Assembly (NCBI GenBank): GCA_951813255.1
Contig: OX638353.1
Coordinates: 868,001-932,000 of the forward strand
Direction of reading: 5' to 3'
DNA length: 64,000 bases
Source: an uncultured Dehalococcoidia bacterium
GTDB lineage: Bacteria; Chloroflexota; Dehalococcoidia; Lucifugimonadales; JAAXIE01
In this document: positions 1 to 64,000 of the stretch, one piece after another
How the letters are laid out: each line of letters begins with the position of its first letter
Position numbering within the stretch: the stretch's first letter is position 1
Notes under the pieces: generated by a model
Database searches by the model: none
Seen by the model: the letters and a program-made list of their open reading frames with translations, nothing else
What the model was told of the DNA's origin: nothing
Translations under genes and position numbers: made by a program

Positions 1-342
1 CAAGCACATGGTCACCAAGATGCCGGCGTATGTCCCATCGCGTCTTGTAGGTCCTTAGGAATGACACCGGCGTCTTCCGGTTTCCGTTCGTCCTGAGCCT
101 GTCCTGAGCCTGTTGAAGAACGAAACCAAGTGAGTCGAAGAGCCTGCCCGGACCCCGAGCCGCGGACAGGCCATCCCCTCACGATGGACATAAAAGGCTG
201 GATTCTCCACAATCGGTGCTGTTACATCTGATGGCCGGAGGCGTAGTCCTGTATGGGGTGCGCCAGGTTGTAGAGAATGCACGGGTGCTCAGGCACCGCC
301 GTTTCCCAGGAAACGCAGGACGCCCAAGGGAAGCGTGAGTTG
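1..342. other. Left edge: no complete gene
   Basis: I see no convincing complete gene here. On the + strand, bases 2 to 58 read open in one frame and end at TAG, so they could be the last 18 codons of a gene entering from the left, but nothing in that short peptide is recognisable. The rest carries a dispersed repeat copy (72-130) and the promoter region of the next gene. Overlapping open frames on the minus strand have no recognisable domain and run through the repeat. Confidence 0.5.
72..130 (+). repeat. Dispersed intergenic repeat, copy 1
   Basis: This stretch shares GTCTTCCGG, then TTTCCGTTCGTCCTGAGCCT, then GAAnnnCG and AACCAAG with 2370-2418. The present copy has an internal 11-base duplication of its CCTGTCCTGAG core. 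A short third copy lies inverted at 31731-31753. All three are intergenic. Sequences of this kind (GTCCTGAGCCTGTCGAAG) are common as repetitive intergenic elements in many bacterial genomes. Confidence 0.7.
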
Positions 343-371
343 TTGACCATACTAGGCAATTGGCATATGGT
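343..371 (+). promoter_or_regulatory. Sigma70-type promoter, possibly leaderless
   Basis: TTGACC at 343-348 and TATGGT at 366-371 are separated by 17 bases. The expected transcription start (about 7 bases after the -10 element) falls on or next to the ATG at 378, so the HEPN-like gene may be transcribed without a leader. The -10 element matches the consensus at 4 of 6 positions only. Confidence 0.45.
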
Positions 372-377
372 GAGATT

Positions 378-1289
378 ATGACTACGCCCGCACCAGAACT
401 TCCCGACGCCGCCCAGGCGCACAGCCCTGATGCTCGCAGAGCCATGGCCTTGCGGTTCCTTGCCCATGCCGAGGATGAGTTGGCGAAAGGACACAGGTTG
501 CAGGCTTCTGAGAAGGCATGGGCCGCTGTCGCCCAGCAACTCAAGGCCATCGCGGCGCAGCGGGGATGGAATCATAAGGGACACCGGCTTCTCTACGACA
601 TCGCCCTTTACCTGGACAGGGAATATCCAGGCCTAAACTTGCGCCTGAGCGTCGCAGGGGCGGACCATCATGGCCATCAGAACTTCTACGAAAACGAAGC
701 TGGAGAAGAGATCATAGATGATCTATTGAACGACGTCGGAAGGTTAGTCGATGATCTGGAAGACCTGCGCCACCGTCCTCCGCAGTCATATACCATTACC
801 AGTGAGGACGAGGACAAGCGCGTTCGGGCTGCGGTCAGGCGATTGACCGGGACGGAATATGCGCTGCCCGTAACCCGCGTCGGATTCATCAACTATGACA
901 GATTGAGGGAGGATCAGAGAAAGTGGGGTGCCCCGCCGCCGTCGCCAGAGGAAAACGGAGAGGAAGACACAGGGGGGAACCCTACGCCCCCTCCAGGTCC
1001 TCCATTGGGCGGTGCTCCAGGTGGTGCTTTGCCAACCCCAACCTCCACCGGCAACGGGGCACTGGACGGCAAGACCATCGCCCCACCACCCCAACCCATG
1101 CCACCACCTCAAGCGAGTGCATCGCTGAAGCCACCGCGCTTCCAGTTGACTAGACCTAGATTCACCATCAATTTCGTGTCCGTTGGTGAAATGCCAAGGG
1201 CCAAGCCATCAAAACCCAAGCCCACGTCCACAACGAAGAAGAGGGGCCGACGCTCCCACCCATGGCTGTCCCGCAAAGAGATGCGATGA
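378..1289 (+). CDS. HEPN/PaREP1-like domain protein with Pro-rich tail
   Basis: 303 residues from the ATG at 378; a TTG at 360 is in frame but lies inside the promoter. Residues about 20-130 form an all-helical domain with ASEKAWAAVAQQLKA, a GWNHKGHR motif and HHGHQNFYENE near its end. This pattern resembles PaREP1/HEPN-type nucleic-acid-associated proteins. The protein at 46903 in this window has the same order of motifs (CEKLWGAGAH, GWNFGDHR, EKFHANFY), so the two look like distant paralogues. After about residue 180 the sequence turns into a Pro/Gly-rich tail ending in a Lys/Arg-rich segment, which may bind nucleic acid. The gene overlaps the next small ORF by ATGA. HEPN proteins are often RNases in defence or toxin systems, but I cannot see a clean RX4-6H motif, so activity is unproven. 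Confidence 0.65.
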   Translation: MTTPAPELPDAAQAHSPDARRAMALRFLAHAEDELAKGHRLQASEKAWAAVAQQLKAIAAQRGWNHKGHRLLYDIALYLDREYPGLNLRLSVAGADHHGHQNFYENEAGEEIIDDLLNDVGRLVDDLEDLRHRPPQSYTITSEDEDKRVRAAVRRLTGTEYALPVTRVGFINYDRLREDQRKWGAPPPSPEENGEEDTGGNPTPPPGPPLGGAPGGALPTPTSTGNGALDGKTIAPPPQPMPPPQASASLKPPRFQLTRPRFTINFVSVGEMPRAKPSKPKPTSTTKKRGRRSHPWLSRKEMR

Positions 1290-1474
1290 ACGCGCTACTG
1301 CTTTACTTGGCTTCATGGTGGGCTCTGCTGAAGGCGACAGCCCGTGGGGAGATTAACCCCAAGCTGAGCAGGGGTACGATCAAAGCGATGATGGGCCTTG
1401 ACACCACCGATGTAAATAAAGACAACCCTTCGCAGAAACGAAAGAGGAAAGGGCATGCCAGAAACACGGGATAG
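1286..1474 (+). CDS. Small hypothetical protein, ATGA-coupled
   Basis: 62 residues starting at an ATG that overlaps the TGA of the HEPN-like gene, a layout typical of translational coupling. It has a short hydrophobic N-terminus (LLLYLASWWALL) and a basic C-terminus (QKRKRKGH). I recognise no family. It could be a partner of the upstream protein or a chance frame; the ATGA junction is the main support. Confidence 0.35.
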   Translation: MNALLLYLASWWALLKATARGEINPKLSRGTIKAMMGLDTTDVNKDNPSQKRKRKGHARNTG

Positions 1475-1820
1475 CGCGAGTTGGGACCCCGTGCCCCTCG
1501 ACGATAAGATAGAACACTTTGAGAGCTACCGCATAGGGAAGCGCCGTGGGCTGGCAGAAGCTTTGGAGGCCGTCAGGCTTATGGGATTCTCCCTTGGACA
1601 GCAACAGCACGCCACAATCAAAAGACCCTATGACACAAATCCCCTTGACAATGCCCACACATCCGTTCTATATTTAGCTCACGCGTCGACGCCAAGCCCC
1701 CCCCCGAAGGGCATTCCACACCAAAAGGAAAACAGAGCAAGGCAACCGCTGGCCCGCATTCCCTCAGAGAAACGGGAACCCTGGTCCCACGGAGCTGATT
1801 CAAAGCTGTGTCGGGACTGA
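1455..1820 (+). CDS. Small hypothetical protein
   Basis: 121 residues, with a purine-rich ribosome binding site (AAGAGGAAAGGG) before the ATG and a 20-base overlap with the preceding frame. The first 55 residues or so (charged, helix-like, EHFESYRIGKRRGLAEALEA) look protein-like. The remainder is Pro/Arg-rich and may be read-through of non-coding sequence. No family recognised. Confidence 0.3.
   Translation: MPETRDSASWDPVPLDDKIEHFESYRIGKRRGLAEALEAVRLMGFSLGQQQHATIKRPYDTNPLDNAHTSVLYLAHASTPSPPPKGIPHQKENRARQPLARIPSEKREPWSHGADSKLCRD
1645..1674 (+). promoter_or_regulatory. Promoter-like sequence facing the repeat region
   Basis: TTGACA (1645-1650) and TATATT (1669-1674) with an 18-base spacer form a near-consensus sigma70 promoter on the + strand. 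No protein gene begins for more than 800 bases downstream, so if used it would make a non-coding transcript through the 22-bp repeats, or a very long leader for the GMC gene. Confidence 0.4.
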
Positions 1821-2138
1821 CTGGGCCAGCCCAAAATCCCGCAGCCGGGGGCCTTAGCCGCATGCCGGCTACACTCACCCCTTCCCCTCCCTTCGTCCGG
1901 CCGGTGTCGATGGACACCGTCCCCGGCCTTCCCCATGCGCGCCTGTTTGGCCCAAGCCCCTGTTCCTGAAAACGAGCCCGAGAACAAGGAAGAAGAATGT
2001 TCGTAATGTTGATGCGGATGCGCGCCCATGCTGACAACTCGGTGCTGCTTCCGCCCCGCACGAAACCAAAGTTTTATTTTTCTTTCCCCCTTGGCTCCCT
2101 CAAAGCTGGCTCCTATCTGGGGCAATATCAATCCCATG

Positions 2139-2294
2139 CCACGAGAATGCACCGGGATTGCCACGAGAATGCACCGGGATTGCCACGGGAACACACCGGG
2201 ATTGCCACGAGAACACACCGGGATTGCCACGGGAACACACCGGGATTGCCACGGGAATGCAGTGGGATTGCACCGGGATTGCCACGGGAATGCC
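2139..2294 (+). repeat. 22-bp tandem repeat, about 7 units
   Basis: Six full units of consensus CCACGRGAAYRC plus ACCGGGATTG run from 2139 to 2270 in exact 22-base steps. They are followed by an 11-base partial unit (2271-2281) and the start of another (from 2282). Variation is almost entirely G/A and T/C transitions at fixed positions. There are no unique spacers, so this is a minisatellite and not a CRISPR array. Confidence 0.92.
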
Positions 2295-2369
2295 GCAAAG
2301 CTGCAACAAGGTTCAGCCACCAGCTACGATGTGAGACCACAGTCGCGTGGAACGCTCCGGTATGGCGCG

Positions 2370-2418
2370 GTCTTCCGGCTTTCCGTTCGTCCTGAGCCTG
2401 TCGAAGGGCGGAACCAAG
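2370..2418 (+). repeat. Dispersed intergenic repeat, copy 2
   Basis: Matches 72-130 apart from an 11-base duplication in that copy: GTCTTCCGG, TTTCCGTTCGTCCTGAGCCT, GTCGAAGGGCGGAACCAAG. It lies just upstream of the promoter of the GMC oxidoreductase gene. Confidence 0.7.
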
Positions 2419-2426
2419 GCCCTGGA

Positions 2427-2455
2427 TTGACACTTCCAAGGGCCGCAACTAATCT
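2427..2455 (+). promoter_or_regulatory. Sigma70-type promoter for the GMC gene
   Basis: TTGACA at 2427-2432, a 17-base spacer and TAATCT at 2450-2455. The start would be near 2462, giving a leader of about 43 bases before the ATG at 2505. Confidence 0.55.
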
Positions 2456-2504
2456 GAAGGTGACATAATCAACCGGTAGTGAAGACACTGCTGCGGAGGT
2501 CAGG

Positions 2505-4106
2505 ATGAAGTACGATGTGGTCATCATAGGGGCTGGTTCCTGCGGGTCCATCCTGGCCAATGAGCTTTCTGCGGACCCCAATCGCTCGGTGTTGCTGCTG
2601 GAGGCGGGGCCCGACTATCCCGACTTCGCACATCTTCCAGACGAATTGAAGTACGGCTACGACGCGTCGGCCGAGGGCCCCATCATCCGAACGCCGGGCG
2701 GGCATCCCATCACCCTGCAGACGGACCAGCACAACTGGCAGTACGTGGCGCGCTCCACAAGTACCGCCCCGCCCATGCCTATACCCAGAGGAAAGGTCAC
2801 TGGCGGGTCCAGTGCCGTGAACTTCTCGGGCTTTCACCGTGGCGTACCCGAGGACTTCGACGCATGGGCCTCCATGGGCAATGACCAGTGGAGTTTCGAC
2901 CAGGTCTTGCCCTACTACCGCAAGATCGAGACGGATGTCGACTTCCACGATGATTATCATGGGACCGACGGGCCGATCTTTGTGCACCATGCGAAGAAGG
3001 AGGACTGGCATCCCATCCAGCAGGCCTTCTTCAACGCCTGCCTTGATGCTGGCTTCCCTGAAGTGGAAGACCACAATGCGCCGTACTCCACAGGTGTAGG
3101 GCCGTCCATAAACAACAACCATAACCGGGTGCGTTTCAGCACCGCCTTGGGGTACTTAGACCCAGCCCGGCATCGGTTGAACCTTACCGTAAGACCTAAC
3201 TGCCATGTGCAGCGGCTGGCGTTCGATGGGAACCGGGCAACTGGAGTGGTGGTGGAAAGTGGTGGGGAGACGTTTGCCGTGGATGCTGGTCAGGTCATCC
3301 TGAGTGCTGGCGCAGTCGGCACGCCCCAGATATTGATGCTGTCGGGGGTTGGCCCTGCTGAGCACCTGCGCGGCTTGGGCATATCCGTAATCCTGGATGC
3401 CCCGGGTGTTGGTCAGAACCTGCGCGACCATCCCAAAGTGTATGTCACCTGGAAAGCTAGGGACGACTACCGCCCGCAGTGGGACCGCCCGCGTTCGGGA
3501 ATCGCACTGCGCCTTACGGCTCCCGGCTCCTCCATGCCCAACGATGTGTCGGTGAACGTCAGCACCTTCGTCACTGAGCGGGCCAATCTGTTGGATGAGA
3601 ATCGCGCTAGCCTGACCGATGACCCGACGGAGTCGCGCCTCATCGAGATGATGATACCTCTGCTGCTCCCATTAAGTTCCGGAGAGCTGCGTCTGAACTC
3701 AACGGATCCCAGCGACAAGCCGTATTTGGACTACAACTACCTAGACGACCCCTTCGACCGGCAACGTATGCGGGATGGGATCCGGCTCGCCATACAACTG
3801 GGGAGCCACCGCGACTTCGCCAACATCCTTGGTGAACGAATCGCCCCTTCAGATGCCGACCTCGAATCAGACGAAGCGTTGGATAACTGGCTGATGCGCC
3901 AGGCAACAACCTTCTCCCACATCTCCTGTACCTGCAAGATGGGGCCACGCTCCGACCCTATGGCTGTGGTGGACCAGACGGGTGTGGTGTATGGGCTGGA
4001 GAACCTGCGTATCGTCGATGCATCGATCATGCCCGACTTGGTGCGGAATGCCATAAATCCCACGGTGATCATGCTGGGCCAGAAGATCGCCGATCAGATC
4101 AAGTAG
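2505..4106 (+). CDS. GMC-family FAD-dependent oxidoreductase
   Basis: 533 residues, normal for glucose-methanol-choline oxidoreductases, which oxidise alcohols using FAD. The N-terminus has the dinucleotide-binding motif IIGAGSCG (residues 7-14) and LLLEAGPDYP. The GMC signatures are visible as PRGKVTGGSSAVNFSGFHRG (about 92-111) and GAVGTPQILMLSGVGP (about 270-285). The C-terminal catalytic region has FSHISCTCKMGP and INPTVIMLGQKIA, supplying the His/Asn pair. GGAGG lies 7 bases before the ATG. There is no signal peptide, so it should be cytoplasmic. The substrate cannot be read from sequence; choline dehydrogenase-like alcohol oxidation is the family default. A GNAT gene follows after 11 bases. 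Confidence 0.93.
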   Translation: MKYDVVIIGAGSCGSILANELSADPNRSVLLLEAGPDYPDFAHLPDELKYGYDASAEGPIIRTPGGHPITLQTDQHNWQYVARSTSTAPPMPIPRGKVTGGSSAVNFSGFHRGVPEDFDAWASMGNDQWSFDQVLPYYRKIETDVDFHDDYHGTDGPIFVHHAKKEDWHPIQQAFFNACLDAGFPEVEDHNAPYSTGVGPSINNNHNRVRFSTALGYLDPARHRLNLTVRPNCHVQRLAFDGNRATGVVVESGGETFAVDAGQVILSAGAVGTPQILMLSGVGPAEHLRGLGISVILDAPGVGQNLRDHPKVYVTWKARDDYRPQWDRPRSGIALRLTAPGSSMPNDVSVNVSTFVTERANLLDENRASLTDDPTESRLIEMMIPLLLPLSSGELRLNSTDPSDKPYLDYNYLDDPFDRQRMRDGIRLAIQLGSHRDFANILGERIAPSDADLESDEALDNWLMRQATTFSHISCTCKMGPRSDPMAVVDQTGVVYGLENLRIVDASIMPDLVRNAINPTVIMLGQKIADQIK

Positions 4107-4117
4107 AGGTGACGTAG

Positions 4118-4576
4118 GTGTCTGCATTTTCTGTTCGTATGGCCACCAGCGACGACCAAGAGGCGTTAGTGGCCTTCCAACGATGCATGGCTTGGGAGAC
4201 GGAGGAAAGAGAGCTTTCCCTGGATACTCTTCGCCAAGGAGTCGCCGGGATATTCAGTCATCCCGAAAGGGGCTTCTACTTGGTGGCCGAGACTGGTGGA
4301 ACGGTCATCGCGGGCTTGCTGGTGACTTATGAGTGGAGCGACTGGCGGGCTGGCAACTTCTGGTGGGTGCAGAGCGTGTTCGTTGATTCGGGCTGGCGAC
4401 GCCGTGGCGTGTATCGCGCCATGTACGAGAAAGTGTATCAGATGGCGTCCAGCCAAGATGGTGTGTGCGGGCTGCGCTTGTACGTAGACCAGGACAACGA
4501 GTCTGCCCAGCGGACCTACGAATCATTGGGAATGCAACCGACTCGCTATCATATGTATGAGGCGGAGCTTACATAA
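4118..4576 (+). CDS. GNAT-family N-acetyltransferase
   Basis: 152 residues from a GTG start, with AGAGGTG just upstream; an ATG at 4139 is a shorter alternative. The acetyl-CoA-binding motif A is VDSGWRRRGVYRAMYEK, the R/Q-x-x-G-x-G/A type, preceded by the beta4 strand FWWVQSVFV. The C-terminal part (GLRLYVDQDNESAQRTYESL) is the usual GNAT ending in which a Tyr often acts as general acid. It transfers acetyl from acetyl-CoA to an amine; the acceptor is unknown. It lies 11 bases after the GMC gene and is probably co-transcribed with it. Confidence 0.85.
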   Translation: MSAFSVRMATSDDQEALVAFQRCMAWETEERELSLDTLRQGVAGIFSHPERGFYLVAETGGTVIAGLLVTYEWSDWRAGNFWWVQSVFVDSGWRRRGVYRAMYEKVYQMASSQDGVCGLRLYVDQDNESAQRTYESLGMQPTRYHMYEAELT

Positions 4577-4667
4577 GGGCCAGACGCTCCGCATTGGGGG
4601 GACAGTGGCGGCTCCACGGTGTCCCCAAACCCATTTCGGCATATTCTTCTCTGTAGAGGATTCCAAG

Positions 4668-5318
4668 GTGAAATCTGTTTGGTCGCTTGCCCTGATACTG
4701 TTGCTGGTTCTTGCGTCCGTCGCATGTTCGGATGATCCCACACCCGTCCCGACTAACCCGGCAGATACTTCAAGGGCTACCACGGCGCAGACCCAGACAC
4801 AGGCACCCGTGGCGACGCCCATGCCGGAATCCACGGCGGTGGCGACTCCCGAGGTAACGTCAAAGGCGACGGAAGCAGCAACACCTGACGAGGCCCCTGT
4901 GTCTACGTCGGAGCCTTCTGCGGGTGCCACACAGGCGCCTACTCCTGACGCGCCTGCACTGCCACCCAGCGCTCCAGTGCAGACAGACTCAGGGTTGATT
5001 TACATTGATGTGGTACTGGGGACAGGTGACGTGGCAGAGCCGGGTACACGGGTGACAGTGCATTACACCGGGATGCTGACCATCGACAATAGCGTGTTCG
5101 ACAGTTCCGTGGAGCGGGGACAACCCTTCCAGTTTGCCCTTGGCGCTGGCAACGTGATCGACGGTTGGGAAGAGGGTGTTGCCGGGATGAAGGTCGGAGG
5201 TAAGCGTCATCTCATTATTCCGCCGGATTTGGCATATGGTGAGAGAGGGTTTGGAGATGTGATTCCGCCTGACTCTTATTTGACGTTCGATGTGGACTTG
5301 CTGGACGTGTCCCGCTAA
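4668..5318 (+). CDS. FKBP-type peptidyl-prolyl isomerase lipoprotein
   Basis: 216 residues from the GTG at 4668 (AGAGG upstream). This start puts a signal peptide at the N-terminus ending in LASVAC, a somewhat degenerate lipobox, so it should be a surface-anchored lipoprotein; the longer frame from 4557 would bury the signal. A Thr/Pro/Ala-rich linker (about 30-105) leads to one FKBP domain (about 108-216) with VTVHYTGML, FDSSVERGQPFQF, VIDGWEEGVAGMKVGGKR and IPPDLAYGERG, all typical. It should catalyse cis-trans isomerisation of proline bonds in extracytoplasmic proteins. A second FKBP gene follows after 87 bases and looks like a tandem duplicate. Confidence 0.9.
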   Translation: MKSVWSLALILLLVLASVACSDDPTPVPTNPADTSRATTAQTQTQAPVATPMPESTAVATPEVTSKATEAATPDEAPVSTSEPSAGATQAPTPDAPALPPSAPVQTDSGLIYIDVVLGTGDVAEPGTRVTVHYTGMLTIDNSVFDSSVERGQPFQFALGAGNVIDGWEEGVAGMKVGGKRHLIIPPDLAYGERGFGDVIPPDSYLTFDVDLLDVSR

Positions 5319-5405
5319 GCCTGACTCTGCGGAGCAAACAACGCCATCTGGACGCGGCGGGCTGGAGTGCTACGGCTAACGTCGACCTGAGGGATACATA
5401 CTCCA

Positions 5406-5975
5406 TTGGTTAGACTTGTCTCGTCGCTCGCCTTGGCGGTGGCGGTGGCGCTTTTTGTGATGTGGTCGCTAACCTCGAACTCTCCCGCACCGTCACCCAG
5501 CCCCACACCGGCGCCTGATGCAACTGGACCTCTCGCAGTTTCCCCCACAGCAGATGCGGTCCCTACTTCCACAGCTACTCCGACGCCTACGCCTGTGGTC
5601 TCGCATATGGCTCCCGGCAAATCTGGGGGCATCGTCCCACTGGGTAGTGCATCGGGGCTGGTGTATGTGGACTTGGTGAAAGGTACTGGCGCAGTCGCGG
5701 AACCGGGAACGGTGCTGACGGTGGACTACACGGGCATGCTGGTGGACCACACGGTGTTCCACACTACTATTGGAACGCCTCCGTTTGTATTCACGTTGGG
5801 CCAAGGGGAGGTAATAGAAGGCTGGGAGGAGGGCGTTTTGGGCATGAGAGTTGGCGGAGAACGGTTCCTGATCGTACCGCCAGACTTGGGCTATGGGGAA
5901 GAAGAGATTGGTGGGGTCATTCCGCCGAACTCGATCCTGCTGTATGAAGTGGAGTTGCTGGGGGTGCGGAGGTAG
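5406..5975 (+). CDS. Membrane-anchored FKBP-type isomerase
   Basis: 189 residues from a TTG start (GAGGG about 11 bases upstream). A hydrophobic N-terminal segment (LALAVAVALFVMW) is followed by a Pro/Thr/Ser linker, then an FKBP domain (about 80-189) with LTVDYTGML, VIEGWEEGVLGMRVGGER, VPPDLGYGEEE and IPPNSILLYEVELL. There is no lipobox Cys, so it is probably tethered by the N-terminal helix, unlike its lipoprotein neighbour. It converges on the Nudix gene with 2 bases between the stop codons. The FKBP core is similar to the preceding gene but clearly diverged. Confidence 0.88.
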   Translation: MVRLVSSLALAVAVALFVMWSLTSNSPAPSPSPTPAPDATGPLAVSPTADAVPTSTATPTPTPVVSHMAPGKSGGIVPLGSASGLVYVDLVKGTGAVAEPGTVLTVDYTGMLVDHTVFHTTIGTPPFVFTLGQGEVIEGWEEGVLGMRVGGERFLIVPPDLGYGEEEIGGVIPPNSILLYEVELLGVRR

Positions 5976-5977
5976 CT

Positions 5978-6565
5978 TCAATCTTTTGGGGCGAACAGCA
6001 TCCAGCCTGGGCGGGTAAGGGTATCGTCGCTGCGGTCGATGCCGAATCCCTCTTCGAGGGGTAGTTCCAAGGCGCGGCGGATGGCCCAGACCGAGAGGCC
6101 CTGGACCCGGTCCATTTCGGCTATTTCTTCGAGGCTGAAATAGCCTGCGCCGATGGTTTCGTCGCCGTCGAAGGCTGGTTCTCCTGACACTGGCGTGAGG
6201 CGGAACACCACGTAGATGTTGGCGCTGGGTCCTCCGATAGAGCCTGCGATGGAATGGCGGAAGCCGATGATATCCTGCACCTTGGCTTCGACGCCTGCCT
6301 CCTCAAAGACCTCGCGTTCAACGGCGGGGACGATTTCTTCGTCGGCCTCCACGTATCCTCCGGGAAGCTGCCATGCGCCGCGGTTGGGGTTCCACCCGCG
6401 CTGAATGAGGAGAGCCTTGTTGTCCCGAATGACCACGCCACCGGCGCCCATCGAAAAGTCTCCGAAATGAAAGTAACGGCAGCCTTCTTTGGGGCATGCC
6501 GGCCTGTCCCGTCCACCCTCGAATTGAATGATCAGCGGGGTACCACAGCGTGGGCAGAAATTCAT
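5978..6565 (-). CDS. Nudix hydrolase with N-terminal zinc ribbon
   Basis: 195 residues; the ATG at 6565 is preceded by AGGAGG, so the much longer open frame upstream is not used. The N-terminus has a zinc ribbon (C4, C7, C24, C29) like that of NADH pyrophosphatases. The Nudix box is complete: G70 x5 E76 x7 R84-E85-V-F-E88-E89-A-G-V. It hydrolyses a nucleoside diphosphate linked to another moiety; NADH, ADP-ribose or an oxidised nucleotide are all possible. The neighbouring CinA-C/NMNAT-like gene on the same strand, 55 bases upstream, hints at a pyridine-nucleotide theme, which is inference. Confidence 0.9.
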   Translation of the reverse strand: MNFCPRCGTPLIIQFEGGRDRPACPKEGCRYFHFGDFSMGAGGVVIRDNKALLIQRGWNPNRGAWQLPGGYVEADEEIVPAVEREVFEEAGVEAKVQDIIGFRHSIAGSIGGPSANIYVVFRLTPVSGEPAFDGDETIGAGYFSLEEIAEMDRVQGLSVWAIRRALELPLEEGFGIDRSDDTLTRPGWMLFAPKD

Positions 6566-6620
6566 TGCGGGGAACCTCCTAGGGTGGGTGGTGGGCGAGG
6601 GCGCCGATTGTAGTGCGTCG

Positions 6621-7775
6621 CTAGACGCCGCCGCGCAGTTCCGTTGAGGAGATGTCAGCGCGGAATTCGGCCTCGGATATGGCTCCGAAGAGGTGGGCAT
6701 GCTCCGGGGGAATAGCCACGTCGTCCAACTTTCTGAAGGAGCCGTCGTTGAGGCGGCCAGCCACGAGAATGTGGCAACCCAATGCGCCAATCTCCTTCAG
6801 GGCAGCCTTCATGGCGGCTTCATCATCGCCGTAGTAGCGGGGGTGCACCAATCGTATGGCGGTGTCCCATCCGAGGACGATGGTAGACCCGGGCAGCAGA
6901 CGAGCTTTCTCCAGGAATCTGGGAGCGCGGGTGAGAATCACGGGGTAGCGTCCTCTGAATTGACCGACGCGTTCTTCCACCTCGAGGGTAGTGAGAGGAG
7001 GCTTGTCCACGTTGGCGATGGAAAGCTCGAAGGCTAGCGGGGCTTCGGTTAGACGGGAGGCGACTTCTGCGAGCTTGATGTGGCCCTCGTGCAGGGGGCG
7101 GAAGGAGCCGGGGAGCACTGCTCCGTGCCATGGTTCGTTGACCTCGGCATGGCCGTCGGCGTGTATTGTGACGGTGTGCACACCGGAGGCTGAGTTGGGG
7201 TCGGTCAGGGCTTCTATGGGGTTGGAGTGCTTCCAGTGGGACATTTCCAGCCGGTCGCCTTCGGTGAGCAAAGAAGCTACATTGAATGGGACTGCACTGG
7301 CCTCTGATAGTGCGCGGAGCACCAACCGGCTGCTGACCTCTTCCTCGCCTGCGCGGTCTCGCAGGCCCTTGTGGAGCACCAGGTTGCAGGTGGCAACGGT
7401 CTCTTGATCCCAGGTTGCGATGCAACAACGGTGGTCGCCTCGCTTGGGTCGGTCGGTGGCGAGGGTGGCGGTGCAGGCTAATCCGAGGGCAGGCTCGTCT
7501 CCCTCGCGGAGGGTGAGAGCTCGTTGGTAGGCTGCTCTAGCCATATCGCGGGCGTTGCCTGGGGAGACGTATTGTTCGGGCTCGTGGCCTAGGAATCCGA
7601 TCATGGAGTTGCGACCGTAAGGGATGAGGGCTTCGAGCAGGGTGCGGGATGCGCCGGGGACGCTGAGAAGCCAAGCCAATGCCTCGGAGCCAGCGCCCGC
7701 GAGGGCCACGACGGCCTGCTCCGGGGCGTTGTGAATGTTCTGGATGAGAGAGCGGATGTCGTCGTCCAAGGCCAT
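6621..7775 (-). CDS. CinA-C-like / nicotinamide-nucleotide adenylyltransferase-like fusion
   Basis: 384 residues with two recognisable parts. Residues about 20-165 resemble the CinA C-terminal (PncC, NMN deamidase) fold: LAGAGSEALAWLLSVPGASR sits where the family has its ESCTGG loop, followed by EALIPY and KRGDHR. Residues about 215-384 form a nucleotidyltransferase with GSFRPLHEGH (G223-H232; the HxGH motif) and ISSTELR (375-381), the ATP-binding pair of NMN/NaMN adenylyltransferases. The natural reading is a two-domain enzyme of NAD salvage, but the PncC-like half lacks the catalytic Ser-Cys-Thr and may be structural. A purine-rich site (AGGAG) is almost touching the ATG, so the true start may be slightly downstream. 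It overlaps neither neighbour and lies 6 bases after the FAH-family gene. Confidence 0.75.
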   Translation of the reverse strand: MALDDDIRSLIQNIHNAPEQAVVALAGAGSEALAWLLSVPGASRTLLEALIPYGRNSMIGFLGHEPEQYVSPGNARDMARAAYQRALTLREGDEPALGLACTATLATDRPKRGDHRCCIATWDQETVATCNLVLHKGLRDRAGEEEVSSRLVLRALSEASAVPFNVASLLTEGDRLEMSHWKHSNPIEALTDPNSASGVHTVTIHADGHAEVNEPWHGAVLPGSFRPLHEGHIKLAEVASRLTEAPLAFELSIANVDKPPLTTLEVEERVGQFRGRYPVILTRAPRFLEKARLLPGSTIVLGWDTAIRLVHPRYYGDDEAAMKAALKEIGALGCHILVAGRLNDGSFRKLDDVAIPPEHAHLFGAISEAEFRADISSTELRGGV

Positions 7776-7781
7776 CTCCTG

Positions 7782-8660
7782 CTAGGAGGTCCGAGTGCCT
7801 GGGGGACGCCAGTGGGCGTCCTTGCGGGGGCCGTGGCCCCGGACGCTGAGACTCAGGCGTTCCAGGCCGTCCACCTCGACTTCGAGGCGGTCGCCGTCGT
7901 TGACCGGGGAGAGGCCGATGTGGTGGGTGCCACAGCAGATGACGTCGCCGGGCATGAGGGTGATGTACTGGGTGAGCCATGCAATCTGGGCCCGCACCGA
8001 ATGGTTCATAGCAGCGGTGTTGTAGTCCTGCTTGAGGTCACCGTTGATCCAGAGCCGAACACGGAGGTCCTGGGGGTCGGGCACTTCGTCTTTGGTGACG
8101 ATGACGGGGCCGATGGGGGCATAGGTGTCCATGCCCTTGCCCATGAAGGTGGTGCGTCGATTGGGAATAGCGCGGTTGGACATGTCAACGAAATTGAGGT
8201 AGCCGAAGACCATGTCGAGGGCATCTTCTTCGGAGACGTGCTTGCACTCGCGACCGATGACGTAGCCGAGCTCGGGTTCGGGATGGTGCACAACGGCCTC
8301 GGGGATGTCGGGTATCTCGATGGTGTCGCCGTGGCCGATGACGCAGGTGGCGCCCTTGTAGAAGAAGTCAGGGGGCAGGATGTTGGGTTCGTCCCTGTCC
8401 TGGTAATTGGAGAAGGCGGCGAGGACGTTATGGGGGCGCGGGAGTGGTGGGCGGATTTTCACGCTGGCCATGGGGACGCCCTGTTCGCGGGCGGCGATAG
8501 CTTCGAAGCGTGGCCGGAAGGAGTCGAAGTTGGCGATGACGCCTTCCATGAGGTATTCGGGGGGCATAATGCCGACGTGCTGGAGTTCGGATGTGACGTC
8601 GACGATGCGGTCGCTGTTGAGGACGCCCATGCGGTAGTCGTCAAAGAAGAGGAGCTTCAT
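7782..8660 (-). CDS. Fumarylacetoacetate hydrolase family protein
   Basis: 292 residues. The C-terminal two thirds show the FAH fold: VLAAFSNYQD, FYKGATCVIG, PEPELGYVIGRE (metal-ligand Glu region), GYLNFVDMSNR and MPGDVICCGTHHIGL. Family members cleave or decarboxylate 2-oxo-acid intermediates of aromatic and amino-acid catabolism with Mg or Mn; the exact substrate is not readable. It should be cytoplasmic. Its promoter appears at 8694-8723, and the CinA-C/NMNAT-like gene follows after 6 bases, so the two are probably co-transcribed. Confidence 0.88.
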   Translation of the reverse strand: MKLLFFDDYRMGVLNSDRIVDVTSELQHVGIMPPEYLMEGVIANFDSFRPRFEAIAAREQGVPMASVKIRPPLPRPHNVLAAFSNYQDRDEPNILPPDFFYKGATCVIGHGDTIEIPDIPEAVVHHPEPELGYVIGRECKHVSEEDALDMVFGYLNFVDMSNRAIPNRRTTFMGKGMDTYAPIGPVIVTKDEVPDPQDLRVRLWINGDLKQDYNTAAMNHSVRAQIAWLTQYITLMPGDVICCGTHHIGLSPVNDGDRLEVEVDGLERLSLSVRGHGPRKDAHWRPPGTRTS

Positions 8661-8693
8661 TGGCTGGCCTCCAAGCGGGAGTGGGGCGGGTCA

Positions 8694-8723
8694 AGTATCT
8701 GGAAGGGGGTGGGTAGAAGTCAA
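8694..8723 (-). promoter_or_regulatory. Promoter for the FAH-family gene
   Basis: On the minus strand TTGACT (8723-8718), an 18-base spacer and GATACT (8699-8694). The transcription start would be about 27 bases before the ATG at 8660, which has GGAGG upstream. Confidence 0.45.
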
Positions 8724-8760
8724 GGCGTGGTGGGTTGCCGGGGGTCAGGGGTGGCTTGAA

Positions 8761-8821
8761 TGTCACACTGTCACAGTGGGTCGTATCTGAAAACGGGTTT
8801 GTTGTAGCTGAAAGTGTGACA
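8761..8821. repeat. Inverted-repeat element with CGTATCTG/TGTAGCTG octamers
   Basis: A perfect 9-base inverted repeat, TGTCACACT (8761-8769) and AGTGTGACA (8813-8821), encloses the octamers CGTATCTG (8782-8789) and TGTAGCTG (8803-8810). The same octamer family and similar TGTCnCA arms make up the array at 31765-32115, so this is a second copy of one element type. Confidence 0.6.
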
Positions 8822-9059
8822 TCCCCTCAAGGGGGGATTTACGGGCGAGAGGGGACGGACGGGGAAGGGGAGCCGCATCATATTTTGGAATTGCCTAGTT
8901 TCCACTATGGGGTCTCCGTGGGTTGTCCGTTTTGAGGGAAGTGGCGACCTGTGGGGTTAGGCCGCAGGCCTTCTCGACCCAGCTGATTATACAATTGTGC
9001 GTATCTGTCAAGGGCTGGCTACATGTTGGCCGGATGGCGACTTGCCATAGGTGGGATTG

Positions 9060-9088
9060 TTGACACGACCGTGGCTTGGGTCTATAAG
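9060..9088 (+). promoter_or_regulatory. Sigma70-type promoter for the AtzG-like gene
   Basis: TTGACA (9060-9065), a spacer of exactly 17 bases and TATAAG (9083-9088): 11 of 12 consensus positions. The leader would be about 32 bases and includes GGGAG before the ATG at 9127. Confidence 0.7.
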
Positions 9089-9126
9089 TTTGCACAGTCA
9101 AATAGCGACGAGGCGGGAGAGCAGAG

Positions 9127-9303
9127 ATGGATGACTTGACCAAGGAACAGGTGAACTCTCTGGGGAAGGCTGTGGGACTGGATATACAGGACCCGGAGTT
9201 GACTGAGGTTGCCTACAACATCAATGCTCTGCTGCAGGCGCTTGATGACATAAACCCGCCGGGGGTGGATGCCATTGAGCCCTTGCCCATTGTGCTGCCG
9301 TAG
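9127..9303 (+). CDS. Small AtzG/GatC-like amidase-partner protein
   Basis: 58 residues, beginning MDDLTKEQVNSLGKAVGLDI and ending EPLPIVLP. The pattern (short helix with a GLDI/GLPI motif, a second helix LTEVAYNINALLQALDDI, then an acidic EPLP tail) is that of GatC and AtzG-type subunits, which wrap around amidase-signature enzymes and stabilise them. A strong promoter and a GGGAG site support expression. No amidase is adjacent; the amidase genes in the window are at 49806 and at the right edge. It may act in trans or be a remnant of a lost operon. The family call rests on pattern only. Confidence 0.6.
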   Translation: MDDLTKEQVNSLGKAVGLDIQDPELTEVAYNINALLQALDDINPPGVDAIEPLPIVLP

Positions 9304-9351
9304 TGATCGGTCAGGCTTAACCGCGCTGCTGCCGCGTCATGTGCGCAGGCA

Positions 9352-9972
9352 CTATTCTCCTCTAGCGAAGGTCCCTTCCAGTATCCCCAGGCCTAGGACG
9401 TTGCCACGCATGGCTGTGAGGAGTTCGGTGACCGTCGCCCCTGCTTCCAAGTCCAACTCGCGGTCCAAGGCGTAGACCATGAAGCGGTAGGTGTGGGCCG
9501 GACCTGGGGGCGGGCAGGGGCCTCCATAACCGTGCCTGCCGAAGTCGTTGACTCCGTGGAGGCCTTCATCGACTTGATCGCCTTCCCTGCCCAAGCCCTC
9601 ATCCAGTTCGTGGCGGCTGGAGTCGAGGTTGAATGCCAACCAGTGTACAAATGTCCCACCTGGGGCGTCGGGATCGTCCATGATGAGAGCTAAGGAGCGG
9701 GTCTGGGGAGGGGGAGTGCTCATATTGATGGGCGGAGAGATATCCGCGCCCTCGCAGGTGTATTCGGCGGGGATGGGCTGGGCGTCCTCGAAGGCGGGGC
9801 TGGTGACCTGCATGGCTGCGATGCCGCGTTCGAGGGGATCGAGTGTGGGAGTGGGAGACTCGCTTCCGCAGGCAATAAACAGGGTCGTGGCTGCAAAAAG
9901 CAGGAGAAGCCACTGGAATTGTGGATGACTTTTGGCGTCTCGTATTGGGCCTACAGTGGCGGGCGTTGACAT
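9352..9972 (-). CDS. YbhB/YbcL-type PEBP-family lipoprotein
   Basis: 206 residues. The N-terminal signal peptide ends at LFIAC (C35), a good lipobox. The phosphatidylethanolamine-binding-protein fold follows, with TSPAFEDAQPIPAEYTCEG, LIMDDPDAPGGTFVHW (about 97-111; the DPDAP ligand motif) and HGYGGPCPPPGPAHTY (about 147-162), the two conserved segments of bacterial PEBPs. The role of these proteins is not settled; binding of small anionic ligands is inferred for the family. Its 3' end converges on the AtzG-like gene. Confidence 0.9.
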   Translation of the reverse strand: MSTPATVGPIRDAKSHPQFQWLLLLFAATTLFIACGSESPTPTLDPLERGIAAMQVTSPAFEDAQPIPAEYTCEGADISPPINMSTPPPQTRSLALIMDDPDAPGGTFVHWLAFNLDSSRHELDEGLGREGDQVDEGLHGVNDFGRHGYGGPCPPPGPAHTYRFMVYALDRELDLEAGATVTELLTAMRGNVLGLGILEGTFARGE

Positions 9973-10067
9973 GGGATGGCGACTCCTGTGCGAGGGAGTG
10001 TCCTTCGCCTCCGGTAGCGGGTTGTATATCCACCCTCAGGGTGTCCTCGGAATGTAAGTTTAAGAGT

Positions 10068-10946
10068 TTAAATACCTGCCGGGATGGCTTCCTTGAACCG
10101 GCGTATGGCGTCGACGTGGGGGCCGGGGCCTTCGAGGTTGCCCCGCATGGTGTTGAAGGAGAGATGGCTGGCACCGATGTCGCTCCAGAAACTGGCTTCT
10201 TCCACCCAGACCTCCGGGTTGTTGCCGGCTTGGTTGATGTTGACGCGGGCTTCGATGCCGATGGTGGCGGGGTCACGCCCGGCTTCTTCGGCATAGCCAC
10301 GCAGCTGATTAACCACGGCGCGGCCCTCGGCGCTGGCGGGGACCATGGGGAACCAGCCATCGCCCATGCGGGCGACGCGCCTGAGGAGACGCTCGTCACG
10401 ACCGCCCAGCCAGATGGGGATGGGGCGCTGGACGGGAAGCGGATTGAGGCCGGCCTCGGTGATGTTGTGGTAGCTCCCGTGGTAGGTGACCACCTCGTTG
10501 GTCCACAGGGCGCGGAGGACATCCATCTGTTCTTCCTCGCGCCGTCCGCGGTTGCTGAAGCTCTCGTTCAGGGCTTCGTATTCAACCTGGTTCCAGCCAA
10601 CGCCGATACCGAGGCGGAACTTGCCGCCGGTGAGGATGTCGATCTCGGCGGCCTGCTTGGCGACGAGGGATGTCTGTCGCTGGCCGAGGACGAGAACGGA
10701 GGTGACCAGTTCGAGGTTCTGGGTGATGGCGGCGGCGTACCCATAGAGGACCATGGGCTCGTGGAACATGTCCTTGCTGTTGTATGCGCCAGCCCAGTCG
10801 GGGCGGTTGGTGAGGTCGGCACCCAAGACGTGGTCGAAGACTGACACGTGGCTATAGCCCAACTGCTCGGCGGCTTGAAAATACTCACGGACGCCGCCTG
10901 GATCCGCGCCGATTTCGGTCTGCGGGAAAACAACTCCAAGCTTCAT
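10068..10946 (-). CDS. LLM-class flavin-dependent oxidoreductase
   Basis: 292 residues, a TIM-barrel luciferase-like protein. It begins with MKLGVVFPQTEIG and includes GYSHVSVFDHVLG, the lumenal strand ELVTSVLVLGQRQ, GGKFRLGIGVGWNQVEYEAL and IPIWLGGRD, typical of the F420- or FMN-dependent members. GAGGAG precedes the ATG. It oxidises or reduces a small organic substrate with a reduced flavin; the cofactor cannot be fixed from sequence. The cupin gene lies 43 bases upstream on the same strand, so the two may form an operon. This is one of five members of the superfamily in the window. Confidence 0.9.
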   Translation of the reverse strand: MKLGVVFPQTEIGADPGGVREYFQAAEQLGYSHVSVFDHVLGADLTNRPDWAGAYNSKDMFHEPMVLYGYAAAITQNLELVTSVLVLGQRQTSLVAKQAAEIDILTGGKFRLGIGVGWNQVEYEALNESFSNRGRREEEQMDVLRALWTNEVVTYHGSYHNITEAGLNPLPVQRPIPIWLGGRDERLLRRVARMGDGWFPMVPASAEGRAVVNQLRGYAEEAGRDPATIGIEARVNINQAGNNPEVWVEEASFWSDIGASHLSFNTMRGNLEGPGPHVDAIRRFKEAIPAGI

Positions 10947-10989
10947 GGAAGGGTCTCCTCAATATGGAAGGTGCTATGAGGCGCGGGGA

Positions 10990-11496
10990 CTAGCTGGTTA
11001 GATGGGAGTCTCGTATGTCCTGCAAACCTTGGTCGGCATAGGTCATCAGGTCGGGGGCGGGCTTGCCGAGCATTACCTGCATGTAGCAGGGCTCGAGGCT
11101 GTCGTTGTGGAAGCCATGGACGACGTTGGGCGGGCATAGGACGCAGTCCCACGGGCCAAGGCGCGTCTCGTGGCGCTCGCCGTTCTCGTCGTCCCAGAAC
11201 ACCTGCATGTGCCCCTGAAGGACGAAGAAGACCTCTTCGACCTCGTGGGTATGGGGAGCGTTGCCCTCGCCGACGGGGACGTACATGATGCTGAGGGTAA
11301 AGTTGCCGGGGGGTATGGAGAGGGGGTCTGCCTTGCCGGAGGCGCCAGTGCCGATAAAGCGGTGCTGGGCGCGTTTGTAGCCGGACACGGTGGCATCGGC
11401 GAAGGCGTTCCAGTCTGGCTTACGGGTACGAAAGAGGGCTACGGGGCAAGTTTCGCCCCAGACTCCGGTGTCTTTCTTATTGGCCGTAGTGCTCAT
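10990..11496 (-). CDS. Cupin-domain protein
   Basis: 168 residues from the ATG at 11496, which is preceded by AAGGAGG; an upstream in-frame start at 11517 would place that site inside the gene. The cupin motif 1 is APHTHEVEEVFFVLQGHM and motif 2 is CPPNVVHGFHN, giving the metal-binding His/Glu set. Family members include dioxygenases, isomerases and sensors. The gene precedes the LLM oxidoreductase gene on the same strand and may act on the same pathway. The substrate is unknown. Confidence 0.85.
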   Translation of the reverse strand: MSTTANKKDTGVWGETCPVALFRTRKPDWNAFADATVSGYKRAQHRFIGTGASGKADPLSIPPGNFTLSIMYVPVGEGNAPHTHEVEEVFFVLQGHMQVFWDDENGERHETRLGPWDCVLCPPNVVHGFHNDSLEPCYMQVMLGKPAPDLMTYADQGLQDIRDSHLTS

Positions 11497-11627
11497 TTGA
11501 ACCTCCTTGGTGAACAAGGAAGATTCTATCGCGTACCACCCATTATTGGATAGGTGCCGGGTGATTGAAGGGACACCGGGACGTTGGGAAGAGGCTCGCG
11601 CTGCAGGAGATGTTGGGTGGGCGGTGG

Positions 11628-12251
11628 CTATGAGTTGCTGGTCTCGTATATGCCGTTGGTCTGTAGCTGTTCGAAGGGGAGAGGGGATGTGGTTGGCTGT
11701 TCAGAGATGGTTTCACCCAAGACGGCAGCCCGCCCCGTGGCTGTGACCTTGTAGTACCCGGGGTTGCCCACCCGTTCCAGCCAGCCGAACTTTTCCCTAG
11801 CGGCGTTGCGGATGGCCTGCACGAAATCGGTAGGTTGAGGCCAGCCGTTGGCATCGAAGATACCGGCCAATTCGGTGGCGGAGACACCTTCGGCGCCGAG
11901 ATAAAGCTCGGCTGCGTAAGTGGCGACTACCACGCGACGCATGTCACCCAAGGGGTTCACGCTGCGGCAGTATTCGGCGGCCTGCCGGTAGGCATCCGGG
12001 TCAGCGATCAATGTGGCGACCTCGGGAGATCCCGGCATTTCCCCGGCCACTGGGTCGGAGTCGCTGAAGCCGTTGGCGGCGGACGACCCTGGGGTTGGCA
12101 TAGAAGGCGAGGGGGCACTTGGCGAGGGGTTGCGAACGGACACTGCACCCGAGGCTACGAGGCGCATCATATCGCGGGCCAAATCGGGGTCGAAGAATTC
12201 GAGAGTGTAAGCGGGTTGATCCTCGGGATGTACGGTCACGCGCAAAAGCAT
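11628..12251 (-). CDS. Hypothetical protein with winged-helix-like C-terminus
   Basis: 207 residues from the ATG at 12251, chosen because GGAGG lies 6 bases before it; a longer start at 12278 has no such site. The N-terminus (LRVTVHPEDQPAYTLEFFD) is beta-like. A Ser/Pro-rich linker (about 40-70) leads to a helical part, VVVATYAAELYLGAEG, then TELAGIFDANGWPQPTDF and FGWLERVGNPGYYKVTATG, which looks like a winged helix. I do not recognise a named family. It follows uvrC on the same strand after about 100 bases. Confidence 0.65.
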   Translation of the reverse strand: MLLRVTVHPEDQPAYTLEFFDPDLARDMMRLVASGAVSVRNPSPSAPSPSMPTPGSSAANGFSDSDPVAGEMPGSPEVATLIADPDAYRQAAEYCRSVNPLGDMRRVVVATYAAELYLGAEGVSATELAGIFDANGWPQPTDFVQAIRNAAREKFGWLERVGNPGYYKVTATGRAAVLGETISEQPTTSPLPFEQLQTNGIYETSNS

Positions 12252-12350
12252 GCTACGCCTCCGGGCGTCGTTGGACATAAGCTAGCACGCTGCCTAGGGG
12301 AATAGCAACGAAAATGGAAACAGGGGTGACCGAGAATACGCTCTTGGAGG

Positions 12351-14222
12351 CTAGAGGGACTCTTTAAGGCGATTTGCCAAAGAGCGGGTCATCCCCGGTA
12401 CGGCGGCGATCTCTTCGACGGGGGCTTCCTTGATGCCTTTGAGGGTGCCGAAGCGTCGCATCAACATGCGCTTTCGCTTGGGGCCGATGCCGGTGACATG
12501 GTCTATGGGCGACATGGTGGAGCGTTTGCTGCGCAGGTTGCGGTGGTAGGTGATGGCGAACCTGTGGGCTTCGTCGCGGATTCTCTGCACCATGTACAGG
12601 GCTTGGGAGTTGCGGGGGAGCACGACCGGCTCGGGAGTGTGGGGCAGGAAAATCCACTCATTTTCCTTGGCGAGGGATGCCAACGGGATGAAGTCGATAC
12701 CCATCTCGAGGAAAACTTCGAGGGCGGCGGAAAGGTGTCCCTTGCCACCGTCGATGAGCACCAAATCGGGCACGATGCCCCAGCTTTCGTCGGGGGTGCG
12801 ATGGGGTTCGTCGGTGGGGTGAGGGCCGGCCTTGCCCTTGAGTTCCGAGAGCCGCTTGAAGCGGCGGCGCAGGACTTCCTGCATGCTGGAGTAGTCGTCC
12901 ACGCCCTCAACGTTCTTGATGCGGAAGCGCCGGTAGTGGGCGGTCTTGGGTGCGCCCTCTTCGAAGGTGACCATGCTGCCCACCGAGTTGCTGCCCTGTA
13001 TGTTGGAGATGTCGTAACACTCCATACGGTGGGGCGGGACTGGCAGGTGCAACTCTTCCTGAAGCTCCATGAGGGCTTGGTGGGTGGCATCGGCGTTGGA
13101 GAGCCACTTGGCCCTGCTCTGGGAGAGTCCCTGCTTAGCGTTCTCCGCGGCCATCTGCACCAGATGGAGGTATTTGCCCCGTTGGGGACAGAGCAGGGTC
13201 ACCGCCTTGCCTCGTTCTTCGCGCAACCACTGTTCAATCTGGTCCTGTTCCTCCAAGGGATGTTGGATCAGGATGCGGCGGGGGACGGTGGAGGCGGACT
13301 GGTAGAACTGTTTGATGAACTGGGCCATGACGTGGGAGGGTTCGGAGTCCTGGGTGCCTTCCATTATGAAGTGGTCGCGTCCCATAAGGCGGCCGTGCCG
13401 GATGAAGAAGACCTCCATGCGGGTCTCGTCTTCGGCCCCACCCATTGCCACCACGTCAGCATCGTATGTTGCGGTGGTGTCGACCTTGATACGCTGCTCC
13501 TCGGAAACGCGGTGGACGCTGCGCATCTGGTCACGGAGCAGGGCCGCTCGCTCGAACTCCAGCTTGTCGGAAGCCTGCTCCATACGGGTCTTCAGGTCGT
13601 CCACCACCATCTCGGTCTTGCCTTCCATGAAGGTGATGACCTGCTGGATGACCTCGCCGTATTCTTCCCTGTTGACCGCGCCGATGCAGGGAGCGTTGCA
13701 GCGGTTGATGTAGTACTCCAAGCAGGGGCGGGGGTCGTTGCCGGTGATGGTCTTGGTGCATGACCTGTAAGGGAAGAGACGCTTCAGGAGGTCCATTGTC
13801 TTACGTACGCTTCCGGCGGTGGCAAAGGGACCGAAGTAGCGCGCCCCGTCATTGTGGACACGACGCGTAATGTATATCTGAGGGAAGTCTTCGGCGAGGT
13901 CGATCTTCAGGTATGGATAGGTCTTGTCGTCTTTGAGGCGGGCGTTAAATGGGGGCTTGTGCTTCTTTATCAGGGTGTTTTCGAGTATGAGGGCTTCGGC
14001 TGAGGAGTGGGTGATGATGAATTCATAGTCGGCAATGCGGGAGGCCATGGTCCGCACTTTGTGAGGAAGGCTGTAGGGCGAGCCGAAATAGTAGCTGACG
14101 CGGTTGCGCAGATTGCTGGCCTTACCCACGTAGAGCACGCGTTCCCGGGCGTCCTTCATGATGTAGACACCCGGGGTCTCGGGGGTGGTTGTGAGACGGT
14201 GATTGAAGGCTGCTCTGTCCAT
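12351..14222 (-). CDS. uvrC: UvrABC system protein C
   Basis: 623 residues from the ATG at 14222 (GGAAG upstream). Nucleotide excision repair nuclease that makes both incisions around a lesion marked by UvrB. Domains in order: GIY-YIG nuclease (about 5-90; TPGVYIMKD, YVGKASNLRNRV), the Cys-rich region (CTKTITGNDPRPCLEYYINR, CNAPC), the UVR UvrB-binding motif (about 190-235), the RNase H-like nuclease (ECYDISNIQGSNSVGSMV, LVLIDGGKGHLSAA) and tandem HhH motifs (VTGIGPKRKRMLMRRFG, VPGMTRSLANRL) at the end. All expected parts are present. It lies at the end of a leftward run with rpiB and the xer gene. Confidence 0.97.
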   Translation of the reverse strand: MDRAAFNHRLTTTPETPGVYIMKDARERVLYVGKASNLRNRVSYYFGSPYSLPHKVRTMASRIADYEFIITHSSAEALILENTLIKKHKPPFNARLKDDKTYPYLKIDLAEDFPQIYITRRVHNDGARYFGPFATAGSVRKTMDLLKRLFPYRSCTKTITGNDPRPCLEYYINRCNAPCIGAVNREEYGEVIQQVITFMEGKTEMVVDDLKTRMEQASDKLEFERAALLRDQMRSVHRVSEEQRIKVDTTATYDADVVAMGGAEDETRMEVFFIRHGRLMGRDHFIMEGTQDSEPSHVMAQFIKQFYQSASTVPRRILIQHPLEEQDQIEQWLREERGKAVTLLCPQRGKYLHLVQMAAENAKQGLSQSRAKWLSNADATHQALMELQEELHLPVPPHRMECYDISNIQGSNSVGSMVTFEEGAPKTAHYRRFRIKNVEGVDDYSSMQEVLRRRFKRLSELKGKAGPHPTDEPHRTPDESWGIVPDLVLIDGGKGHLSAALEVFLEMGIDFIPLASLAKENEWIFLPHTPEPVVLPRNSQALYMVQRIRDEAHRFAITYHRNLRSKRSTMSPIDHVTGIGPKRKRMLMRRFGTLKGIKEAPVEEIAAVPGMTRSLANRLKESL

Positions 14223-14293
14223 CTGACTTCCGTGTTGGGTCGTGGGCCTTGAGGTCAAGACCTTCGGAGGTGATGCTTGAAAAGACCGGGGGG

Positions 14294-14611
14294 CTACAGG
14301 ACTAGGATACTGAGGCCGACCAATAGCGCCAACGAGATGATGCCCAAGGCCCCGATGCGTCGTAGCTCCGGCGCGATGTAGTCCATCACCGCTGGGCGGT
14401 ATTGGGCGTGAGCTCGAGGCGCAGGCCGAGCGGGCACTGTTACAGGGCCAGTGGACTCTGCGGCTTGGGCCGCCGTGGCATCGGCATCAATTGCCATTGG
14501 GGCGGCTGGCCGAGGCCTGGTGGCCACAGTGGATGGCGCACGGCCCTGCCTGCGTTTCCGCTGACCAAGCTGAGCTTGTCGCGATGCTACCTTATGCCCT
14601 CTGCCCGGCAT
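14294..14611 (-). CDS. Small C-terminally anchored membrane protein
   Basis: 105 residues, GGGAAG before the ATG, overlapping the end of rpiB by 20 bases. The N-terminal half is basic and low in complexity (RQAQLGQRKRRQGR, then Ala/Pro-rich). The C-terminus has a single hydrophobic helix, LGIISLALLVGLSILVL, at the very end. This layout suggests a tail-anchored protein with a disordered cytoplasmic part. No family recognised. The tight spacing argues that it is a real member of the rpiB-uvrC run. Confidence 0.65.
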   Translation of the reverse strand: MPGRGHKVASRQAQLGQRKRRQGRAPSTVATRPRPAAPMAIDADATAAQAAESTGPVTVPARPAPRAHAQYRPAVMDYIAPELRRIGALGIISLALLVGLSILVL

Positions 14612-15116
14612 TTGCTTCCCTTTCCCTCTCGGCCCTTGCAGCCTCTGGTAGTCTGTCTAATCGGTGTCGGTCTGCTGGTTGTCTGTCTGCCTGAATCACC
14701 AGTTCGATGCTTTCCCGCTCTTCCTCGTCCACCTCGGTGGTGCCGAACCAAGCATCCAGTATTTCGTGGGCCATTGCCTGGGAGGTTAGACGCAGACTGA
14801 GACACAGGACGTTGGCATCATTGTAACGCCGGGCACCCCGTGCTGTCTCGGCATCGATGCAGAGGGCAGCACGTACGCCGGGCACTTTGTTGGCTGCGAT
14901 GCTGACTCCGGTGCCTGTCCAGCAGAAGAGGAGGCCTTGATCGCAGTGGCCGTCGGCTACCTGCTGGGCCACACGTAAAGCGACGCCAGCCCATTGGGTG
15001 GCGTCGCCCGGTTTCAACGCGCCGTGGAGTTCCACATGTATCCCGCGTTGGGAGAGAAGCCCGGCGACTTCCTCCGCCACTGTGGCCCGCTCATCGCTCC
15101 CTACGGCCAGCCTCAT
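14592..15116 (-). CDS. rpiB: RpiB/LacA-type sugar-phosphate isomerase
   Basis: 174 residues from the ATG at 15116 (GAGGG upstream; the frame extends further but without a site). It resembles ribose-5-phosphate isomerase B, which interconverts ribose 5-phosphate and ribulose 5-phosphate. The key segment is LLFCWTGTGVSIAANKVPGV followed by RAALC, equivalent to the GTGIGISIAANK loop. ETARGARRYNDANVLCLS is the second conserved segment. Differences from classical RpiB, such as the Trp after the catalytic-region Cys and a missing GTDS-type N-terminus, mean the exact sugar may differ. A charged tail of about 35 residues is extra. Confidence 0.82.
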   Translation of the reverse strand: MRLAVGSDERATVAEEVAGLLSQRGIHVELHGALKPGDATQWAGVALRVAQQVADGHCDQGLLFCWTGTGVSIAANKVPGVRAALCIDAETARGARRYNDANVLCLSLRLTSQAMAHEILDAWFGTTEVDEEERESIELVIQADRQPADRHRLDRLPEAARAEREREANAGQRA

Positions 15117-15201
15117 CAAAACCCTCGGCCAAGGTTGTTGTGGCCATTCTACCATCTTAGGGCGGTTCGAGGCGGGGAGCGATCAGGCAGGCATTAGATA
15201 C

Positions 15202-16143
15202 CTATGCCCTGGGATGGCTCTTCTCGAACTCCTCGTGAACATGCTCGTCGGTGAGGTGAGTGTAGACCTGGGTTGTGGCCATGCTGGCGTGTCCCAGTAG
15301 GGTCTGCACATGGCGAAGGCTGGCTCCACCGCGCAGCATGTGTGTAGCGAAGCTGTGGCGCAGGGTGTGGGGCGTGATGTCTTTTTCGATGCCGCCATCC
15401 TTGGCGTAGCTTTTTATGGCAGTCCACACCCACTGACGAGTGAGACGCTCGCCGCGGCGGTTCAAGAACACTGCGTCGTCGTCCTTGCCGTTCAGCAACA
15501 CGGGGCGCGCAGTGTCCAAGTAGCCTCGTATGACATCCGAGGCATGGGGATGCATGTAGACAAGGCGCTCTTTGCCGCCCTTTCCCAGACAGCGGATGTA
15601 TCCGTCCTGCAGGTTCACATCTTCCAAGTTGAGGGAGGTGAGTTCGCTGACGCGCAGGCCGGTAGCGTAGAGCAATTCGAGCATGGCCAAGTCGCGCTGG
15701 CCTTCGACAGTGCCCCGCTTGGCAGGTTGGTCGAGCAATCTGCCAGTCTCCTCCTCGGTGAGGTGCTTGGGAAGGGTCCTGCCGACTCTGGGGGAGACCA
15801 AGAACTCGGCAGGGTTGTCCTTGAGGGTGCCCTCGTCCACCATGAAGGTGAAGAAGGACTTCAGCGCGGCCACTTTCCGGGCAGTGGTGCTGTCGCGGTA
15901 ACCCTGATTGTTGCGCAGGTGGGAAACGTACTCAGTCAGAAGGTCAAGGTCAATCTTCTGCCAGCCGTGCTTGCTCTTTCCCTTGGCCCCATTGCCATTA
16001 CCATTGCCGTTCCCGTTTCCGATTCTCGGTTGGGCGAATTCTATGAACTGTCGCAGGTCGTTCTGATAGGCGCCCAACGTGTTGCTCGGGCCTCCCCTCT
16101 CTACCACCAGGTAGTTCAGGAAAGACTCCACCTCGTCATACAT
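15202..16143 (-). CDS. XerC/XerD-like tyrosine recombinase
   Basis: 313 residues. The N-terminal SAM-like domain (1-115) is followed by the catalytic domain with all residues: R164 (TGLRVSELTSL), K188 (CLGKGGKERLV), H259 and R262 (TPHTLRHSFATHML), H285 (LLGHASMATTQVY) and Tyr 294. It is most likely the chromosome-dimer resolvase acting at dif, since length, lack of mobile neighbours and housekeeping context fit. An unusual feature is an Asn-Gly run at residues 43-52, encoded by a hexanucleotide repeat, inside the N-terminal domain. Whether it is XerC or XerD cannot be told from one protein. Confidence 0.93.
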   Translation of the reverse strand: MYDEVESFLNYLVVERGGPSNTLGAYQNDLRQFIEFAQPRIGNGNGNGNGNGAKGKSKHGWQKIDLDLLTEYVSHLRNNQGYRDSTTARKVAALKSFFTFMVDEGTLKDNPAEFLVSPRVGRTLPKHLTEEETGRLLDQPAKRGTVEGQRDLAMLELLYATGLRVSELTSLNLEDVNLQDGYIRCLGKGGKERLVYMHPHASDVIRGYLDTARPVLLNGKDDDAVFLNRRGERLTRQWVWTAIKSYAKDGGIEKDITPHTLRHSFATHMLRGGASLRHVQTLLGHASMATTQVYTHLTDEHVHEEFEKSHPRA

Positions 16144-16237
16144 CTGGTTCCCTTTCTGCTCATGACCCGCCCAGATGCTAGCAATGTGAGATGGAACCTC
16201 GCATTGCGATATCCGCGCGGAAAGGGGGGATTTTTTG

Positions 16238-16253
16238 AACTTTGACCAAAGTT
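16238..16253. promoter_or_regulatory. Palindromic operator-like site
   Basis: AACTTTG AC CAAAGTT, a perfect 7-base inverted repeat with a 2-base centre, 7 bases upstream of the -35 element of the PHP gene and in the divergent region with the xer gene. A half of similar sequence (AACTTTGGTCAA) occurs at 36707-36718 upstream of the MetE-like gene. A transcription factor site is plausible. Confidence 0.4.
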
Positions 16254-16259
16254 GCGCCG

Positions 16260-16288
16260 TTGACGCTATGAGAGGCCAGCCCTAGAAT
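16260..16288 (+). promoter_or_regulatory. Sigma70-type promoter for the PHP gene, near-leaderless
   Basis: TTGACG (16260-16265), 17-base spacer, TAGAAT (16283-16288). The expected start lies near 16295, only about 3 bases before the ATG at 16298, and there is no Shine-Dalgarno sequence. Confidence 0.6.
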
Positions 16289-16297
16289 TGCGCGGTT

Positions 16298-16990
16298 ATG
16301 GCAAAAGTGTTCGACCTGCATATACACACCACCAAGGGCAGCGGGGACAGCAATCTCTCGCCCGAAGAAATGGTGCAAGAGGCAGAGCGCCTCGGACTGA
16401 AGGGCCTATGCCTTACGGAGCACAGCGGGCCTTGGGACCGCCACGAATTCGAAGCCTTCGCACGCGAGCGCAACCTCGTGCTGATACGTGCCATGGAGGC
16501 GGAAACCGATATGGGTCACGTTCTAGCCTTTGGAGTAGACCGCTACTTGCCGGGCATGGAGCGGGCGGAAGAGATACGGCGTCATGTGGATGAAGTTGGA
16601 GGCTTCATGATCACCGCGCATCCCTTTCGAGGCATACACAATCCCCGTTCGATCGCGCGTCCCCTGCTCTACAAGTCAGGCGAGGAGTTGCCCGCCACAG
16701 TGGAGGGTGCTGCTACGCATCCCGTTTTCCGCATCGCCAATGCCGTGGAAGTGGCGAATGGTGGCACAGTGGACTCGGAGAACCGATTCGCCGTGGAGGT
16801 TGCTGAGCACCTGGGGATGCAATGCACGGGCGGTAGCGATGCCCACTCGGTGAACGGGCTGGGACGCTGCGTCACGGTCTTCCCCGACGAAATCAGCAGC
16901 GAGGCCGAGTTCCTCAAGGCGTTGAAAGAGGGCCAATACTATCCTGCTACCGGGCTGTCAGAAGGACGCCTGGTGCCCTTCACGCGTTAG
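16298..16990 (+). CDS. PHP-domain phosphoesterase
   Basis: 230 residues. It begins MAKVFDLHIHTTKGSGD, the first metal-binding PHP motif (H8, H10), with LTEHSG, a further His in TAHPFRG, and GGSDAHSVNGLG near the C-terminus as the last motif. Stand-alone PHP proteins hydrolyse phosphoesters, for example 3',5'-nucleoside bisphosphates or RNA 5' ends, using divalent metals. The promoter sits so close to the ATG that the transcript should be nearly leaderless. The DinG-like gene begins 7 bases after its stop, so the two are likely co-transcribed and may share a nucleic-acid role. Confidence 0.9.
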   Translation: MAKVFDLHIHTTKGSGDSNLSPEEMVQEAERLGLKGLCLTEHSGPWDRHEFEAFARERNLVLIRAMEAETDMGHVLAFGVDRYLPGMERAEEIRRHVDEVGGFMITAHPFRGIHNPRSIARPLLYKSGEELPATVEGAATHPVFRIANAVEVANGGTVDSENRFAVEVAEHLGMQCTGGSDAHSVNGLGRCVTVFPDEISSEAEFLKALKEGQYYPATGLSEGRLVPFTR

Positions 16991-16997
16991 CCAGCTT

Positions 16998-19871
16998 TTG
17001 GAGTCTCCTTCCTCCAACGTGCAGACCCTTCTCAATGGCCCCTTGGGGCAGACTTGCGTGTCCCTCGACTTGGAGACCACAGGCCTAGACGCCCAGCGTG
17101 ATGTCATCATCGAGGTGGGCGCGGTGAAGTTCCGCGGGCAGCAGGTGGTGGACACCTTTCAATCTCTGGTCAACCCATACCAGCCCATCTCTCCCTTCAT
17201 CCAGCGACTGACTGGCATTACGCAGCGAGAACTGGATGCAGCACCACCCTTCAACGCGATTTCCGATGAGCTGTCTGAATTCATTGGAGCCGCCCCCATC
17301 ATCGGCCATAACGTCACCTTCGATACGGGTTTCCTGTCGCGACAGGGCATCAATCTCAGTGGCCAGTCTTACGACACATGGGACTTGGCGGCGACTATCC
17401 TTCCCAGTTGCACGGAGTACTCCCTCCCCCGCCTCGCGAGGTTTTTGGGGGTAGAACACCGGCGACCACACCGGGCGCTGCCCGACGCGGAGGCGACCCA
17501 CGCTGTGCTAATGGCGCTGATGGAGTATGTGCTCCATCTGGACCCGGGCGTTGCCGGTTCCATCCAGCGGCTGGCCGCACAAGGGAGATGGGGCACGGGC
17601 GCCCTGTTTGCACATTCGGGGGCCGACGCCGGTGTTGGGTCCGGGCCCGTTATCGGGTCGGCTACCGGGCTTGGTGGAATCGACACGGCAGCCCTGTCGG
17701 AGAGACTGCCGCACCGGACGCGTCTCCGCGCATCTCAAGATAGTGCGCAGTTGAATGAGGAGAGGCTGGTCAGCCTGCTCAGCCCGAACGGGCCGTTCGC
17801 GTCGATAATTCCCGGCTTCGAGCACCGGCCGCAGCAGGTGGAGATGCTTCAGGCGGTAGCCCGGGCCTTCAACGAAGAGACTCATTTGCTCGCCGAGGCA
17901 GGCACAGGGGTGGGTAAGTCTCTAGCCTACCTGCTGCCTGCCATGCTCTATGCCTATCGCACAGGACAGCGGGTGCTGGTTTCCACCAACACCATCAACC
18001 TACAGGAACAGCTACTGCAGAAGGACCTGCCTGCCTTGGTAGGGATGCTGGAGCAGACGGGCTTGGTGCCGGAGGGGGAGGTCCGAATTGCCTCCCTAAA
18101 GGGGCGCAGCAACTACCTTTGTGTAAGGCGTCACGGTCACCTTTCCCGCACGGATAACCTGACTGCCGACGAAGCGCGACTGTTGAGCAAATCCCTGGTC
18201 TGGTTGCAAGATACCGTCACTGGCGACCGTGGTGAATTGAATTTAGCAGGGCGAGATGGGACCCTGTGGCACCGCATCTCCGCTGGCGAACGTGGCGCCT
18301 GCCCCGGCATTGGAAGCCGCGAAGGCCCCTGCTTTCTCCGCGCCGCCCGTGAAGCTGCCGATTCAGCGCACGTGGTGGTGGTCAACCACTCCCTGCTTCT
18401 GTCTGACTTGGCTCGAGGGGGCGGTGTCTTACCGGAGTACCAGCACCTCATCGTAGACGAGGCTCACCACCTTGAGGACGAGGCCACGCGGCAACTGGGA
18501 TTCGAGGTGGCGGAGGAAACACTCCAGCTAATGCTGGACAGCCTGGCACGAATCATCACCGATTGCCGTGTGGTGCTGCGCAACTCCCAACTTTCGCCCG
18601 ACCAAGGCAGGACCGGCGAACAGCGGGTGGGGTTGCTCGAGTCAGGTGTACCCCACTGTCGTGAGACGTGGCGCAACTTCTGGAACCTCGCCGAGACCTT
18701 CCTACGCCAACACGGCCCCTCGGGAGATGACCGGGCACAGGTATCACTGGACCGGTCAGCCCGGGCTCAACCTCTGTGGTCAGAGATGGAGATTGCGTGG
18801 GAGAACGTGGATGGTGCGCTAGGTAGCGCTTTCACTTTGGCCGAAGGGATGCTCGGCTTTCTTGACCAAACATTCCCCAGCGTTGCAGCTGACGGCGAGA
18901 CCACCAAGATGCACGAAGCCGCGAAGATGCAGGTGGAGTCGTGGCAACAGGAGCTGGATGAGACGCGCTCGCGCCTTGCCATACTGATGTCAGCGCCCCT
19001 TGGCGAGCGCATAGACTGGCTCAGCCGACAGCCGGGTGATGAGGGACGGCTGCTTCTTCATTCAGCTCCCCTGAACCCATCCACAAGGTTACGAGAAGAA
19101 CTGTTCCTCCAGAAGAAATGTGTCATTCTCACAAGCGCCACCCTCAGCACCCAAGGTACATTCGACTACATACGCGACCGGGTTGGGGTGCCGGAGTGTC
19201 CGGAGCTGATGGTGGGGTCGCCGTTCGATTACAAGAACGCCGCCCTGCTCCTGCTGCCTGAAACCATGCCTGAACCGAATCAGTGGGAATACCAGGATGC
19301 CCTGTGCCAAGCGCTGGTGGGTCTGGGGGAGGGGCTGCAGGGTCACACCCTAGGCCTCTTCACCTCCCACGCATCACTGCGCGGAGTGGCGAGAGCCATA
19401 CGCCCTGCTCTGGAGGCTATAGGCATACGGGTGCTGGCACAGGGTGTTGACGGCTCAGCCCGGCGGCTGTTGCAGGAGTTCTCGGAAGACTCCAACTGTG
19501 TACTGCTGGGCACCGCCAGCTTCTGGGAGGGCGTGGACATCGGCGGAGGTCTGCTGAGGGCCGTGGTTCTGGCCAGGCTGCCGTTCCATGTGCCCACAGA
19601 GCCTATCTTCGCTGCCCGGTCCGAGCTGTTCGAAGACTCGTTTGGCCAGTATGCGCTGCCACAAGCTGTGCTGCGGTTTCGGCAAGGCATTGGACGGCTT
19701 ATCCGTGGCAGCGATGACAGGGGAGCCATCGTGGTGCTTGACCGCCGGATCACCGGTCGCGCGTACGGCAGGGCATTCCTGCAGTCGATGCCACCCTGTA
19801 CCGAATTGCGAGTGCCCTTGAGCGCTCTACCCACCGAGGCAGCGAGGTGGGTAGCCCGCGGGTCAACATAA
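16998..19871 (+). CDS. dinG: DnaQ-like exonuclease / DinG-family helicase
   Basis: 957 residues from a TTG at 16998; a GTG at 17019 is also possible. The N-terminal 3'-5' exonuclease of the DEDDh type (about 15-185) shows LDLETTGL, IIGHNVTFDTGFL and HRALPDAEATHAVL. The C-terminal superfamily 2 helicase (about 260-957) shows Walker A LAEAGTGVGKSLAY, VDEAHHLEDEA, FWEGVDIGGG and RFRQGIGRLIRG. Cysteines in YLCVRR, ACPGIGSREGPCF lie where XPD/DinG proteins bind a 4Fe-4S cluster. Fused proteins of this type are known in Firmicutes and others; the role is probably repair or removal of R-loops and structured DNA. The glycosylase gene overlaps or closely follows its end. Confidence 0.93.
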   Translation: MESPSSNVQTLLNGPLGQTCVSLDLETTGLDAQRDVIIEVGAVKFRGQQVVDTFQSLVNPYQPISPFIQRLTGITQRELDAAPPFNAISDELSEFIGAAPIIGHNVTFDTGFLSRQGINLSGQSYDTWDLAATILPSCTEYSLPRLARFLGVEHRRPHRALPDAEATHAVLMALMEYVLHLDPGVAGSIQRLAAQGRWGTGALFAHSGADAGVGSGPVIGSATGLGGIDTAALSERLPHRTRLRASQDSAQLNEERLVSLLSPNGPFASIIPGFEHRPQQVEMLQAVARAFNEETHLLAEAGTGVGKSLAYLLPAMLYAYRTGQRVLVSTNTINLQEQLLQKDLPALVGMLEQTGLVPEGEVRIASLKGRSNYLCVRRHGHLSRTDNLTADEARLLSKSLVWLQDTVTGDRGELNLAGRDGTLWHRISAGERGACPGIGSREGPCFLRAAREAADSAHVVVVNHSLLLSDLARGGGVLPEYQHLIVDEAHHLEDEATRQLGFEVAEETLQLMLDSLARIITDCRVVLRNSQLSPDQGRTGEQRVGLLESGVPHCRETWRNFWNLAETFLRQHGPSGDDRAQVSLDRSARAQPLWSEMEIAWENVDGALGSAFTLAEGMLGFLDQTFPSVAADGETTKMHEAAKMQVESWQQELDETRSRLAILMSAPLGERIDWLSRQPGDEGRLLLHSAPLNPSTRLREELFLQKKCVILTSATLSTQGTFDYIRDRVGVPECPELMVGSPFDYKNAALLLLPETMPEPNQWEYQDALCQALVGLGEGLQGHTLGLFTSHASLRGVARAIRPALEAIGIRVLAQGVDGSARRLLQEFSEDSNCVLLGTASFWEGVDIGGGLLRAVVLARLPFHVPTEPIFAARSELFEDSFGQYALPQAVLRFRQGIGRLIRGSDDRGAIVVLDRRITGRAYGRAFLQSMPPCTELRVPLSALPTEAARWVARGST

Positions 19872-19879
19872 CGTCTGCG

Positions 19880-20737
19880 ATGCAACTGCGAATAGAGCAG
19901 CCCTTTGACCTAGCGTCCAGCCTGATGAGCGGGCAAGCGCACCGCTGGCGTCCCTACGGTCCATGGTACTCAGGGGTCATATACGGCAACCTGGTGCATA
20001 TCCGCCAGGACTTGTTCGGTGTGGAGTACCAGTGCACTCCAGCTACGGAAGAAGAACTGGAGCCGATTCTGCGCAGCTACTTCCGGCTGGATGACGATCT
20101 AGAGGCCGTCTATGGCGAAATCAATGCCGACTCCCGTGTGGCGGAGATGGTGGCGCTCTACCCCGGTCTGCGGGTGCTTCGACAAGAGCCTTGGGAGTGC
20201 TTGGTGGCCTTCATCTGCTCGGCCACGTCCAACATCCCTCGGATCGCGGCGAACATGGAATCCATGGCTGACAGCTTCGGCACGCCCTTCACTCTGAACG
20301 AGGAGACACGGTGCACCTTCCCTGGCCCCCACCAGCTCGCTTGGGGAGGCGAGACGGTGCTGCGCCAACTGGGTTTGGGGTTTCGCGCCCGCTATGTTGC
20401 CCAGGCCACCGAGGAGGTGGCCCAAGGCGACCTGGACTTGGAGCCCTTGAAACAGGCACCCTACGAGGAGGCTAAAGAGCGCCTGATGCAGTTGGCGGGC
20501 GTCGGCTCCAAAATTGCCGACTGTGTGCTGGCCTTCTCTCTGGAGAAGATGAACGCCTTCCCCATTGACGTCTGGGTGCGTCGCGCGCTGCTAGAGTGGT
20601 ACTTCCCTGCCGGGACCAAGATGAAGGACAGGGACCTGCTGCAGTGGGCACAGGCCTACTTCGGACGCTACGGCGCGTACTCGCAGCAATACCTGTTCCA
20701 TGGGCGCAGGCTGCGTGACCGGAAGGGCGGGAGTTAG
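19880..20737 (+). CDS. OGG1-type 8-oxoguanine DNA glycosylase
   Basis: 285 residues from the ATG at 19880; a GTG at 19847 would overlap dinG by 25 bases. The N-terminal part (MQLRIEQPFDLASSLMSGQA, WYSGVIYG) matches the OGG N domain. The HhH-GPD core has LMQLAGVGSKIADCVLAFSL and FPIDVWVRRAL, giving the catalytic Lys of the hairpin (SKIADC) and the Asp (PIDVW). It should excise 8-oxoguanine opposite C and nick the strand by beta-elimination. Its stop overlaps the convergent alcohol dehydrogenase gene by 4 bases. With uvrC and dinG nearby, the segment is rich in DNA repair. Confidence 0.92.
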   Translation: MQLRIEQPFDLASSLMSGQAHRWRPYGPWYSGVIYGNLVHIRQDLFGVEYQCTPATEEELEPILRSYFRLDDDLEAVYGEINADSRVAEMVALYPGLRVLRQEPWECLVAFICSATSNIPRIAANMESMADSFGTPFTLNEETRCTFPGPHQLAWGGETVLRQLGLGFRARYVAQATEEVAQGDLDLEPLKQAPYEEAKERLMQLAGVGSKIADCVLAFSLEKMNAFPIDVWVRRALLEWYFPAGTKMKDRDLLQWAQAYFGRYGAYSQQYLFHGRRLRDRKGGS

Positions 20738-21771
20738 GGCTGCAGCACCAGTTTGCCGAAGAAACCCCGGTCTTCCATCACTGTGTGGGCTTGGGCTGCC
20801 TCGGACAGGGGGAAGATACGGTCAACCGTTGGTTGAATGACACCCCGGTTAAGCATCTCCACGATCTGGCGCATATCCTCTTTCGACCCCATGAAGACAC
20901 CAAAGACCTGTTGCTGGCGGGTGAACAGGGCACCCAAGTTGAGCTCGGCGCGGAAACCCGCGGTGACGCCACAGATGCCGTACCTTCCACCGGGGGCCAT
21001 GGAGTTGAAGGCGCGGTCGAAAAACTCCGCGCCCACATGGTCGAGAACTACATCCACACCACGGCCGCCGGTCAGCTCTTTGACCCGCTCGGTGACATCC
21101 TCTTCGTTGTAGTTGATGACTTCGCCGGCGCCCAGGTTGCGTGCCATCTCGGCTTTTTCCGTAGTGCTGGTGGTGGCGATCACTCTCGCTCCCACGACGT
21201 TGCTGGCAACCTGAATGGCAGCCGTACCCACTCCCGCCGACGCGGATAGGACCAAGGCAGTTTCCCATGGCTTCAGTTGGGCCTTGCGCACCAGTATGTT
21301 CCATGAGGGCAGGAAGGTGGTCGGGGCAGCGGCAGCGGACTCGTAGGTCACGTTCCCGGCGATAGGGTGGGCATTGGCTGCCGGCACCACGACGTACTCT
21401 GCGTAGCTGCCTGGGAGGTTTGAGCCCATAAAGGTGGTATGGGAGCACAGGTCATCATCTCCAGCAAGACACAGGACGCACTGACCACAACTCTGACGGG
21501 GGTTAATCACCACACGGTCGCCCTCTGCGAGACCGACTACACCGTCGCCCACTTCCACCACATCTCCTGCGGAATCGCCTCCGAGGATGTGGGGAGGAGG
21601 AAGGGGGCGTCGCTGGCCCCGCTGTCCGGCTCGGACGTAGGTGTCAAGCCGATTGAGGGCTGAGGCCCTCACGCGCACCTTGACGTGATGTGGCAAAAGG
21701 TGAGGCTCAGGCAGGTCGCCGTAGGTCAATACTTCGGGCCCGCCATGGGCCTCAATGTATACCGCCTTCAT
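20734..21771 (-). CDS. Zinc-type alcohol dehydrogenase / quinone-oxidoreductase family
   Basis: 345 residues, AAAGGAG before the ATG. Medium-chain dehydrogenase: MKAVYIEAHGGPEVL start, catalytic-domain segment GGDSAGDVVEVGDGV, structural zinc cysteines in SCGQCVLCLAGDDDLC, and nucleotide-binding region LSASAGVGTAAIQVA (about 175-190). It would reduce or oxidise an alcohol, aldehyde or enone with NAD(P)H. The Cys cluster shows it is the zinc-binding kind and not a zinc-free quinone reductase, although the N-terminus looks like the latter. Substrate unknown. Confidence 0.9.
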   Translation of the reverse strand: MKAVYIEAHGGPEVLTYGDLPEPHLLPHHVKVRVRASALNRLDTYVRAGQRGQRRPLPPPHILGGDSAGDVVEVGDGVVGLAEGDRVVINPRQSCGQCVLCLAGDDDLCSHTTFMGSNLPGSYAEYVVVPAANAHPIAGNVTYESAAAAPTTFLPSWNILVRKAQLKPWETALVLSASAGVGTAAIQVASNVVGARVIATTSTTEKAEMARNLGAGEVINYNEEDVTERVKELTGGRGVDVVLDHVGAEFFDRAFNSMAPGGRYGICGVTAGFRAELNLGALFTRQQQVFGVFMGSKEDMRQIVEMLNRGVIQPTVDRIFPLSEAAQAHTVMEDRGFFGKLVLQP

Positions 21772-21845
21772 CCCATAATCTCCTTTGATACGGGCCTTGA
21801 TGCTGGTGGCTCCCAGTCCTGACTAGCCCAGTTCATGCTTGCCTC

Positions 21846-22064
21846 CTAGGGATCCTGCAGACCGTCGAAACAGTCCTGGCACAGGAACACGATGGCGAGG
21901 GCTTCCTGGTGGCTGGTGACACGTCCGCATTGGGGGACGCCGGCGGTATCGCTCCATGGTTGGTGGAACTTGCCTCCGCACATCTGGCACGAGGCCACAT
22001 GGTAGTCGTCAAGCGAGTCGTTGCAAACGACGCAGGTGTCCACGTCTACATCAGGCTGCTCCAC
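21846..22064 (-). CDS. Small C4HC3-type zinc protein
   Basis: 72 residues, starting inside the last 14 bases of the tRNA nucleotidyltransferase gene. Potential ligands occur as C11-x2-C14, C26-x2-C29, H34, C46 and C62-x2-C65, eight in total, the composition of a RING/PHD-like cross-brace, although the H34 to C46 spacing is wider than in a classical PHD finger. The rest is acidic. No named family recognised. Regular spacing of the four Cys pairs and translational overlap make it a likely real gene. Possible roles are protein or nucleic-acid binding. Confidence 0.65.
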   Translation of the reverse strand: MEQPDVDVDTCVVCNDSLDDYHVASCQMCGGKFHQPWSDTAGVPQCGRVTSHQEALAIVFLCQDCFDGLQDP

Positions 22065-23349
22065 AGGCCCCCTCCATCACCCTTTGTTCCAAGAGACTTT
22101 CTATCAAAGCAATCTCCTCTTCCCGGCTGGACACCTGTCCGTCGAGTCTTGCTCGTCGTAATTCCTGGAGTATGTGACCTGTTTCTGGGCCGGGCACGAC
22201 GCCCAGATTCTTCAAATCATGCCCATTGAGCAACGGTGCGTCGAAGCGCCACTTGGTGGCGTATTGAATCAGCAGGCTTCTGGCTTGGGGCAGTCGGCAC
22301 TCATGAATTGCGGCGGTCAACGCGTGTTCGCTATACCCCTCCAACATGCCGGCTATCCTGCTCGGTTGAAGGTCCACCTCTGACTCGAGGGTCTCGGCGA
22401 CTCCGCGCAGGGCTGCGGCATCCATAACGGCGCGACGCCATTGCCCTGCCATGTTCAGGCGGGCTGCCAAGCCCTCCGCCTGTGCTGGCTGCAGGGTGTA
22501 TGCCATACGGGCTATGACAACCTCAGGGACTGGCTGACCCGTGGTCTCTGTGGCACGGGTTGCTGAAATGGTGAGTCCGGGATATATGGCATTGAGAAGC
22601 CCCAAGTTCTCCGCTCGGTGCAGAAGTGGCAGGGGCCTTTCTTCCTGCAGAATCAGCTCCAACTCGTGCCTGAGACGGTCCGCACTGAGGGTGCTCACGG
22701 CATTTTGTGCCAGGGCCTCCTGCAACAGCCGGAGGGTGTCTGGTTCGATGGTAAACCCTAGGCGCTGCTCGTACCGGACTGCGCGGAACATGCGTGTGGG
22801 GTCATCGAGGAAGCTGGCGGGATGCAGGACGCGGATGCACCTCTGCTGCAGGTCACGATGGGCACCGCAGAGGTCGATAAGCGATCCCTCGGCAGTACCC
22901 GCAAGGCACAAGGCCATGGCGTTCACTGAGAAATCGCGCCGCCACAAGTCGCTGGGCATGTCCGACGGGGACACCTGGGGAAGCGCCCCGGGCCGAGGGT
23001 AGGTCTCCTGTCGAGCGGTGGAGAAGTCGAGCCTCAGGCCATGGGTTTCGACTGTGGCGGTGCCGAAGTGGCTATGCACCGTGAGTTGGCCCCCGAGTTT
23101 CTTCGCCACCGTCGCTGCCAGTTTGGGCGCGTCGCCCTCGGTCACCAAGTCCAAGTCCAAGATGTCACGGCCCAATAGCAGGTCGCGCACCGAGCCTCCC
23201 ACTAGGTAAAGCGGGAGGTCCGCCTCGTGGGCCAAGGCTCGCACGGCCGCTAGGTTATTGGCGGCTGCGGGTGGCAGGTTCGCGTTCAGGCTGTCCAGCA
23301 GGGGAGTGGCTCCCAGGGAAGAATCAGCTATGAAGGCATTGTAGCACAC
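22051..23349 (-). CDS. CCA tRNA nucleotidyltransferase / poly(A) polymerase family
   Basis: 432 residues if the GTG at 23349 is used; the start is uncertain because no clear ribosome binding site precedes it. The class II nucleotidyltransferase head shows LYLVGGSVRDLLLGR (about 48-62), DLDLVTEGDA (metal-binding DxD), LWRRDFSVNAMAL and a neck region DPTRMFRAVRYEQRLGF. It should add or repair the 3' CCA of tRNA. C-terminally a helical body is followed by PGPETGHILQELRRARLDG, as in related bacterial enzymes. A small zinc protein is encoded just downstream with overlap. Confidence 0.9.
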   Translation of the reverse strand: MCYNAFIADSSLGATPLLDSLNANLPPAAANNLAAVRALAHEADLPLYLVGGSVRDLLLGRDILDLDLVTEGDAPKLAATVAKKLGGQLTVHSHFGTATVETHGLRLDFSTARQETYPRPGALPQVSPSDMPSDLWRRDFSVNAMALCLAGTAEGSLIDLCGAHRDLQQRCIRVLHPASFLDDPTRMFRAVRYEQRLGFTIEPDTLRLLQEALAQNAVSTLSADRLRHELELILQEERPLPLLHRAENLGLLNAIYPGLTISATRATETTGQPVPEVVIARMAYTLQPAQAEGLAARLNMAGQWRRAVMDAAALRGVAETLESEVDLQPSRIAGMLEGYSEHALTAAIHECRLPQARSLLIQYATKWRFDAPLLNGHDLKNLGVVPGPETGHILQELRRARLDGQVSSREEEIALIESLLEQRVMEGACGAA

Positions 23350-23418
23350 GGCTTCCTGGGAGCCTCTCAGGTGAGCCTCGTGGGATGCTGGATGGCTGGC
23401 GATATGTTTTCCAGGCTT

Positions 23419-23447
23419 TTGACTTTTGTCAAGCGCCCGTCTAAAAT
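23419..23447 (+). promoter_or_regulatory. Sigma70-type promoter for the DsbA-like/rnc/ftsY operon
   Basis: TTGACT (23419-23424), a 17-base spacer and TAAAAT (23442-23447). The leader would be only about 18 bases and would carry AAGGAGGTG. A TTGAC-TTTT-GTCAA palindrome overlaps the -35 element and could be an operator. Confidence 0.7.
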
Positions 23448-23471
23448 CGTACCTGCAAGGAGGTGCCGCTT

Positions 23472-24086
23472 ATGGAAGAGGCCAAGGTAACCACCTACTA
23501 CGACTACCGTTGACCATACGTGTATAACGCAGCCGTGTGGCTGTCGAAAGTCGAAGAAGGATCCGGGGAGGAGCCGCCCATTGACTGGCAGCCCTTCGCC
23601 CTAGATCAAGCTAATAGCAAGGAAGGCCCCGAGTGGAAGGCTTGGGAACAGCCTGGCATGTTGTTGGCCCTGAGGGCTGGTGAAGCAGCCCGACGTCAAG
23701 GGGATGACGTATTCAAGGTCTTCTTTATGAACATGCTGAAGGCCCGCCATGAGGACCGACGCAACCTGGAAGAAGAAGATACCGTCCTCGATGTCGCCCA
23801 AGCCTCCGGATTGGATATGGCCCGCTTCCGAGAGGATCTGGCCGACAAAGAGTTGTACGAAATCATCGGCGCGAGCCACACCAAGGCTGTCGAGGAGCAC
23901 GGTGCTTTCGGCGTCCCCACCTTCGTTTTCCCCAATGGGTCTGGCACCTTCCTCAAGTCCTACGCCCCGCCCACCAACGAGGAGGCGGTGGAGATGTACG
24001 ACTCGCTGTGGAAGGTCATGGAGAACTGGAAATACGTAGGGGAGATGAAGCGGCCTCAGCCGCCCTGGCCTCAGGGTGTTTTCTAG
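23472..24086 (+). CDS. DsbA-like protein with in-frame TGA: candidate selenoprotein
   Basis: 204 residues if the TGA at 23511-23513 (codon 14) is read through. AAGGAGGTG lies 6 bases before the ATG at 23472 and a good promoter precedes that, so translation clearly begins upstream of the TGA. The N-terminus reads VTTYYDYR-TGA-PYVYNAAVWL. In DsbA/FrnE-type thioredoxin-fold proteins this is the strand-to-helix active site, where the TGA position is Cys (DYxCPxC/V). The rest is intact: helical insertion (about 60-130) and the cis-Pro loop FGVPTFVF (P149). A hairpin fitting a bacterial SECIS follows at 23529-23544. I infer selenocysteine at residue 14. Alternatives are a TGC-to-TGA sequencing error, or initiation at the GTG 23520 giving an N-terminally truncated protein. 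The stop overlaps rnc by 11 bases. Confidence 0.75.
23511..23544 (+). promoter_or_regulatory. Recoding TGA and bSECIS-like hairpin
   Basis: TGA at 23511-23513. The downstream stem is GCAGCC (23529-23534) with GGCTGT (23539-23544), five Watson-Crick pairs and one G-T, closing a GTGT loop (23535-23538). The loop begins 21 bases after the TGA and has G as its first base. Commonly used bacterial SECIS criteria are a small apical loop about 16-37 bases after the UGA with G among its first two bases on a stem of at least 4 pairs; all are met. Confidence 0.65.
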
Positions 24087-24801
24087 TCTCAGACGTAAGC
24101 GTCCTCAATCGACGGCCCTTGAGCGGAGTCTGAATATACGCTTCAAGGACCGTCGTTTGCTGGAAGAGGCCCTAGCACACCCGTCGTACCAGAACGAGAA
24201 CCCAGATTTTGCTCTCGGCTCCTATGAGCGGCTGGAGTTCTTGGGAGATGCAGTGGTGCAACTCGCAATAACGCGCGAGTTGCACCATTTTTTGCCGGAA
24301 ATGGACGAGGGCCAGCTTACTCGCCTGCGCTCGAATCTGGTCAAGGGCACGAGCTTGGCCATAGTCGCCCGCAGTATTGGGTTGGGCAACCACCTATACC
24401 TCGGAAAAGGGGAGGAGTCCAACGGTGGCCGTGAGCGCGACTCCATCCTTGCTGCGTCCTTCGAGTCTCTGGCCGGAGCAGTGTTCGTGGACCGGGGCTA
24501 CGATGAAGCGCGCAAGTTCGTACTCCGCGTGATGCAGGGTTACCTCTCTGACCAGATCGAGGGGGGCGTGCCCGAAGACCCCAAGTCCCTATTGCAGAAG
24601 GAGACCCAACGCAAGGGCTGGGGGCGACCCCAATACCATACAGTGAAGACCTTTGGACCGAGCCATGCCCGGCTGTTTCGCGTGGAGGTAGAGGTGAAGG
24701 GCGAGGTCATCGGCCACGGCACAGGGCCTCGCAAGGCCGAGGCGGAAAGCAGGGCTGCCCGCCAAGGTCTGAGGCATTTGGGGGTCCGTGGCCAGCGATA
24801 G
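24076..24801 (+). CDS. rnc: Ribonuclease III
   Basis: 241 residues from a GTG that overlaps the end of the DsbA-like gene. It processes double-stranded RNA including rRNA precursors. The signature ERLEFLGDAV (51-60) carries the acidic active site. The second acidic cluster is in LAASFESLAGAVFVDRGYD (about 130-148). A dsRNA-binding domain fills about 160-235 (DPKSLLQKETQRKG, GHGTGPRKAEAESRAAR). Length and domain order are normal. It is followed after 18 bases by ftsY, an order seen in many bacteria. Confidence 0.96.
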   Translation: MFSSLRRKRPQSTALERSLNIRFKDRRLLEEALAHPSYQNENPDFALGSYERLEFLGDAVVQLAITRELHHFLPEMDEGQLTRLRSNLVKGTSLAIVARSIGLGNHLYLGKGEESNGGRERDSILAASFESLAGAVFVDRGYDEARKFVLRVMQGYLSDQIEGGVPEDPKSLLQKETQRKGWGRPQYHTVKTFGPSHARLFRVEVEVKGEVIGHGTGPRKAEAESRAARQGLRHLGVRGQR

Positions 24802-24819
24802 AAGGCGTGTGGAGGCTGC

Positions 24820-25830
24820 ATGCTTCGTTTTCTGAGGCGCGACCGTTCCAGTGAAGAGAGCCGGCAAGCGGAGGCTGAGAAGACCCGGCACGCGGTGGAA
24901 AAGAGCCGCCAGAGTTGGTTTGGGCGCCTTCGCTCCCTTCTGTCAGGTTCTCATCTTGATGATTCCGTCTGGGACGAACTGGAAGAGGTCCTGATCTCTG
25001 CGGACGTGGGTGTCGACACGGCCCTTGCGTTGGTGGAAAAGCTGAAGCAACAGGCGAACCAAGGCGGTCTCAACGAGCCTGACCATGTGTGGCAGGCGTT
25101 GCGGCGCGAGCTTATCGCCCTGTTGGAGGAGGAGCCCGCGGGGCCGGTCCCAGGCTCAACGACTCCGCCGGCTGCTGCCCCCTCCTTAACGGGCCTCTCC
25201 TCGACGGGCCTCCCCACAACTATCCTGATGGTTGGAGTCAACGGCGTTGGCAAGACCACCAGCATCGCCAAGCTGGCCCATCATTTCAAGAGCCAAGGCA
25301 GCAAGGTGTTGCTGGGGGCGGGCGACACCTTTCGGGCGGCTGCCATTGATCAGCTTCAGTTATGGGGACGTACTGTCGGGGCGGACGTGATTGCACACCA
25401 ACAGGGAGGAGATCCGGGGGCCGTGGTGTACGACGCCTTCGAAGCTGCCCGTGCCCGCTCCGCGGATGTGCTGATCATCGATACTGCGGGACGTCTCCAC
25501 ACCAAGTCGAACCTGATGGATGAGTTGAGCAAGATACGACGGGTGTTGGGGCGACTTGATCCCTCAGCTCCCCACGAGGTGCTGCTGACCCTAGATGCGA
25601 CCACTGGTCAGAACGGGTTGACACAAGCCCGGCAGTTCACGGAAGCGGTCAACTGCACCGGCATATTTCTAGCCAAGCTGGATGGTACGGCCCGAGGGGG
25701 CATTGTCCTCGCCATCAGTCGGGAGTTGGGCCTTCCCATTCTCTTCATCGGCACGGGCGAGCACGCCGAAGACATCGCCCCCTTCGACGCCGAACAGTTT
25801 GTTGATGCCCTGCTAGCACCGTCGGTGTAG
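24820..25830 (+). CDS. ftsY: Signal recognition particle receptor FtsY
   Basis: 336 residues, GGAGG upstream. GTPase that docks ribosome-SRP complexes at the membrane. A short charged N-terminus and the N domain (about 30-105) are followed by a Pro/Ser/Thr-rich joint and the G domain: P-loop GVNGVGKTT (139-147), [33 protein letters not shown] and the closing loop [16 protein letters not shown]. The acidic A domain found in E. coli is missing, as is usual outside proteobacteria. It ends the DsbA-like/rnc/ftsY operon. Confidence 0.97.
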
Positions 25831-25987
25831 AAGGGCTTCGCCTGCGGCCCGGCGGAAGCCATGCGCTTGAAAGCAAGGGTGGCTGAGCAAAGGTCCAAGC
25901 GATATTCCCTTCTGGCAGTCCCATGGGAGGGCAGTTTTGCCTCGACAGGCAGTAAACCTCATCCATAATTGCTAGCACTGCGCACAC

Positions 25988-28399
25988 ATGCTTGAACCTC
26001 TGATTTTCCTGATTGCCATCGAGGCGATGGGGCTGTTTGCTTTCCCCATTGTGTTCGGGTTATTCAGCCGCTTGCCCGACCGAGGGGCGATGCTGGCCAA
26101 GCCTCTGGTGTTGCTCCTTGGCTCCTACCTGTTCTGGATGTTGGGGCATATTGGCGGAGTGGCTGGGTCTCGGGTGACGGTGTTTGCGATTGCGGGGCTG
26201 TTGGCTGCTCTCTTTGTGTTTTTGTTGCACAGACATGGGGAAGAGATTGTCCCATGGGTGCGGAGGCACTGGCGTCTCTTACTGGCAGGAGAGTTGGTGT
26301 TCCTAGCGGCTTATGGCATATGGCTGGTCATCGTGGCCCAGTCGCCAGCCATCACGAACACCGAGAAGCCCATGGATTTCGCCTTCCTGAACGCGATCCT
26401 ACAGGCTGACACGTTCCCGCCCGAAGACCCCTGGCTTGCCGGACATTCCATCAGCTACTACTACTTTGGGCACTTGATGGTGGGCTTCCTCACCAAACTC
26501 ACGGGCATTTCTTCGGCCTTCACCTTCAACCTTGGTCCTCCCTTGGTTGCCGCTATGACAGCTGCAGGGGTGTTCAGTCTCGTCTACAACCTGGTGCGCC
26601 TTGCTGGAGCCGGAATACGCGCAGGGGTTGTCTTCGCGTTGTTTGCTCCGCTGCTGGTGGTGTTCATCGGCAGCCTGGAGGGGGTGTTGGAGCTGTTCCA
26701 TGCACGCGGATGGGGCTCGGCGGGCTTCTGGCAGGCTGTCGCAATTCCAGGTCTGGATGGCAGCGGTGGCGGTGGTTTCTTCCCTGACGGATGGTTGTGG
26801 TGGTGGCGGGCTTCCCGCATTCTCACCACCTTCTCGGACGGGGTACAGATAGATGCTGCGATTACGGAGTTCCCGTTTTTCATCTTTCTGCTGGGCGATC
26901 TGCACGCCCATGCCATGGCGTTGCCTTTCCTGGTGTTGAACTTGGGGGTGGCACTCAGTCTGTTTTTGGTTCCGGCGCACTTAGACCAATACTGGCGCCA
27001 ACGTCGATGGTGGGAGCCGGTAGTTACCGCGGTGGCTCTGGGGTCACTAGCCTTCATCAACCTGTGGGATTTCCCTGTGTTCGCCGGAATCCTGGGTGCG
27101 GTGATGCTGGTCAAGGCTTTTGGAGACCATGGAGGGGCGATGGGGCCCGCGCTGATGTCGACCCTGCGCACCATTGTGCCTGTCGTGGCTTTGGCAGTGC
27201 TGCTGTACCTGCCCTTCTACCTCAGCGTGGAAGGACGCATACCCCTGATTCTCCCGTTGCGGGATGTGAGCACAAGGCCTTTGATATTCGCGCTGATCTG
27301 GGGGCTGTTCCTTGTGGCGTGTGGAGCGTTTCTAGTGGCGCAGTTCTGGCGTCTGCCATCGCGGGACAAGATGGGAAAGCGGCTTAGTGGTTGGACAATG
27401 CCTGCCGTCGCCATTGGGGTTGCCATCGCACCCTTTCTCGTCTGGGCGATGGCGCGGATGGTCATTAGCCCGTTCGATGGCGGGGCAACGGACGGGTTGT
27501 TGGATATGCTTGGACGTCTGGGGGCGCTGGCGCCACTGTTTTTGCTGGTCGGGGCTGCATTCTATGGTGCATTGGTGCGGGTCTTGACGGACCCGGGCAG
27601 GGGGCTGGTATTTCCATTGGTGATTTTGGGGATGGGGCTCTATCTGCTGATGGGGGTGGAGCTCTTCTATCTAGACGACCTTTTCTTTATCCGGCTGAAT
27701 ACGGTGTTCAAGGCTTACTTCCAAGCGTGGCTCCTGTTGGGTGTGGCGTCGGCATTCGGGCTCTATTACATGTGGGCGTGGTTCCGTGAGCGTCCGTCGT
27801 TGGGGGTACGGGTGTCGTTGGCGGCTTTGGGCGGATTGGTCGCGGTGTTGTTGGTGGGGTCCGTGTACTATCCGGTGGGGTCGGCGTTGGACCGGGCAAG
27901 TGTCTCTGATGAGCCGTCCACTCTTGATGGTCTTGCGTTCTTGGAGAGGCAGTCTCCGGCGGAGTATCGGGCCATACGGTGGCTGCGGGATGAAGGTGAG
28001 TGGGGGCGTGTGGTGGAGGCTGTGGGCCCCGATTACAGTGAGTACTCTCGGGTGTCGTCGCACACGGGTTATCCCACGTTGCTGGGCTGGCCCACGCACG
28101 AAGAGCACTGGCGTGGCGGGGTCCGCTCGCAGCTTGAACGCCGGGGGGATGTGGACGGCATCTACTCCAGTGGGGATGCGTCTGAGGTAGAGTCACTGTT
28201 GGCGAAACACAGGGTGCGGTATGTAGTAATGGGGCACCGCGAACGAAATACCTATCCCGACGCGAACCTTGGCGGATTCGAGAGCAACATGGTGGCGCAC
28301 CACTTTCGTGGGGACAGCCCCGTCACTGTGTACGAATGGTGCGGGACGGGCACTGGGAACCAACACTGCTCTGAACCACCATCGCAATCGGGTACTTAG
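25988..28399 (+). CDS. DUF2298 (Chlor_Arch_YYY) polytopic membrane protein
   Basis: 803 residues with about a dozen hydrophobic segments. The family hallmark ISYYYFGHLMVGFLTKLTG (about 153-171) is present, as are the long loop FPFFIFLLGDLHAHAMALPF and the VELFYLDDLFFIRLNTVFKAY segment. A soluble part near the C-terminus (YRAIRWLRDEGEW, HEEHWRGG, RVRYVVMGHRER) fits a GT-C-type glycosyltransferase. The family is restricted mainly to Chloroflexota, archaea and a few others and its substrate is not established. It meets the PMT-type gene tail to tail with a 4-base overlap, and both probably act on lipid-linked sugars at the cell surface. Confidence 0.88.
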   Translation: MLEPLIFLIAIEAMGLFAFPIVFGLFSRLPDRGAMLAKPLVLLLGSYLFWMLGHIGGVAGSRVTVFAIAGLLAALFVFLLHRHGEEIVPWVRRHWRLLLAGELVFLAAYGIWLVIVAQSPAITNTEKPMDFAFLNAILQADTFPPEDPWLAGHSISYYYFGHLMVGFLTKLTGISSAFTFNLGPPLVAAMTAAGVFSLVYNLVRLAGAGIRAGVVFALFAPLLVVFIGSLEGVLELFHARGWGSAGFWQAVAIPGLDGSGGGGFFPDGWLWWWRASRILTTFSDGVQIDAAITEFPFFIFLLGDLHAHAMALPFLVLNLGVALSLFLVPAHLDQYWRQRRWWEPVVTAVALGSLAFINLWDFPVFAGILGAVMLVKAFGDHGGAMGPALMSTLRTIVPVVALAVLLYLPFYLSVEGRIPLILPLRDVSTRPLIFALIWGLFLVACGAFLVAQFWRLPSRDKMGKRLSGWTMPAVAIGVAIAPFLVWAMARMVISPFDGGATDGLLDMLGRLGALAPLFLLVGAAFYGALVRVLTDPGRGLVFPLVILGMGLYLLMGVELFYLDDLFFIRLNTVFKAYFQAWLLLGVASAFGLYYMWAWFRERPSLGVRVSLAALGGLVAVLLVGSVYYPVGSALDRASVSDEPSTLDGLAFLERQSPAEYRAIRWLRDEGEWGRVVEAVGPDYSEYSRVSSHTGYPTLLGWPTHEEHWRGGVRSQLERRGDVDGIYSSGDASEVESLLAKHRVRYVVMGHRERNTYPDANLGGFESNMVAHHFRGDSPVTVYEWCGTGTGNQHCSEPPSQSGT

Positions 28400-29904
28400 A
28401 CGATCAACCCACTCAATCCCGATGGTAGGCCGTAACCATAGGCTAGGGGGGAGAGAAGCAGGAAGCCGAGCACCATGAGGGTTACTCCGGCCGCCGAGAC
28501 TACGCGGGTGCGGCGGGCACTGCCGACGCAGACCAATACCCTGTCGAAGGCCAAAGCGGCTAGAAGCACGGACAGGATGAACGGCAGGAAGTAGTGGTAG
28601 ACGAACACAGGCCTTTCGATGGGGGCAAAGGGCAGCCAGTTGGCCAGAATGCCCACCAGGAGGAATGCGCCTACCAGCAAGATCCGACGGCTGTCGTCAT
28701 CCAGCCTGCGCCAGCCCCAGATGCGCCGGGCCATCATGCAGAGGAAAGCCAGGACGCCGAGAATTACCATCCACCAGACGTAAGGCATGCCCAACAGGTA
28801 GATGCGAGAGGTGGTGTCGTCGACAGTTTCCTGCCAGAAACTGAGGCCTCGGGGTCTGAAGGGCCAACTCCACCAAGGAGTCTGCCACGGGTGGTCGGCG
28901 CGGATACCGGAGTTTGCCGTGTACATGGTGCGATTGAGTTCCCAGACCTTCTCCACGTCATTCAGTTCGCGCTCGCCCTGATGGGAGGCCCCTTCGAGGG
29001 ACAGGCGAAACTCCGGTGTCATGAAGGCGTCACCCGGCCCTGACTTGGGCAGGAGTTCGAAGTGCAGCACCCAGAGGTAGAAGTAGATGATTCCTGGCAG
29101 GAGCAAGAGGAACAGGGCGTAGGCTAGAAGGCGGAATATCAGCTTGCGGAAACCGGGTAGTCCCAAGGCCAGGTCGGCCAAGGCAGCGAGGCCAACCAAT
29201 CCGAACATGCCCAAGCCGGTCCACTTTAGGCTGACGGTTGCTCCCAAGGCGATTCCTGTCAGCAGCAGGAGTCCCATCCAGCGCCATGAGCCAAGGGGCT
29301 TGCGTCGCATGGCGAGGAACAGCGCTAGGGACAGCATCCCGGAGAACAGCAGCATGCTGTCGATGAGGATGAAACGGGACTCTACGAGCAGGGCCCCGTC
29401 GAGGAGTATTACGGCCGAGGCCAGGTAGGCTGCAGGACGACCTGCGCCAAGCTGCCGGACCAGAACGTAGGCGACGGGCACCATGAGAGCTCCGAACAGG
29501 GCGGGCACGGCCCGCATGGGGAGATAGACGGTGTCGCCATAGGGGTCGCCGATGTTCTCGAAGGCGAACCCCGGTTCGAAGCCTCCTATCCATGCTGCCA
29601 AGGCGATGAGCATTTTGCCCAAGGGCGGGTGGATGTCGAAGAAGTACTCACCGGTGAAGTAGCGGCTGGCAAAGCCACCGAAATGGAGCTCGTCGAAGAC
29701 AATCTGGTCGGGCTCCCAGAGACGCCAGAAGCGGGTGAGGAAGGCGAGGAGGATGATGAGCCAGAGGAGCCAGTGGTCGCGGAGGAGATAGAGGGCGCGT
29801 TGTCGCCATGGGAGGGATGGTGTGGGGGTATCTTGGAGAGGGCCCGTGGCTCCTTCTTCGGGAGGGTAGGGGGCTTCGTGCACGGTTGGGTGTGTGGTCT
29901 CCAT
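28396..29904 (-). CDS. PMT-type (dolichyl-phosphate-mannose) mannosyltransferase
   Basis: 502 residues from the ATG at 29904; an ATG at 29916 and a TTG at 29952 are in frame, but the latter looks like a promoter remnant. GT-C family protein with about ten membrane segments. The first external loop has FDELHFGGFASRYFTGEYFFDIHPPLGK, here cited as residues about 73-100, with the acidic metal/catalytic motif D-E near its start and HPPLGK at its end, the hallmark of protein O-mannosyltransferases. It transfers a sugar from a polyprenyl phosphate carrier to protein at the membrane. A perfect palindrome covers the start region. It converges on the DUF2298 gene. Confidence 0.88.
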   Translation of the reverse strand: METTHPTVHEAPYPPEEGATGPLQDTPTPSLPWRQRALYLLRDHWLLWLIILLAFLTRFWRLWEPDQIVFDELHFGGFASRYFTGEYFFDIHPPLGKMLIALAAWIGGFEPGFAFENIGDPYGDTVYLPMRAVPALFGALMVPVAYVLVRQLGAGRPAAYLASAVILLDGALLVESRFILIDSMLLFSGMLSLALFLAMRRKPLGSWRWMGLLLLTGIALGATVSLKWTGLGMFGLVGLAALADLALGLPGFRKLIFRLLAYALFLLLLPGIIYFYLWVLHFELLPKSGPGDAFMTPEFRLSLEGASHQGERELNDVEKVWELNRTMYTANSGIRADHPWQTPWWSWPFRPRGLSFWQETVDDTTSRIYLLGMPYVWWMVILGVLAFLCMMARRIWGWRRLDDDSRRILLVGAFLLVGILANWLPFAPIERPVFVYHYFLPFILSVLLAALAFDRVLVCVGSARRTRVVSAAGVTLMVLGFLLLSPLAYGYGLPSGLSGLIV

Positions 29905-29934
29905 ACCGCTGCCCATTATAGGGCAGCGGTATGG
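29901..29934. promoter_or_regulatory. Perfect 14-bp inverted repeat at the PMT gene start
   Basis: CCATACCGCTGCCC (29901-29914), a 6-base loop and GGGCAGCGGTATGG (29921-29934). On the minus strand the loop reads TATAAT. If that is a -10 element, transcription would start about 4 bases before the ATG at 29904. No good -35 is at 17 bases. In RNA the arms would hide both possible ATG codons. It may act as an operator or translational switch. Confidence 0.6.
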
Positions 29935-29982
29935 GTGCGCTTGGCTCGTCAAGCGGGAGAATGATTGGATTGAATGTATCCG

Positions 29983-30564
29983 CTAGCGCGGGCGGACCCA
30001 GCTTTCGGAGATGGCGAGGGCGGCGGTGCTGGAGGCGTGGCCGCCGCGTTCCTGGGGCTGGGGGAGTCCTGAGGCCTGCTGGCCGTTGACCGTCAGGCGT
30101 GCGCCCTTGGCGGGTATGAAGCAGCTGTAGACGCCGTGGGGGCCTGTTGGGCGCGTGCCGGCTTCGACTCGGACGATGAACGGGTCGATGAAGTCGTACC
30201 AAGTCATCGATATTTCTGCGTCGTCGGAGCTGATGTACTCGGTCCAGAAGGAGGTTGAGTCGCCAGCGCGGGAGAAAGTGGCCTCGATTACGGGGATGTT
30301 GGGGTCGGCGTTGGGTGGGTTTATCTGGGATTCGAGTTCTTCCTGTAGCCAGCGGGCCAAGGCGATGTTGTCGGAGTAGATGCGAATCTGCCCGTCGGTC
30401 AGCTCGCTCTGCAGAAGCAGGATGTGGCCCATGCCAGCTGGGGAGAACCAAACACGCCAGTGGCTGGCGCGGGTGGTGAAGTCGTCACCGCCTTGGGAGA
30501 GGCGGATAAAGGAGTTCTCTCCGGTGAGGCGTACTTCATTGGGGTCTGTGGGTGACATGGTCAT
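29983..30564 (-). CDS. Hypothetical protein
   Basis: 193 residues with a good site (AAGGAGG) before the start. Mainly beta-like sequence: ASHWRVWFSPAGMGHILLLQ, IRIYSDNIALARWLQEELE, TEYISSDDAEISMTWYDF, FIVRVEAGTRPTGPHGVYSC. There is no signal peptide, membrane segment or metal motif that I can assign. It follows the LLM oxidoreductase gene after 48 bases on the same strand, so it is probably in the same operon and may be an accessory to that enzyme. No family recognised. Confidence 0.65.
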   Translation of the reverse strand: MTMSPTDPNEVRLTGENSFIRLSQGGDDFTTRASHWRVWFSPAGMGHILLLQSELTDGQIRIYSDNIALARWLQEELESQINPPNADPNIPVIEATFSRAGDSTSFWTEYISSDDAEISMTWYDFIDPFIVRVEAGTRPTGPHGVYSCFIPAKGARLTVNGQQASGLPQPQERGGHASSTAALAISESWVRPR

Positions 30565-30612
30565 TTTGTACCTCCTTGTGTTGGAGCGCGGATTGGTGCG
30601 GGGACTTGCGTG

Positions 30613-31704
30613 TCAGCCAGGTGGGGGTGGGAGTAGGTCGCGGAGTTCGGGGGCTATGTGCTTCATGAAGAGCTCCATGGACTTCCAGCCTTTTTCGGGT
30701 GGGTCCCAGTCCTGGGTGAGTTGGAGGAGGGTCCCGAAGCCTCCGACGCGATCATATACCGCGCGGATGGCCTTGAGGCAGTGGTCGGGGTCGCCGACGA
30801 CCCAGCGGTTGTCCATGAGGTAGGGGACGGTGAGGGCGTCGTCGGGCATGGACTCGTCGTCCTTCATGAGGTCGAACATGCCCATGCGGGAGAAGAGGGG
30901 GAAGAAGTAGTCGTCGAAGGAGCGGCCCATGCCGTGGTTGAGGACGTCGTTGCGGGCTTCCTCGGTGGTCTCGGCGACGTGGATGTCGAGGCAGACGCGC
31001 CATTCGCGCTTGTCGGCGACGTGTCCGCCCTTGGCGGCGCCACGCTGGTAGGCTTCCCAGTGGGTGTGGAGGTGTTCGAGGGGGAGGATGTCGGTGGTGA
31101 GGGGTATCCATCCGTGTTCGCCGGCCCACTCGATGGTGGAGGAGTTCTTGCTGACGCCGGCGACGCCGATGGGCGGGTGGGGCTGCTGGTAGGGTTTGAG
31201 CCAGAGGCCGAGACCGATATCGGGGAAGGGTGATGTGGGCTTCACCTGATAGAACTCGCCGTTGTATTCGAAGGGGCCGTCGGACTCCCAAAGTTTAAGT
31301 ACGCAGTCGAGGACTTCGGCGGCGCGGGCGTGGCGCTTGTCCTCTTCCACCTCGAAGAGTTCGAATTCGGTGGGGACGCCACCGGTTCCGACGCCGAGGT
31401 AAAAGCGTCCTCCGGAGAGGTGGTCGAGCATGGCTAGGCGGTGGGCCAGCATCTTGGGGTCGTGGAGCTGGAGGAGGATTACTCCGGTGCCGAGCCTGAT
31501 GTTCTGGGTCTTAGCGAAGGCTTGGGCGATGAAGAGGTCGGGGGCGGGGAGGTTTTCCCAAGGGATGGTGTAGTGCTCACCGATCCAGCCTTCGTGGTAG
31601 CCGAGTTGATCGGCGGTGATGACGGTCTGCATGTCCTCTTTGATGGTGCGCTGCAAGTCCTTGGAGGGATGGTGGACGGGCATCATGAAGAAACCGAAGT
31701 TCAT
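30613..31704 (-). CDS. LLM-class flavin-dependent monooxygenase
   Basis: 363 residues, AGGAGG before the ATG. Luciferase-like TIM barrel of the longer type: MNFGFFMMPVHHP, GYHEGWIGEHYTIPWE, IRLGTGVILLQLHDP, GGRFYLGVGTGGVPTEFELF and HPPIGVAGVSKNS. The WxGEHH/Y region and the GVGxG loop are typical of FMNH2-using two-component monooxygenases that attack terpenes, alkanals or sulfonates. The unusual upstream region (31731-32115) contains a repeat array that may regulate it. The hypothetical protein at 29983 is probably co-transcribed. Confidence 0.9.
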   Translation of the reverse strand: MNFGFFMMPVHHPSKDLQRTIKEDMQTVITADQLGYHEGWIGEHYTIPWENLPAPDLFIAQAFAKTQNIRLGTGVILLQLHDPKMLAHRLAMLDHLSGGRFYLGVGTGGVPTEFELFEVEEDKRHARAAEVLDCVLKLWESDGPFEYNGEFYQVKPTSPFPDIGLGLWLKPYQQPHPPIGVAGVSKNSSTIEWAGEHGWIPLTTDILPLEHLHTHWEAYQRGAAKGGHVADKREWRVCLDIHVAETTEEARNDVLNHGMGRSFDDYFFPLFSRMGMFDLMKDDESMPDDALTVPYLMDNRWVVGDPDHCLKAIRAVYDRVGGFGTLLQLTQDWDPPEKGWKSMELFMKHIAPELRDLLPPPPG

Positions 31705-31730
31705 GAGGTCCTCCTAATGGTGGGATGGGG

Positions 31731-31753
31731 TCCTTTGACAGGCTCAGGCAACG
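31731..31753 (-). repeat. Dispersed intergenic repeat, short copy 3
   Basis: Read on the minus strand, CCGTTGCCTGAGCCTGTC followed by AAAGGA matches the core of the repeats at 72-130 and 2370-2418. It lies 27 bases upstream of the LLM gene start. Confidence 0.5.
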
Positions 31754-31764
31754 GGGTGGCCGTT

Positions 31765-32115
31765 GTCTCAGCGGTCTCATGATTGTATCTGAGCCAGCTA
31801 CGAAACCCCTGTCTCATTCCGGGAGATTTCGTATCTGCGAAAACAGGGGGTGGGGGGAACGTTCGTAGCTGATGAGACAAAAATCGTAGCTGTGGTGAAT
31901 TTTTCGTAGCTGAAATTTGTCTCATTGTCTCATGGTTGTATCTGGGCCAGCTAGGAAAACGTTGTCTCACGCGGGGCAAATTCGTATCTGGAGAGCGGCG
32001 AACAATGGTGGCAAAAGGAGACAAAGCCGTAGCTGGGGACGGGATTTGGAGGGCTGAAATTTGTCTCATTTGTCTCACGTTTGTATCTGAGTCAGCTACG
32101 AAAGCTCTGTCTCGT
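31765..32115. repeat. Octamer array: three units of about 150 bp
   Basis: Three related units begin at about 31765, 31917 and 32060. Each has paired GTCTCA boxes, then TTGTATCTG, then a CAGCTACGAAA-like sequence, then another GTCTCA/G. The octamer [C/T]GTA[G/T]CTG occurs exactly on the + strand at 31784, 31830, 31864, 31885, 31905, 31937, 31983, 32028 and 32082, and on the minus strand at 31795-31802 and 32093-32100. The inverse box ATGAGACAAA (31872-31881) pairs with TTTGTCTCAT (31917-31926). No gene fits; open frames across it reflect the repetition. Confidence 0.8.
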
Positions 32116-32556
32116 TCCAGGGGTGTGAAAGGCGATTTTGGGGACGGCAGGCGGGTTCCCGCTCGTCTGCTCTGGGGCAGGCTCTGCGCGGACACGACAG
32201 AGAAGGGCGTGAAAATGCAGGATAAGAGGGCGGCAATAGCGGAGAAGAGGGTAAGATTGCGGAGGAAGGTGGGCTTGGCTGTTTGGGCCTGCATCGATTC
32301 TCCTGATTCTCCTGCTGTTATGGGTGGTTTTGGGGCCGTTGCGGGGGCTGGTCGCTTCAGATTGCCGGTGCGGGGCCGGGGGCGACTGGTTAATGATGGG
32401 CTACGGGTGGGGTTTGGCGCAAGCGGGTTTTGTCATGGTTGTTTGAGGGGAGGGATGGGGGCTCTTGAGGGTGTTTTGGGAAAAGAGCAGGCTGGGGTGA
32501 CCTGGAGGGGGGTGCAGGATCGGGGTTCGGGGCGGGCCGTTGCGCGCTATGGAAGG
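32116..32556. other. Non-coding interval after the octamer array
   Basis: I see no gene. A + strand open frame from 31936 to 32697 crosses the array, the long direct repeat at 32393 and the end of the protease gene, and its peptide has no recognisable features. The segment is G-rich on the + strand and holds the first copy of the direct repeat. Confidence 0.55.
32393..32443 (+). repeat. Direct repeat flanking the protease pair, copy 1
   Basis: Identical to 33310-33360 except for one base in 51 (ATGATGGGCTAC[G/A]GGTGGGG, then TTTGGCGCAAGCGGGTTTTG, then TCATGGTTGTT). Weaker similarity continues for about 30 bases before it and about 90 bases after it (GGGGTGACCTG etc.). The two copies are 917 bases apart and enclose the two-gene clan AA protease module. 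Confidence 0.85.
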
Positions 32557-32928
32557 CTATGCCCTGGCCTGAATGATGACGCGCCCGCCGTTCACGACTT
32601 CGACGTTCAGGTCGTGGCGGTCCAGCATCGCCATACCCACAAGCGGAATACTGCCCGTAGCGTCAGCCTGGATTCGTCTTGGTTGGCCGTCCCATAGAAG
32701 GGTGACGTCGTGAACGTCGAAATCGATCACAGCGTCATTAGCCAGAAACGCTTGGCCCATGTAGGCGAAGGGCAGTCTTAATTCATCGACCAATACAGGC
32801 GGCAATGTCAGGAATCCGCTGTATCCAGTGTCTATGACGGCTTCGATATCCCGCGTCAGCCCTTGGGGGTCATGGAGGGGCAGGGTCACGACGGCTTCGT
32901 AAGCAGCGTTAACCACACCCTGGATCAC
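32557..32928 (-). CDS. Clan AA (retropepsin-like) aspartic protease
   Basis: 123 residues from a GTG that overlaps the stop of the upstream partner gene. The active-site motif is AVIDTGYSGFLTLP (about 31-44; D-T-G), and the C-terminal strand LVGMAMLDRHDLNVEVV fits the G-M/x-LL region of retropepsin folds. At this size it must act as a homodimer. There is no signal peptide, so it should be cytoplasmic. Bacterial members of this kind are poorly studied. The tight coupling to the partner suggests a joint role. Confidence 0.8.
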   Translation of the reverse strand: MIQGVVNAAYEAVVTLPLHDPQGLTRDIEAVIDTGYSGFLTLPPVLVDELRLPFAYMGQAFLANDAVIDFDVHDVTLLWDGQPRRIQADATGSIPLVGMAMLDRHDLNVEVVNGGRVIIQARA

Positions 32929-33215
32929 TCTGTGGTCCGCAGAGGCCCGGCTCCAAAGCTACGCAGCGCGCGATACCCGACTCGCTCCATCAAGACATTG
33001 ATAGCGTCGGGGCGCAGGCCGCGGAGGCTCTCCAGCGCGCTATTCTCGGTGCTGGCAACTGCCCAACTCCCACTGTCCACGTCGATAGCGACGTACTCGC
33101 CGAAGTGGTCGGCTTGAACCTGGGGCAGGATGTCCCGCTGGTATATCTCCTTGCCTAGGCGAACCGCCTCCTCGAGGGGCCTGCGCTGGCGGGGAGGTGT
33201 TCTTGTTTCTTTCAT
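32925..33215 (-). CDS. Partner protein of the clan AA protease
   Basis: 96 residues; its TGA overlaps the GTG of the protease gene by 4 bases, so translation is probably coupled. Recognisable pattern: EAVRLGKEIYQRDILPQV, HFGEYVAIDVDSGSWAVA and ERVGYRALRSFG. Small proteins of this type (a short helix, a GxYVAID strand pair, a closing RVG strand) are often found next to such proteases in cyanobacteria and Chloroflexota, to my recollection. Function unknown. It may be a substrate, inhibitor or antitoxin-like partner; none is shown. Confidence 0.7.
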   Translation of the reverse strand: MKETRTPPRQRRPLEEAVRLGKEIYQRDILPQVQADHFGEYVAIDVDSGSWAVASTENSALESLRGLRPDAINVLMERVGYRALRSFGAGPLRTTE

Positions 33216-33572
33216 TCTTCTCTCTCATGTCCAAGCATACTTTTGCAGGTGATACCCTACTGCTCGCGGCGGCCACCGGGACTCTGCCAGTGCCGATGCC
33301 GACTGTTTCATGATGGGCTACAGGTGGGGTTTGGCGCAAGCGGGTTTTGTCATGGTTGTTCAAGCGGACGGGGAGGGATGGGGCCTCTGAGAGTGGTGTG
33401 GGGGAAGAAAGAGATGGGGTGACCTGTAGGGGTTCGCCGGACCGGGGCGAGACTGGGGTTGAGCAGAACGTGGGACGACGGAGGCGCGACGGGACTGCCA
33501 AGCCAGCCAAGTCCAAGCGGCCACGGAGGCAGATCAATCAGTATCCCAGCGGGCGTGGCTAAGTTGTGGTCT
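33216..33572. other. Intergenic region with direct-repeat copy 2
   Basis: No gene seen. It holds the second direct-repeat copy (33310-33360) and similarity to 32461-32545 continuing to about 33455. The remainder, to the end of the LRR remnant, has no recognisable feature. Confidence 0.55.
33310..33360 (+). repeat. Direct repeat flanking the protease pair, copy 2
   Basis: Second copy of the 51-base repeat described at 32393-32443, with a single difference, in the same orientation and just upstream of the protease pair. Together with copy 1 it frames the pair. Confidence 0.85.
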
Positions 33573-33761
33573 TCAGCACTGGTCCGAGTCTGGCGGTATT
33601 TCGTCGGTTAGCTGGTTGCCGGAGAGACATAGGACTTCCACAGTGCTGGCAAGCTTGGCGGGCAATCTCTCCGTCAATTGGTTGTTGCGGAGGCTGAGCG
33701 CGTTTAAGTTGACCAGATTCCGCAACTCTGGTGGTATCTGCCCCGTCAACAGCGGAGCCAT
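33573..33761 (-). pseudogene. Leucine-rich-repeat protein remnant
   Basis: A 62-residue frame with about two and a half repeats of the plant-type LRR pattern: LTGQIPPELRNLVNLNALSL, RNNQLTERLPAKLAS, VEVLCLSGNQLTDEIPP. It stops right after (SDQC). Intact LRR proteins of this type carry many repeats, a signal peptide and a C-terminal anchor, none of which is present. No ribosome binding site is evident. I read it as a fragment left by deletion or recombination in an unstable region. Confidence 0.6.
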
Positions 33762-33832
33762 ATTGTACAGCGAGAATTGAGAGGAAGTAAGGCCCCGGAG
33801 GAATCCTGATCTACTGGAGAGTTTTGGCAGTG

Positions 33833-33912
33833 GGTCAGTCGATGAAGGGATTTCGGGGGTGATGGTGACGTTGGGGGGTAGGGAGTTGCCGACGGGGGGT
33901 AGGTGGGACGGA
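33833..33912 (-). pseudogene. Duplicated 3' end of an osmC-like gene
   Basis: About 80 bases match the 3' end of the intact OsmC-family gene (34261-34341) at nearly 90% of positions, including GGTCAGTCGATGA, TTTCGGGGGTGATGGTGACG and GGGAGTTGCCGACGGGGG. Read on the minus strand it encodes VGNSLPPNVTITPEIPS, compared with VGNSLARNVTITPEISI in the intact gene. One base is missing, so the original stop is out of frame. Nothing of the rest of the gene remains. Confidence 0.75.
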
Positions 33913-34262
33913 GCGTCTCGCAGATTGGGTGGAGGATGGCTTCGCTGGCGGCGGCTTCGGGGACCTAGGACACAGAAACGCCGTCTAGCCGAGTGCGAAA
34001 GGACTAGACGGCGTCGCTGTTGTAGGTGGGGGAGCCAATCCCCAAGCTGAGTCTACGGCAAACGATACTGGGTGTCACTACTTGCGCCCGTCCATATAAA
34101 CATTCAAGCTCGGACGATTCTTCGGAACGTACCGTATTGGGCACGTTTGGGTGGGAGGTTGGGTTATGAGAACGTGTCGGTGTTTCCGCCGGGCGGGCTA
34201 GTTTCCGAGCTAGCGTCTGCCCGGACGGCGACGAGGGCACGGGTTGCGGCGGGGGTTGGGGG
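33913..34262. other. Intergenic region downstream of osmC
   Basis: No gene seen. It holds the hairpin at 33979-34013 and a small GGCTAG...CTAGCG stem near 34197-34215. A short + strand open frame has no recognisable feature. Confidence 0.5.
33979..34013. terminator. 10-bp hairpin, possible terminator
   Basis: CGCCGTCTAG (33979-33988) and CTAGACGGCG (34004-34013) form a perfect 10-pair stem with a 15-base loop. On the minus strand it is followed by TTTCTG, a weak T-run, which would fit a terminator about 250 bases after the osmC-like gene. It could equally be an isolated repeat. Confidence 0.4.
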
Positions 34263-34793
34263 TCAGTCGATGATGGAGATTTCGGGGGTGATGGTGACGT
34301 TGCGGGCGAGGGAGTTGCCGACGGGGGAGGTGGAGACGGACTGTTCCCAGATGGCTTGGAGGGTGGCTTGGTCGGCGTCGGCTTGGACGTAGAGCTTGGC
34401 GCGGACTTCCATGAAGCCGGGGTGGCCGTCGTCGCTGAGGCCGAAGAAGGTGAAGATGTTGTTTTGGGTGGAGTCGAGGGCGACTTCGAGGTTGATGATG
34501 GGGATGCCTTGGCGGGTGGCGTTGAGGACGAAGCCGGTGGCGAGGCACGAGCCGAGGGCGCCGAGGACGTATTCCATAGCGTTGGGGGCGTTGTCGGGAG
34601 CGGTGGTGGAGGCGGGCTCTTCGACGATGAAGGTGTTGTTGCGTACGAAGGAGTTGAAGCGGAAGCCGCCGAGCCACTGGATGCGGGAGCGCTTGCCAGC
34701 GTGGCGGGCTTCGGGCTGCTGGGCGATTTCGTCTAGGGCAGACTGGAGGTCGGTGAGGTTGATGCCGTTTAGTTGGGGGTCGGGGGTGGTCAT
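34263..34793 (-). CDS. OsmC-family protein
   Basis: 176 residues from the ATG at 34793. The OsmC/Ohr fold is shown by RIQWLGGFRFNSFVRNNTF, the active-helix segment YVLGALGSCLATGFVLNATR (the Cys in GSC) and LEVALDSTQN. It carries only one of the two Cys positions in their usual motif (GSCLATG), so whether it reduces organic peroxides or does another thiol reaction is open. A paralogue at 36732 has the equivalent GACVATGF. A fragment of its 3' end is duplicated at 33833-33912. The HicAB-like pair is upstream on the same strand. Confidence 0.85.
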   Translation of the reverse strand: MTTPDPQLNGINLTDLQSALDEIAQQPEARHAGKRSRIQWLGGFRFNSFVRNNTFIVEEPASTTAPDNAPNAMEYVLGALGSCLATGFVLNATRQGIPIINLEVALDSTQNNIFTFFGLSDDGHPGFMEVRAKLYVQADADQATLQAIWEQSVSTSPVGNSLARNVTITPEISIID

Positions 34794-34815
34794 GGTGCAT
34801 TTGTCCTTGTCGCGG

Positions 34816-35058
34816 TCAGCCGCGGTTTTGTTGGAGGCGTCGGAGTCCCTGGGCACCCAGACCTGTCTGGGTGGGGCTGAGGATTCTCCCCAGTGTGCCT
34901 GGCTTCAGGTCTTGCGTGTAGTCCGGTACGATGGTCGTGCGCAGGGCATTGATGGAGGGGTCCCATTTCACCATGAAGAGTCCATGGTTGGCCCGCCGCA
35001 CCACTGCCCACCCGTCGGCGACTAGGAGGGCAATGAGATCGCGTCCCGTTATTGGCAT
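34816..35058 (-). CDS. HicA-like toxin
   Basis: 80 residues with the YcfA/HicA pattern: GRDLIALLVADGWAVVRR at the N-terminus, ANHGLFMVKWD where the family has GSHHxF, and VPDYTQDLKPGTLGRIL followed by TGLG. HicA proteins are small dsRBD-fold mRNA interferases using a His in the GSH region. Here the loop reads A-N-H-G, so the His is kept but the context has changed. It lies 8 bases after the HicB-like gene, forming a type II toxin-antitoxin pair with antitoxin first, the less common order. Confidence 0.7.
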   Translation of the reverse strand: MPITGRDLIALLVADGWAVVRRANHGLFMVKWDPSINALRTTIVPDYTQDLKPGTLGRILSPTQTGLGAQGLRRLQQNRG

Positions 35059-35066
35059 GGGCTGTG

Positions 35067-35420
35067 CTATGCGGGAACTGCGGTGACCGAAACGGGTTCA
35101 GCCAATGAGGCCGTGCCGTTGTTCTCCAATCTGATGAACTCAGGGATGGGGTAGAGTGCCACTCCCCGACTCGTGAGCCAGTCGTGCAGGTTCATCACGT
35201 CTGCCGTGCCATCCAGATGCAACTGCACTAGGTCCAACAGTGCCTCTTGGAGTTGGGGCAGAGTATCGGCGTCTGCAGCGGTGGTCAACTCAACACACCA
35301 ACCAGACCACGAATCGTCGTCATTCCTCTTGTAACGAAGGGTCAGGCGGATGAAGTACCGAGGCCTTCCCTCCTCAGAGATGAAGAAGTGGACGCCCTCA
35401 TCCTTCACGTTCTTTGCCAT
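35067..35420 (-). CDS. HicB-like antitoxin
   Basis: 117 residues. The HicB partial RNase H-like fold is suggested by YFIRLTLRYKRNDDDSWSGW, CVELTTAADADTLPQLQEAL and LDLVQLHLDG, matching the order strand, strand, helix with the T-L-x-E-A-L segment. I do not see a clear ribbon-helix-helix or HTH DNA-binding tail; the C-terminus (LTSRGVALYPIPEFI) is different from classical HicB. It is followed directly by the HicA-like gene. The assignment depends on both genes together. Confidence 0.6.
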   Translation of the reverse strand: MAKNVKDEGVHFFISEEGRPRYFIRLTLRYKRNDDDSWSGWCVELTTAADADTLPQLQEALLDLVQLHLDGTADVMNLHDWLTSRGVALYPIPEFIRLENNGTASLAEPVSVTAVPA

Positions 35421-35480
35421 GGCGATGGACCCTTTCCCGTGAGGTTACATCATCATAAGTGGCACCCGGCGCAGTTGTCA

Positions 35481-36650
35481 TCAGCCGTATTTGGCGCGGA
35501 GGCGGTCGGCGGCTTGGGAGATGACTTCTAGTTTGCGGAAGGCTACTTCGGGGGGGTTCATGGGGCGCTCGGCGAAGGTGCCGAAGCCGCAGTCGGGGTT
35601 GAGGTAGATGTTTTCGGGCTTGAAGTGGTGGAGGGCGTCTTCGACCTTGTCCACGACGTAGTCGACGGTCTCCATTTCGTCGATGCGGGGGTTGACGACG
35701 CCGAGGCCGATTTCCTGGACTCGGTTGGAGGCGGGGAAGGACTCGACCTCGCCGGCGCGGGGAGTGGCGTACTCGAGGACTAGCTGGTCGATCTCGTAGT
35801 TGGTGACGTAGGGGAGAAGGGCGGTGTAGGCGCCGTTGAGGAGGGCTTCTTCCTTGCGGCTCCAGTTGCCACGGCAGATGTGGACGCCTGTCTTGACGCC
35901 GTCGATGCCACGGGTGACGTCGTTCATGAGGCGGAGGGCGCGGACCATCTCGGCCTTGGGGTCGCCGGAGGCGGCGGCCATGGAGGCGCACATGAAGGTG
36001 CGCTCCTTGACCTCGGGACGGAACATGACGTCGGTGAGGACGGGTTCATCGAACTGGACGAACTCGCAGCCAGCGTCGCGGAGGGCGATGAGTTCCTCGC
36101 GGAGAATTTCGACGAGGTCGGCGGCGAGGCTGACCATGGTGGGGTAGGCGGTATCGGAGACGCCCTTGACCCACATGGAACGGGTGAGGAGGTAGGGGCC
36201 GGGGAGGGCGATCTTGATGGGGCGGTCGGTGTGTTCCTTGAGGAAGAGGTACTCGTCGAGGGCGAGAGGCTCGCGACGGGTGACCTTGTCGACGACGGTG
36301 GTGTTGTGGATGGCGAAAGCTGGGGCGTCCATGCTGCGGAGGATGGCGTCGAAGCTTTCTTTGTCCTGGACATGGTTCATGAGTTCGGCGAGGCTCATGA
36401 GTTGGGCGCCGTCGAGCTTCTCCACGACGAAGGAGTAGAAGTTGTCGCGGCGCTGCTCGCCGTCGCTGACAATGTCGACGCCGGCGTCCTCTTGGTACTT
36501 GAGGCACTCAAGGACAGCTTTGTCGGCGACCTCGTTGAACTCAGGGAAAGTGATGCGCCCGGCTTGGCGCTGGCGCAGGGCATCCAAGAGCCATGGAGGG
36601 CGGGCCCAGCTTCCTACAACGGTGACGGGGAACAGTGGGAGACCGGTCAC
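35481..36650 (-). CDS. B12-independent methionine-synthase-like protein (MetE C-terminal family)
   Basis: 389 residues from a GTG (GGGGGTG upstream), about the size of the MetE catalytic half alone. Visible features: VVGSWARPPWLLDAL start, DGEQRRDNFYSFV, LPGPYLLTRSMW, FVQFDEPVL, VHICRGNW and YLNPDCGFGTF. The His and Cys of HICRGN and the Cys of PDCGF fit the zinc ligands of the family. Stand-alone proteins of this kind do not use the same substrates as full-length MetE and may transfer methyl groups from other donors. A paralogue with the same motifs is at 59973. Confidence 0.88.
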   Translation of the reverse strand: MTGLPLFPVTVVGSWARPPWLLDALRQRQAGRITFPEFNEVADKAVLECLKYQEDAGVDIVSDGEQRRDNFYSFVVEKLDGAQLMSLAELMNHVQDKESFDAILRSMDAPAFAIHNTTVVDKVTRREPLALDEYLFLKEHTDRPIKIALPGPYLLTRSMWVKGVSDTAYPTMVSLAADLVEILREELIALRDAGCEFVQFDEPVLTDVMFRPEVKERTFMCASMAAASGDPKAEMVRALRLMNDVTRGIDGVKTGVHICRGNWSRKEEALLNGAYTALLPYVTNYEIDQLVLEYATPRAGEVESFPASNRVQEIGLGVVNPRIDEMETVDYVVDKVEDALHHFKPENIYLNPDCGFGTFAERPMNPPEVAFRKLEVISQAADRLRAKYG

Positions 36651-36672
36651 GACTTTTCACCCCCATCCTGGA

Positions 36673-36692
36673 CTTCCCCCTCAAGGGGGAAG
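36673..36692. terminator. Strong GC hairpin between osmC-like and MetE-like genes
   Basis: CTTCCCCCT (36673-36681), CA, AGGGGGAAG (36684-36692): a perfect 9-pair stem with a 2-base loop, followed on the + strand by GGATTTTG. A similar, shorter element occurs at 8821-8839. It may separate the two leftward transcription units. Confidence 0.45.
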
Positions 36693-36731
36693 GGATTTTG
36701 TGCGCGAACTTTGGTCAACATTACAGAGTGG

Positions 36732-37265
36732 TTAGCTGGAACTTCGCAGGGTGGTGGTTATCTTGGCGCCACGCTGCACGGTGTTCAAGACGGGGGAGAG
36801 GCCGACGGCCTTGTCGTAAATCTCTTGGAGAACGTCGGGGGCGGCGTCGGTCTGGGCGTAGACGGTGACAGCCATCTCGTCGTAGCCGGGGTTGCCCTCG
36901 GCAAGGCCGAAGAAGACAGGGAGGTTGAGCTTGCCGTCGACTTGGACCTCGAGGGACTCGACCTTGACGCCGCGGGCGGTGGATTGGGCGACGAAGCCGG
37001 TGGCCACGCAGGCGCCGACGGCACTCATGACGGCTTCATGGGGGCTGAGGCCGCGGTCGCCGCCGGCTACCTCAGCGGGTTCGTCGAAGGTGGTGGGTGC
37101 AAGCTCGCGGGCGAAGACGGAGTGCTGGAAACCGCCCTGCCACTGGACGCGGGTGTTCCAACCGGAGTTGGCCATGTCCTGGTAGAGCTGGGGGTTTTCC
37201 TGCATCTCTTTGACGAGGGCTTGGATTTTCTCGATGTCGAGGTTGTTGAGCCTGACTTGGGCCAT
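36732..37265 (-). CDS. OsmC-family protein, second paralogue
   Basis: 177 residues from the ATG at 37265 (AGGAGG upstream); the long frame that continues upstream is a shadow of the next gene. OsmC features: VQWQGGFQHSVFARE, SPHEAVMSAVGACVATGFVA (active-site-helix Cys) and GVKVESLEVQVDGKL. It starts 29 bases after the diiron gene and is surely co-transcribed with it. The OsmC fold with one conserved Cys suggests thiol-based peroxide or sulfur chemistry. Its sequence has diverged from the 34263 paralogue. Confidence 0.85.
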   Translation of the reverse strand: MAQVRLNNLDIEKIQALVKEMQENPQLYQDMANSGWNTRVQWQGGFQHSVFARELAPTTFDEPAEVAGGDRGLSPHEAVMSAVGACVATGFVAQSTARGVKVESLEVQVDGKLNLPVFFGLAEGNPGYDEMAVTVYAQTDAAPDVLQEIYDKAVGLSPVLNTVQRGAKITTTLRSSS

Positions 37266-37294
37266 GGTGTCCTCCTGTGACTTGCTTGGGTCTG

Positions 37295-38362
37295 TTACAT
37301 GTAGGCTTGGCCGCCTACGCCGTGGAGTTCGGAGATGCGGCGGGCGGTGGGTTCTGGGAGTCCGGCGACCATGAGGCGGTTGATGCGGGTCTGGTGGAGG
37401 CGGCGGTAGAAATCGCGGACGCGTTCGAGGCCTGCTTGGAACTGTTCCTCGCTGGTGCCACCTCCGGCGAGGATGCCCAAGGCGCGCTGGACGAAGGGAT
37501 TGATGCCGGAGGTGGCGCGGAGGAAAGAGGAGCGCTCCTCGGCGGCTTCCTGCAGGACCTCGGCCATGGAGGGGTCTTCGTTCAGGAGTTGGCGGGCGTG
37601 GGCTACACCGTAGGCAACGTGGCGGGCCTCGTCTTGGCGGGTGCGGACGAGAATCTCGCGAGTCACGGGGTCGGGGGCGATGTCCTCGATGAACTTGAGA
37701 AGTTCGAGGAAAGTGCCCTCGCCCAGGAGATGGAGGAGGAAGGATGACTTGAGGTAGTTGTTCTGAGAGTGGAGGCTTTTGAGTGCCCACTGGGTGGTGG
37801 AGGAGACGTACTGAAGGCCGCCGCCGTTGGCGAGGGCCCGCTTGGTGTAGACCTCGATGTGGCGGGCCTCGTCTTTCACCTGGGTGGCAAGGAGGAGGGA
37901 AACTTCGGTGTAGTGGGGGTCGATCTGGGGGATGAATTTGGCGGGGATGGCGAGGGCGACGTACTCGTTCTCGACGAGGAAGGTCATGATCTGGCAGACG
38001 GCGCGCTCGATGTCCTCGGGGAGTTCGGGGAGCTTGTTCCAAGGGATGTCGTGGGTGGCGTCCCACTGCTCGTTCTTGGCGCGCTCGTACAGGTCGGGGA
38101 CCTCGTCGCACCAGCAGTCCTGCTTGCGTGTGACGCGAAAACCGAAGTCGGGCATGTTGGGCTCGACGACGGCGCCTCGGGGGGTGAGGCCGTGGTCGGG
38201 CGGGGCTTCATCGGGGATGTCGCCGTAGGTCCCGAGGAGGAGGTCGTCAAGCTTCACGCCGTCGCCAGCGAGCTTGGCGGCTGCGATGCCCCAATCGGTT
38301 TCGCCCCAGGTTGTGGTGTCGGGGTTCTGGATGAGGGTCCTCCGCGGAGGCGGTTGATCCAC
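37295..38362 (-). CDS. Ferritin-like diiron protein
   Basis: 355 residues from a GTG. A four-helix-bundle diiron enzyme of the ribonucleotide-reductase R2/oxygenase kind is indicated by FLVENEYVALAIPAK (first Glu helix), then two E-x-x-H motifs in QVKDEARHIEVYTKR and RTRQDEARHVAYGVAH, plus LGEGTFLELLKF supplying a further Glu. The family is not one I can name exactly; N-oxygenases and desaturase-like proteins share this ligand set. Promoter at 38377-38405. It is followed by an OsmC-family gene in the same operon, so an oxidative-stress or sulfur/nitrogen oxygenation role is possible. Confidence 0.8.
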   Translation of the reverse strand: MDQPPPRRTLIQNPDTTTWGETDWGIAAAKLAGDGVKLDDLLLGTYGDIPDEAPPDHGLTPRGAVVEPNMPDFGFRVTRKQDCWCDEVPDLYERAKNEQWDATHDIPWNKLPELPEDIERAVCQIMTFLVENEYVALAIPAKFIPQIDPHYTEVSLLLATQVKDEARHIEVYTKRALANGGGLQYVSSTTQWALKSLHSQNNYLKSSFLLHLLGEGTFLELLKFIEDIAPDPVTREILVRTRQDEARHVAYGVAHARQLLNEDPSMAEVLQEAAEERSSFLRATSGINPFVQRALGILAGGGTSEEQFQAGLERVRDFYRRLHQTRINRLMVAGLPEPTARRISELHGVGGQAYM

Positions 38363-38376
38363 CTAAATTGGCATAC

Positions 38377-38405
38377 AGTCTACTTGAGGGGCTTTAGGGG
38401 GGCAA
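38377..38405 (-). promoter_or_regulatory. Promoter for the diiron/osmC-like operon
   Basis: On the minus strand TTGCCC (38405-38400), a 17-base spacer and TAGACT (38382-38377). The leader would be about 8-10 bases and includes TAGGTG just before the GTG start. Confidence 0.45.
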
Positions 38406-38501
38406 TAGTAAGCTGGGGACGAGGTAAGGGCTAGTGGCCACTTAGATGCGATGGGGGAAGTGTGGGAGCGTTGACGAGAGGGTTGCTCCAGCGCTAGAGC
38501 T

Positions 38502-39275
38502 TTAGCTGTTGTTGGGGGAGTCTGCGTGCTGCTGACGGCGTAGAAGGTCCAACTCTGCTTCCAGTTCACGGTTCCGGGCTTCGGCGTCTTGCGCCCTAGC
38601 CTCGGCTGCCAAGCGGGCCGCTCGTTCTTCAGGGAGGTAGTTCAGCCACTCGCCAGTCTGGCTGTCCCGCAACAGGAATCTCCCGAACCCACTATCCGCC
38701 GCTTCATGATAGAAATCGACGCCGAGCGCGTCGCTTCGGCTCCAAACGTCGCCGTTGTCCTCCCGGTGCAACTCTATTCTCCGGTACTCTCCATCGACCA
38801 GGGTCTCGCCTACCAACGGCTCGCCATAATACTCACCGAGCCTGTCGTCGAGCCGCCAGTATTCCTGGGCGCCCATTTGCGCGTAGATGAGGCGCTTACG
38901 GCCCAAGTCGTTGTCCTTGGTGCTCTCGGAAGCCACTTCCAACACGAAGGAGGGCACTTGGCCCCATTCCTGGATGCGATAGCTGCGACGCTCGGTCATA
39001 ATCCTCGTCGCATCTATGCTGAACACGATGAAGCAGTCGGGTACGACGAACGAACCTGGCACGGCGGAATCGTAGATCAGGTTGGCTTGTGGGCCCGCGA
39101 TGAGAACGCTGGGGTCGTGCCAGTAACGCGTCCGGAGGATGGCCGACACATAGTTGATCAAGGGGTCCTGCTGCATGCCGTCCTCCGGGGGTTCGGGGAC
39201 CTCGGGTATCAGGTCGTACCAGGGGATTTCGGGGTTGTCGAGGGGCTGGGCCTCGACGTGCTGGGGTGTTGTCAT
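38502..39275 (-). CDS. Uma2-family (PD-(D/E)XK-like) endonuclease domain protein
   Basis: 257 residues. The restriction-nuclease-like fold common in cyanobacteria and Chloroflexota is shown by VPDCFIVFS, PSFVLEVASESTKDND, RKRLIYAQMGAQEYWRLD; the D and the E-V-x-S motif fit the acidic active site. The C-terminus (ERAARLAAEARAQDAEAR) is a charged coiled coil. These genes occur in many copies per genome and their function is unsettled. This copy is alone between the diiron operon and cinA. Confidence 0.85.
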   Translation of the reverse strand: MTTPQHVEAQPLDNPEIPWYDLIPEVPEPPEDGMQQDPLINYVSAILRTRYWHDPSVLIAGPQANLIYDSAVPGSFVVPDCFIVFSIDATRIMTERRSYRIQEWGQVPSFVLEVASESTKDNDLGRKRLIYAQMGAQEYWRLDDRLGEYYGEPLVGETLVDGEYRRIELHREDNGDVWSRSDALGVDFYHEAADSGFGRFLLRDSQTGEWLNYLPEERAARLAAEARAQDAEARNRELEAELDLLRRQQHADSPNNS

Positions 39276-39321
39276 GAGAGCCCTCCGTGCGCTTCGGCCG
39301 CGTTTATTCTATCAGACCAAC

Positions 39322-40563
39322 TCACTTTTCGAGGAGGGTGGTGCGGAGGAGGTCGAGGGCGTTGAGGGAGGCGCGGGTGCGGTCGGGGACGCCGCGGCCT
39401 GCGGTCTGGTAGACGCGGTTGCGTACGCCGGAGGCTGTGGCGACGGACATGAAAGTCTTGCCGGTGCCGAGGTTTTCGACCAGGGGGTCGCCTTCGGGGA
39501 CTACGTGGACGGCGATGCCAATGTCGGCGTCGCTACGGGCCATGACGGAACGGGCTAGTTCTGGGGTGAGGAGGGAGCGGTCGCGGAGGAGATAGGCTAG
39601 CTGGTGGGCTTCGAGGTCGGGGTCGAGGATGCGTTTGAGGGAGGCTGTGCCGTTGGCGACAGCGCCTTGGATGAATAGGTCGCCGGAGGCGCGGAGTACG
39701 CGCTCGGCAACCATGCCTGCGGTTACATCCTCGTAGACGGCGACGGTCAAGGCTCTCTGGCGGAGCAGGCTGCCTACGGCGTCTTCCATGGTCTGCTCGT
39801 CGGTTGCGAAGATGTGGCGGCCGAGGAGTTCGCGTACTTCGGCTTCTACGGGGTTGATGAGGACGCGGGCTTCGTCGTCGTTGTTGGCCTTGCCGGTTAT
39901 GCGGACGTCGACTTGGCCGGGATGGGCTAGGACGCCGACGGTGGGGTTGGAGAGATCGGCCATGAGGTGGCCGATGCGGTCGTCGACGGAGCTTTCACCG
40001 AGGTCGGCGACCTTGAGGACGCGGGATACGATGACTTCGGTGAGGCCGAAGCGCTGGCGTAGGTAGGGGACGACCTCGTTGTCGAATAGCCACTTCATCT
40101 CGAAGGGGACGCCTGGGAGGCAGATGATCACTGACTCGGGCTGCTCCACTATGAAGGAGGGGGCGGTGCCGTTGGGGTTTTCGACGGGGGTGGCGCCTGC
40201 GGGGATGTCGGCCTGCCTGAGGTTGTTGGGGGTTGTGATGAGGTTGCGGCGGTGGAAGCGTTCTTCGATCTGGGCGACGAGGTCGGGGTCGCGGATGAGT
40301 TCGCGGCCGGTGATTTCGGCGACGATCTCGCGGGTGAGATCGTCCTGGGTGGGGCCGATGCCTCCGGAGGTGATGACGGCGTCGGAGCGTTCCATGGCGC
40401 GGGTGAGGACCTCGCGCATGCGGCTTGGGTTATCGCCGACGACGGTCTTGTAGAGGAGGTTGACTCCCAACGGAGCGAGTTGCTGGGCCATCCACGCTGA
40501 GTTGGTGTCGACGATCTGGCCTAGGAGGAGTTCTGATCCGATGGCGACGATTTCTGCGTTCAA
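39322..40563 (-). CDS. cinA: CinA-family protein with degenerate amidase domain
   Basis: 413 residues from the TTG at 40563, which has AGAGAGGA 5 bases upstream; the frame that continues upstream has no site and crosses the promoter. The N-terminal COG1058 domain (molybdopterin-binding-like, ADP-ribose pyrophosphatase in characterised CinA) has IVAIGSELLLGQIVDTNS and ITSGGIGPTQDDLTRE, both complete, and ICLPGVPFEM. The C-terminal PncC-type domain (about 260-413) has YEDVTAGMVAERV where active NMN deamidases have ESCTGG, so the catalytic Ser is replaced and this half is probably inactive. Confidence 0.9.
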   Translation of the reverse strand: MNAEIVAIGSELLLGQIVDTNSAWMAQQLAPLGVNLLYKTVVGDNPSRMREVLTRAMERSDAVITSGGIGPTQDDLTREIVAEITGRELIRDPDLVAQIEERFHRRNLITTPNNLRQADIPAGATPVENPNGTAPSFIVEQPESVIICLPGVPFEMKWLFDNEVVPYLRQRFGLTEVIVSRVLKVADLGESSVDDRIGHLMADLSNPTVGVLAHPGQVDVRITGKANNDDEARVLINPVEAEVRELLGRHIFATDEQTMEDAVGSLLRQRALTVAVYEDVTAGMVAERVLRASGDLFIQGAVANGTASLKRILDPDLEAHQLAYLLRDRSLLTPELARSVMARSDADIGIAVHVVPEGDPLVENLGTGKTFMSVATASGVRNRVYQTAGRGVPDRTRASLNALDLLRTTLLEK

Positions 40564-40648
40564 ATTGGTCCTCTCTATTGGTCCTGGGTGGGCGGATGGA
40601 CAGTTTGTTGGCGCGCGGAAATGCCCGCTTTTCTTTGACGGGTAGTGC

Positions 40649-40677
40649 ATTTTCAGATATAGTCCGAGGCTAGTCAA
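40649..40677 (-). promoter_or_regulatory. Candidate promoter for cinA
   Basis: On the minus strand TTGACT (40677-40672), 17-base spacer, GAAAAT (40654-40649). The leader would be about 80 bases. The -10 element is weak. Confidence 0.35.
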
Positions 40678-40728
40678 ACTTGGATAGAACACCTTCCAAG
40701 GGACGATATTCTCCGACGGAACAACAAC

Positions 40729-41616
40729 ATGAAACGATCTGTTTGCTTTTACAGTGAAGGGTTCAAACTGGATGCAGACCTGTATCTGCCCGATGACCGG
40801 AAGGCTGGGGAGAGGCGCGGGGCCGTGCTGCTGTGCCATGGTTATACCGGGGTCAAGAACCTTTACCTGCCGGACAACGCGGCGGCGTTGAACCGTGCGG
40901 GATACGTGGCGATGACCTTTGATTACAAGGGTTGGGGTGAGAGTGAGGGGCCAAGGACCAGGCTGGCGCCTTATAGCCGGGTGGCGGATGTACAGGCGGG
41001 GATTACTTATCTCTCCATGCAAGCGGAGGTTGACCCTGACCGCATCGGACTGTTTGGGACGAGCTATGGCGGCTCGACGGTGACCTGGGTGGGGGCCGTT
41101 GACCACCGGGCAGCTTGCATAGTGAGTGTGGTAGGTGTGGGCAATGGTAAGAGGTGGATGACCCGGGTGAGGCGGCCCGACGAATGGCATGACCTGCTGA
41201 AGTTGTCGAAAGAGGACAGGGAACGGCGGGTGATGACTGGTGAGTCGGAGTTCGTTGACCGTGGTTCCGTGCTGCTGGCGGACCGTCATTCGGCGGAATT
41301 GGCGGCGGCCCAGCGTAAGGACAATCCCTCGGCGGTGAGCGAGGTGCCTCTGGAGTACGTGGATGACACGCTGGGGTTCAACGCCGAGTGGGTTGTGGAC
41401 AAGATAGCGCCGAGGCCCATCATGTTCATCACTACGGACAATGACCGGCTGGTGCTACCGGAGGAGTCGGAGGAGATGTATGCCAAGGCGGGTGAACCGA
41501 AGAAGCTGGTGACACTGAAGGGTTACAGCCATTACGAGGTGTATGTGGGGCCAGCCTTCGAGGAAGTGATGACCCACTCGCTGGAGTGGTTCGGGAAGCA
41601 CATGCCGGCGAAGTAG
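40729..41616 (+). CDS. Alpha/beta hydrolase
   Basis: 295 residues. Serine-hydrolase fold with the oxyanion segment LLCHGYTGVKN, nucleophile elbow IGLFGTSYGGSTV (Ser in G-T-S-Y-G) and the closing catalytic His in KGYSHYEVY; the acid is probably in ITTDNDRLV. The cap and the late TTDNDRLVLPEESE resemble dienelactone-hydrolase or acyl-esterase-like members. No signal peptide. The ribosome binding site (CGGA) is weak. It is divergent from cinA and followed by the gamma-glutamyltransferase gene after 66 bases. Confidence 0.85.
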   Translation: MKRSVCFYSEGFKLDADLYLPDDRKAGERRGAVLLCHGYTGVKNLYLPDNAAALNRAGYVAMTFDYKGWGESEGPRTRLAPYSRVADVQAGITYLSMQAEVDPDRIGLFGTSYGGSTVTWVGAVDHRAACIVSVVGVGNGKRWMTRVRRPDEWHDLLKLSKEDRERRVMTGESEFVDRGSVLLADRHSAELAAAQRKDNPSAVSEVPLEYVDDTLGFNAEWVVDKIAPRPIMFITTDNDRLVLPEESEEMYAKAGEPKKLVTLKGYSHYEVYVGPAFEEVMTHSLEWFGKHMPAK

Positions 41617-41682
41617 ATTTTCAAGCCACGTCACATAAGACGAGGGAATCCACGGACAAGAAGGACTTTCAGGAGGCGAGAG

Positions 41683-43434
41683 ATGGCACTAGGGATACCG
41701 AGCTATAGACCCCCAGCCAGCGGTGTGACCCACGTGGTGTCGTCGGGACACCAGTTGGCGGCCCAAGCGGGGTTCCGCATCCTGGAGGAGGGTGGCAATG
41801 CGATAGATGCCGGAGTGGCTTCAGGCATCGCCATCAATACGGTGCTGCCCCAGTACACGAGCTTCGGGGGTGTGGCGCCCATCATCCTGCACCATGCTGA
41901 GAAGAACGAGACGGTCACCATCAGCGGGCTTGGTGGCTGGCCCAAGGCTGCGAGCATTGAGCTTTTCCAGCAGCGCTATGGTGGCGACATGCCTGAGGGC
42001 ATTATGCGGACCGTCGTCCCCTCGGCGGTGGATGCTTGGCTCACCGCCCTACGACTGTATGGCACCATGAGCTTTGAGCAAGTGGTTGGCCCTTCCCTGG
42101 AGATTGCTGCGAAGGGATATCCCATCTCCTATACCCTGGCTGAGACTCTAGGTGGCCGACTGGACTACCTGAGCGCCGACATGGATGCCATGGAAGGCTG
42201 GACGGCCACCAACCACCTGTTCTTCCCCAACGGCAAGCCACTGGATACAGGTGACGTGCTGATACAGCAGGATCTAGCCAACACCTTCCAGCGGATGATC
42301 GATGCTGAGAGGCATGCCGGGCATCTGGGGCGCGAGGGGGCCATACAGGCGGCGAGGGACCTGTTCTACAAGGGCGACATTGCCGAGGATATGGTCCGTT
42401 TCTGCCAGGAGCAGGGCGGGCTGCTCTCGTTGGAGGACTTGGCTGACTTCAGCGTGAAGGTGGAGGCACCGGCTGCTGGCAGCTACAAGGGCATTGACGT
42501 GCTGACCTGCGGGCCGTGGTGCCAAGGACCGGTGGTGATTCAGGCCCTGCAGATGCTGGAGGCCGTGGACCTGGCTTCGATGGAGTACAACGGGGCGGAC
42601 TATGCGCACTATGTGATTGAGGCCCTGAAGCTGGCTTATTCTGACCGGCACGCTTACTACGGCGACCCCGACTTCGTGGATGTGCCCATGGCTGGCCTGA
42701 TGTCGAGGGAGTACGCTGGCATTCGAAGTCAGGCCATCGACCCGCGGTCGGCTTTCCCCGGAATGCCTGGGCCGGGGGACCCGCGTCGCATGCGGACATA
42801 CCGGGATGTCCCTCAGGGCGAGTTGGTGCCGACGGGTGACGGCGGGGCCGGGGATACGAGCTACACATGCGTGATAGACCGCTGGGGCAATGCATTCTCG
42901 GCGACGCCCAGCGACACCCTGCCTACCGCGCCCATTGTTCCGGGACTGGGTTTCATCCTTTCGTCCCGTGGCTCGCAGTCGTGGCTGGATGCGGACCATC
43001 CTTCCTCACTGGCTCCGGGCAAGAGGCCGAGGCTGACGCCTAACCCGGCGATGGCAATGCGAGATGGCAAGCCGTGGATGACGTTCGGGACACCGGGCGG
43101 TGATGTGCAGTGCCAGTCGATGGTGCAGTTGTTCCTGAATGTGGTGGAGCATGGAATGGACCCTCAGCAGGCGGTGGAGGCCCCGCGGTTTGCGACGTGG
43201 AGCTTCCCGAACAGCTTCTGGCCGCACACCTACAGGCCAGCGATGGTGGGAGTTGAGGGCCGGATTTCGAGCAACGTCACCGACGAGCTGGCACGACGAG
43301 GCCACAAGGTGGAGGTGTGGGACGACTTCACCGGGCGCATGGGCAGCTTGAGCGCCATCGTGGTGGACCGCGAGCGGGGGATGCTCAGCGGAGGAGCGGA
43401 CCCGCGTCGGGACTCGTATGCCTTCGCGAGATAG
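41683..43434 (+). CDS. Gamma-glutamyltransferase-family protein
   Basis: 583 residues, AGGAGG upstream. The N-terminus has GGNAIDAGVASGIAINTVLP, the early GGT signature, and GGWPKAASIE. The maturation site is in AGDTSYTCVIDRWGNAFSAT (about 388-407); the Thr that starts the small subunit is the one in GDTS or just after, where classical enzymes have GTTHF/TH. GDTLPTAPIVPGLGFILSSR and FGTPGGDVQCQS follow as expected. There is no signal peptide, unlike secreted GGTs, so this is the intracellular GGT-like branch, which can act on other gamma-glutamyl or acylated amides. Confidence 0.88.
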   Translation: MALGIPSYRPPASGVTHVVSSGHQLAAQAGFRILEEGGNAIDAGVASGIAINTVLPQYTSFGGVAPIILHHAEKNETVTISGLGGWPKAASIELFQQRYGGDMPEGIMRTVVPSAVDAWLTALRLYGTMSFEQVVGPSLEIAAKGYPISYTLAETLGGRLDYLSADMDAMEGWTATNHLFFPNGKPLDTGDVLIQQDLANTFQRMIDAERHAGHLGREGAIQAARDLFYKGDIAEDMVRFCQEQGGLLSLEDLADFSVKVEAPAAGSYKGIDVLTCGPWCQGPVVIQALQMLEAVDLASMEYNGADYAHYVIEALKLAYSDRHAYYGDPDFVDVPMAGLMSREYAGIRSQAIDPRSAFPGMPGPGDPRRMRTYRDVPQGELVPTGDGGAGDTSYTCVIDRWGNAFSATPSDTLPTAPIVPGLGFILSSRGSQSWLDADHPSSLAPGKRPRLTPNPAMAMRDGKPWMTFGTPGGDVQCQSMVQLFLNVVEHGMDPQQAVEAPRFATWSFPNSFWPHTYRPAMVGVEGRISSNVTDELARRGHKVEVWDDFTGRMGSLSAIVVDRERGMLSGGADPRRDSYAFAR

Positions 43435-43539
43435 AGGGCTGTGAGGCAACCTGTCCAACAATACGGAAACATGAATGTGAGACCAGCTAACTTGTCATAA
43501 AAAAAATTGCCTCTAACTTGCACCACAATCGCTAGGCGC

Positions 43540-43585
43540 GAACACGGCCCCAGCTACTACATTAGCTCATGGGGCCGTGTTCTTT
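43540..43585 (+). terminator. Rho-independent terminator after the GGT gene
   Basis: GAACACGGCCCCA (43540-43552) and TGGGGCCGTGTTC (43570-43582) form a perfect 13-pair stem with a 17-base loop, followed by TTTG. It separates the GGT gene from minC. Confidence 0.75.
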
Positions 43586-43644
43586 GTATGGCATGGCCCT
43601 GAGCAGAAGAGAGGGCAGTCCTCCTGCCCCTGCAGGTGGTCCAG

Positions 43645-44358
43645 ATGCTGAAACAAGAGTCGCTAGCTCCAGTCATCAAAGTGGGCGGTCGTGGCCGCCA
43701 TGCCAACTTTGCCTTGGATGACATGTGTCCGGTGGCAGAGATCGAGCGCCAGATGCGCACATACCTCAATGAAGCAGGAAGCTTCTTTCTGGGCGCAGAG
43801 GTCAGTGTGGATGTTGGGCGGCGGATGGCGAACCTCGAAGAGATCGAACGAATCAGGGTGGTGCTCGAGCAGGAGCATTTCCTGCAGGTATCGGAATGGC
43901 GCACCACCTTTGAGGGGATGCAGGCTGGCCTGACCGAGTATATGGGGGCAAAGACGGTGATTCTGCCCCCGGAGAACGAACCGTCCCGGGAAAGAACCCT
44001 GGTGGTGCGAGGCAACTGTCATTCAGGGTCAGACCTGCACCATGAGGGCGATATCCTGGTACTGGGCGACGTGAATCCGGGGGCGCAGGTTACGGCTTCC
44101 GGGGATGTAATCGTGTTCGGCGCACTGCAGGGTGTGGCTGCTGCCGGCTCGCGGGGGGATGAGGGCGCGGTAATTGCTGCGATATCCCTGAGGGCCACTC
44201 AGATACGCATTGGCAGGCGGACGGCCGTGGGGCTGGACCGACAGAAGAAGTCTCGCCGTGGCGAGGGGCCTCAAATGGCTAGGCTGATCAACGGAGAGAT
44301 GGTCGTAGAACCTCTTGACCCGCAAGCATGGAGATTCAGGGCAATGGAGGGTAAGTGA
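43645..44358 (+). CDS. minC: Septum-site-determining protein MinC
   Basis: 237 residues from the ATG at 43645 with AGGTGG upstream; a GTG at 43636 is also in frame. FtsZ-inhibiting component of the Min system. The N-terminal part (about 1-110) is diverged. The C-terminal beta-helix is clear: RTLVVRGNCHSGSDLHHEGD, ILVLGDVNPGAQVTASGDVI, VFGALQGVAAAG and GAVIAAISLRATQIRIG. The TGA overlaps the minD ATG (ATGA). Recognition of the N-terminal domain is weak; the operon makes the call firm. Confidence 0.92.
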   Translation: MLKQESLAPVIKVGGRGRHANFALDDMCPVAEIERQMRTYLNEAGSFFLGAEVSVDVGRRMANLEEIERIRVVLEQEHFLQVSEWRTTFEGMQAGLTEYMGAKTVILPPENEPSRERTLVVRGNCHSGSDLHHEGDILVLGDVNPGAQVTASGDVIVFGALQGVAAAGSRGDEGAVIAAISLRATQIRIGRRTAVGLDRQKKSRRGEGPQMARLINGEMVVEPLDPQAWRFRAMEGK

Positions 44359-45185
44359 TGGGTAAGACCATTGTTGTGACTTCGGGGAAGGGAGGGGTAG
44401 GCAAGACGACAGCTACGGCGAACCTTGGGACGGCCCTCGCTCTCCGCGATAACAAGGTGGTCGTCATCGACACCGATATTGGGTTGCGCAACTTGGACGT
44501 GGTGATGGGGTTGGAGAACCGCATCGTCTATGACTTGGTGGATGTGGTTGAGGGGACGTGCAAGATGCACCAAGCCATGATCCGGGACAAGCATGCCAAG
44601 GAGCTCTATCTGATACCAGCGGCGCAGACGCGGGATAAGAATTCCATTGAGCCCGAGCAGCTTAGGGAATTGTGCAACCGGCTCAAGGAAGACTTCGACT
44701 ACGTGATAGTCGATTGCCCCGCAGGGATTGAGAGGGGCTTCAAGAATGCCGTTGCCGCCTCGGACGCGGCGATCGTCGTCACCACGCCAGAGGTATCTGC
44801 GGTGCGTGATGCGGACCGGGTTATCGGACTGCTGGAGGCATCCTCCATCGGGACTCCCGACTTGGTGATAAACCGCGTACGACCCAAGATGGTGGCCGAT
44901 GGTGACATGATGGACAAGGATGACGTGTTGAGCCTGCTGTCGGTGCGGGTGATTGGTGTCGTCCCAGACGACTCCCAAGTGATCGTAGCCACGAACAAGG
45001 GCATGCCGGTCGTACACGACAGCAAGTCGCTGTCGGGTGAAGCGTTCAGGAGGATTGCCGCCCGCCTCGACGGCGAGGATGTGCCGTTCCTGGACCTGGA
45101 CGAGCGGAAGGGCATGATGTCGAGGCTCAAGGGCATCTTCGGATCCAACGGTAACGGCAACGTTAGGAACGGGCACTATGCTTAG
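44358..45185 (+). CDS. minD: Septum-site-determining ATPase MinD
   Basis: 275 residues from the ATG at 44358. Deviant Walker A TSGKGGVGKTTATANLG (residues about 7-23), VVIDTDIGLRNLDVVMGLEN, FDYVIVDCPAGIERGF (Walker B) and VINRVRP are standard. The C-terminus ends with MMSRLKGIFGSNGN, a short amphipathic membrane-targeting helix. MinD recruits MinC to the membrane and is displaced by MinE. The last 8 bases overlap minE. A Gly/Asn-rich tip is extra. Confidence 0.97.
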   Translation: MGKTIVVTSGKGGVGKTTATANLGTALALRDNKVVVIDTDIGLRNLDVVMGLENRIVYDLVDVVEGTCKMHQAMIRDKHAKELYLIPAAQTRDKNSIEPEQLRELCNRLKEDFDYVIVDCPAGIERGFKNAVAASDAAIVVTTPEVSAVRDADRVIGLLEASSIGTPDLVINRVRPKMVADGDMMDKDDVLSLLSVRVIGVVPDDSQVIVATNKGMPVVHDSKSLSGEAFRRIAARLDGEDVPFLDLDERKGMMSRLKGIFGSNGNGNVRNGHYA

Positions 45186-45480
45186 GCAGCTAATGCAACT
45201 CCTGCGGCAGCAGGAGAAGACCAGCGGCACGGCCAAGAGGCGCTTGAGCATGGTGCTGGTCATGGACCGTGTGGGGCTGGCCCCGCGGTATATGGAGGAG
45301 ATGCGCAACGAGATTGTTGCGGTGGTCTCCAACTACCTGCAGGTGGACCCCGACTCAATGGAGCTGCAGGTGCGTCGTGAGGGCGACAGCATCATGCTGG
45401 TGTCGAACATCCCTGTGCAAAAGCTGGACCGAGGGACGGCGCCGGAGGGTTCAGACGAAGAGTCGATGGTAGCGGCTTAG
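45178..45480 (+). CDS. minE: Cell-division topological specificity factor MinE
   Basis: 100 residues. The N-terminal anti-MinCD and membrane-binding part (MLRQLMQLLRQQEKTSGTAK) is followed by ERLSMVLV-type RRLSMVLVMDRVGLAPRY, MRNEIVAVVSNYLQVDPDSM and ELQVRREGDSIMLVSNIPV, the beta-strand topological-specificity domain. It overlaps minD by 8 bases. A complete minCDE set implies Min oscillation or polar restriction in a probably rod-shaped cell. Confidence 0.95.
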   Translation: MLRQLMQLLRQQEKTSGTAKRRLSMVLVMDRVGLAPRYMEEMRNEIVAVVSNYLQVDPDSMELQVRREGDSIMLVSNIPVQKLDRGTAPEGSDEESMVAA

Positions 45481-45497
45481 CTACCCTAGATCGCTAC

Positions 45498-45806
45498 TTA
45501 GGCATCGCTCTCCGGATCGTCGAGCAAGCGGCGAAGAAGGTCGCGCAGTTCAGGGGTGGTGCGCAGGGCTAGGCGCATGTCGTCGATGGCCTCTTCGGAC
45601 AGCATCAGCGGAGACCTGCGAAAGCGGCCCTCGAAGCTGTAGTGGCAAAATCGGACGACGAGCTGACCGGCCGCATCACCTTCGGTGTATTTCATGAGTT
45701 GCAATGTGGGTATGTCCCACGGCGTCTCGACCTGGGCTTCTTCCGCGATGTACCCGCTGCCCCAATGGTATTCAAAGGTCTTCTGCTTTTTCTCTCGCGC
45801 CGCCAT
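45498..45806 (-). CDS. Hypothetical protein
   Basis: 102 residues, GGGGGG just before the ATG. The sequence EYHWGSGYIAEEAQVETPWD, IPTLQLMKYTEGDAAGQLVV, RFCHYSFEGRFRRSPLMLSE and AIDDMRLALRTTPELRDLL is regular and acidic at the end (DDPESDA). No family recognised and no membrane segment or motif assigned. It is convergent to minE, and divergent from the hydrolase at 45900. Confidence 0.65.
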   Translation of the reverse strand: MAAREKKQKTFEYHWGSGYIAEEAQVETPWDIPTLQLMKYTEGDAAGQLVVRFCHYSFEGRFRRSPLMLSEEAIDDMRLALRTTPELRDLLRRLLDDPESDA

Positions 45807-45862
45807 GTCGCCCCCCAGCCTGCGTGTGTGGGACAGCTTATCATCCCTGAAAATGCGTAGGG

Positions 45863-45868
45863 TATAAT
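45863..45868 (+). promoter_or_regulatory. -10 element for the hydrolase at 45900
   Basis: A perfect TATAAT at 45863-45868. No good -35 element is at the usual distance. GGAGAG lies before the ATG, so the leader would be about 25 bases. Confidence 0.4.
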
Positions 45869-45899
45869 CGCCGCAAATCTTACGGGTCTGGAGAGCAAC

Positions 45900-46769
45900 A
45901 TGCCCTATGTGTCCGTGAATGGCGTCAATCTATACTACGAAGTAACCGGCGAGGGATACCCGTTGGTGTGGGCCCATGAGTTCGCAGGAGACTACCGCAG
46001 TTGGGAATCCCAAGTACGGTTCTTCGCGCGTCGCTACCAAGTGATTACCTATAACGCCCGGGGATATCCCCCTTCAGATGTACCTCAGGATGTTTCGGCC
46101 TACTCCCAGGAACAGGCGGTGGAGGACCTGAGAGCGCTTCTAGTGCATCTGGGAATTCAGGAGGGGCATATAGGTGGGCTCTCCATGGGTGGCAGCCTTG
46201 CCCTGCACTTTGGTCTGACGCATCCGCAGATGTGCCGCTCGCTTATCGTGGCGGCTGCCGGGAGTGGCTCCGTCAATGCTGAGGAGTGGAAGGCGGAGGC
46301 GGAAGCTAACGCCAAGCGGTTTGAGACGGAGGGGATGAGCGTGGTGGCTGACGACTACGCGATAGGGCCAGCACGCATACAGTTCCAGCACAAGGACCCG
46401 ATGGGTTGGCAGGAGTTCCGCGATGCGCTCGCTGAGCACTCTTCCATTGGCGCAGCGAACACGTTCCGGGGTGTGCAGATCACGAGGCCGTCCATATTTG
46501 ACCTGAAGGAGCGGATGAACAGGCTCGCGGTCCCGACGCTCATCATGATCGGGGATGAGGACGAGCCTTGTGTGGATGCTGCTGTGTTTATGAAGCGGAA
46601 CATCCCCACGGCTGGACTTTCAGTGCTGCCGCAGTCAGGACACACCATTAATCTGGAGGAGCCTGACCTGTACAACAGGGTCGTGCTGGACTTTCTGACT
46701 GCGGTGGAGGCGGGGCGGTGGCCTGCTCACGACCTGCCGGTGGCGGGAGCGCCATCGATGACGCGCTAG
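45900..46769 (+). CDS. Alpha/beta hydrolase
   Basis: 289 residues. MPYVSVNGVNLYYEVTGEGY start, nucleophile elbow IGGLSMGGSLALHFGL, acid in MIGDEDEPCVDA and His in SGHTINLEEPDLYN, the full triad of the esterase/epoxide-hydrolase/haloperoxidase branch. No signal peptide. The substrate is unknown. Together with the two tandem hydrolases at 47962 and 48851 it makes a local concentration of the superfamily. Confidence 0.9.
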   Translation: MPYVSVNGVNLYYEVTGEGYPLVWAHEFAGDYRSWESQVRFFARRYQVITYNARGYPPSDVPQDVSAYSQEQAVEDLRALLVHLGIQEGHIGGLSMGGSLALHFGLTHPQMCRSLIVAAAGSGSVNAEEWKAEAEANAKRFETEGMSVVADDYAIGPARIQFQHKDPMGWQEFRDALAEHSSIGAANTFRGVQITRPSIFDLKERMNRLAVPTLIMIGDEDEPCVDAAVFMKRNIPTAGLSVLPQSGHTINLEEPDLYNRVVLDFLTAVEAGRWPAHDLPVAGAPSMTR

Positions 46770-46902
46770 ATGATTGTAGAGGGTGGTAATGCCGCCCGAT
46801 GGCGTGGAGGAGGCAGGGGGGCCTTGCGTTGTCAAACGAGGGGATATCTGCTAGTGTGCGGCCAAGTCTCCATCCCTGCTTCCCTCTGAGAGACACATAG
46901 CC

Positions 46903-47304
46903 ATGACCACAGCAGACCTAGATATAGTGTTGGATATGACGGTAGAGGAACATGTAGAGACAGCCCTGCTTTTTCTGGAGCAGTCCGACACCGAGTTCGC
47001 TGCGGGTGACGTTCTACAGGGCTGTGAAAAATTGTGGGGCGCAGGAGCCCATGCAACGATGGCTTATTGTCAGAAACTAGGATGGAACTTTGGAGACCAT
47101 CGCTCGATGAAGCTGGCAATCAGGCGACTTGCTCGTGAGTCCGGAGATTCCTCCCTGCGTTCTGGATTCATGGTGGCAGAGAAATTTCATGCTAACTTCT
47201 ATCACGCGTTCATGCAGGATTTTGAGTTGGAAGATGACCCGCCGGTAGTCCACGAGTTCGTGGGGAAGTTGATCTCAATGGTGCAAAATTCCTCCGAGGA
47301 GTAG
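46903..47304 (+). CDS. HEPN/PaREP1-like protein
   Basis: 133 residues, all-helical, with EHVETALLFLEQSDTEFAAG, CEKLWGAGAHATMAY, GWNFGDHRSMKLAIRRLA and AEKFHANFYHAFMQD. These resemble PaREP1-type HEPN proteins and follow the same motif order as the N-terminal domain of the protein at 378. It is 6 bases upstream of the PPOX-family gene, whose ribosome binding site lies in its own 3' end, so they form an operon. A pairing of HEPN protein and flavin-binding protein is unusual. RNase activity is not shown. Confidence 0.65.
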   Translation: MTTADLDIVLDMTVEEHVETALLFLEQSDTEFAAGDVLQGCEKLWGAGAHATMAYCQKLGWNFGDHRSMKLAIRRLARESGDSSLRSGFMVAEKFHANFYHAFMQDFELEDDPPVVHEFVGKLISMVQNSSEE

Positions 47305-47310
47305 ATAGCG

Positions 47311-47910
47311 ATGACGACAGTACAACCCAATCTGGACAATCCACTGAATGAGAAGTTTGGGATGCCTGCGGAACGGGCGGCCAACAAGGTGAAGGATGAA
47401 CTGCCTGAGCTTGTGCGTAATTTCATTGTGGAGTCCCCGTTCATCGTCATCGCCACTTCGAATGGCGAAGGGCATTGCGATGCTTCGCCCAAGGGGGGCA
47501 AACCGGGGTTCGTGAAGATTCTGGATGACAGCCACCTGCTTATACCGGATATCGCAGGAAACAAGCTGTTCCAGTCATACCTGAACATCATCGACAACCC
47601 TCACATCGGCATTGTGTTCTTCATCCCTGGCTGCGCCGACGTTGCGCGTGTGAACGGGAAGGTCAGGATTCTGGATGCGGATGAAGTCAAGAAGATGCAG
47701 GTCGATGCCGATGTCTTCAACCCCGACGACCGCACTATGGTGATTCAGGGGCTGCTGGTGGAGGTAGAGGAGGCCTACGGGCATTGCCCACGCTCCCTGA
47801 ACTTTGGAGAGGTGTGGGACATCGACCAGATCCAGCGCAATGGCGACATCCAGCGGGTGGTGAACCCTGGGACGCGCTTGGAGAACCGAGAAGGGGCGGG
47901 AAAGAGATAG
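47311..47910 (+). CDS. Pyridoxamine-5'-phosphate-oxidase-like flavoprotein
   Basis: 199 residues. Split-barrel FMN-binding fold of the MSMEG_1061-like group: ESPFIVIATSNGEGHCDASP, KGGKPGFVKILDDSHLLIPD, NLNIIDNPHIGIVFFIPG-type segment (YLNIIDNPHIGIVFFIPG) and GLLVEVEEAYGHCPRSLNF. These proteins bind FMN or F420 and reduce small molecules or protect against oxidative stress. Cytoplasmic. Co-transcribed with the HEPN-like gene. The exact reaction is unknown. Confidence 0.87.
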   Translation: MTTVQPNLDNPLNEKFGMPAERAANKVKDELPELVRNFIVESPFIVIATSNGEGHCDASPKGGKPGFVKILDDSHLLIPDIAGNKLFQSYLNIIDNPHIGIVFFIPGCADVARVNGKVRILDADEVKKMQVDADVFNPDDRTMVIQGLLVEVEEAYGHCPRSLNFGEVWDIDQIQRNGDIQRVVNPGTRLENREGAGKR

Positions 47911-47961
47911 ACCTGCCTGCGGCAAGTAGCCGGTACTGATGAAGAGAGCAAGGAGGCGCCC

Positions 47962-48810
47962 ATGGCCACTCAGGTGAAGTTCCTCGACCGCACGGTTAAC
48001 ACCAATGGCATCAAGCTGCACTACATCGAGTGGGGCGACCCGTCGGCCCCGCCCTTGGTGGCCCTCCACGGTCTGCGGGGGCATGCCCACACTTGGGACA
48101 GCTTCTCCGAACCAATGTCGTCCCAATACCACATCTATTCCTTCAGCCAGCGAGGACGCGGGGACAGCGACTGGGCACCGGGCGGAGACTATACGGGGGC
48201 TGCTTTCCTCGCGGACATCGAGGGAGCCATTGATGGCTTGGGACTGGACAACTTCGTGCTGATGGGTCACTCCATGGGCGGGCGCAACAGCATGCTGTAC
48301 GCTGGGACGCACCCGGAGAAGGTGCGGAAGCTGATACTGGTTGACATCGGACCGGAGGGTGACCCGCGTGGTGGTGCCCGTATCCGCAATGAGATGATCA
48401 ATGCCAAGGAGGAGTACGAGTCCTTCGAGGAACTCATCGAGGCGCAGAAGCGGTCCAATCCCCTGTGCCCTGAAGATGTGCTGCGACGCCGTACCACCTA
48501 CCAGACCAAGGTGCTGCCGAGTGGAAAGATAGCTTGGCGGTACGACCTAGAGGTGCGGCAGCAGTGGCGGGAGGACCGAAGGCCTGCGGCTGAAGACCTG
48601 TGGCCCTATGTTGCCAACATACCCTGCCCCACCCTCATTGTGCGGGGCACTGAGACCGACATTCTGCCCATGTCCGTCGCCGAGCGAATGACGCAGGTTA
48701 TGGCGCAGGCTGAAGTGGTGGAGGTGGAGCGGGCAGCCCACATGGTGATGGAGGAGAACCCAGACAAGTTCACCCAAGTGGTAAAGGAGTGGCTGGGCCG
48801 CACCGGGTAA
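47962..48810 (+). CDS. Alpha/beta hydrolase, tandem copy 1
   Basis: 282 residues, GGAGG upstream. Key parts: HYIEWGDPSAPPLVALHGLR, nucleophile elbow VLMGHSMGGRNSML, acid in IVRGTETDILP and His in AAHMVMEENPDKF. A lysine/arginine-rich lid follows the elbow. The next gene is the same length and has closely matching motifs, so the pair is a tandem duplication. Likely an esterase or C-C hydrolase in ring-cleavage-type catabolism; the substrate is unknown. Confidence 0.9.
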   Translation: MATQVKFLDRTVNTNGIKLHYIEWGDPSAPPLVALHGLRGHAHTWDSFSEPMSSQYHIYSFSQRGRGDSDWAPGGDYTGAAFLADIEGAIDGLGLDNFVLMGHSMGGRNSMLYAGTHPEKVRKLILVDIGPEGDPRGGARIRNEMINAKEEYESFEELIEAQKRSNPLCPEDVLRRRTTYQTKVLPSGKIAWRYDLEVRQQWREDRRPAAEDLWPYVANIPCPTLIVRGTETDILPMSVAERMTQVMAQAEVVEVERAAHMVMEENPDKFTQVVKEWLGRTG

Positions 48811-48850
48811 GGTCTGTCTGCTACGAACCACACATACGGCGGAGGGTTAT

Positions 48851-49699
48851 ATGGCAATCACCAGCGCCCGGTACACGGATGCCTACGTGCAGGCTAACGG
48901 TCTAAATTTCCACTATCTGGAGTGGGGCAACCCAGCTGCGGCGACTATTGTCTGTCTCCACGGACTGCGTGGTCATGGCCATACATGGGATGCGTTCGCC
49001 GAGGGGATGGTGGACGATTACCACCTGATCTGCATCGACCAGCGGGGCCGGTGCTTCAGCGATTGGGCCCCTGACGGCGACTACTCCATGCACAGCATGG
49101 TTGCCGATGTGCGCGGGATTACGCACAAGCTAGGCCTGGCCAACTTCATCCTTGTGGGCCATTCCATGGGCTCCAAGAACAGCATGATGTACGCGAGTAC
49201 CTATCCTGATACCGTGAGCAGGGTGGTGCTGGTGGACCTGCCGCCAGGGAAGACTGAGGATGGCCCGCGTATAGCCAATGAACTGGCCAAGGTGCCTGAG
49301 GAGTTCGACGACTTCGAGGCCCTTTATGAGTACATGCGCAAGGAGAACACCCGGCCTCCAGAAGCCGTACTGCGGAACCGGCTGAAGTACCAGACCATGG
49401 AGCTGCCAAACGGCAAGCTTGGCTGGCGCTACGACCCGGAGGTACGTGCGCAATGGCGCCAAGGCCGCGCCCAGGAAAATGTGGACTTGTGGCCGGCTCT
49501 GCCTCGTATCCCTTGCCCTACCTTGGTGGTCAGGGGTATGGAGACCGATGCACTGCCGCCTGCAGTGGCTGCCCAGATGGTGGAGGCGCTACCCAAGGGC
49601 GAGTTGGCTGAGGTCGAGGGGGCGCACCACATGGTGATGGAAGAGAACCCGACAGGGTTCACCCAAGCCGTGCGGGATTTCCTAGCGCGAAACGCTTGA
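48851..49699 (+). CDS. Alpha/beta hydrolase, tandem copy 2
   Basis: 282 residues, GGAGG upstream. FHYLEWGNPAAATIVCLHGL, ILVGHSMGSKNSMMYAST (nucleophile Ser), VVRGMETDALPPAV (acid region) and GAHHMVMEENPTGF (His). Same length and architecture as the preceding gene, with roughly half the residues matching by eye. The elbow reads G-H-S-M-G-S where copy 1 has G-H-S-M-G-G. A strong terminator follows. Confidence 0.9.
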   Translation: MAITSARYTDAYVQANGLNFHYLEWGNPAAATIVCLHGLRGHGHTWDAFAEGMVDDYHLICIDQRGRCFSDWAPDGDYSMHSMVADVRGITHKLGLANFILVGHSMGSKNSMMYASTYPDTVSRVVLVDLPPGKTEDGPRIANELAKVPEEFDDFEALYEYMRKENTRPPEAVLRNRLKYQTMELPNGKLGWRYDPEVRAQWRQGRAQENVDLWPALPRIPCPTLVVRGMETDALPPAVAAQMVEALPKGELAEVEGAHHMVMEENPTGFTQAVRDFLARNA

Positions 49700-49720
49700 G
49701 GCCCCAGTAACAAGCAGGAG

Positions 49721-49772
49721 AAAGCGCGACCCCTCCACTGTGGTGATGCCAGTGGAGGGGTCGCGCTTTTTT
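49721..49772 (+). terminator. Strong rho-independent terminator
   Basis: AAAGCGCGACCCCTCCACTG (49721-49740) and its exact complement at 49750-49769 form a 20-pair stem with a 9-base loop, ending in TTTTTT (49767-49772). It ends the hydrolase operon and isolates the amidase gene. Confidence 0.92.
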
Positions 49773-49805
49773 GGTAATAGGGAACCTGATAGAGGAGGGA
49801 CTGAA

Positions 49806-51221
49806 ATGACGGATGTCGACCTAGCGTATTCTTCGGCAGTGGAACTGCGGCAAATGATGGATGCTGGGAAGCTCTCTCCTGTGGAGCTTACCGAGCTTTA
49901 TTTGAGGCGCATTGAGGCATTGAACCCACGGCTCAACGCCTTTCTTACCGTTACCGGGGACTATGCGGTGGAGTCAGCGCGGCGTGCGGAAGAAGCTATT
50001 GGCCGGGGTGAGCGTGGGCCGTTGCTGGGAATGCCCATTGCCATCAAGGACCTCGAGGCAACGGCGGGGATACGCACCACGTGGGGGTCGCTTGTTTTCA
50101 AGGACCATGTGCCCACCCGTGACGCTGTGGGTGTGGGCCGGGTCAGGGAAGCTGGGGCTGTTATTTTGGGCAAGACCAACACGCCGGAATTCGGACCATC
50201 GGGGACGACTACAAATAAGCTGGGTGACTCCTGTCGCAATCCCTGGGATACAAATCGGACTCCAGGTGGGTCGAGTGGCGGGTCCGCCTCGGCGGTGGCT
50301 GCGGGGCTGGCGCCCATTGCCATTGGCTCGGATGGAGCAGGGTCGATACGGATACCCGCCAGCTTGTGTGGCATCTATGGCATCAAGCCCACGCAGGGGA
50401 GGGTGCCGTCTGTCGGCAGTCCAGACCGTCCCAGTCCACACCTCACGGCTCAATCGGGCCCAATCACCCGCTATGTGGCCGATGCCGCGGCTCTGTTGCA
50501 GGTCATGTCGGGACATGATGCTGGCGACCCAACCTCGCTGCGAGAAACTCCACCCGACTTCTCTGCCGGGCTGGAACAGGGGGCGCGTGGACTGAGGGTT
50601 GCTTGGAGTGCCGACATGGGTTTTGGGGCCGTGGATGAGGAGGTGCTACGGACTTCGAGCGCTGCTGCCTACCTGTTCCAGGAGCTGGGGGCCAATGTGG
50701 CGGAGTGTGGACTGAAGCTGGAGCACCCTATGGCTGCTTACCTGGACATCTCCCGCCCCAGCATGGTTGCTGCATACGAGGGAGTGTTGGACGACCACAG
50801 GGAAGAGCTTATGGACTACGTGAACCAAGCGTTAGACCATGGTTATAACACCACCGGAGCCGACTTCTCGCGAGCCCTGCGGGCTGTCGAGGTAATGCGC
50901 ACGCAGTTGGACGATCTGCTGGATGAATATGACCTGCTGCTGACGCCAACGATGGGGATGGTTGCGCCCTCAGTGGGCCAGCCCCCAACCATGGTCGGGG
51001 GCAAAGAGGTGCATCCCCAGTGGATATTCCCCAACCTGACGGTCGCCTTCAATCTTACCGGGCAGCCTGCTGCGACCGTCCCGTGCGGATTCTCATCGGA
51101 CGGGTTGCCCATCGGCCTGCATATCATCGGGCGTCGTGGGAATGAAGCTACGGTGCTGCGGGCTTCGGCGGCCTTCGAGCAGGCGCGGCCGTGGCATCAT
51201 GTGAGGCCGCCGCTGGACTAG
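49806..51221 (+). CDS. Amidase-signature-family amidase
   Basis: 471 residues from the ATG at 49806 (AGAGGAGGG upstream); the frame runs back through the terminator, which cannot be coding. The catalytic Lys is in MPIAIKDLEATAG, the Ser-cisSer pair in PGGSSGGSASAVAAGLAPIA and the oxyanion/structural loop in IGSDGAGSIRIPASLCGIYG. C-terminal TGQPAATVPCGFSSDGLPIG is typical. It hydrolyses an amide; GatA, AtzF and nitrilase-pathway amidases share these motifs, so the substrate cannot be given. The orphan AtzG/GatC-like protein at 9127 might pair with an enzyme like this, which is speculation. Confidence 0.92.
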   Translation: MTDVDLAYSSAVELRQMMDAGKLSPVELTELYLRRIEALNPRLNAFLTVTGDYAVESARRAEEAIGRGERGPLLGMPIAIKDLEATAGIRTTWGSLVFKDHVPTRDAVGVGRVREAGAVILGKTNTPEFGPSGTTTNKLGDSCRNPWDTNRTPGGSSGGSASAVAAGLAPIAIGSDGAGSIRIPASLCGIYGIKPTQGRVPSVGSPDRPSPHLTAQSGPITRYVADAAALLQVMSGHDAGDPTSLRETPPDFSAGLEQGARGLRVAWSADMGFGAVDEEVLRTSSAAAYLFQELGANVAECGLKLEHPMAAYLDISRPSMVAAYEGVLDDHREELMDYVNQALDHGYNTTGADFSRALRAVEVMRTQLDDLLDEYDLLLTPTMGMVAPSVGQPPTMVGGKEVHPQWIFPNLTVAFNLTGQPAATVPCGFSSDGLPIGLHIIGRRGNEATVLRASAAFEQARPWHHVRPPLD

Positions 51222-51243
51222 GCATAGTTGGGTCCGCTAAATC

Positions 51244-51275
51244 AAGAGGGGTGGCCCATGGGCCACCCCTCTTTT
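51244..51275. terminator. Bidirectional terminator
   Basis: AAGAGGGGTGGCCCA (51244-51258) is directly followed by its complement (51259-51273), a perfect 15-pair palindrome without loop bases, with T-runs on both strands. It lies between the convergent amidase and solute-binding protein genes. Confidence 0.88.
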
Positions 51276-51297
51276 GGGTTTGCTGAGTCTTGCCGGT

Positions 51298-53202
51298 TTA
51301 CTGGCGGTGGGGGGCGTATTCCCAGTTGCTAAGCCAGTTCCTGTTGCCCGCAAGCGGCTCCCAAGGATCGACCTTGGCGCCGAGGGGCCAGACTATGTTC
51401 TCGCCGTAGACCATCAGGAGCATGACCTCATCGAAAATCCACTTGGCCATCTCGGCCTGCTTGCCCCATCGCTCGTCGGGGTCGATGAGTGTGTTGGCCT
51501 CGTCGAGCAAGGCTTGGAAGTCGGGATGCTCGAAGCTAAAGGTTAGGGCCCCTTCGGAGCTGTGAAGGATGTTGTACCCGACTATGGGCTCGGGGTCGGA
51601 CGGAGGGAAAGCCTGGGTCCAGACACCCTTGGCAGTACGGTTGACCAAGTTGGGGCGAAGGGCGGAATAAGGAATCGTGCTTTGGGAGGTCTTGATTCCG
51701 ATTTCCTCCCACATGGTGGCCACAGCCTGGGTAACTATTGTGCTGGTGCCAGCGGTGAGGGTAGCGTCGGTCTCGAAGCCATCAGGGAAGCCAGCCTCGA
51801 CCATCAACTCCCTGGCACGTTCCAAGTCGAAGTCAATCTTCAACTTGTCCAGACCAAACTGCTTCTGCCGGGCATCGTAGCCCAAAAATTCGCGCACGTA
51901 GTGGGGTTCGCCTTCGCCTAGAGCGACGTTGTTGACTAGCTTCTGCCGGTCGATGGCTAGGCTCATGGCTGAACGCACTTTTCTGGCCTGGTCCCACTCA
52001 GGGGAGTTGACGTCTCGGTTGCAGGAGACCCAAGGTACGGTGCAATCGTAGGCGTTCTCGCCTAGGGGAACCCGGATATTGCCATCCTCGTCGGGATTAT
52101 GGGCAGGGTGGTCGTTGTTGTAGTGCTGGCCCAGGAGGTGAACGGTGACTTGGCTGCCACCGGGGAAGACCATGAATTTGTGGTCGGGATTATCCTCGAG
52201 GCGTACGGCTTGGATACTATCCAAATCGAACTGGGCGGCATCCAAATTGTCGGTTAGGAAATTGGCCAGCATGGTGGACTGCTCGGTGAACTCGAACCAG
52301 ACCATTTCCTCGAACTCAGGGGTCTTGCGCCAGTGGTTGCGGACTGCTTCCACGCGCTTGATGTCTCCAGCCTTGATTTCCACAAGTTGCCAGGGTCCGG
52401 TGCCCACGGACTGGACGGTTGTAGCTGTGTCCTCGCCCACAGTGTCGTAGTGGACCTTGCTGTGGAAGGCTAGGCTGGTGGGACCGGGCGCCCTGGTATA
52501 CCAGTCGATTTCGAAGCTGGGGGTGGAGCGAGTCAACTGCACTGTGTAGTCATCGACCTTCGTGAGTGAGCATTCCTCGCACATGAAGACGCGGCGGATG
52601 TTTCCTGAGGACGCATGGGGGGAGGCTGGCAGGGTTACGTCCTCCATGGACCAGATGAAGTCGTCGGCGTTGAAGTCGCCCCAGTCCCCATACTGGTCGT
52701 GCCAAGGCACGCCTTGGCGAAGGTTAAAGGTGGCCACCAAGGCATCAGGGCTGAGACTCCAACCGGTTATAAGTCGTGGCACTACGTCGCCGTTCGGGGC
52801 GTTGGCGAACATGGTCTCGTGAGTGATGATGTTGTCATACCTTGCCTCAACGAAGGGCTGGCTGTGAAGGACGAAGATGGGTTGCGCAAAGTCCTCTACA
52901 GCCACATTCAGGGTACCTGTAGGTCCCGCTGTGGAGACCGGGGTCTCAGCAGGAGCAGGCGCGGGTGTTGCCGTGGGGGTGGCCGCGACTGGGGCCGGAG
53001 CCTGCGTAGCTGCCGCCGCGGCGGTTGCTGCTGCAGTGGCTGCCGGAGCCGCGGTGGCTGGAGCTTGCGTGGCAGCGGGCGGGGCTGTGGCTGTGGCAGG
53101 GGCGGCTGTTGGGGTCGCCTCCTCTCCGCAGGCTACGATGATCCCAACCAACAACAGACAGAGAAGGATGATTACGGGACCGGGTCGTACTAGAACTGAC
53201 AC
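51298..53202 (-). CDS. Family 5 ABC transporter substrate-binding lipoprotein
   Basis: 634 residues from a GTG with GGAGG upstream. Signal peptide with lipobox GIIVAC, then an Ala/Thr/Pro-rich linker (about 30-95). The family 5 (oligopeptide/dipeptide/nickel) fold then shows TFNLRQGVPWHDQYGDW, LAIDRQKLVNNVALGEGEPH, LDKLKIDFDLERARELMVEA and LEHPD-type segments such as SFEHPDFQALLDEAN. No permease or ATPase genes are adjacent, so the import system must be encoded elsewhere or this is an orphan receptor. Ligand unknown: peptides, opines or sugars. Confidence 0.92.
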   Translation of the reverse strand: MSVLVRPGPVIILLCLLLVGIIVACGEEATPTAAPATATAPPAATQAPATAAPAATAAATAAAAATQAPAPVAATPTATPAPAPAETPVSTAGPTGTLNVAVEDFAQPIFVLHSQPFVEARYDNIITHETMFANAPNGDVVPRLITGWSLSPDALVATFNLRQGVPWHDQYGDWGDFNADDFIWSMEDVTLPASPHASSGNIRRVFMCEECSLTKVDDYTVQLTRSTPSFEIDWYTRAPGPTSLAFHSKVHYDTVGEDTATTVQSVGTGPWQLVEIKAGDIKRVEAVRNHWRKTPEFEEMVWFEFTEQSTMLANFLTDNLDAAQFDLDSIQAVRLEDNPDHKFMVFPGGSQVTVHLLGQHYNNDHPAHNPDEDGNIRVPLGENAYDCTVPWVSCNRDVNSPEWDQARKVRSAMSLAIDRQKLVNNVALGEGEPHYVREFLGYDARQKQFGLDKLKIDFDLERARELMVEAGFPDGFETDATLTAGTSTIVTQAVATMWEEIGIKTSQSTIPYSALRPNLVNRTAKGVWTQAFPPSDPEPIVGYNILHSSEGALTFSFEHPDFQALLDEANTLIDPDERWGKQAEMAKWIFDEVMLLMVYGENIVWPLGAKVDPWEPLAGNRNWLSNWEYAPHRQ

Positions 53203-53284
53203 TGCTTAACCTCCAACACTAGATTTTGAGCGCCTGAGGGTGGTTACGATGAACCTCCGGTATGCAGAGCTAGTAGCAGGTAGG

Positions 53285-54469
53285 CTAGTAGTCGATCATT
53301 GTCTTCACTTGGTGGGCCTGTATCTGCGGCAGCACCTCTCGTCCGAATCGTTCCACTTGACCCATGTACATGTCGTGGGGCATTGCGCCTTGATTGAACA
53401 TGAGGTTGATTGTTCCCGCGCCGAGAGCGTCCGCCAACTCGATGATGGACTCGGCCACATCATCGGGTGAGCCCCAGCATAGGCGGTCATTGCGTTCGAT
53501 GTCTTCCATGGTAATGGATCGGAAGCCCTGCAATGCTTTGAGGAACCCTTCACGACGCTCAGGGGCCAGCCAGTCGAGGTTGGTCTGGCTGATGTAACCG
53601 CTCGCCTGTTGTCTATTGACTTGGTAGATGTTGCCGTGGCTGAACAGGGTGCGGAAGAAGTAGAGCATATAAGGGCCGGCTGTCCTCAGGGCCTCCTCGC
53701 GGCTATCGGCGATGTGAACGTTTGCGGCGCAGACGATGTGTCCGGGGGTGAGTTCGTGGCCATTTTCGTCGAGGTGGCGGGCATAGTAGCGGATCATGTC
53801 CCGCCGGACGTCAAGGGAGCCTATGGCGCCTGGAGTGATGGGTATGTTTTCGCGGGCGGCCCACTCAAGGGTCTCCTTGCTGACGGTGACGGGCACCCAC
53901 ACCGGGGGGTGGGGTTGCTGCACGGGGCGAGGCCAGATGGCCACGTCGTTGTAGGACCAGAAGTTGCCCTCGTAGGAGAACACCTCCTCGGTCCATGCCC
54001 GCTTGATGATCTGCCAAGCCTCTTCGAAGCGGGCGCGGGACTCGCCCATGTCCACGTTGAAGACCATGTGCTCCCGCGGGATACCCCGAGCGAAGCCGGA
54101 GATGAGACGCCCACCGGTGAGACAGTCCAGCATGGAGAGTTCTTCCGCCAAGCGCAACGGCTCGTGGATGGGCAGCAGGTTTCCATAAATCAGGATTTTG
54201 GCTTTCTTGAGGCGCTGGGAGGCTGCTGCTGCCATGATATTGGGGGAGGTCATCAGGCCATAGGGCGAGCTGTGGTGCTCGTTGAAGCCCACGCCATCGA
54301 AGCCCAATTCATCCATGAGGCTCCATGCCTCGAGGTGGTCCTCGTAATTCTTGACGGCTACATCAGGAGCGAAGTGCTCCTTGGGTAGTGGGAATGGGAG
54401 TTCGCCGTCCTGTTTGAGGTGGTCGAGATGTTCTGGGTAGGGGAGAAGGTCGAAACCGAAAACCTGCAT
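53285..54469 (-). CDS. LLM-class flavin-dependent monooxygenase (alkanal type)
   Basis: 394 residues from the ATG at 54469 (GGGAGG upstream); a longer frame lacks a site. MQVFGFDLLPYPEHLDHL start, GFDGVGFNEHHSSPYGLM (the NEHH motif of bacterial luciferase-like enzymes), AKILIYGNLLPIHEPLRLAE and GGRLISGFARGIPREHM. It is probably a two-component FMNH2-dependent monooxygenase. It is transcribed divergently from another LLM gene (54619), with promoters in the 150-base gap. Confidence 0.9.
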   Translation of the reverse strand: MQVFGFDLLPYPEHLDHLKQDGELPFPLPKEHFAPDVAVKNYEDHLEAWSLMDELGFDGVGFNEHHSSPYGLMTSPNIMAAAASQRLKKAKILIYGNLLPIHEPLRLAEELSMLDCLTGGRLISGFARGIPREHMVFNVDMGESRARFEEAWQIIKRAWTEEVFSYEGNFWSYNDVAIWPRPVQQPHPPVWVPVTVSKETLEWAARENIPITPGAIGSLDVRRDMIRYYARHLDENGHELTPGHIVCAANVHIADSREEALRTAGPYMLYFFRTLFSHGNIYQVNRQQASGYISQTNLDWLAPERREGFLKALQGFRSITMEDIERNDRLCWGSPDDVAESIIELADALGAGTINLMFNQGAMPHDMYMGQVERFGREVLPQIQAHQVKTMIDY

Positions 54470-54550
54470 ACTTGCAGACCTCCCGATGGCGGGCAAAAGG
54501 CTGGCCGATGTGCAAAGCTGGCGCAAAGGACTTCTGCTGCCGAATGCTGG

Positions 54551-54579
54551 ATAGTGTATCATCATTTTGGCTTTGTCAA
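54551..54579 (-). promoter_or_regulatory. Candidate promoter for the LLM gene at 53285-54469
   Basis: On the minus strand TTGACA (54579-54574), 17-base spacer, CACTAT (54556-54551). The -35 element is perfect but the -10 element is poor. The leader would be about 75 bases. Confidence 0.35.
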
Positions 54580-54618
54580 TTCGAACCCACTGAGTCTTCA
54601 AGCCCTGTAGGAGAGCGC

Positions 54619-55518
54619 ATGGCGCAATTCGGAGTGTACCTTCCCAACGTAGGCTGGGACGATCTGCCCACGCCCGCACAACTGGCGGACTACATCGTAG
54701 CCGCCGAGGACTTCGGCCTTCATTCGGTCTGGGTGGAAGACCGTCTGTTGCACGGGCGAATCGACATGCTGGAAGCACTGACCGTTCTTTCGTTCGCGGC
54801 CGCCCGCACCAATACGATCAAGCTGGGCACCAGTGTCCTGTGCGCCAACCTGCGCAACCCGCTGTCCTTGGCGAAAACCATCTCAACCTTGGACTACCTC
54901 TCAAATGGGAGACTGATCGTCGGCGCGTCGCTTGGCGGACGTCCTGACGAGTACGATGCCATAGGCGCCCCGATGAGTAAGCGGGTGAGTCAGTTCATGA
55001 ACACTGTGCAGACTCTGCGGGACTTCTGGGGACAAGGGCAGCCTTTCCCTCCTCCAAATGCCAGAGCTATGACACCGCGTCCCACGCATCGTATCCCCAT
55101 CTGGATTGGAGGACGGGCCGACCCGGTGTTCAAGCGCGTGGCAACGGCGGGAGACGGGTGGCTGGCCTCCAGCACGACAGATGCGCAGGAGTTCGCACAG
55201 GGATGGGGCCGCGTTTGCGAAGAGGGGTCAGCGGTGGGCAGGCCCCTGAGGGAGCTCAGTGCAGCCAAGTTCTGCTATATCCACATCGACGATGACGTCG
55301 GCGCGGCCAGGGCCGTGCTCAACGCACGCATGCCTCGGTACTACGACTTCCCCTACGATGTGAACCGCTCCACGCTGCATGGCTCTCCCGCCCAGTGTGC
55401 CGAGCGGGCCCAGTCGTTCCTGGACGCGGGTGTGGAAACCCTGATCTTCTCGATGGTCACCAAGGGCAGGGGGCAGTTGCAGCGGTTGTGCGAGGAAGTC
55501 ATACCGCTGTTACGGTGA
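54619..55518 (+). CDS. LLM-class flavin-dependent oxidoreductase
   Basis: 299 residues from the ATG at 54619 (GTAGGAGA upstream). MAQFGVYLPNVGWDDLPTPA start, FGLHSVWVEDRLLHGRIDML, IKLGTSVLCANLRNPLSLAK, NGRLIVGASLGGRPDEYDAI and IPIWIGGRADPVFKRV. This is the F420-like or short FMN-type branch. It would act on a small organic substrate; no adjacent reductase is seen. Confidence 0.88.
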   Translation: MAQFGVYLPNVGWDDLPTPAQLADYIVAAEDFGLHSVWVEDRLLHGRIDMLEALTVLSFAAARTNTIKLGTSVLCANLRNPLSLAKTISTLDYLSNGRLIVGASLGGRPDEYDAIGAPMSKRVSQFMNTVQTLRDFWGQGQPFPPPNARAMTPRPTHRIPIWIGGRADPVFKRVATAGDGWLASSTTDAQEFAQGWGRVCEEGSAVGRPLRELSAAKFCYIHIDDDVGAARAVLNARMPRYYDFPYDVNRSTLHGSPAQCAERAQSFLDAGVETLIFSMVTKGRGQLQRLCEEVIPLLR

Positions 55519-55598
55519 CCATCCGCTTTTTCGAGACCTCAGGTTCGCAAACTGGGATTTACGAAGACTCGTCGGTTTGTCTTGAACAGGGAGGGATT

Positions 55599-55976
55599 AT
55601 GGGACAGAGGCAAATTCTTGGCGGTGATGAAATGTACTGCTCGAGTTGCGGTTCGATCATCAAAATGCGTGCCGAGATATGTGTTCATTGTGGAGTGAGG
55701 GTTTCGGGCCCACCTGGCGGCATATATCGATCCACTCCGGTGGGTCTTTCAACGAAGTCTCGCGTTGTAGCGGGTGTGCTCGGCATCCTCCTGGGAGGCC
55801 TAGGCATACACCGATTCTACTTGGGAAACATCGGGATAGGTATCGTCCAAATCATCGTTACACTGATTACGTTCGGAATCGGTGCTCTATGGGGGCTAAT
55901 AGAGGGAATCATCATTATTGCAGGCGCTGACTGGAAAGATGGTGGTGGGCAGCCACTCAAGAAATACAACGAGTAG
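55599..55976 (+). CDS. Zinc-ribbon plus TM2-domain membrane protein
   Basis: 125 residues from the ATG at 55599 (GGGAGGG upstream); an ATG at 55632 would keep the domains. The N-terminal zinc ribbon is YCSSCGSIIKMRAEICVHCG (C-x2-C then C-x2-C). The TM2 domain has two membrane helices joined by the DRF-like turn: GVLGILLGGLGIHRFYLGN and IIVTLITFGIGALWGLIEG. Function of TM2 proteins in bacteria is not known. A similar zinc ribbon (CPGCGGIVKAWASLCMRCG) lies in the pseudogene just downstream. Confidence 0.85.
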   Translation: MGQRQILGGDEMYCSSCGSIIKMRAEICVHCGVRVSGPPGGIYRSTPVGLSTKSRVVAGVLGILLGGLGIHRFYLGNIGIGIVQIIVTLITFGIGALWGLIEGIIIIAGADWKDGGGQPLKKYNE

Positions 55977-56097
55977 CAGTTGGTAGAGACGATCTGTCAG
56001 AGGCGAACACCGCAGTCGTTCTTTCTCAAGGTTACAGCGCACAGCTCGTTGGCTTAGACGATATCTCTGATATCTTCACACACCAGAAAGGTATCCA

Positions 56098-56943
56098 GTG
56101 GCTAAAGTAACTGCTAATCGTAATGAGACGAATTGCCCTGGCTGCGGGGGGATTGTGAAGGCTTGGGCGTCGCTGTGCATGAGATGCGGAATAAAACCTA
56201 TCCGATCGGAAAGGCGCTCCACTACCCCCGGCGTTACCGTCACTTGAGCCCTTGAATTTCAGTAGGTTCACCCACGGAGCAGCCTGTGCCGTCACTCCCG
56301 GTATTCAAGGCGACGTTATTGGCATCGAGTGATAGCGATACTCGCTGCTCTTCAAGCAGAGCTACCGGGCGGTATTCTGATCCCATGGGTAACCGCGCCT
56401 ACAATAGTTGAAGAGATCCTGAAGCCTAGCGGCGTATACGTTCTCCCCTTTTTAAGGGTTTAGGCTTACTTAGAAGCCAGATGTATACAGCCCGGTTGGC
56501 CTCTTTGGCGGGCATAGACTTTGCGGTGTTGGAAAGCATGGTATACGTAATCGTATACTTCTCAGAGCCACCACACGAGAATTGTTCTTCGCTTTACCAT
56601 TCCCGTATTTCTGAACACCTTCGTGAGCTTTATTTTCGGTTTAGGCATTAACAGACACGTAGAGGTAGCTTTGGGTCGAGGAAGGGCTGTGCGCCCATCT
56701 AACTGGGGCCCTTTCGTTACGGCTATAGCCATTCATAGCGTCTACAATATAGCTGTAACTATCAGAGCGGACGTAACCCTATTACAGGGTGAACTTAAAC
56801 TTACACGGCCCTCTTTTTGGCATTTATGGCATCGTACCACTCGGCGAAATGAGTATTGTTGGTGGCTTGGGCTCCTTTGTGCTGTGGAGGACATAACTAT
56901 GAAAGTGGTCTGTTTTAGGGTGAATAGCGTCATGTGGTCCTGA
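56098..56943 (+). pseudogene. Decayed zinc-ribbon/PrsW-like protease gene
   Basis: A GTG at 56098 opens a 49-codon zinc-ribbon frame (CPGCGGIVKAWASLCMRCG) ending at TGA 56245. In the same frame after two stops, RRYWHRVIAILAALQAELPG, then PWVTAPTIVEEILKPSGVYV reads on to TAG at 56461. In another frame at 56490 comes ARLASLAGIDFAVLESMVYV, and back in the first frame RFTIPVFLNTFVSFIFGLGI and FVTAIAIHSVYNIAVTI. These segments, in order, match the E-E-x-x-K, G-x-x-F-A-x-x-E and H-x-x-x-N blocks of PrsW-type intramembrane metalloproteases. The gene is split by two stops and two frameshifts. The region is more AT-rich than its surroundings. From 56944 to 57103 nothing but the next promoter is seen. 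Confidence 0.7.
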
Positions 56944-57038
56944 TGATCTGGTCAGCAGTTTGCAATCGCACAATTGCCCTTTTCTCGGTTGAACTAAGAG
57001 CTAAGAGCTAGGTTTGTCGTCAAACTGATTCGCACCCG

Positions 57039-57067
57039 TTGACCATGCGAGAGCGTGGTGTTAGATT
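57039..57067 (+). promoter_or_regulatory. Promoter for the isochorismatase-like gene
   Basis: TTGACC (57039-57044), 17-base spacer, TAGATT (57062-57067). The leader would be about 30 bases and carries AAGGAGG. Confidence 0.6.
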
Positions 57068-57103
57068 CGTGTCACGAATTCACCCAACCGAAGGAGGCGC
57101 AGC

Positions 57104-57826
57104 ATGACCTCTCGTGTATGGGATTCCTTCCTTACGGAGCAGGACAAGGCCCATCTGGCGGTTAGCACTCACCGGAATATGGGGTTTGGAGAGAAGCCGG
57201 TGCTCCTCCTGATTGACCTGTACCGGTGGGTGTTCGGCGACGAGCCTCAGCCGTTGTTGGAATCGATCAAGGAGTGGCCGGGAAGCTGTGGTATGGCTGC
57301 TTGGGACTCCATTCCGCATATCCAGACCCTGTTGCAGTCGGCGCGCGATAACGGCATCCCTGTGGTGCATGTCACCGGGCTGGACCATGCCGGCGTGGAG
57401 GACTGGATAGTGCGCCGCCAACCTGAGAATCCACCTCAGCTCTCTCCAGAGGCGGCTGACCGACGCTATCGACGCTATGAGATTATCGATGAGGTTGCGC
57501 CCATCGAGGGCGAGGCAGTGCTGAGGAAGTCGTCGCCGAGCGCGTTCTGGGGCACGCCATTGGCAGGCCACCTAAATTACCTGGATGCCGACACCATCAT
57601 CGTGTGCGGCGAGAGCACCAGCGGGTGCGTTCGGTCCAGCGTGGTGGACGGCTGCACCAACCGCTATCGCATGGTGGTGGTGGAGGAGTGCGTGTTCGAC
57701 CGGCACGAGGCGTCGCACGCCATCAATCTGTTCGATATGAACCAGAAATACGCAGACGTATTGCCTCTGTCCGACGTAATCGAGTGGATGGCTGCTTGGG
57801 GCGCTGAACAGAAATTCAAGGGCTAA
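57104..57826 (+). CDS. Isochorismatase-family cysteine hydrolase
   Basis: 240 residues, AAGGAGG upstream. The catalytic Asp is in LLLIDLYRWVFG, the Lys in VLRKSSPSAFWGTPL and the Cys in CGESTSGCVRSSVVDG, the Asp-Lys-Cys triad of nicotinamidase, isochorismatase and N-carbamoylsarcosine amidase relatives. The N-terminal extension (SFLTEQDKAHLA) and the motif SxSAFWGTPL are closest in feel to the N-carbamoylsarcosine amidase group. It would hydrolyse an amide or carbamoyl group. It precedes a dienelactone-hydrolase-like gene on the same strand. Confidence 0.88.
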   Translation: MTSRVWDSFLTEQDKAHLAVSTHRNMGFGEKPVLLLIDLYRWVFGDEPQPLLESIKEWPGSCGMAAWDSIPHIQTLLQSARDNGIPVVHVTGLDHAGVEDWIVRRQPENPPQLSPEAADRRYRRYEIIDEVAPIEGEAVLRKSSPSAFWGTPLAGHLNYLDADTIIVCGESTSGCVRSSVVDGCTNRYRMVVVEECVFDRHEASHAINLFDMNQKYADVLPLSDVIEWMAAWGAEQKFKG

Positions 57827-57883
57827 TTGTTCGAATAACCTCGCTCAGGTATTAAGCCAAAGTGAGTGACGGGGGGTGACATC

Positions 57884-58708
57884 GTGGCGCAGTCGTATCC
57901 CGGAGCCCTGACCTCCTACGTCACCTTTGGTGACCGCGTAGATGCCTTCCTCGCGGTTCCGGAACAGGGCTCTGGACCGTTCGGCGCCGTGATTCTGGGA
58001 CATGAGCGGTATGGGCTCGTGCAGCACACTCTCGACCTCACCGCCAAGCTGGCCGTATCTGGCTACGTGGGCATCGCGCCGGACATGTATTCGCGATGGG
58101 AGGGTGACAAGGAGGCCCTGAACCGTGGCGACATCATGGTGCCCATCTGCGACGACGACATACGCTCGTACATGGGGGCCAGCCTTGACTACCTGTTGGA
58201 GCATCCACAGGTGGACTCGCAGCGCATTGCAGCCATGGGCGTATGCCAAAGCGGGGAGTACCCATTGGTTTTGAACAGCGCCCGCTCCGAGATATGCGCC
58301 AACGTGGTGGTGTATGGCGGGGCGCAGGCCGCTGTCTGGGAACTGGGGCAGGCACGTCAGGAGCCTTACGAGGACATCATTGCCAGGGTGACGGCTCCCG
58401 TGGTGGGGATTTTCGGTGAGGACGATTTCGTGGTTTCGGTGGAGGACATACGCCGGTTGCGTGGTGTGCTTGAGGACCACCGCAAGAGCTACGAGTTCAC
58501 GCTGTTCCCGCATATGCCCCACGGTTGGATGAACTCGACCATGCCAGGGCGCTACCGGCCTGAGGAATCGGAGAAGGCATGGGGCATGATTGTCGACTTC
58601 CTGGAGCGGGTCGGCTGCGGGGCATTTCCTGCGGACCGGAGCACATGGAGCTTCCGTTCTGACATTGCGCCGGACTATGACTTCACGAAGAAGGTGCGCC
58701 TGGCCTGA
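57884..58708 (+). CDS. Dienelactone-hydrolase-family protein
   Basis: 274 residues from the GTG at 57884, preceded by GGGGGG; a GTG at 57866 is also in frame. The oxyanion region is AVILGHERYGLVQH, the nucleophile is Cys in AAMGVCQSGEYPLVL (the DLH-type Cys), the acid is in GIFGEDDFVVSVED and the His in FPHMPHGWMNS. DLH-type enzymes open dienelactones from chlorocatechol breakdown, but many relatives hydrolyse other esters. Its place between the isochorismatase-like and LigB-type genes fits an aromatic or heterocycle pathway. Confidence 0.88.
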   Translation: MAQSYPGALTSYVTFGDRVDAFLAVPEQGSGPFGAVILGHERYGLVQHTLDLTAKLAVSGYVGIAPDMYSRWEGDKEALNRGDIMVPICDDDIRSYMGASLDYLLEHPQVDSQRIAAMGVCQSGEYPLVLNSARSEICANVVVYGGAQAAVWELGQARQEPYEDIIARVTAPVVGIFGEDDFVVSVEDIRRLRGVLEDHRKSYEFTLFPHMPHGWMNSTMPGRYRPEESEKAWGMIVDFLERVGCGAFPADRSTWSFRSDIAPDYDFTKKVRLA

Positions 58709-58838
58709 CTTGCCCTGGCAGGAAGACCCATTTGCATGGCCGCGCCGCTGCATGATTAACTAATGCCAATGGGACTACCTTCCCCAACACGAAGCGGTAA
58801 GAAGGTACGTGATAAGGTATGCCGATTAGGAGGAGATG

Positions 58839-59900
58839 ATGGCGGAAGTAGTTGTGGGCTTGGGCACCTCGCACAGCCCCATGCTGACACTGGACCATAA
58901 AGATTGGTTGACCTACGCGGAGGGTGACAAGCGCAATCCGGAGCTGGTTGCGCCGCCGGACGGCTTGGTCTTCTCCTATGAGGAGTTGGTAGAGCGCACC
59001 GACCCTGCCGTAGCCCAAGGCATCACACCTGAGAAGTTCGAAGCCCAGCACAACCAGATACAGAGTGCCATCAAAACCCTCAAGGAGACGCTGGCTGAGG
59101 TCGAGCCCGACGTCACGGTCATCATCAGCGACGACCAGGATGAGTTGCTTTTTGAAGACCTGATGCCTGCCTTCTCCCTCTACTGGGGCGAGACCTTCCC
59201 CTTGGTCCCATATCCGGCGAATGACGACTCGGGACCTGTGGCTTGGGCTTTGGCCAACGGCTGGGGCGACGTTCCGTTGGACGTGCCTGTGGAGACAGAG
59301 TTGGGGAGGCACATCATCGAGTACATGATCGAGTCCGAGTTCGATATGGCCCACTCGAAATATATCCGGCCCCAGTCGGGCGGTGCCATCGCGCGGCGTT
59401 ACCCTACGTTGAACGGTGAGAGCACGTATGTCAGGATGACGGAAGACCGCCCTTTCGGGTTGCCACATGGGTGGAGCTTCATCGTGAAGCGGTTGATGGA
59501 CAACGCTCCGATGCCCATCGTCCCTATCTTCCAGAACGTGTACCCACCCAACCAGCCGACCCCGCGCCGGTCTTATGCTTTCGGTCAAACACTGCGCAAG
59601 GCGATCGATGCTTGGGATAGCGATAAGCGGGTGTGTCTCATAGCATCAGGTGGCTTGAGCCACTTCGTGGTTGACGAGGAGATTGATCGCATGACTATCA
59701 AGGGGCTCAAAGAGAAGGACGTGGACCTCCTCTGCAACCTGCCCCGCCACCGCTTGAACTCGGCCAGTTCGGAGATCCGCAATTGGGTGGCTGCTGCCGG
59801 TGCCTTAGAGGACAAGGACATCGACTTTCTGGAGTACGTGCCGGTCTACCGTACGCCTGCCGGGACCGGTGGGGGTTGGACTTTCGCCCGCTGGACGTAG
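58839..59900 (+). CDS. LigB-type extradiol dioxygenase family protein
   Basis: 353 residues from the ATG at 58839 (AGGAGG upstream; an ATG at 58836 is adjacent). The first His-containing motif is VVGLGTSHSPMLTLD, DVTVIISDDQDELLFED carries the acidic ligand region, and IASGGLSHFVVDEEID the later His, in the order of class III extradiol dioxygenases. These use Fe(II) to cleave catechol-type rings. The C-terminal NWVAAAGALEDKDIDFLEYV is like the LigB family end. Substrate unknown; the gene sits in a run of catabolic genes. Confidence 0.88.
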   Translation: MAEVVVGLGTSHSPMLTLDHKDWLTYAEGDKRNPELVAPPDGLVFSYEELVERTDPAVAQGITPEKFEAQHNQIQSAIKTLKETLAEVEPDVTVIISDDQDELLFEDLMPAFSLYWGETFPLVPYPANDDSGPVAWALANGWGDVPLDVPVETELGRHIIEYMIESEFDMAHSKYIRPQSGGAIARRYPTLNGESTYVRMTEDRPFGLPHGWSFIVKRLMDNAPMPIVPIFQNVYPPNQPTPRRSYAFGQTLRKAIDAWDSDKRVCLIASGGLSHFVVDEEIDRMTIKGLKEKDVDLLCNLPRHRLNSASSEIRNWVAAAGALEDKDIDFLEYVPVYRTPAGTGGGWTFARWT

Positions 59901-59922
59901 AGTCCTGAAAGATATGCAAATG

Positions 59923-59958
59923 CAGGAGGGGCCTCCCTTGTGGGTGCCCCTTCTTTTT
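59923..59958 (+). terminator. Rho-independent terminator between LigB- and MetE-like genes
   Basis: AGGAGGGGC (59924-59932) pairs with GCCCCTTCT (59946-59954) with one G-T pair, followed by TTTTG. The MetE-like gene begins 15 bases later, so it may allow partial read-through. Confidence 0.7.
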
Positions 59959-59972
59959 GAGGAGGATTTCCC

Positions 59973-61094
59973 ATGCCTGGCATTTATCGTGCTGATCACA
60001 TCGGCAGCCTGCTGCGGCCCCGTGAACTGCTTGATGCCCGGACCGGGCATGCTGCGGGAAGCACCTCCGCGGCGCAACTGAAGGAACTGGAAGACCGGTG
60101 CATCCTTCAGGCCTTGGAGTTGCAGCGTGGCTGCGGTGTTCAGGTCTTGAGCGACGGCGAGTACCGCCGGGGTGATTTCAGGACTGAGTTGGCCAACGCT
60201 TTGGAAGGGATGGAGCCGGGAGATGTGCCGCTCAGTTGGCGGGGTCCTCAGTCCGCAGGTTTTGCTTCAGGGGGCGGCGGGGTTGCGTCACCTCCAGTGT
60301 GGGTTATTGGCGGGCCACTGCGTCGCCGTCAGCGGATTACTGCGCATGAGTCGGGGTTCCTGCTCGAGAATGCCAACGGGCCGTGCAAGGTGACAATGCC
60401 CTCGCCGGGCTTCATGGGCTCGCGGTGTTATCGGAAGGGCGTATCGGACCAACACTACGCCGGGGTGGCAGACGCGGTACGTGATATGGCAGCCATAGTT
60501 CGTGAGGAGATCATCGCGCTAATCGATGAAGGGGTGCCTTACATCCAACTAGATGCGCCGGGATACACTGCCTTCGTGGACGACGCCCAGCGGGAGCAGA
60601 TGCGGGCCAACGGCGATGACCCCGATGCGCTGTTCGCCGAGATAGTAGAGGCCGACAACTCCTGCTTCGAGGGATTGAGGCGGGATGGCCTGATCTTGGC
60701 TGTACACCTGTGCCGTGGGAACAATCGGAGTCACTGGCTGAGTGAAGGCAGCTATGAAGCCATCGCCGAGCGCCTGTTCAACACGCTGGATGTCGATGCT
60801 TTCCTGCTGGAGTACGATAACGAGCGTTCGGGAGGCTTTGAGCCACTGCGTTTCGTGCCTCGAGGCAAGACGGTGGTGCTGGGCCTCATCACCACGAAGC
60901 AGGGCTATATGGAGTCAGTGGATCGACTGCGGCGGCGTATCGAAGAGGCATCCCGATACGTTCCCATGGAGGACCTTGCCATAAGCCCCCAGTGTGGCTT
61001 CGCCTCCGTGGATGCGGGGAACGCCATATCCTGGGACGATCAGAGGCGCAAACTGGAACTGGTGGCGCAGACTGCCCGCGCTGCTTGGGGTTGA
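59973..61094 (+). CDS. B12-independent methionine-synthase-like protein, second paralogue
   Basis: 373 residues, GAGGAGG upstream. RADHIGSLLRPRELLDARTG start, VLSDGEYRRGDFRTE, MPSPGFMGSRCYRKG, YIQLDAPGYTAFV, VHLCRGNNRSHW and ISPQCGFASVDAGN. His and Cys of VHLCRGN and the Cys of PQCGF match the zinc set of MetE. It lacks the N-terminal half. Together with the protein at 35481 it shows that this type of methyltransferase is duplicated in the genome. The HAD gene follows after 4 bases, so they are co-transcribed. Confidence 0.88.
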   Translation: MPGIYRADHIGSLLRPRELLDARTGHAAGSTSAAQLKELEDRCILQALELQRGCGVQVLSDGEYRRGDFRTELANALEGMEPGDVPLSWRGPQSAGFASGGGGVASPPVWVIGGPLRRRQRITAHESGFLLENANGPCKVTMPSPGFMGSRCYRKGVSDQHYAGVADAVRDMAAIVREEIIALIDEGVPYIQLDAPGYTAFVDDAQREQMRANGDDPDALFAEIVEADNSCFEGLRRDGLILAVHLCRGNNRSHWLSEGSYEAIAERLFNTLDVDAFLLEYDNERSGGFEPLRFVPRGKTVVLGLITTKQGYMESVDRLRRRIEEASRYVPMEDLAISPQCGFASVDAGNAISWDDQRRKLELVAQTARAAWG

Positions 61095-61098
61095 TTTG

Positions 61099-61809
61099 AT
61101 GGGGACACAAACACTGGATTTCGATCAGTACCAATGGTTGAGCTTTGACTGCTACGGCACACTCGTCGACTGGGAGACTGGCATTTCGGACGCTGTGGCC
61201 GATGCTCTGAAAGCCCACGATAGACACCTGTCAAAGCAGGAGATACTCGCCCTGTTCGCGTCAGTGGAGCCCGATGTCCAGCAGGGCACAGAGTTCCTGA
61301 ACTACCGGGAAGTTCTTCGACGGGTCATGGAACTGATGGGCGCAAGGCTGGAAGTGCATTTGTCCGATTCCGAGGCCAACTGCTTGGTCGACACCATCGG
61401 CGGGTGGCCCGTCTTCCCTGACACGATTGAAGCTCTGCGCATGATGAAGTCCCGGTACAAACTGGCGGTCATCACTAACGTGGACGACGACCTGTTCGCG
61501 CCAGCAACCCGCACTTTGGGAGTGGAGCTGGACGCCCTGATCACCTCGCAGCAGTGTGGCGGCTACAAGCCCAACCTCAAGAACTTCCACGTCGCCACGG
61601 ACCGCATGGGTGTCGAGAGGCAGGCTTGGCTGCACATCGCTGAAAGCCTCTACCACGACATCGGGCCCGCCAACGCGCTAGGTATCGCGTCGGTATGGGT
61701 CAACCGCGGCCACGCCAACCCGAAAGGCGCCACCAGGCGCATAGATGCGATTCCCGACCTGGCGGTGCACTCCTTGGATGAACTGGTCCGCATGATGGGG
61801 TTGAAGTAG
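61099..61809 (+). CDS. HAD-superfamily hydrolase, haloacid-dehalogenase type II-like
   Basis: 236 residues from the ATG at 61099, 4 bases after the stop of the MetE-like gene. The nucleophile motif is LSFDCYGTLVDWETG (first Asp), motif II VITNVDDDL, the Lys in QQCGGYKPNLKNFH and motif IV IAESLYHDIGPANALGI. The D-C-Y-G-T-L-V-D-W-E sequence is that of (S)-2-haloacid dehalogenases, though many proteins with it are phosphatases. Cytoplasmic. Confidence 0.88.
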   Translation: MGTQTLDFDQYQWLSFDCYGTLVDWETGISDAVADALKAHDRHLSKQEILALFASVEPDVQQGTEFLNYREVLRRVMELMGARLEVHLSDSEANCLVDTIGGWPVFPDTIEALRMMKSRYKLAVITNVDDDLFAPATRTLGVELDALITSQQCGGYKPNLKNFHVATDRMGVERQAWLHIAESLYHDIGPANALGIASVWVNRGHANPKGATRRIDAIPDLAVHSLDELVRMMGLK

Positions 61810-61817
61810 CCGCCCGT

Positions 61818-62849
61818 TCAGGTCAATGGCAGCGGAGGCTGCCACAGCTTCCCAGTGTCGTTGACGGTGATCGAGTCCACCCACTTGACCCAGTCGTAGC
61901 CCCGCTTGTGGGGTTCCACCATGCGTGCGGGGAAGCCGTGGCCCGCGGTCAGGGGTTCGTCATCCACCTCGGTCGCCAGCATCGCCCGCTGCGCTTCATC
62001 CAACGAGTAGCGCCTGAAATAGCCTGTCCGCGAAGTGATGGTGATACTGGAGGCACCCGGCTTGGGGTTCGCTAGCGCCAACAGGTTCGGCAGCTGCGCT
62101 CCTCGCCAAGTGCGCGTCGTGTACCAGCCTCCGGTGCAGTCCAGCGTAGCGGTCATCTCGTCCTGCCATTCCCTTAGGGCCCCCAAGTCCAACTCGTAAG
62201 GGTTGAATACATGGCCGGACACTTTGAGTCGCCACGAATTGGGATTGACGGTGGGGGTGCGATCGTTCAGCCACATCGTCACCGGAAACGTCGGCCCGTC
62301 CTCCGGGTAAGACCCCGTGAAACGCCGTTCAGCCCCCGGAGCCTTGGCCACCGATTGCAGGCTTTCCGACGCCTGCCACACCAGCAGGCCTGCCGCCCCC
62401 AACAGCCCCAAGCGCAGGAAGTTCCGCCGGTCAGCAACATAACGGCTGCGGAGGCTGATGCGGTGCCTCAAGGCATGCCACAGCAACAGGGGCACAAGCC
62501 CGATGGCAAGTGTCATGTGGATGGTGGTGCCCGAGAAACCCATCCAGCTATACGACCCCAGATGGCTCCAAGCCAGTCCCAGCCCCAACACCGTCAGCAG
62601 CCCCACCAGCAGCACGGTGGACGTAAGCATCGTCTCCGGCGACCGCTGCCAGTTGCGACGAACGGTGAATGAACTGAGGATGTTCCGCGACTTCCAGATG
62701 AAGAGGGCCAGTATCGCGAAGCCAGCAATCCGGTGCAGGTGCATCGAGGCAATCCACTCCGAGTTGGAGTGGGTCAGCCCCAGGTAGCCCGTCAGAAGCT
62801 CAAATGAGAACAGGAAGATGAGCGCGACATTGGCCCATGGGAATCGCAT
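61818..62849 (-). CDS. Membrane cytochrome b-like / sulfite-oxidase-type molybdopterin fusion
   Basis: 343 residues, GAGGAG upstream. Residues 1-130 hold four hydrophobic segments with His residues (H37, H39, H111, H125) suited to heme b ligation, like cytochrome b561. Then RRNFLRLGLLGAAGLLVW (141-158) looks like an internal twin-arginine motif and a fifth helix. The C-terminal part (about 170-343) is a sulfite-oxidase-type Moco domain with the Mo-binding Cys in TLDCTGGWYTTRTWRG (C238) and AGHGFPARMVEPHKRGYDWV. It would pass electrons between an outer-face Mo centre and the membrane. Such direct fusions are known in Actinobacteria and Chloroflexota; substrate unknown. Confidence 0.87.
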   Translation of the reverse strand: MRFPWANVALIFLFSFELLTGYLGLTHSNSEWIASMHLHRIAGFAILALFIWKSRNILSSFTVRRNWQRSPETMLTSTVLLVGLLTVLGLGLAWSHLGSYSWMGFSGTTIHMTLAIGLVPLLLWHALRHRISLRSRYVADRRNFLRLGLLGAAGLLVWQASESLQSVAKAPGAERRFTGSYPEDGPTFPVTMWLNDRTPTVNPNSWRLKVSGHVFNPYELDLGALREWQDEMTATLDCTGGWYTTRTWRGAQLPNLLALANPKPGASSITITSRTGYFRRYSLDEAQRAMLATEVDDEPLTAGHGFPARMVEPHKRGYDWVKWVDSITVNDTGKLWQPPLPLT

Positions 62850-62891
62850 CGCGCCAGCTCCTCAAGTCCTCTAGGGAAGGGCCACGATAGC

Positions 62892-63848
62892 CTAAAGCCC
62901 CTGCTGTACCTGTACCAGCGTCTCCACGGTGCGTCGCCACGAAGCTTCTGTGTCGGTCCCCGCCGTCACCACCGATACCAGCACTTCGCCTGAACCCCAA
63001 TCGAACAACCGGCGCAACCCCGAGGCCACCGCCTCCTCATCACCCGATATCAGCACAGCCTCCTGCATGCCGTCGCTCCACTCGTGGGTCTCCTCGGCCT
63101 CTGGGAACCCTGCCTCGGCGAACATCCGTGCATAGAAGGGAGCTTGCGGATAGAAGCCCATCTGCTGCCGGAAGGCGGCCCGCGCTTCAGCCGGGTTGTC
63201 ATGCACGCACACCGGGGCGTGCGTGATGAGCGGAGGAGTCGCTCGTCCTGCGCTCTGAGCCCCCGCCTCCATGGCTGGCACCGCGATATCCCGCAGGTAG
63301 GTTCCGGGACACACCCAGCTGATGGCCCCATCGGCCTCAGCCCCGCAGAACTCGAAGGAGCGACGCCTCAGGGCCGCCGACATCACTGGCACATCGGGAG
63401 ATGGCTCGGCGATGCGGGCATGAGCGTGGTACTGCTTGCCGTCGAAGTCCACCTCGCCGGTGCCCAACAGCGTCTTCACCACATGCACGTACTCCCGCAC
63501 GTTGGTCAGCGGCGCACGGAAATCAGCCCCGAACACCGTCTGCATCCCACCGCTATGGCTGGGGCCCACGCCAAAGCGGAACCGGCCCGGTGCAAGGTTG
63601 GCGATGACCTGCACCTGTTGCACCGCGGCAACAGGGTGCCGGGGCCACGTGGGTGTGATGCAGGTGCCAAGCAGAATGTTCTCCGTCTGGACCGCGGCTG
63701 CTGAGAAGATGGTCAGCCCGTCCAGGCCAGCCCCGCCGGTGGTGAGCCAAGCGGCTGGCACGCCCATGCGTTCCATCTGCTGGATGCGGCTTACCACAGT
63801 CTTGGCATCGCCGCCCATTGCTGCAACCCCGATGCGCTTGTCAGCCAT
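62892..63848 (-). CDS. LLM-class flavin-dependent oxidoreductase
   Basis: 318 residues from the ATG at 63848 (GGGAGG upstream). MADKRIGVAAMGGDAKTVVS start, QMERMGVPAAWLTTGGAGLD, ILLGTCITPTWPRHPVAAVQ and GRFRFGVGPSHSGGMQTVFG, then VMSAALRRRSFEFCG. This is the F420-type (methylenetetrahydromethanopterin-reductase-like) branch. It is the fifth member of the superfamily in the window. It is separated from the Moco gene by 42 bases on the same strand. Confidence 0.9.
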   Translation of the reverse strand: MADKRIGVAAMGGDAKTVVSRIQQMERMGVPAAWLTTGGAGLDGLTIFSAAAVQTENILLGTCITPTWPRHPVAAVQQVQVIANLAPGRFRFGVGPSHSGGMQTVFGADFRAPLTNVREYVHVVKTLLGTGEVDFDGKQYHAHARIAEPSPDVPVMSAALRRRSFEFCGAEADGAISWVCPGTYLRDIAVPAMEAGAQSAGRATPPLITHAPVCVHDNPAEARAAFRQQMGFYPQAPFYARMFAEAGFPEAEETHEWSDGMQEAVLISGDEEAVASGLRRLFDWGSGEVLVSVVTAGTDTEASWRRTVETLVQVQQGL

Positions 63849-63889
63849 CGTTCCTCCCAAAGTTACCTTCTAAATGAAGCAATCACCCG

Positions 63890-64000
63890 CTATATCGGTG
63901 GCCGCCTCAGGTGCCACTCCGTGTTCTGCTCGTAGGCGTGGGCGGTGCGCAGCACCGTCTCCTCGTCGAAGGGCTTTGCCACCAACTGCAAGGCTTGCGG
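63890..64000 (-). CDS. Amidase, C-terminal fragment cut by the window edge
   Basis: 36 codons and the stop TAG. The peptide includes PQALQLVAKPFDEETVL and AHAYEQNTEWHLRRPP, the ending of amidase-signature proteins (usually LQLVGRPFDE...AAxAYE...WHxRRPP). The rest lies beyond the right edge. The stop is 41 bases from the LLM start, so the two may be co-transcribed. Confidence 0.85.
   Translation of the reverse strand, partial: PQALQLVAKPFDEETVLRTAHAYEQNTEWHLRRPPI

Follow-up and report, generated by a model that had tools for sequence, protein, structure and literature searches.

A DsbA-fold gene of a Dehalococcoidia bacterium in which an in-frame TGA very probably encodes selenocysteine

We examined a 64,000-nucleotide stretch of DNA (hereafter the window; bases 868001 to 932000 of a single-contig genome of 3.4 Mb) from an uncultured Dehalococcoidia bacterium. 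A reading frame in this window begins at an ATG, meets a TGA at codon 14, and then stays open for 190 more codons up to a TAG at 24084-24086. Is this TGA an early stop, or is it read as selenocysteine (Sec)? A first-pass annotation of the sequence had proposed selenocysteine insertion, and that proposal is strongly supported here by the Sec machinery of the genome, by a TGA/Cys column that recurs among homologues, and by a downstream hairpin that is constrained in the Sec forms only. Based on these comparisons of sequences, the UGA at codon 14 very probably inserts selenocysteine, and the apparent early stop would not be a break in the gene.

The reading frame, its upstream signals and its neighbors

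The features of the locus are listed in Table 1. The promoter, the strong Shine-Dalgarno sequence, the start codon, the TGA, and the open frame that follows it were all found in the sequence where the first-pass annotation had placed them. Similar signals were found in relatives: the homologue in relative L016 lies downstream of a TTGACT-17-TACAAT promoter, and the core AGGAGGT of the ribosome-binding site is kept in both L016 and L017. The order cca - gene - rnc - ftsY is kept in the taxonomic order to which the window belongs. These neighbors are housekeeping genes and do not indicate a pathway.

Table 1. Positions of the features at the locus within the window, with the evidence for each
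Feature	Position	Strand	Details and evidence
DsbA-fold gene, very probably a selenoprotein	23472..24086	+	ATG start at 23472; 204 residues, Sec at residue 14, stop TAG; translation, Pfam, AlphaFold, Foldseek, homologues
In-frame TGA (codon 14), very probably read as selenocysteine	23511..23513	+	Read directly from the sequence; active-site residue of D-Y-R-U-P-Y-V; homologue codons and Sec machinery
Sigma-70-type promoter TTGACT-17-TAAAAT	23419..23447	+	TTGACT 23419-23424, 17-nt spacer, TAAAAT 23442-23447; sequence; like arrangement in relative L016
Ribosome-binding site AAGGAGGTG	23457..23465	+	Sequence; 5' of the ATG; AGGAGGT kept in L016 and L017
Truncated ORF from standard gene calling	23520..24086	+	GTG start just past the active site; mechanical ORF list
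Bacterial SECIS-like hairpin	23528..23546	+	Stem 23530-23534 with 23539-23543, loop GUGU 23535-23538
CCA-adding enzyme / poly(A) polymerase family	22051..23349	-	Conserved upstream neighbor; Pfam PolyA_pol; synteny in same order
Ribonuclease III (rnc)	24076..24801	+	Conserved downstream neighbor; Pfam Ribonuclease_3 and dsrm; synteny
SRP receptor FtsY	24820..25830	+	Conserved downstream neighbor; Pfam SRP54 GTPase; synteny

Standard gene calling would start this gene at the GTG at 23520, which would shorten the DsbA-like protein and lose its active site. The ORF list speaks for a late start, in which translation begins at that GTG or beyond and the codons upstream are non-coding. However, the 13 codons upstream of the TGA match strand beta-1 and the beginning of the fold in homologues, and the Asp three residues before the Sec/Cys position (D11), the Sec/Cys at position 14 itself, and the Pro directly after it (P15) are invariant in the homologue alignment. 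A late start would delete both beta-1 and the active site, and the Shine-Dalgarno sequence precedes the ATG. Given the alignment of the upstream codons and the position of the Shine-Dalgarno sequence, we rejected the late start, to which we attach next to no probability.

Codon 14 among homologues and the selenocysteine machinery

A scan of GTDB genomes yielded nine close Chloroflexota relatives, all nine of which had TGA at exactly codon 14. Two wider searches added further homologues, one covering 400 genomes from the phylum and the other 393 from the class. Among 68 Chloroflexota homologues, including the window gene, the codon at this column was always one of three at the DNA level: TGA in 47, TGC in 16, or TGT in 5. 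The in-frame UGA is thus aligned with the Cys of the remaining 21 homologues, as expected of a bacterial selenoprotein. These 68 contain some genes that were fetched twice, and sequences that are distinct over the hairpin region number 43 with TGA and 21 with Cys. Up to the point where the match ends at the C-terminus, the aligned coding regions of the 68 homologues contained no further stop. Match-internal stops reported in four Cys-form genomes (L046, L050, L053, and L057) sit at that C-terminal end, and all four have a Cys codon at the active site.

The first-pass annotation had judged that a chance stop would be unlikely to strike this very codon, had suggested aligning homologues at the column, and had named reads with TGC or TGT as evidence that would speak against Sec. 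The column agrees with its judgment. A recent nonsense change or a sequencing fault in a Cys-encoding gene would need only one base (TGC or TGT to TGA), but more than two-thirds of the homologues, drawn from many separate assemblies, share this TGA, and their aligned coding regions contain no further internal stop short of the C-terminal end. Moreover, the protein past the TGA is intact and well conserved, and the promoter and Shine-Dalgarno sequence are conserved in L016. Finding the TGA at this codon in one independent assembly after another excludes a read error; this recurrence refutes the reading as a pseudogene or read error, whose probability we consider negligible.

The genome that holds the window encodes all four components of the Sec machinery that the first-pass annotation had proposed to look for. 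We found a tRNA-Sec with anticodon tca (70.3 bits), SelA (455 bits, E=1.7e-136), SelB (345.8 bits, above its cut-off), and SelD (E=7e-118), the last in two copies that each have their own in-frame TGA (HCAG-U-AAK). The two SelD genes (L028 and L029; G000:C1:3386799-3387722 and 15765-16688) lie near opposite ends of the contig, and the DNA around them is about 95% identical over 3.9 kb. This pair reflects a segmental duplication of recent date or, alternatively, a contig end assembled from two strain variants, and the contamination estimate of the genome (7.7%) may be linked to it.

We also considered whether UGA is recoded as Cys or Trp, generally or locally, without any use of selenium. The fact that homologues without TGA carry Cys would fit such recoding. 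Against it, 18 of the window's 52 long, non-overlapping ORFs end in TGA, which is therefore an ordinary stop elsewhere, the genome encodes a dedicated tRNA-Sec together with SelA, SelB, and SelD, and two genomes of the same order that lack SelA and SelB use Cys codons. We rejected recoding on account of the normal TGA stops and the dedicated Sec machinery, and regard it as very improbable. One other in-frame TGA in the window was set aside: a luciferase-like monooxygenase gene on the minus strand (29983-31704) ends in a TGA at 30613-30615, past which the frame stays open for 209 further codons that have no Pfam match. This open frame is probably a separate gene that starts from an internal ATG, so that there would be two adjacent genes.

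Exchange between Sec and Cys appears to have been repeated, with about 8 changes on a quick tree, at least 5 of which are forced by well-supported branches. A full SelA was found in 37 of 38 TGA-form genomes versus 16 of 21 Cys-form genomes (Fisher P = 0.018, with relatedness among genomes ignored). The lone TGA-form genome in which SelA was not found, G420, is a 71% complete assembly, and SelB is present there. The two same-order genomes mentioned above (L038 and L039) have Cys orthologues at the same cca - gene - rnc - ftsY locus, and a search for SelA and SelB found neither in them. Loss of the Sec machinery with replacement of Sec by Cys would be expected to leave such a pattern. The Cys orthologues of these two small genomes sit on very long branches (1.29 changes per column for L038 and 0.97 for L039), which possibly reflect faster evolution after Sec loss or an acceleration across the genome. 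The orthologues at this locus form a natural set, some with Sec and some with Cys, in genomes that have or lack the Sec machinery, and they offer a clean system in which to ask why Sec is kept or lost.

A hairpin downstream of the UGA

A bacterial SECIS element is taken here as a hairpin right after the UGA with an early G in its apical loop, about 16 to 37 nt from the UGA. The window gene has such a hairpin, whose GUGU loop starts 21 nt past the UGA. The first-pass annotation had described this hairpin and its loop correctly but had counted six pairs; there are five contiguous pairs and two outer pairs across a bulged U. Across the Sec forms as a set the hairpin is under constraint; in one sub-clade none is clear.

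We compared pairing at a fixed place after the UGA against shuffles that preserve the protein and its codon usage. In this position-specific test, z was 11.8 for the 43 distinct TGA sequences and 8.7 when 22 clade representatives were used, against -0.8 for the 21 Cys sequences; these values are not to be read as probabilities, as the sequences are related and three registers were picked after inspection. All five pairs of the exact window register were present in 20 of 42 TGA sequences (the window being left out; null mean, 3.2; max, 10) and in 0 of 21 Cys sequences. These patterns in the aligned sequences strongly suggest that the hairpin is under synonymous constraint in the TGA forms only. 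Further, the outer pairs vary with pairing retained in many sequences (U-A, C-G, or G-C at 15-32; G-C or U-A at 16-31). A test based on energy alone, in which hairpins at various distances past the UGA were compared with synonymous shuffles, did not separate Sec from Cys forms (mean z, -0.63 for TGA and -0.35 for Cys), and this test is uninformative probably because the encoded AAVWL already favors a hairpin. A search of the region against Rfam returned nothing meaningful.

The hairpin is not uniform across the clades. In one SAR202 sub-clade, the register is shifted by one base and has 7 pairs with the loop AUUUG or AGUUG. The loop AUUUG has no early G, and the sequences that use it are close kin of L021-L024 and L063-L066. 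The latter, which form a SAR202 clade and carry the active-site TGA, have no clear hairpin 20 to 21 nt downstream; their SECIS may lie elsewhere or be differently shaped.

Fold, known relatives and likely activity

With the TGA read through, the protein matched the Pfam DSBA family (PF01323) with E=9.4e-15 and 55.3 bits (cut-off, 25.6). The AlphaFold model, built with ten alignment rows, has a DsbA-type thioredoxin fold (pLDDT, 81.8) in which Sec14 stands at the N-terminal start of helix 1, where DsbA-like proteins have their nucleophilic Cys. The profile match and the thioredoxin fold with its helical insertion place the protein in the DsbA-fold superfamily. The first-pass annotation had noted that the U-P-Y-V site has no second Cys, which holds for the entire protein: no Cys was found anywhere in it. 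Likewise, 34 of the 47 Sec forms have no Cys besides the Sec. We saw no signal peptide by inspection; the N-terminus, MEEAKVTTYYDYR, enters strand beta-1 at residue 6.

The annotation as a DsbA/FrnE-type protein stands for the DsbA fold, but "FrnE-type" is approximate, as among solved structures the closest is that of DR2335, a single-Cys protein of Deinococcus radiodurans (PDB 7dk9 and 7dka). DR2335 was the best match both in Foldseek (E=8e-13) and by sequence profile (E=1.8e-23). It has a single active-site Cys (C-P-Y-A) where the window protein has Sec, and the two are only 26% identical. The mycothiol-dependent nitroreductase Rv2466c is another neighbor with a DsbA-like fold. Rv2466c has a CxxC site, and the window protein scored below the cut-off of the corresponding family (PF22234; 19.6 versus 27 bits). 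It also differs from classical DsbA, having U-P-Y-V in place of CxxC and, by inspection, no export signal. FrnE shares with it a cytoplasmic DsbA-like fold. DR2335 is predicted to be cytoplasmic and has no known function, while FrnE has a CxxC and often also a C-terminal CxxxxC (PMC8945050), both of which are absent from the Cys-free window protein.

Two forms of DsbA-like selenoproteins have been described. The form known since the Sargasso Sea survey (form 1) has the motif UxxC (PMC1088965); the window protein shares with it the Sec at the N-terminal active-site position but has U-P-Y-V and no resolving Cys. Form 2, with the motif DxxUP, is listed in Table 1 of a 2026 review (PMC13188914, citing PMC5029168). 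The window gene has the PF01323 domain and the D-x-x-U-P motif (D11-Y-R-U14-P15) of form 2 and likewise no second Cys in the motif, and by this match of domain and motif description it probably belongs there. In contrast to the window gene, the form 2 representative MDP6049977.1 is also labelled crotonase/enoyl-CoA hydratase. Alternatively, it is possible, if rather doubtful, that the gene represents a family distinct from form 2: a cytoplasmic, Cys-free monoselenol DsbA-fold enzyme at the fixed cca - gene - rnc - ftsY locus of SAR202-type Chloroflexota, with repeated Sec/Cys switching that in some lineages accompanies loss of the Sec machinery. NCBIfam contained no model for the DsbA-like Sec family of the window gene, a literature search for SAR202 and selenoproteins together found no paper among those covered, and the main text of the deep-Sep paper, the part consulted, mentions neither DsbA nor Chloroflexi. 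Probably, then, the gene adds a member to a kind of DsbA-like protein that is already known, and it would document selenium use for a conserved gene of SAR202-type Chloroflexota.

The absence of Cys from the protein excludes a mechanism in which a single chain supplies both thiols, and an external thiol would have to perform the resolution. A redox role is somewhat favored over other activities, and the likeliest activity is that of a monoselenol oxidoreductase working in the cytoplasm, because there is neither a signal peptide nor another Cys. As our best inference of the mechanism, SelB and tRNA-Sec would decode the UGA with help from the hairpin downstream, and the selenolate of Sec14 would attack a disulfide, peroxide, or electrophile. 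The selenosulfide so formed would then need an external partner for its resolution, either a low-molecular-weight thiol or a thioredoxin-like protein.

Another activity for what would still be a selenoprotein is that of an enzyme like GST kappa or 2-hydroxychromene-2-carboxylate (HCCA) isomerase, with Sec as the nucleophile or a thiol-activating group. Foldseek and profile matches to human GST kappa and to HCCA isomerase are consistent with this, and these families use no CxxC pair. However, the closest matches are DR2335 and Rv2466c instead, and Sec/Cys exchange at such an active-site position is typical of redox catalysis; we consider a GST-kappa- or isomerase-like activity unlikely. For the monoselenol oxidoreductase that we prefer, the same set of Sec and Cys orthologues is suited to asking how a Cys-free enzyme with a single selenol is resolved.
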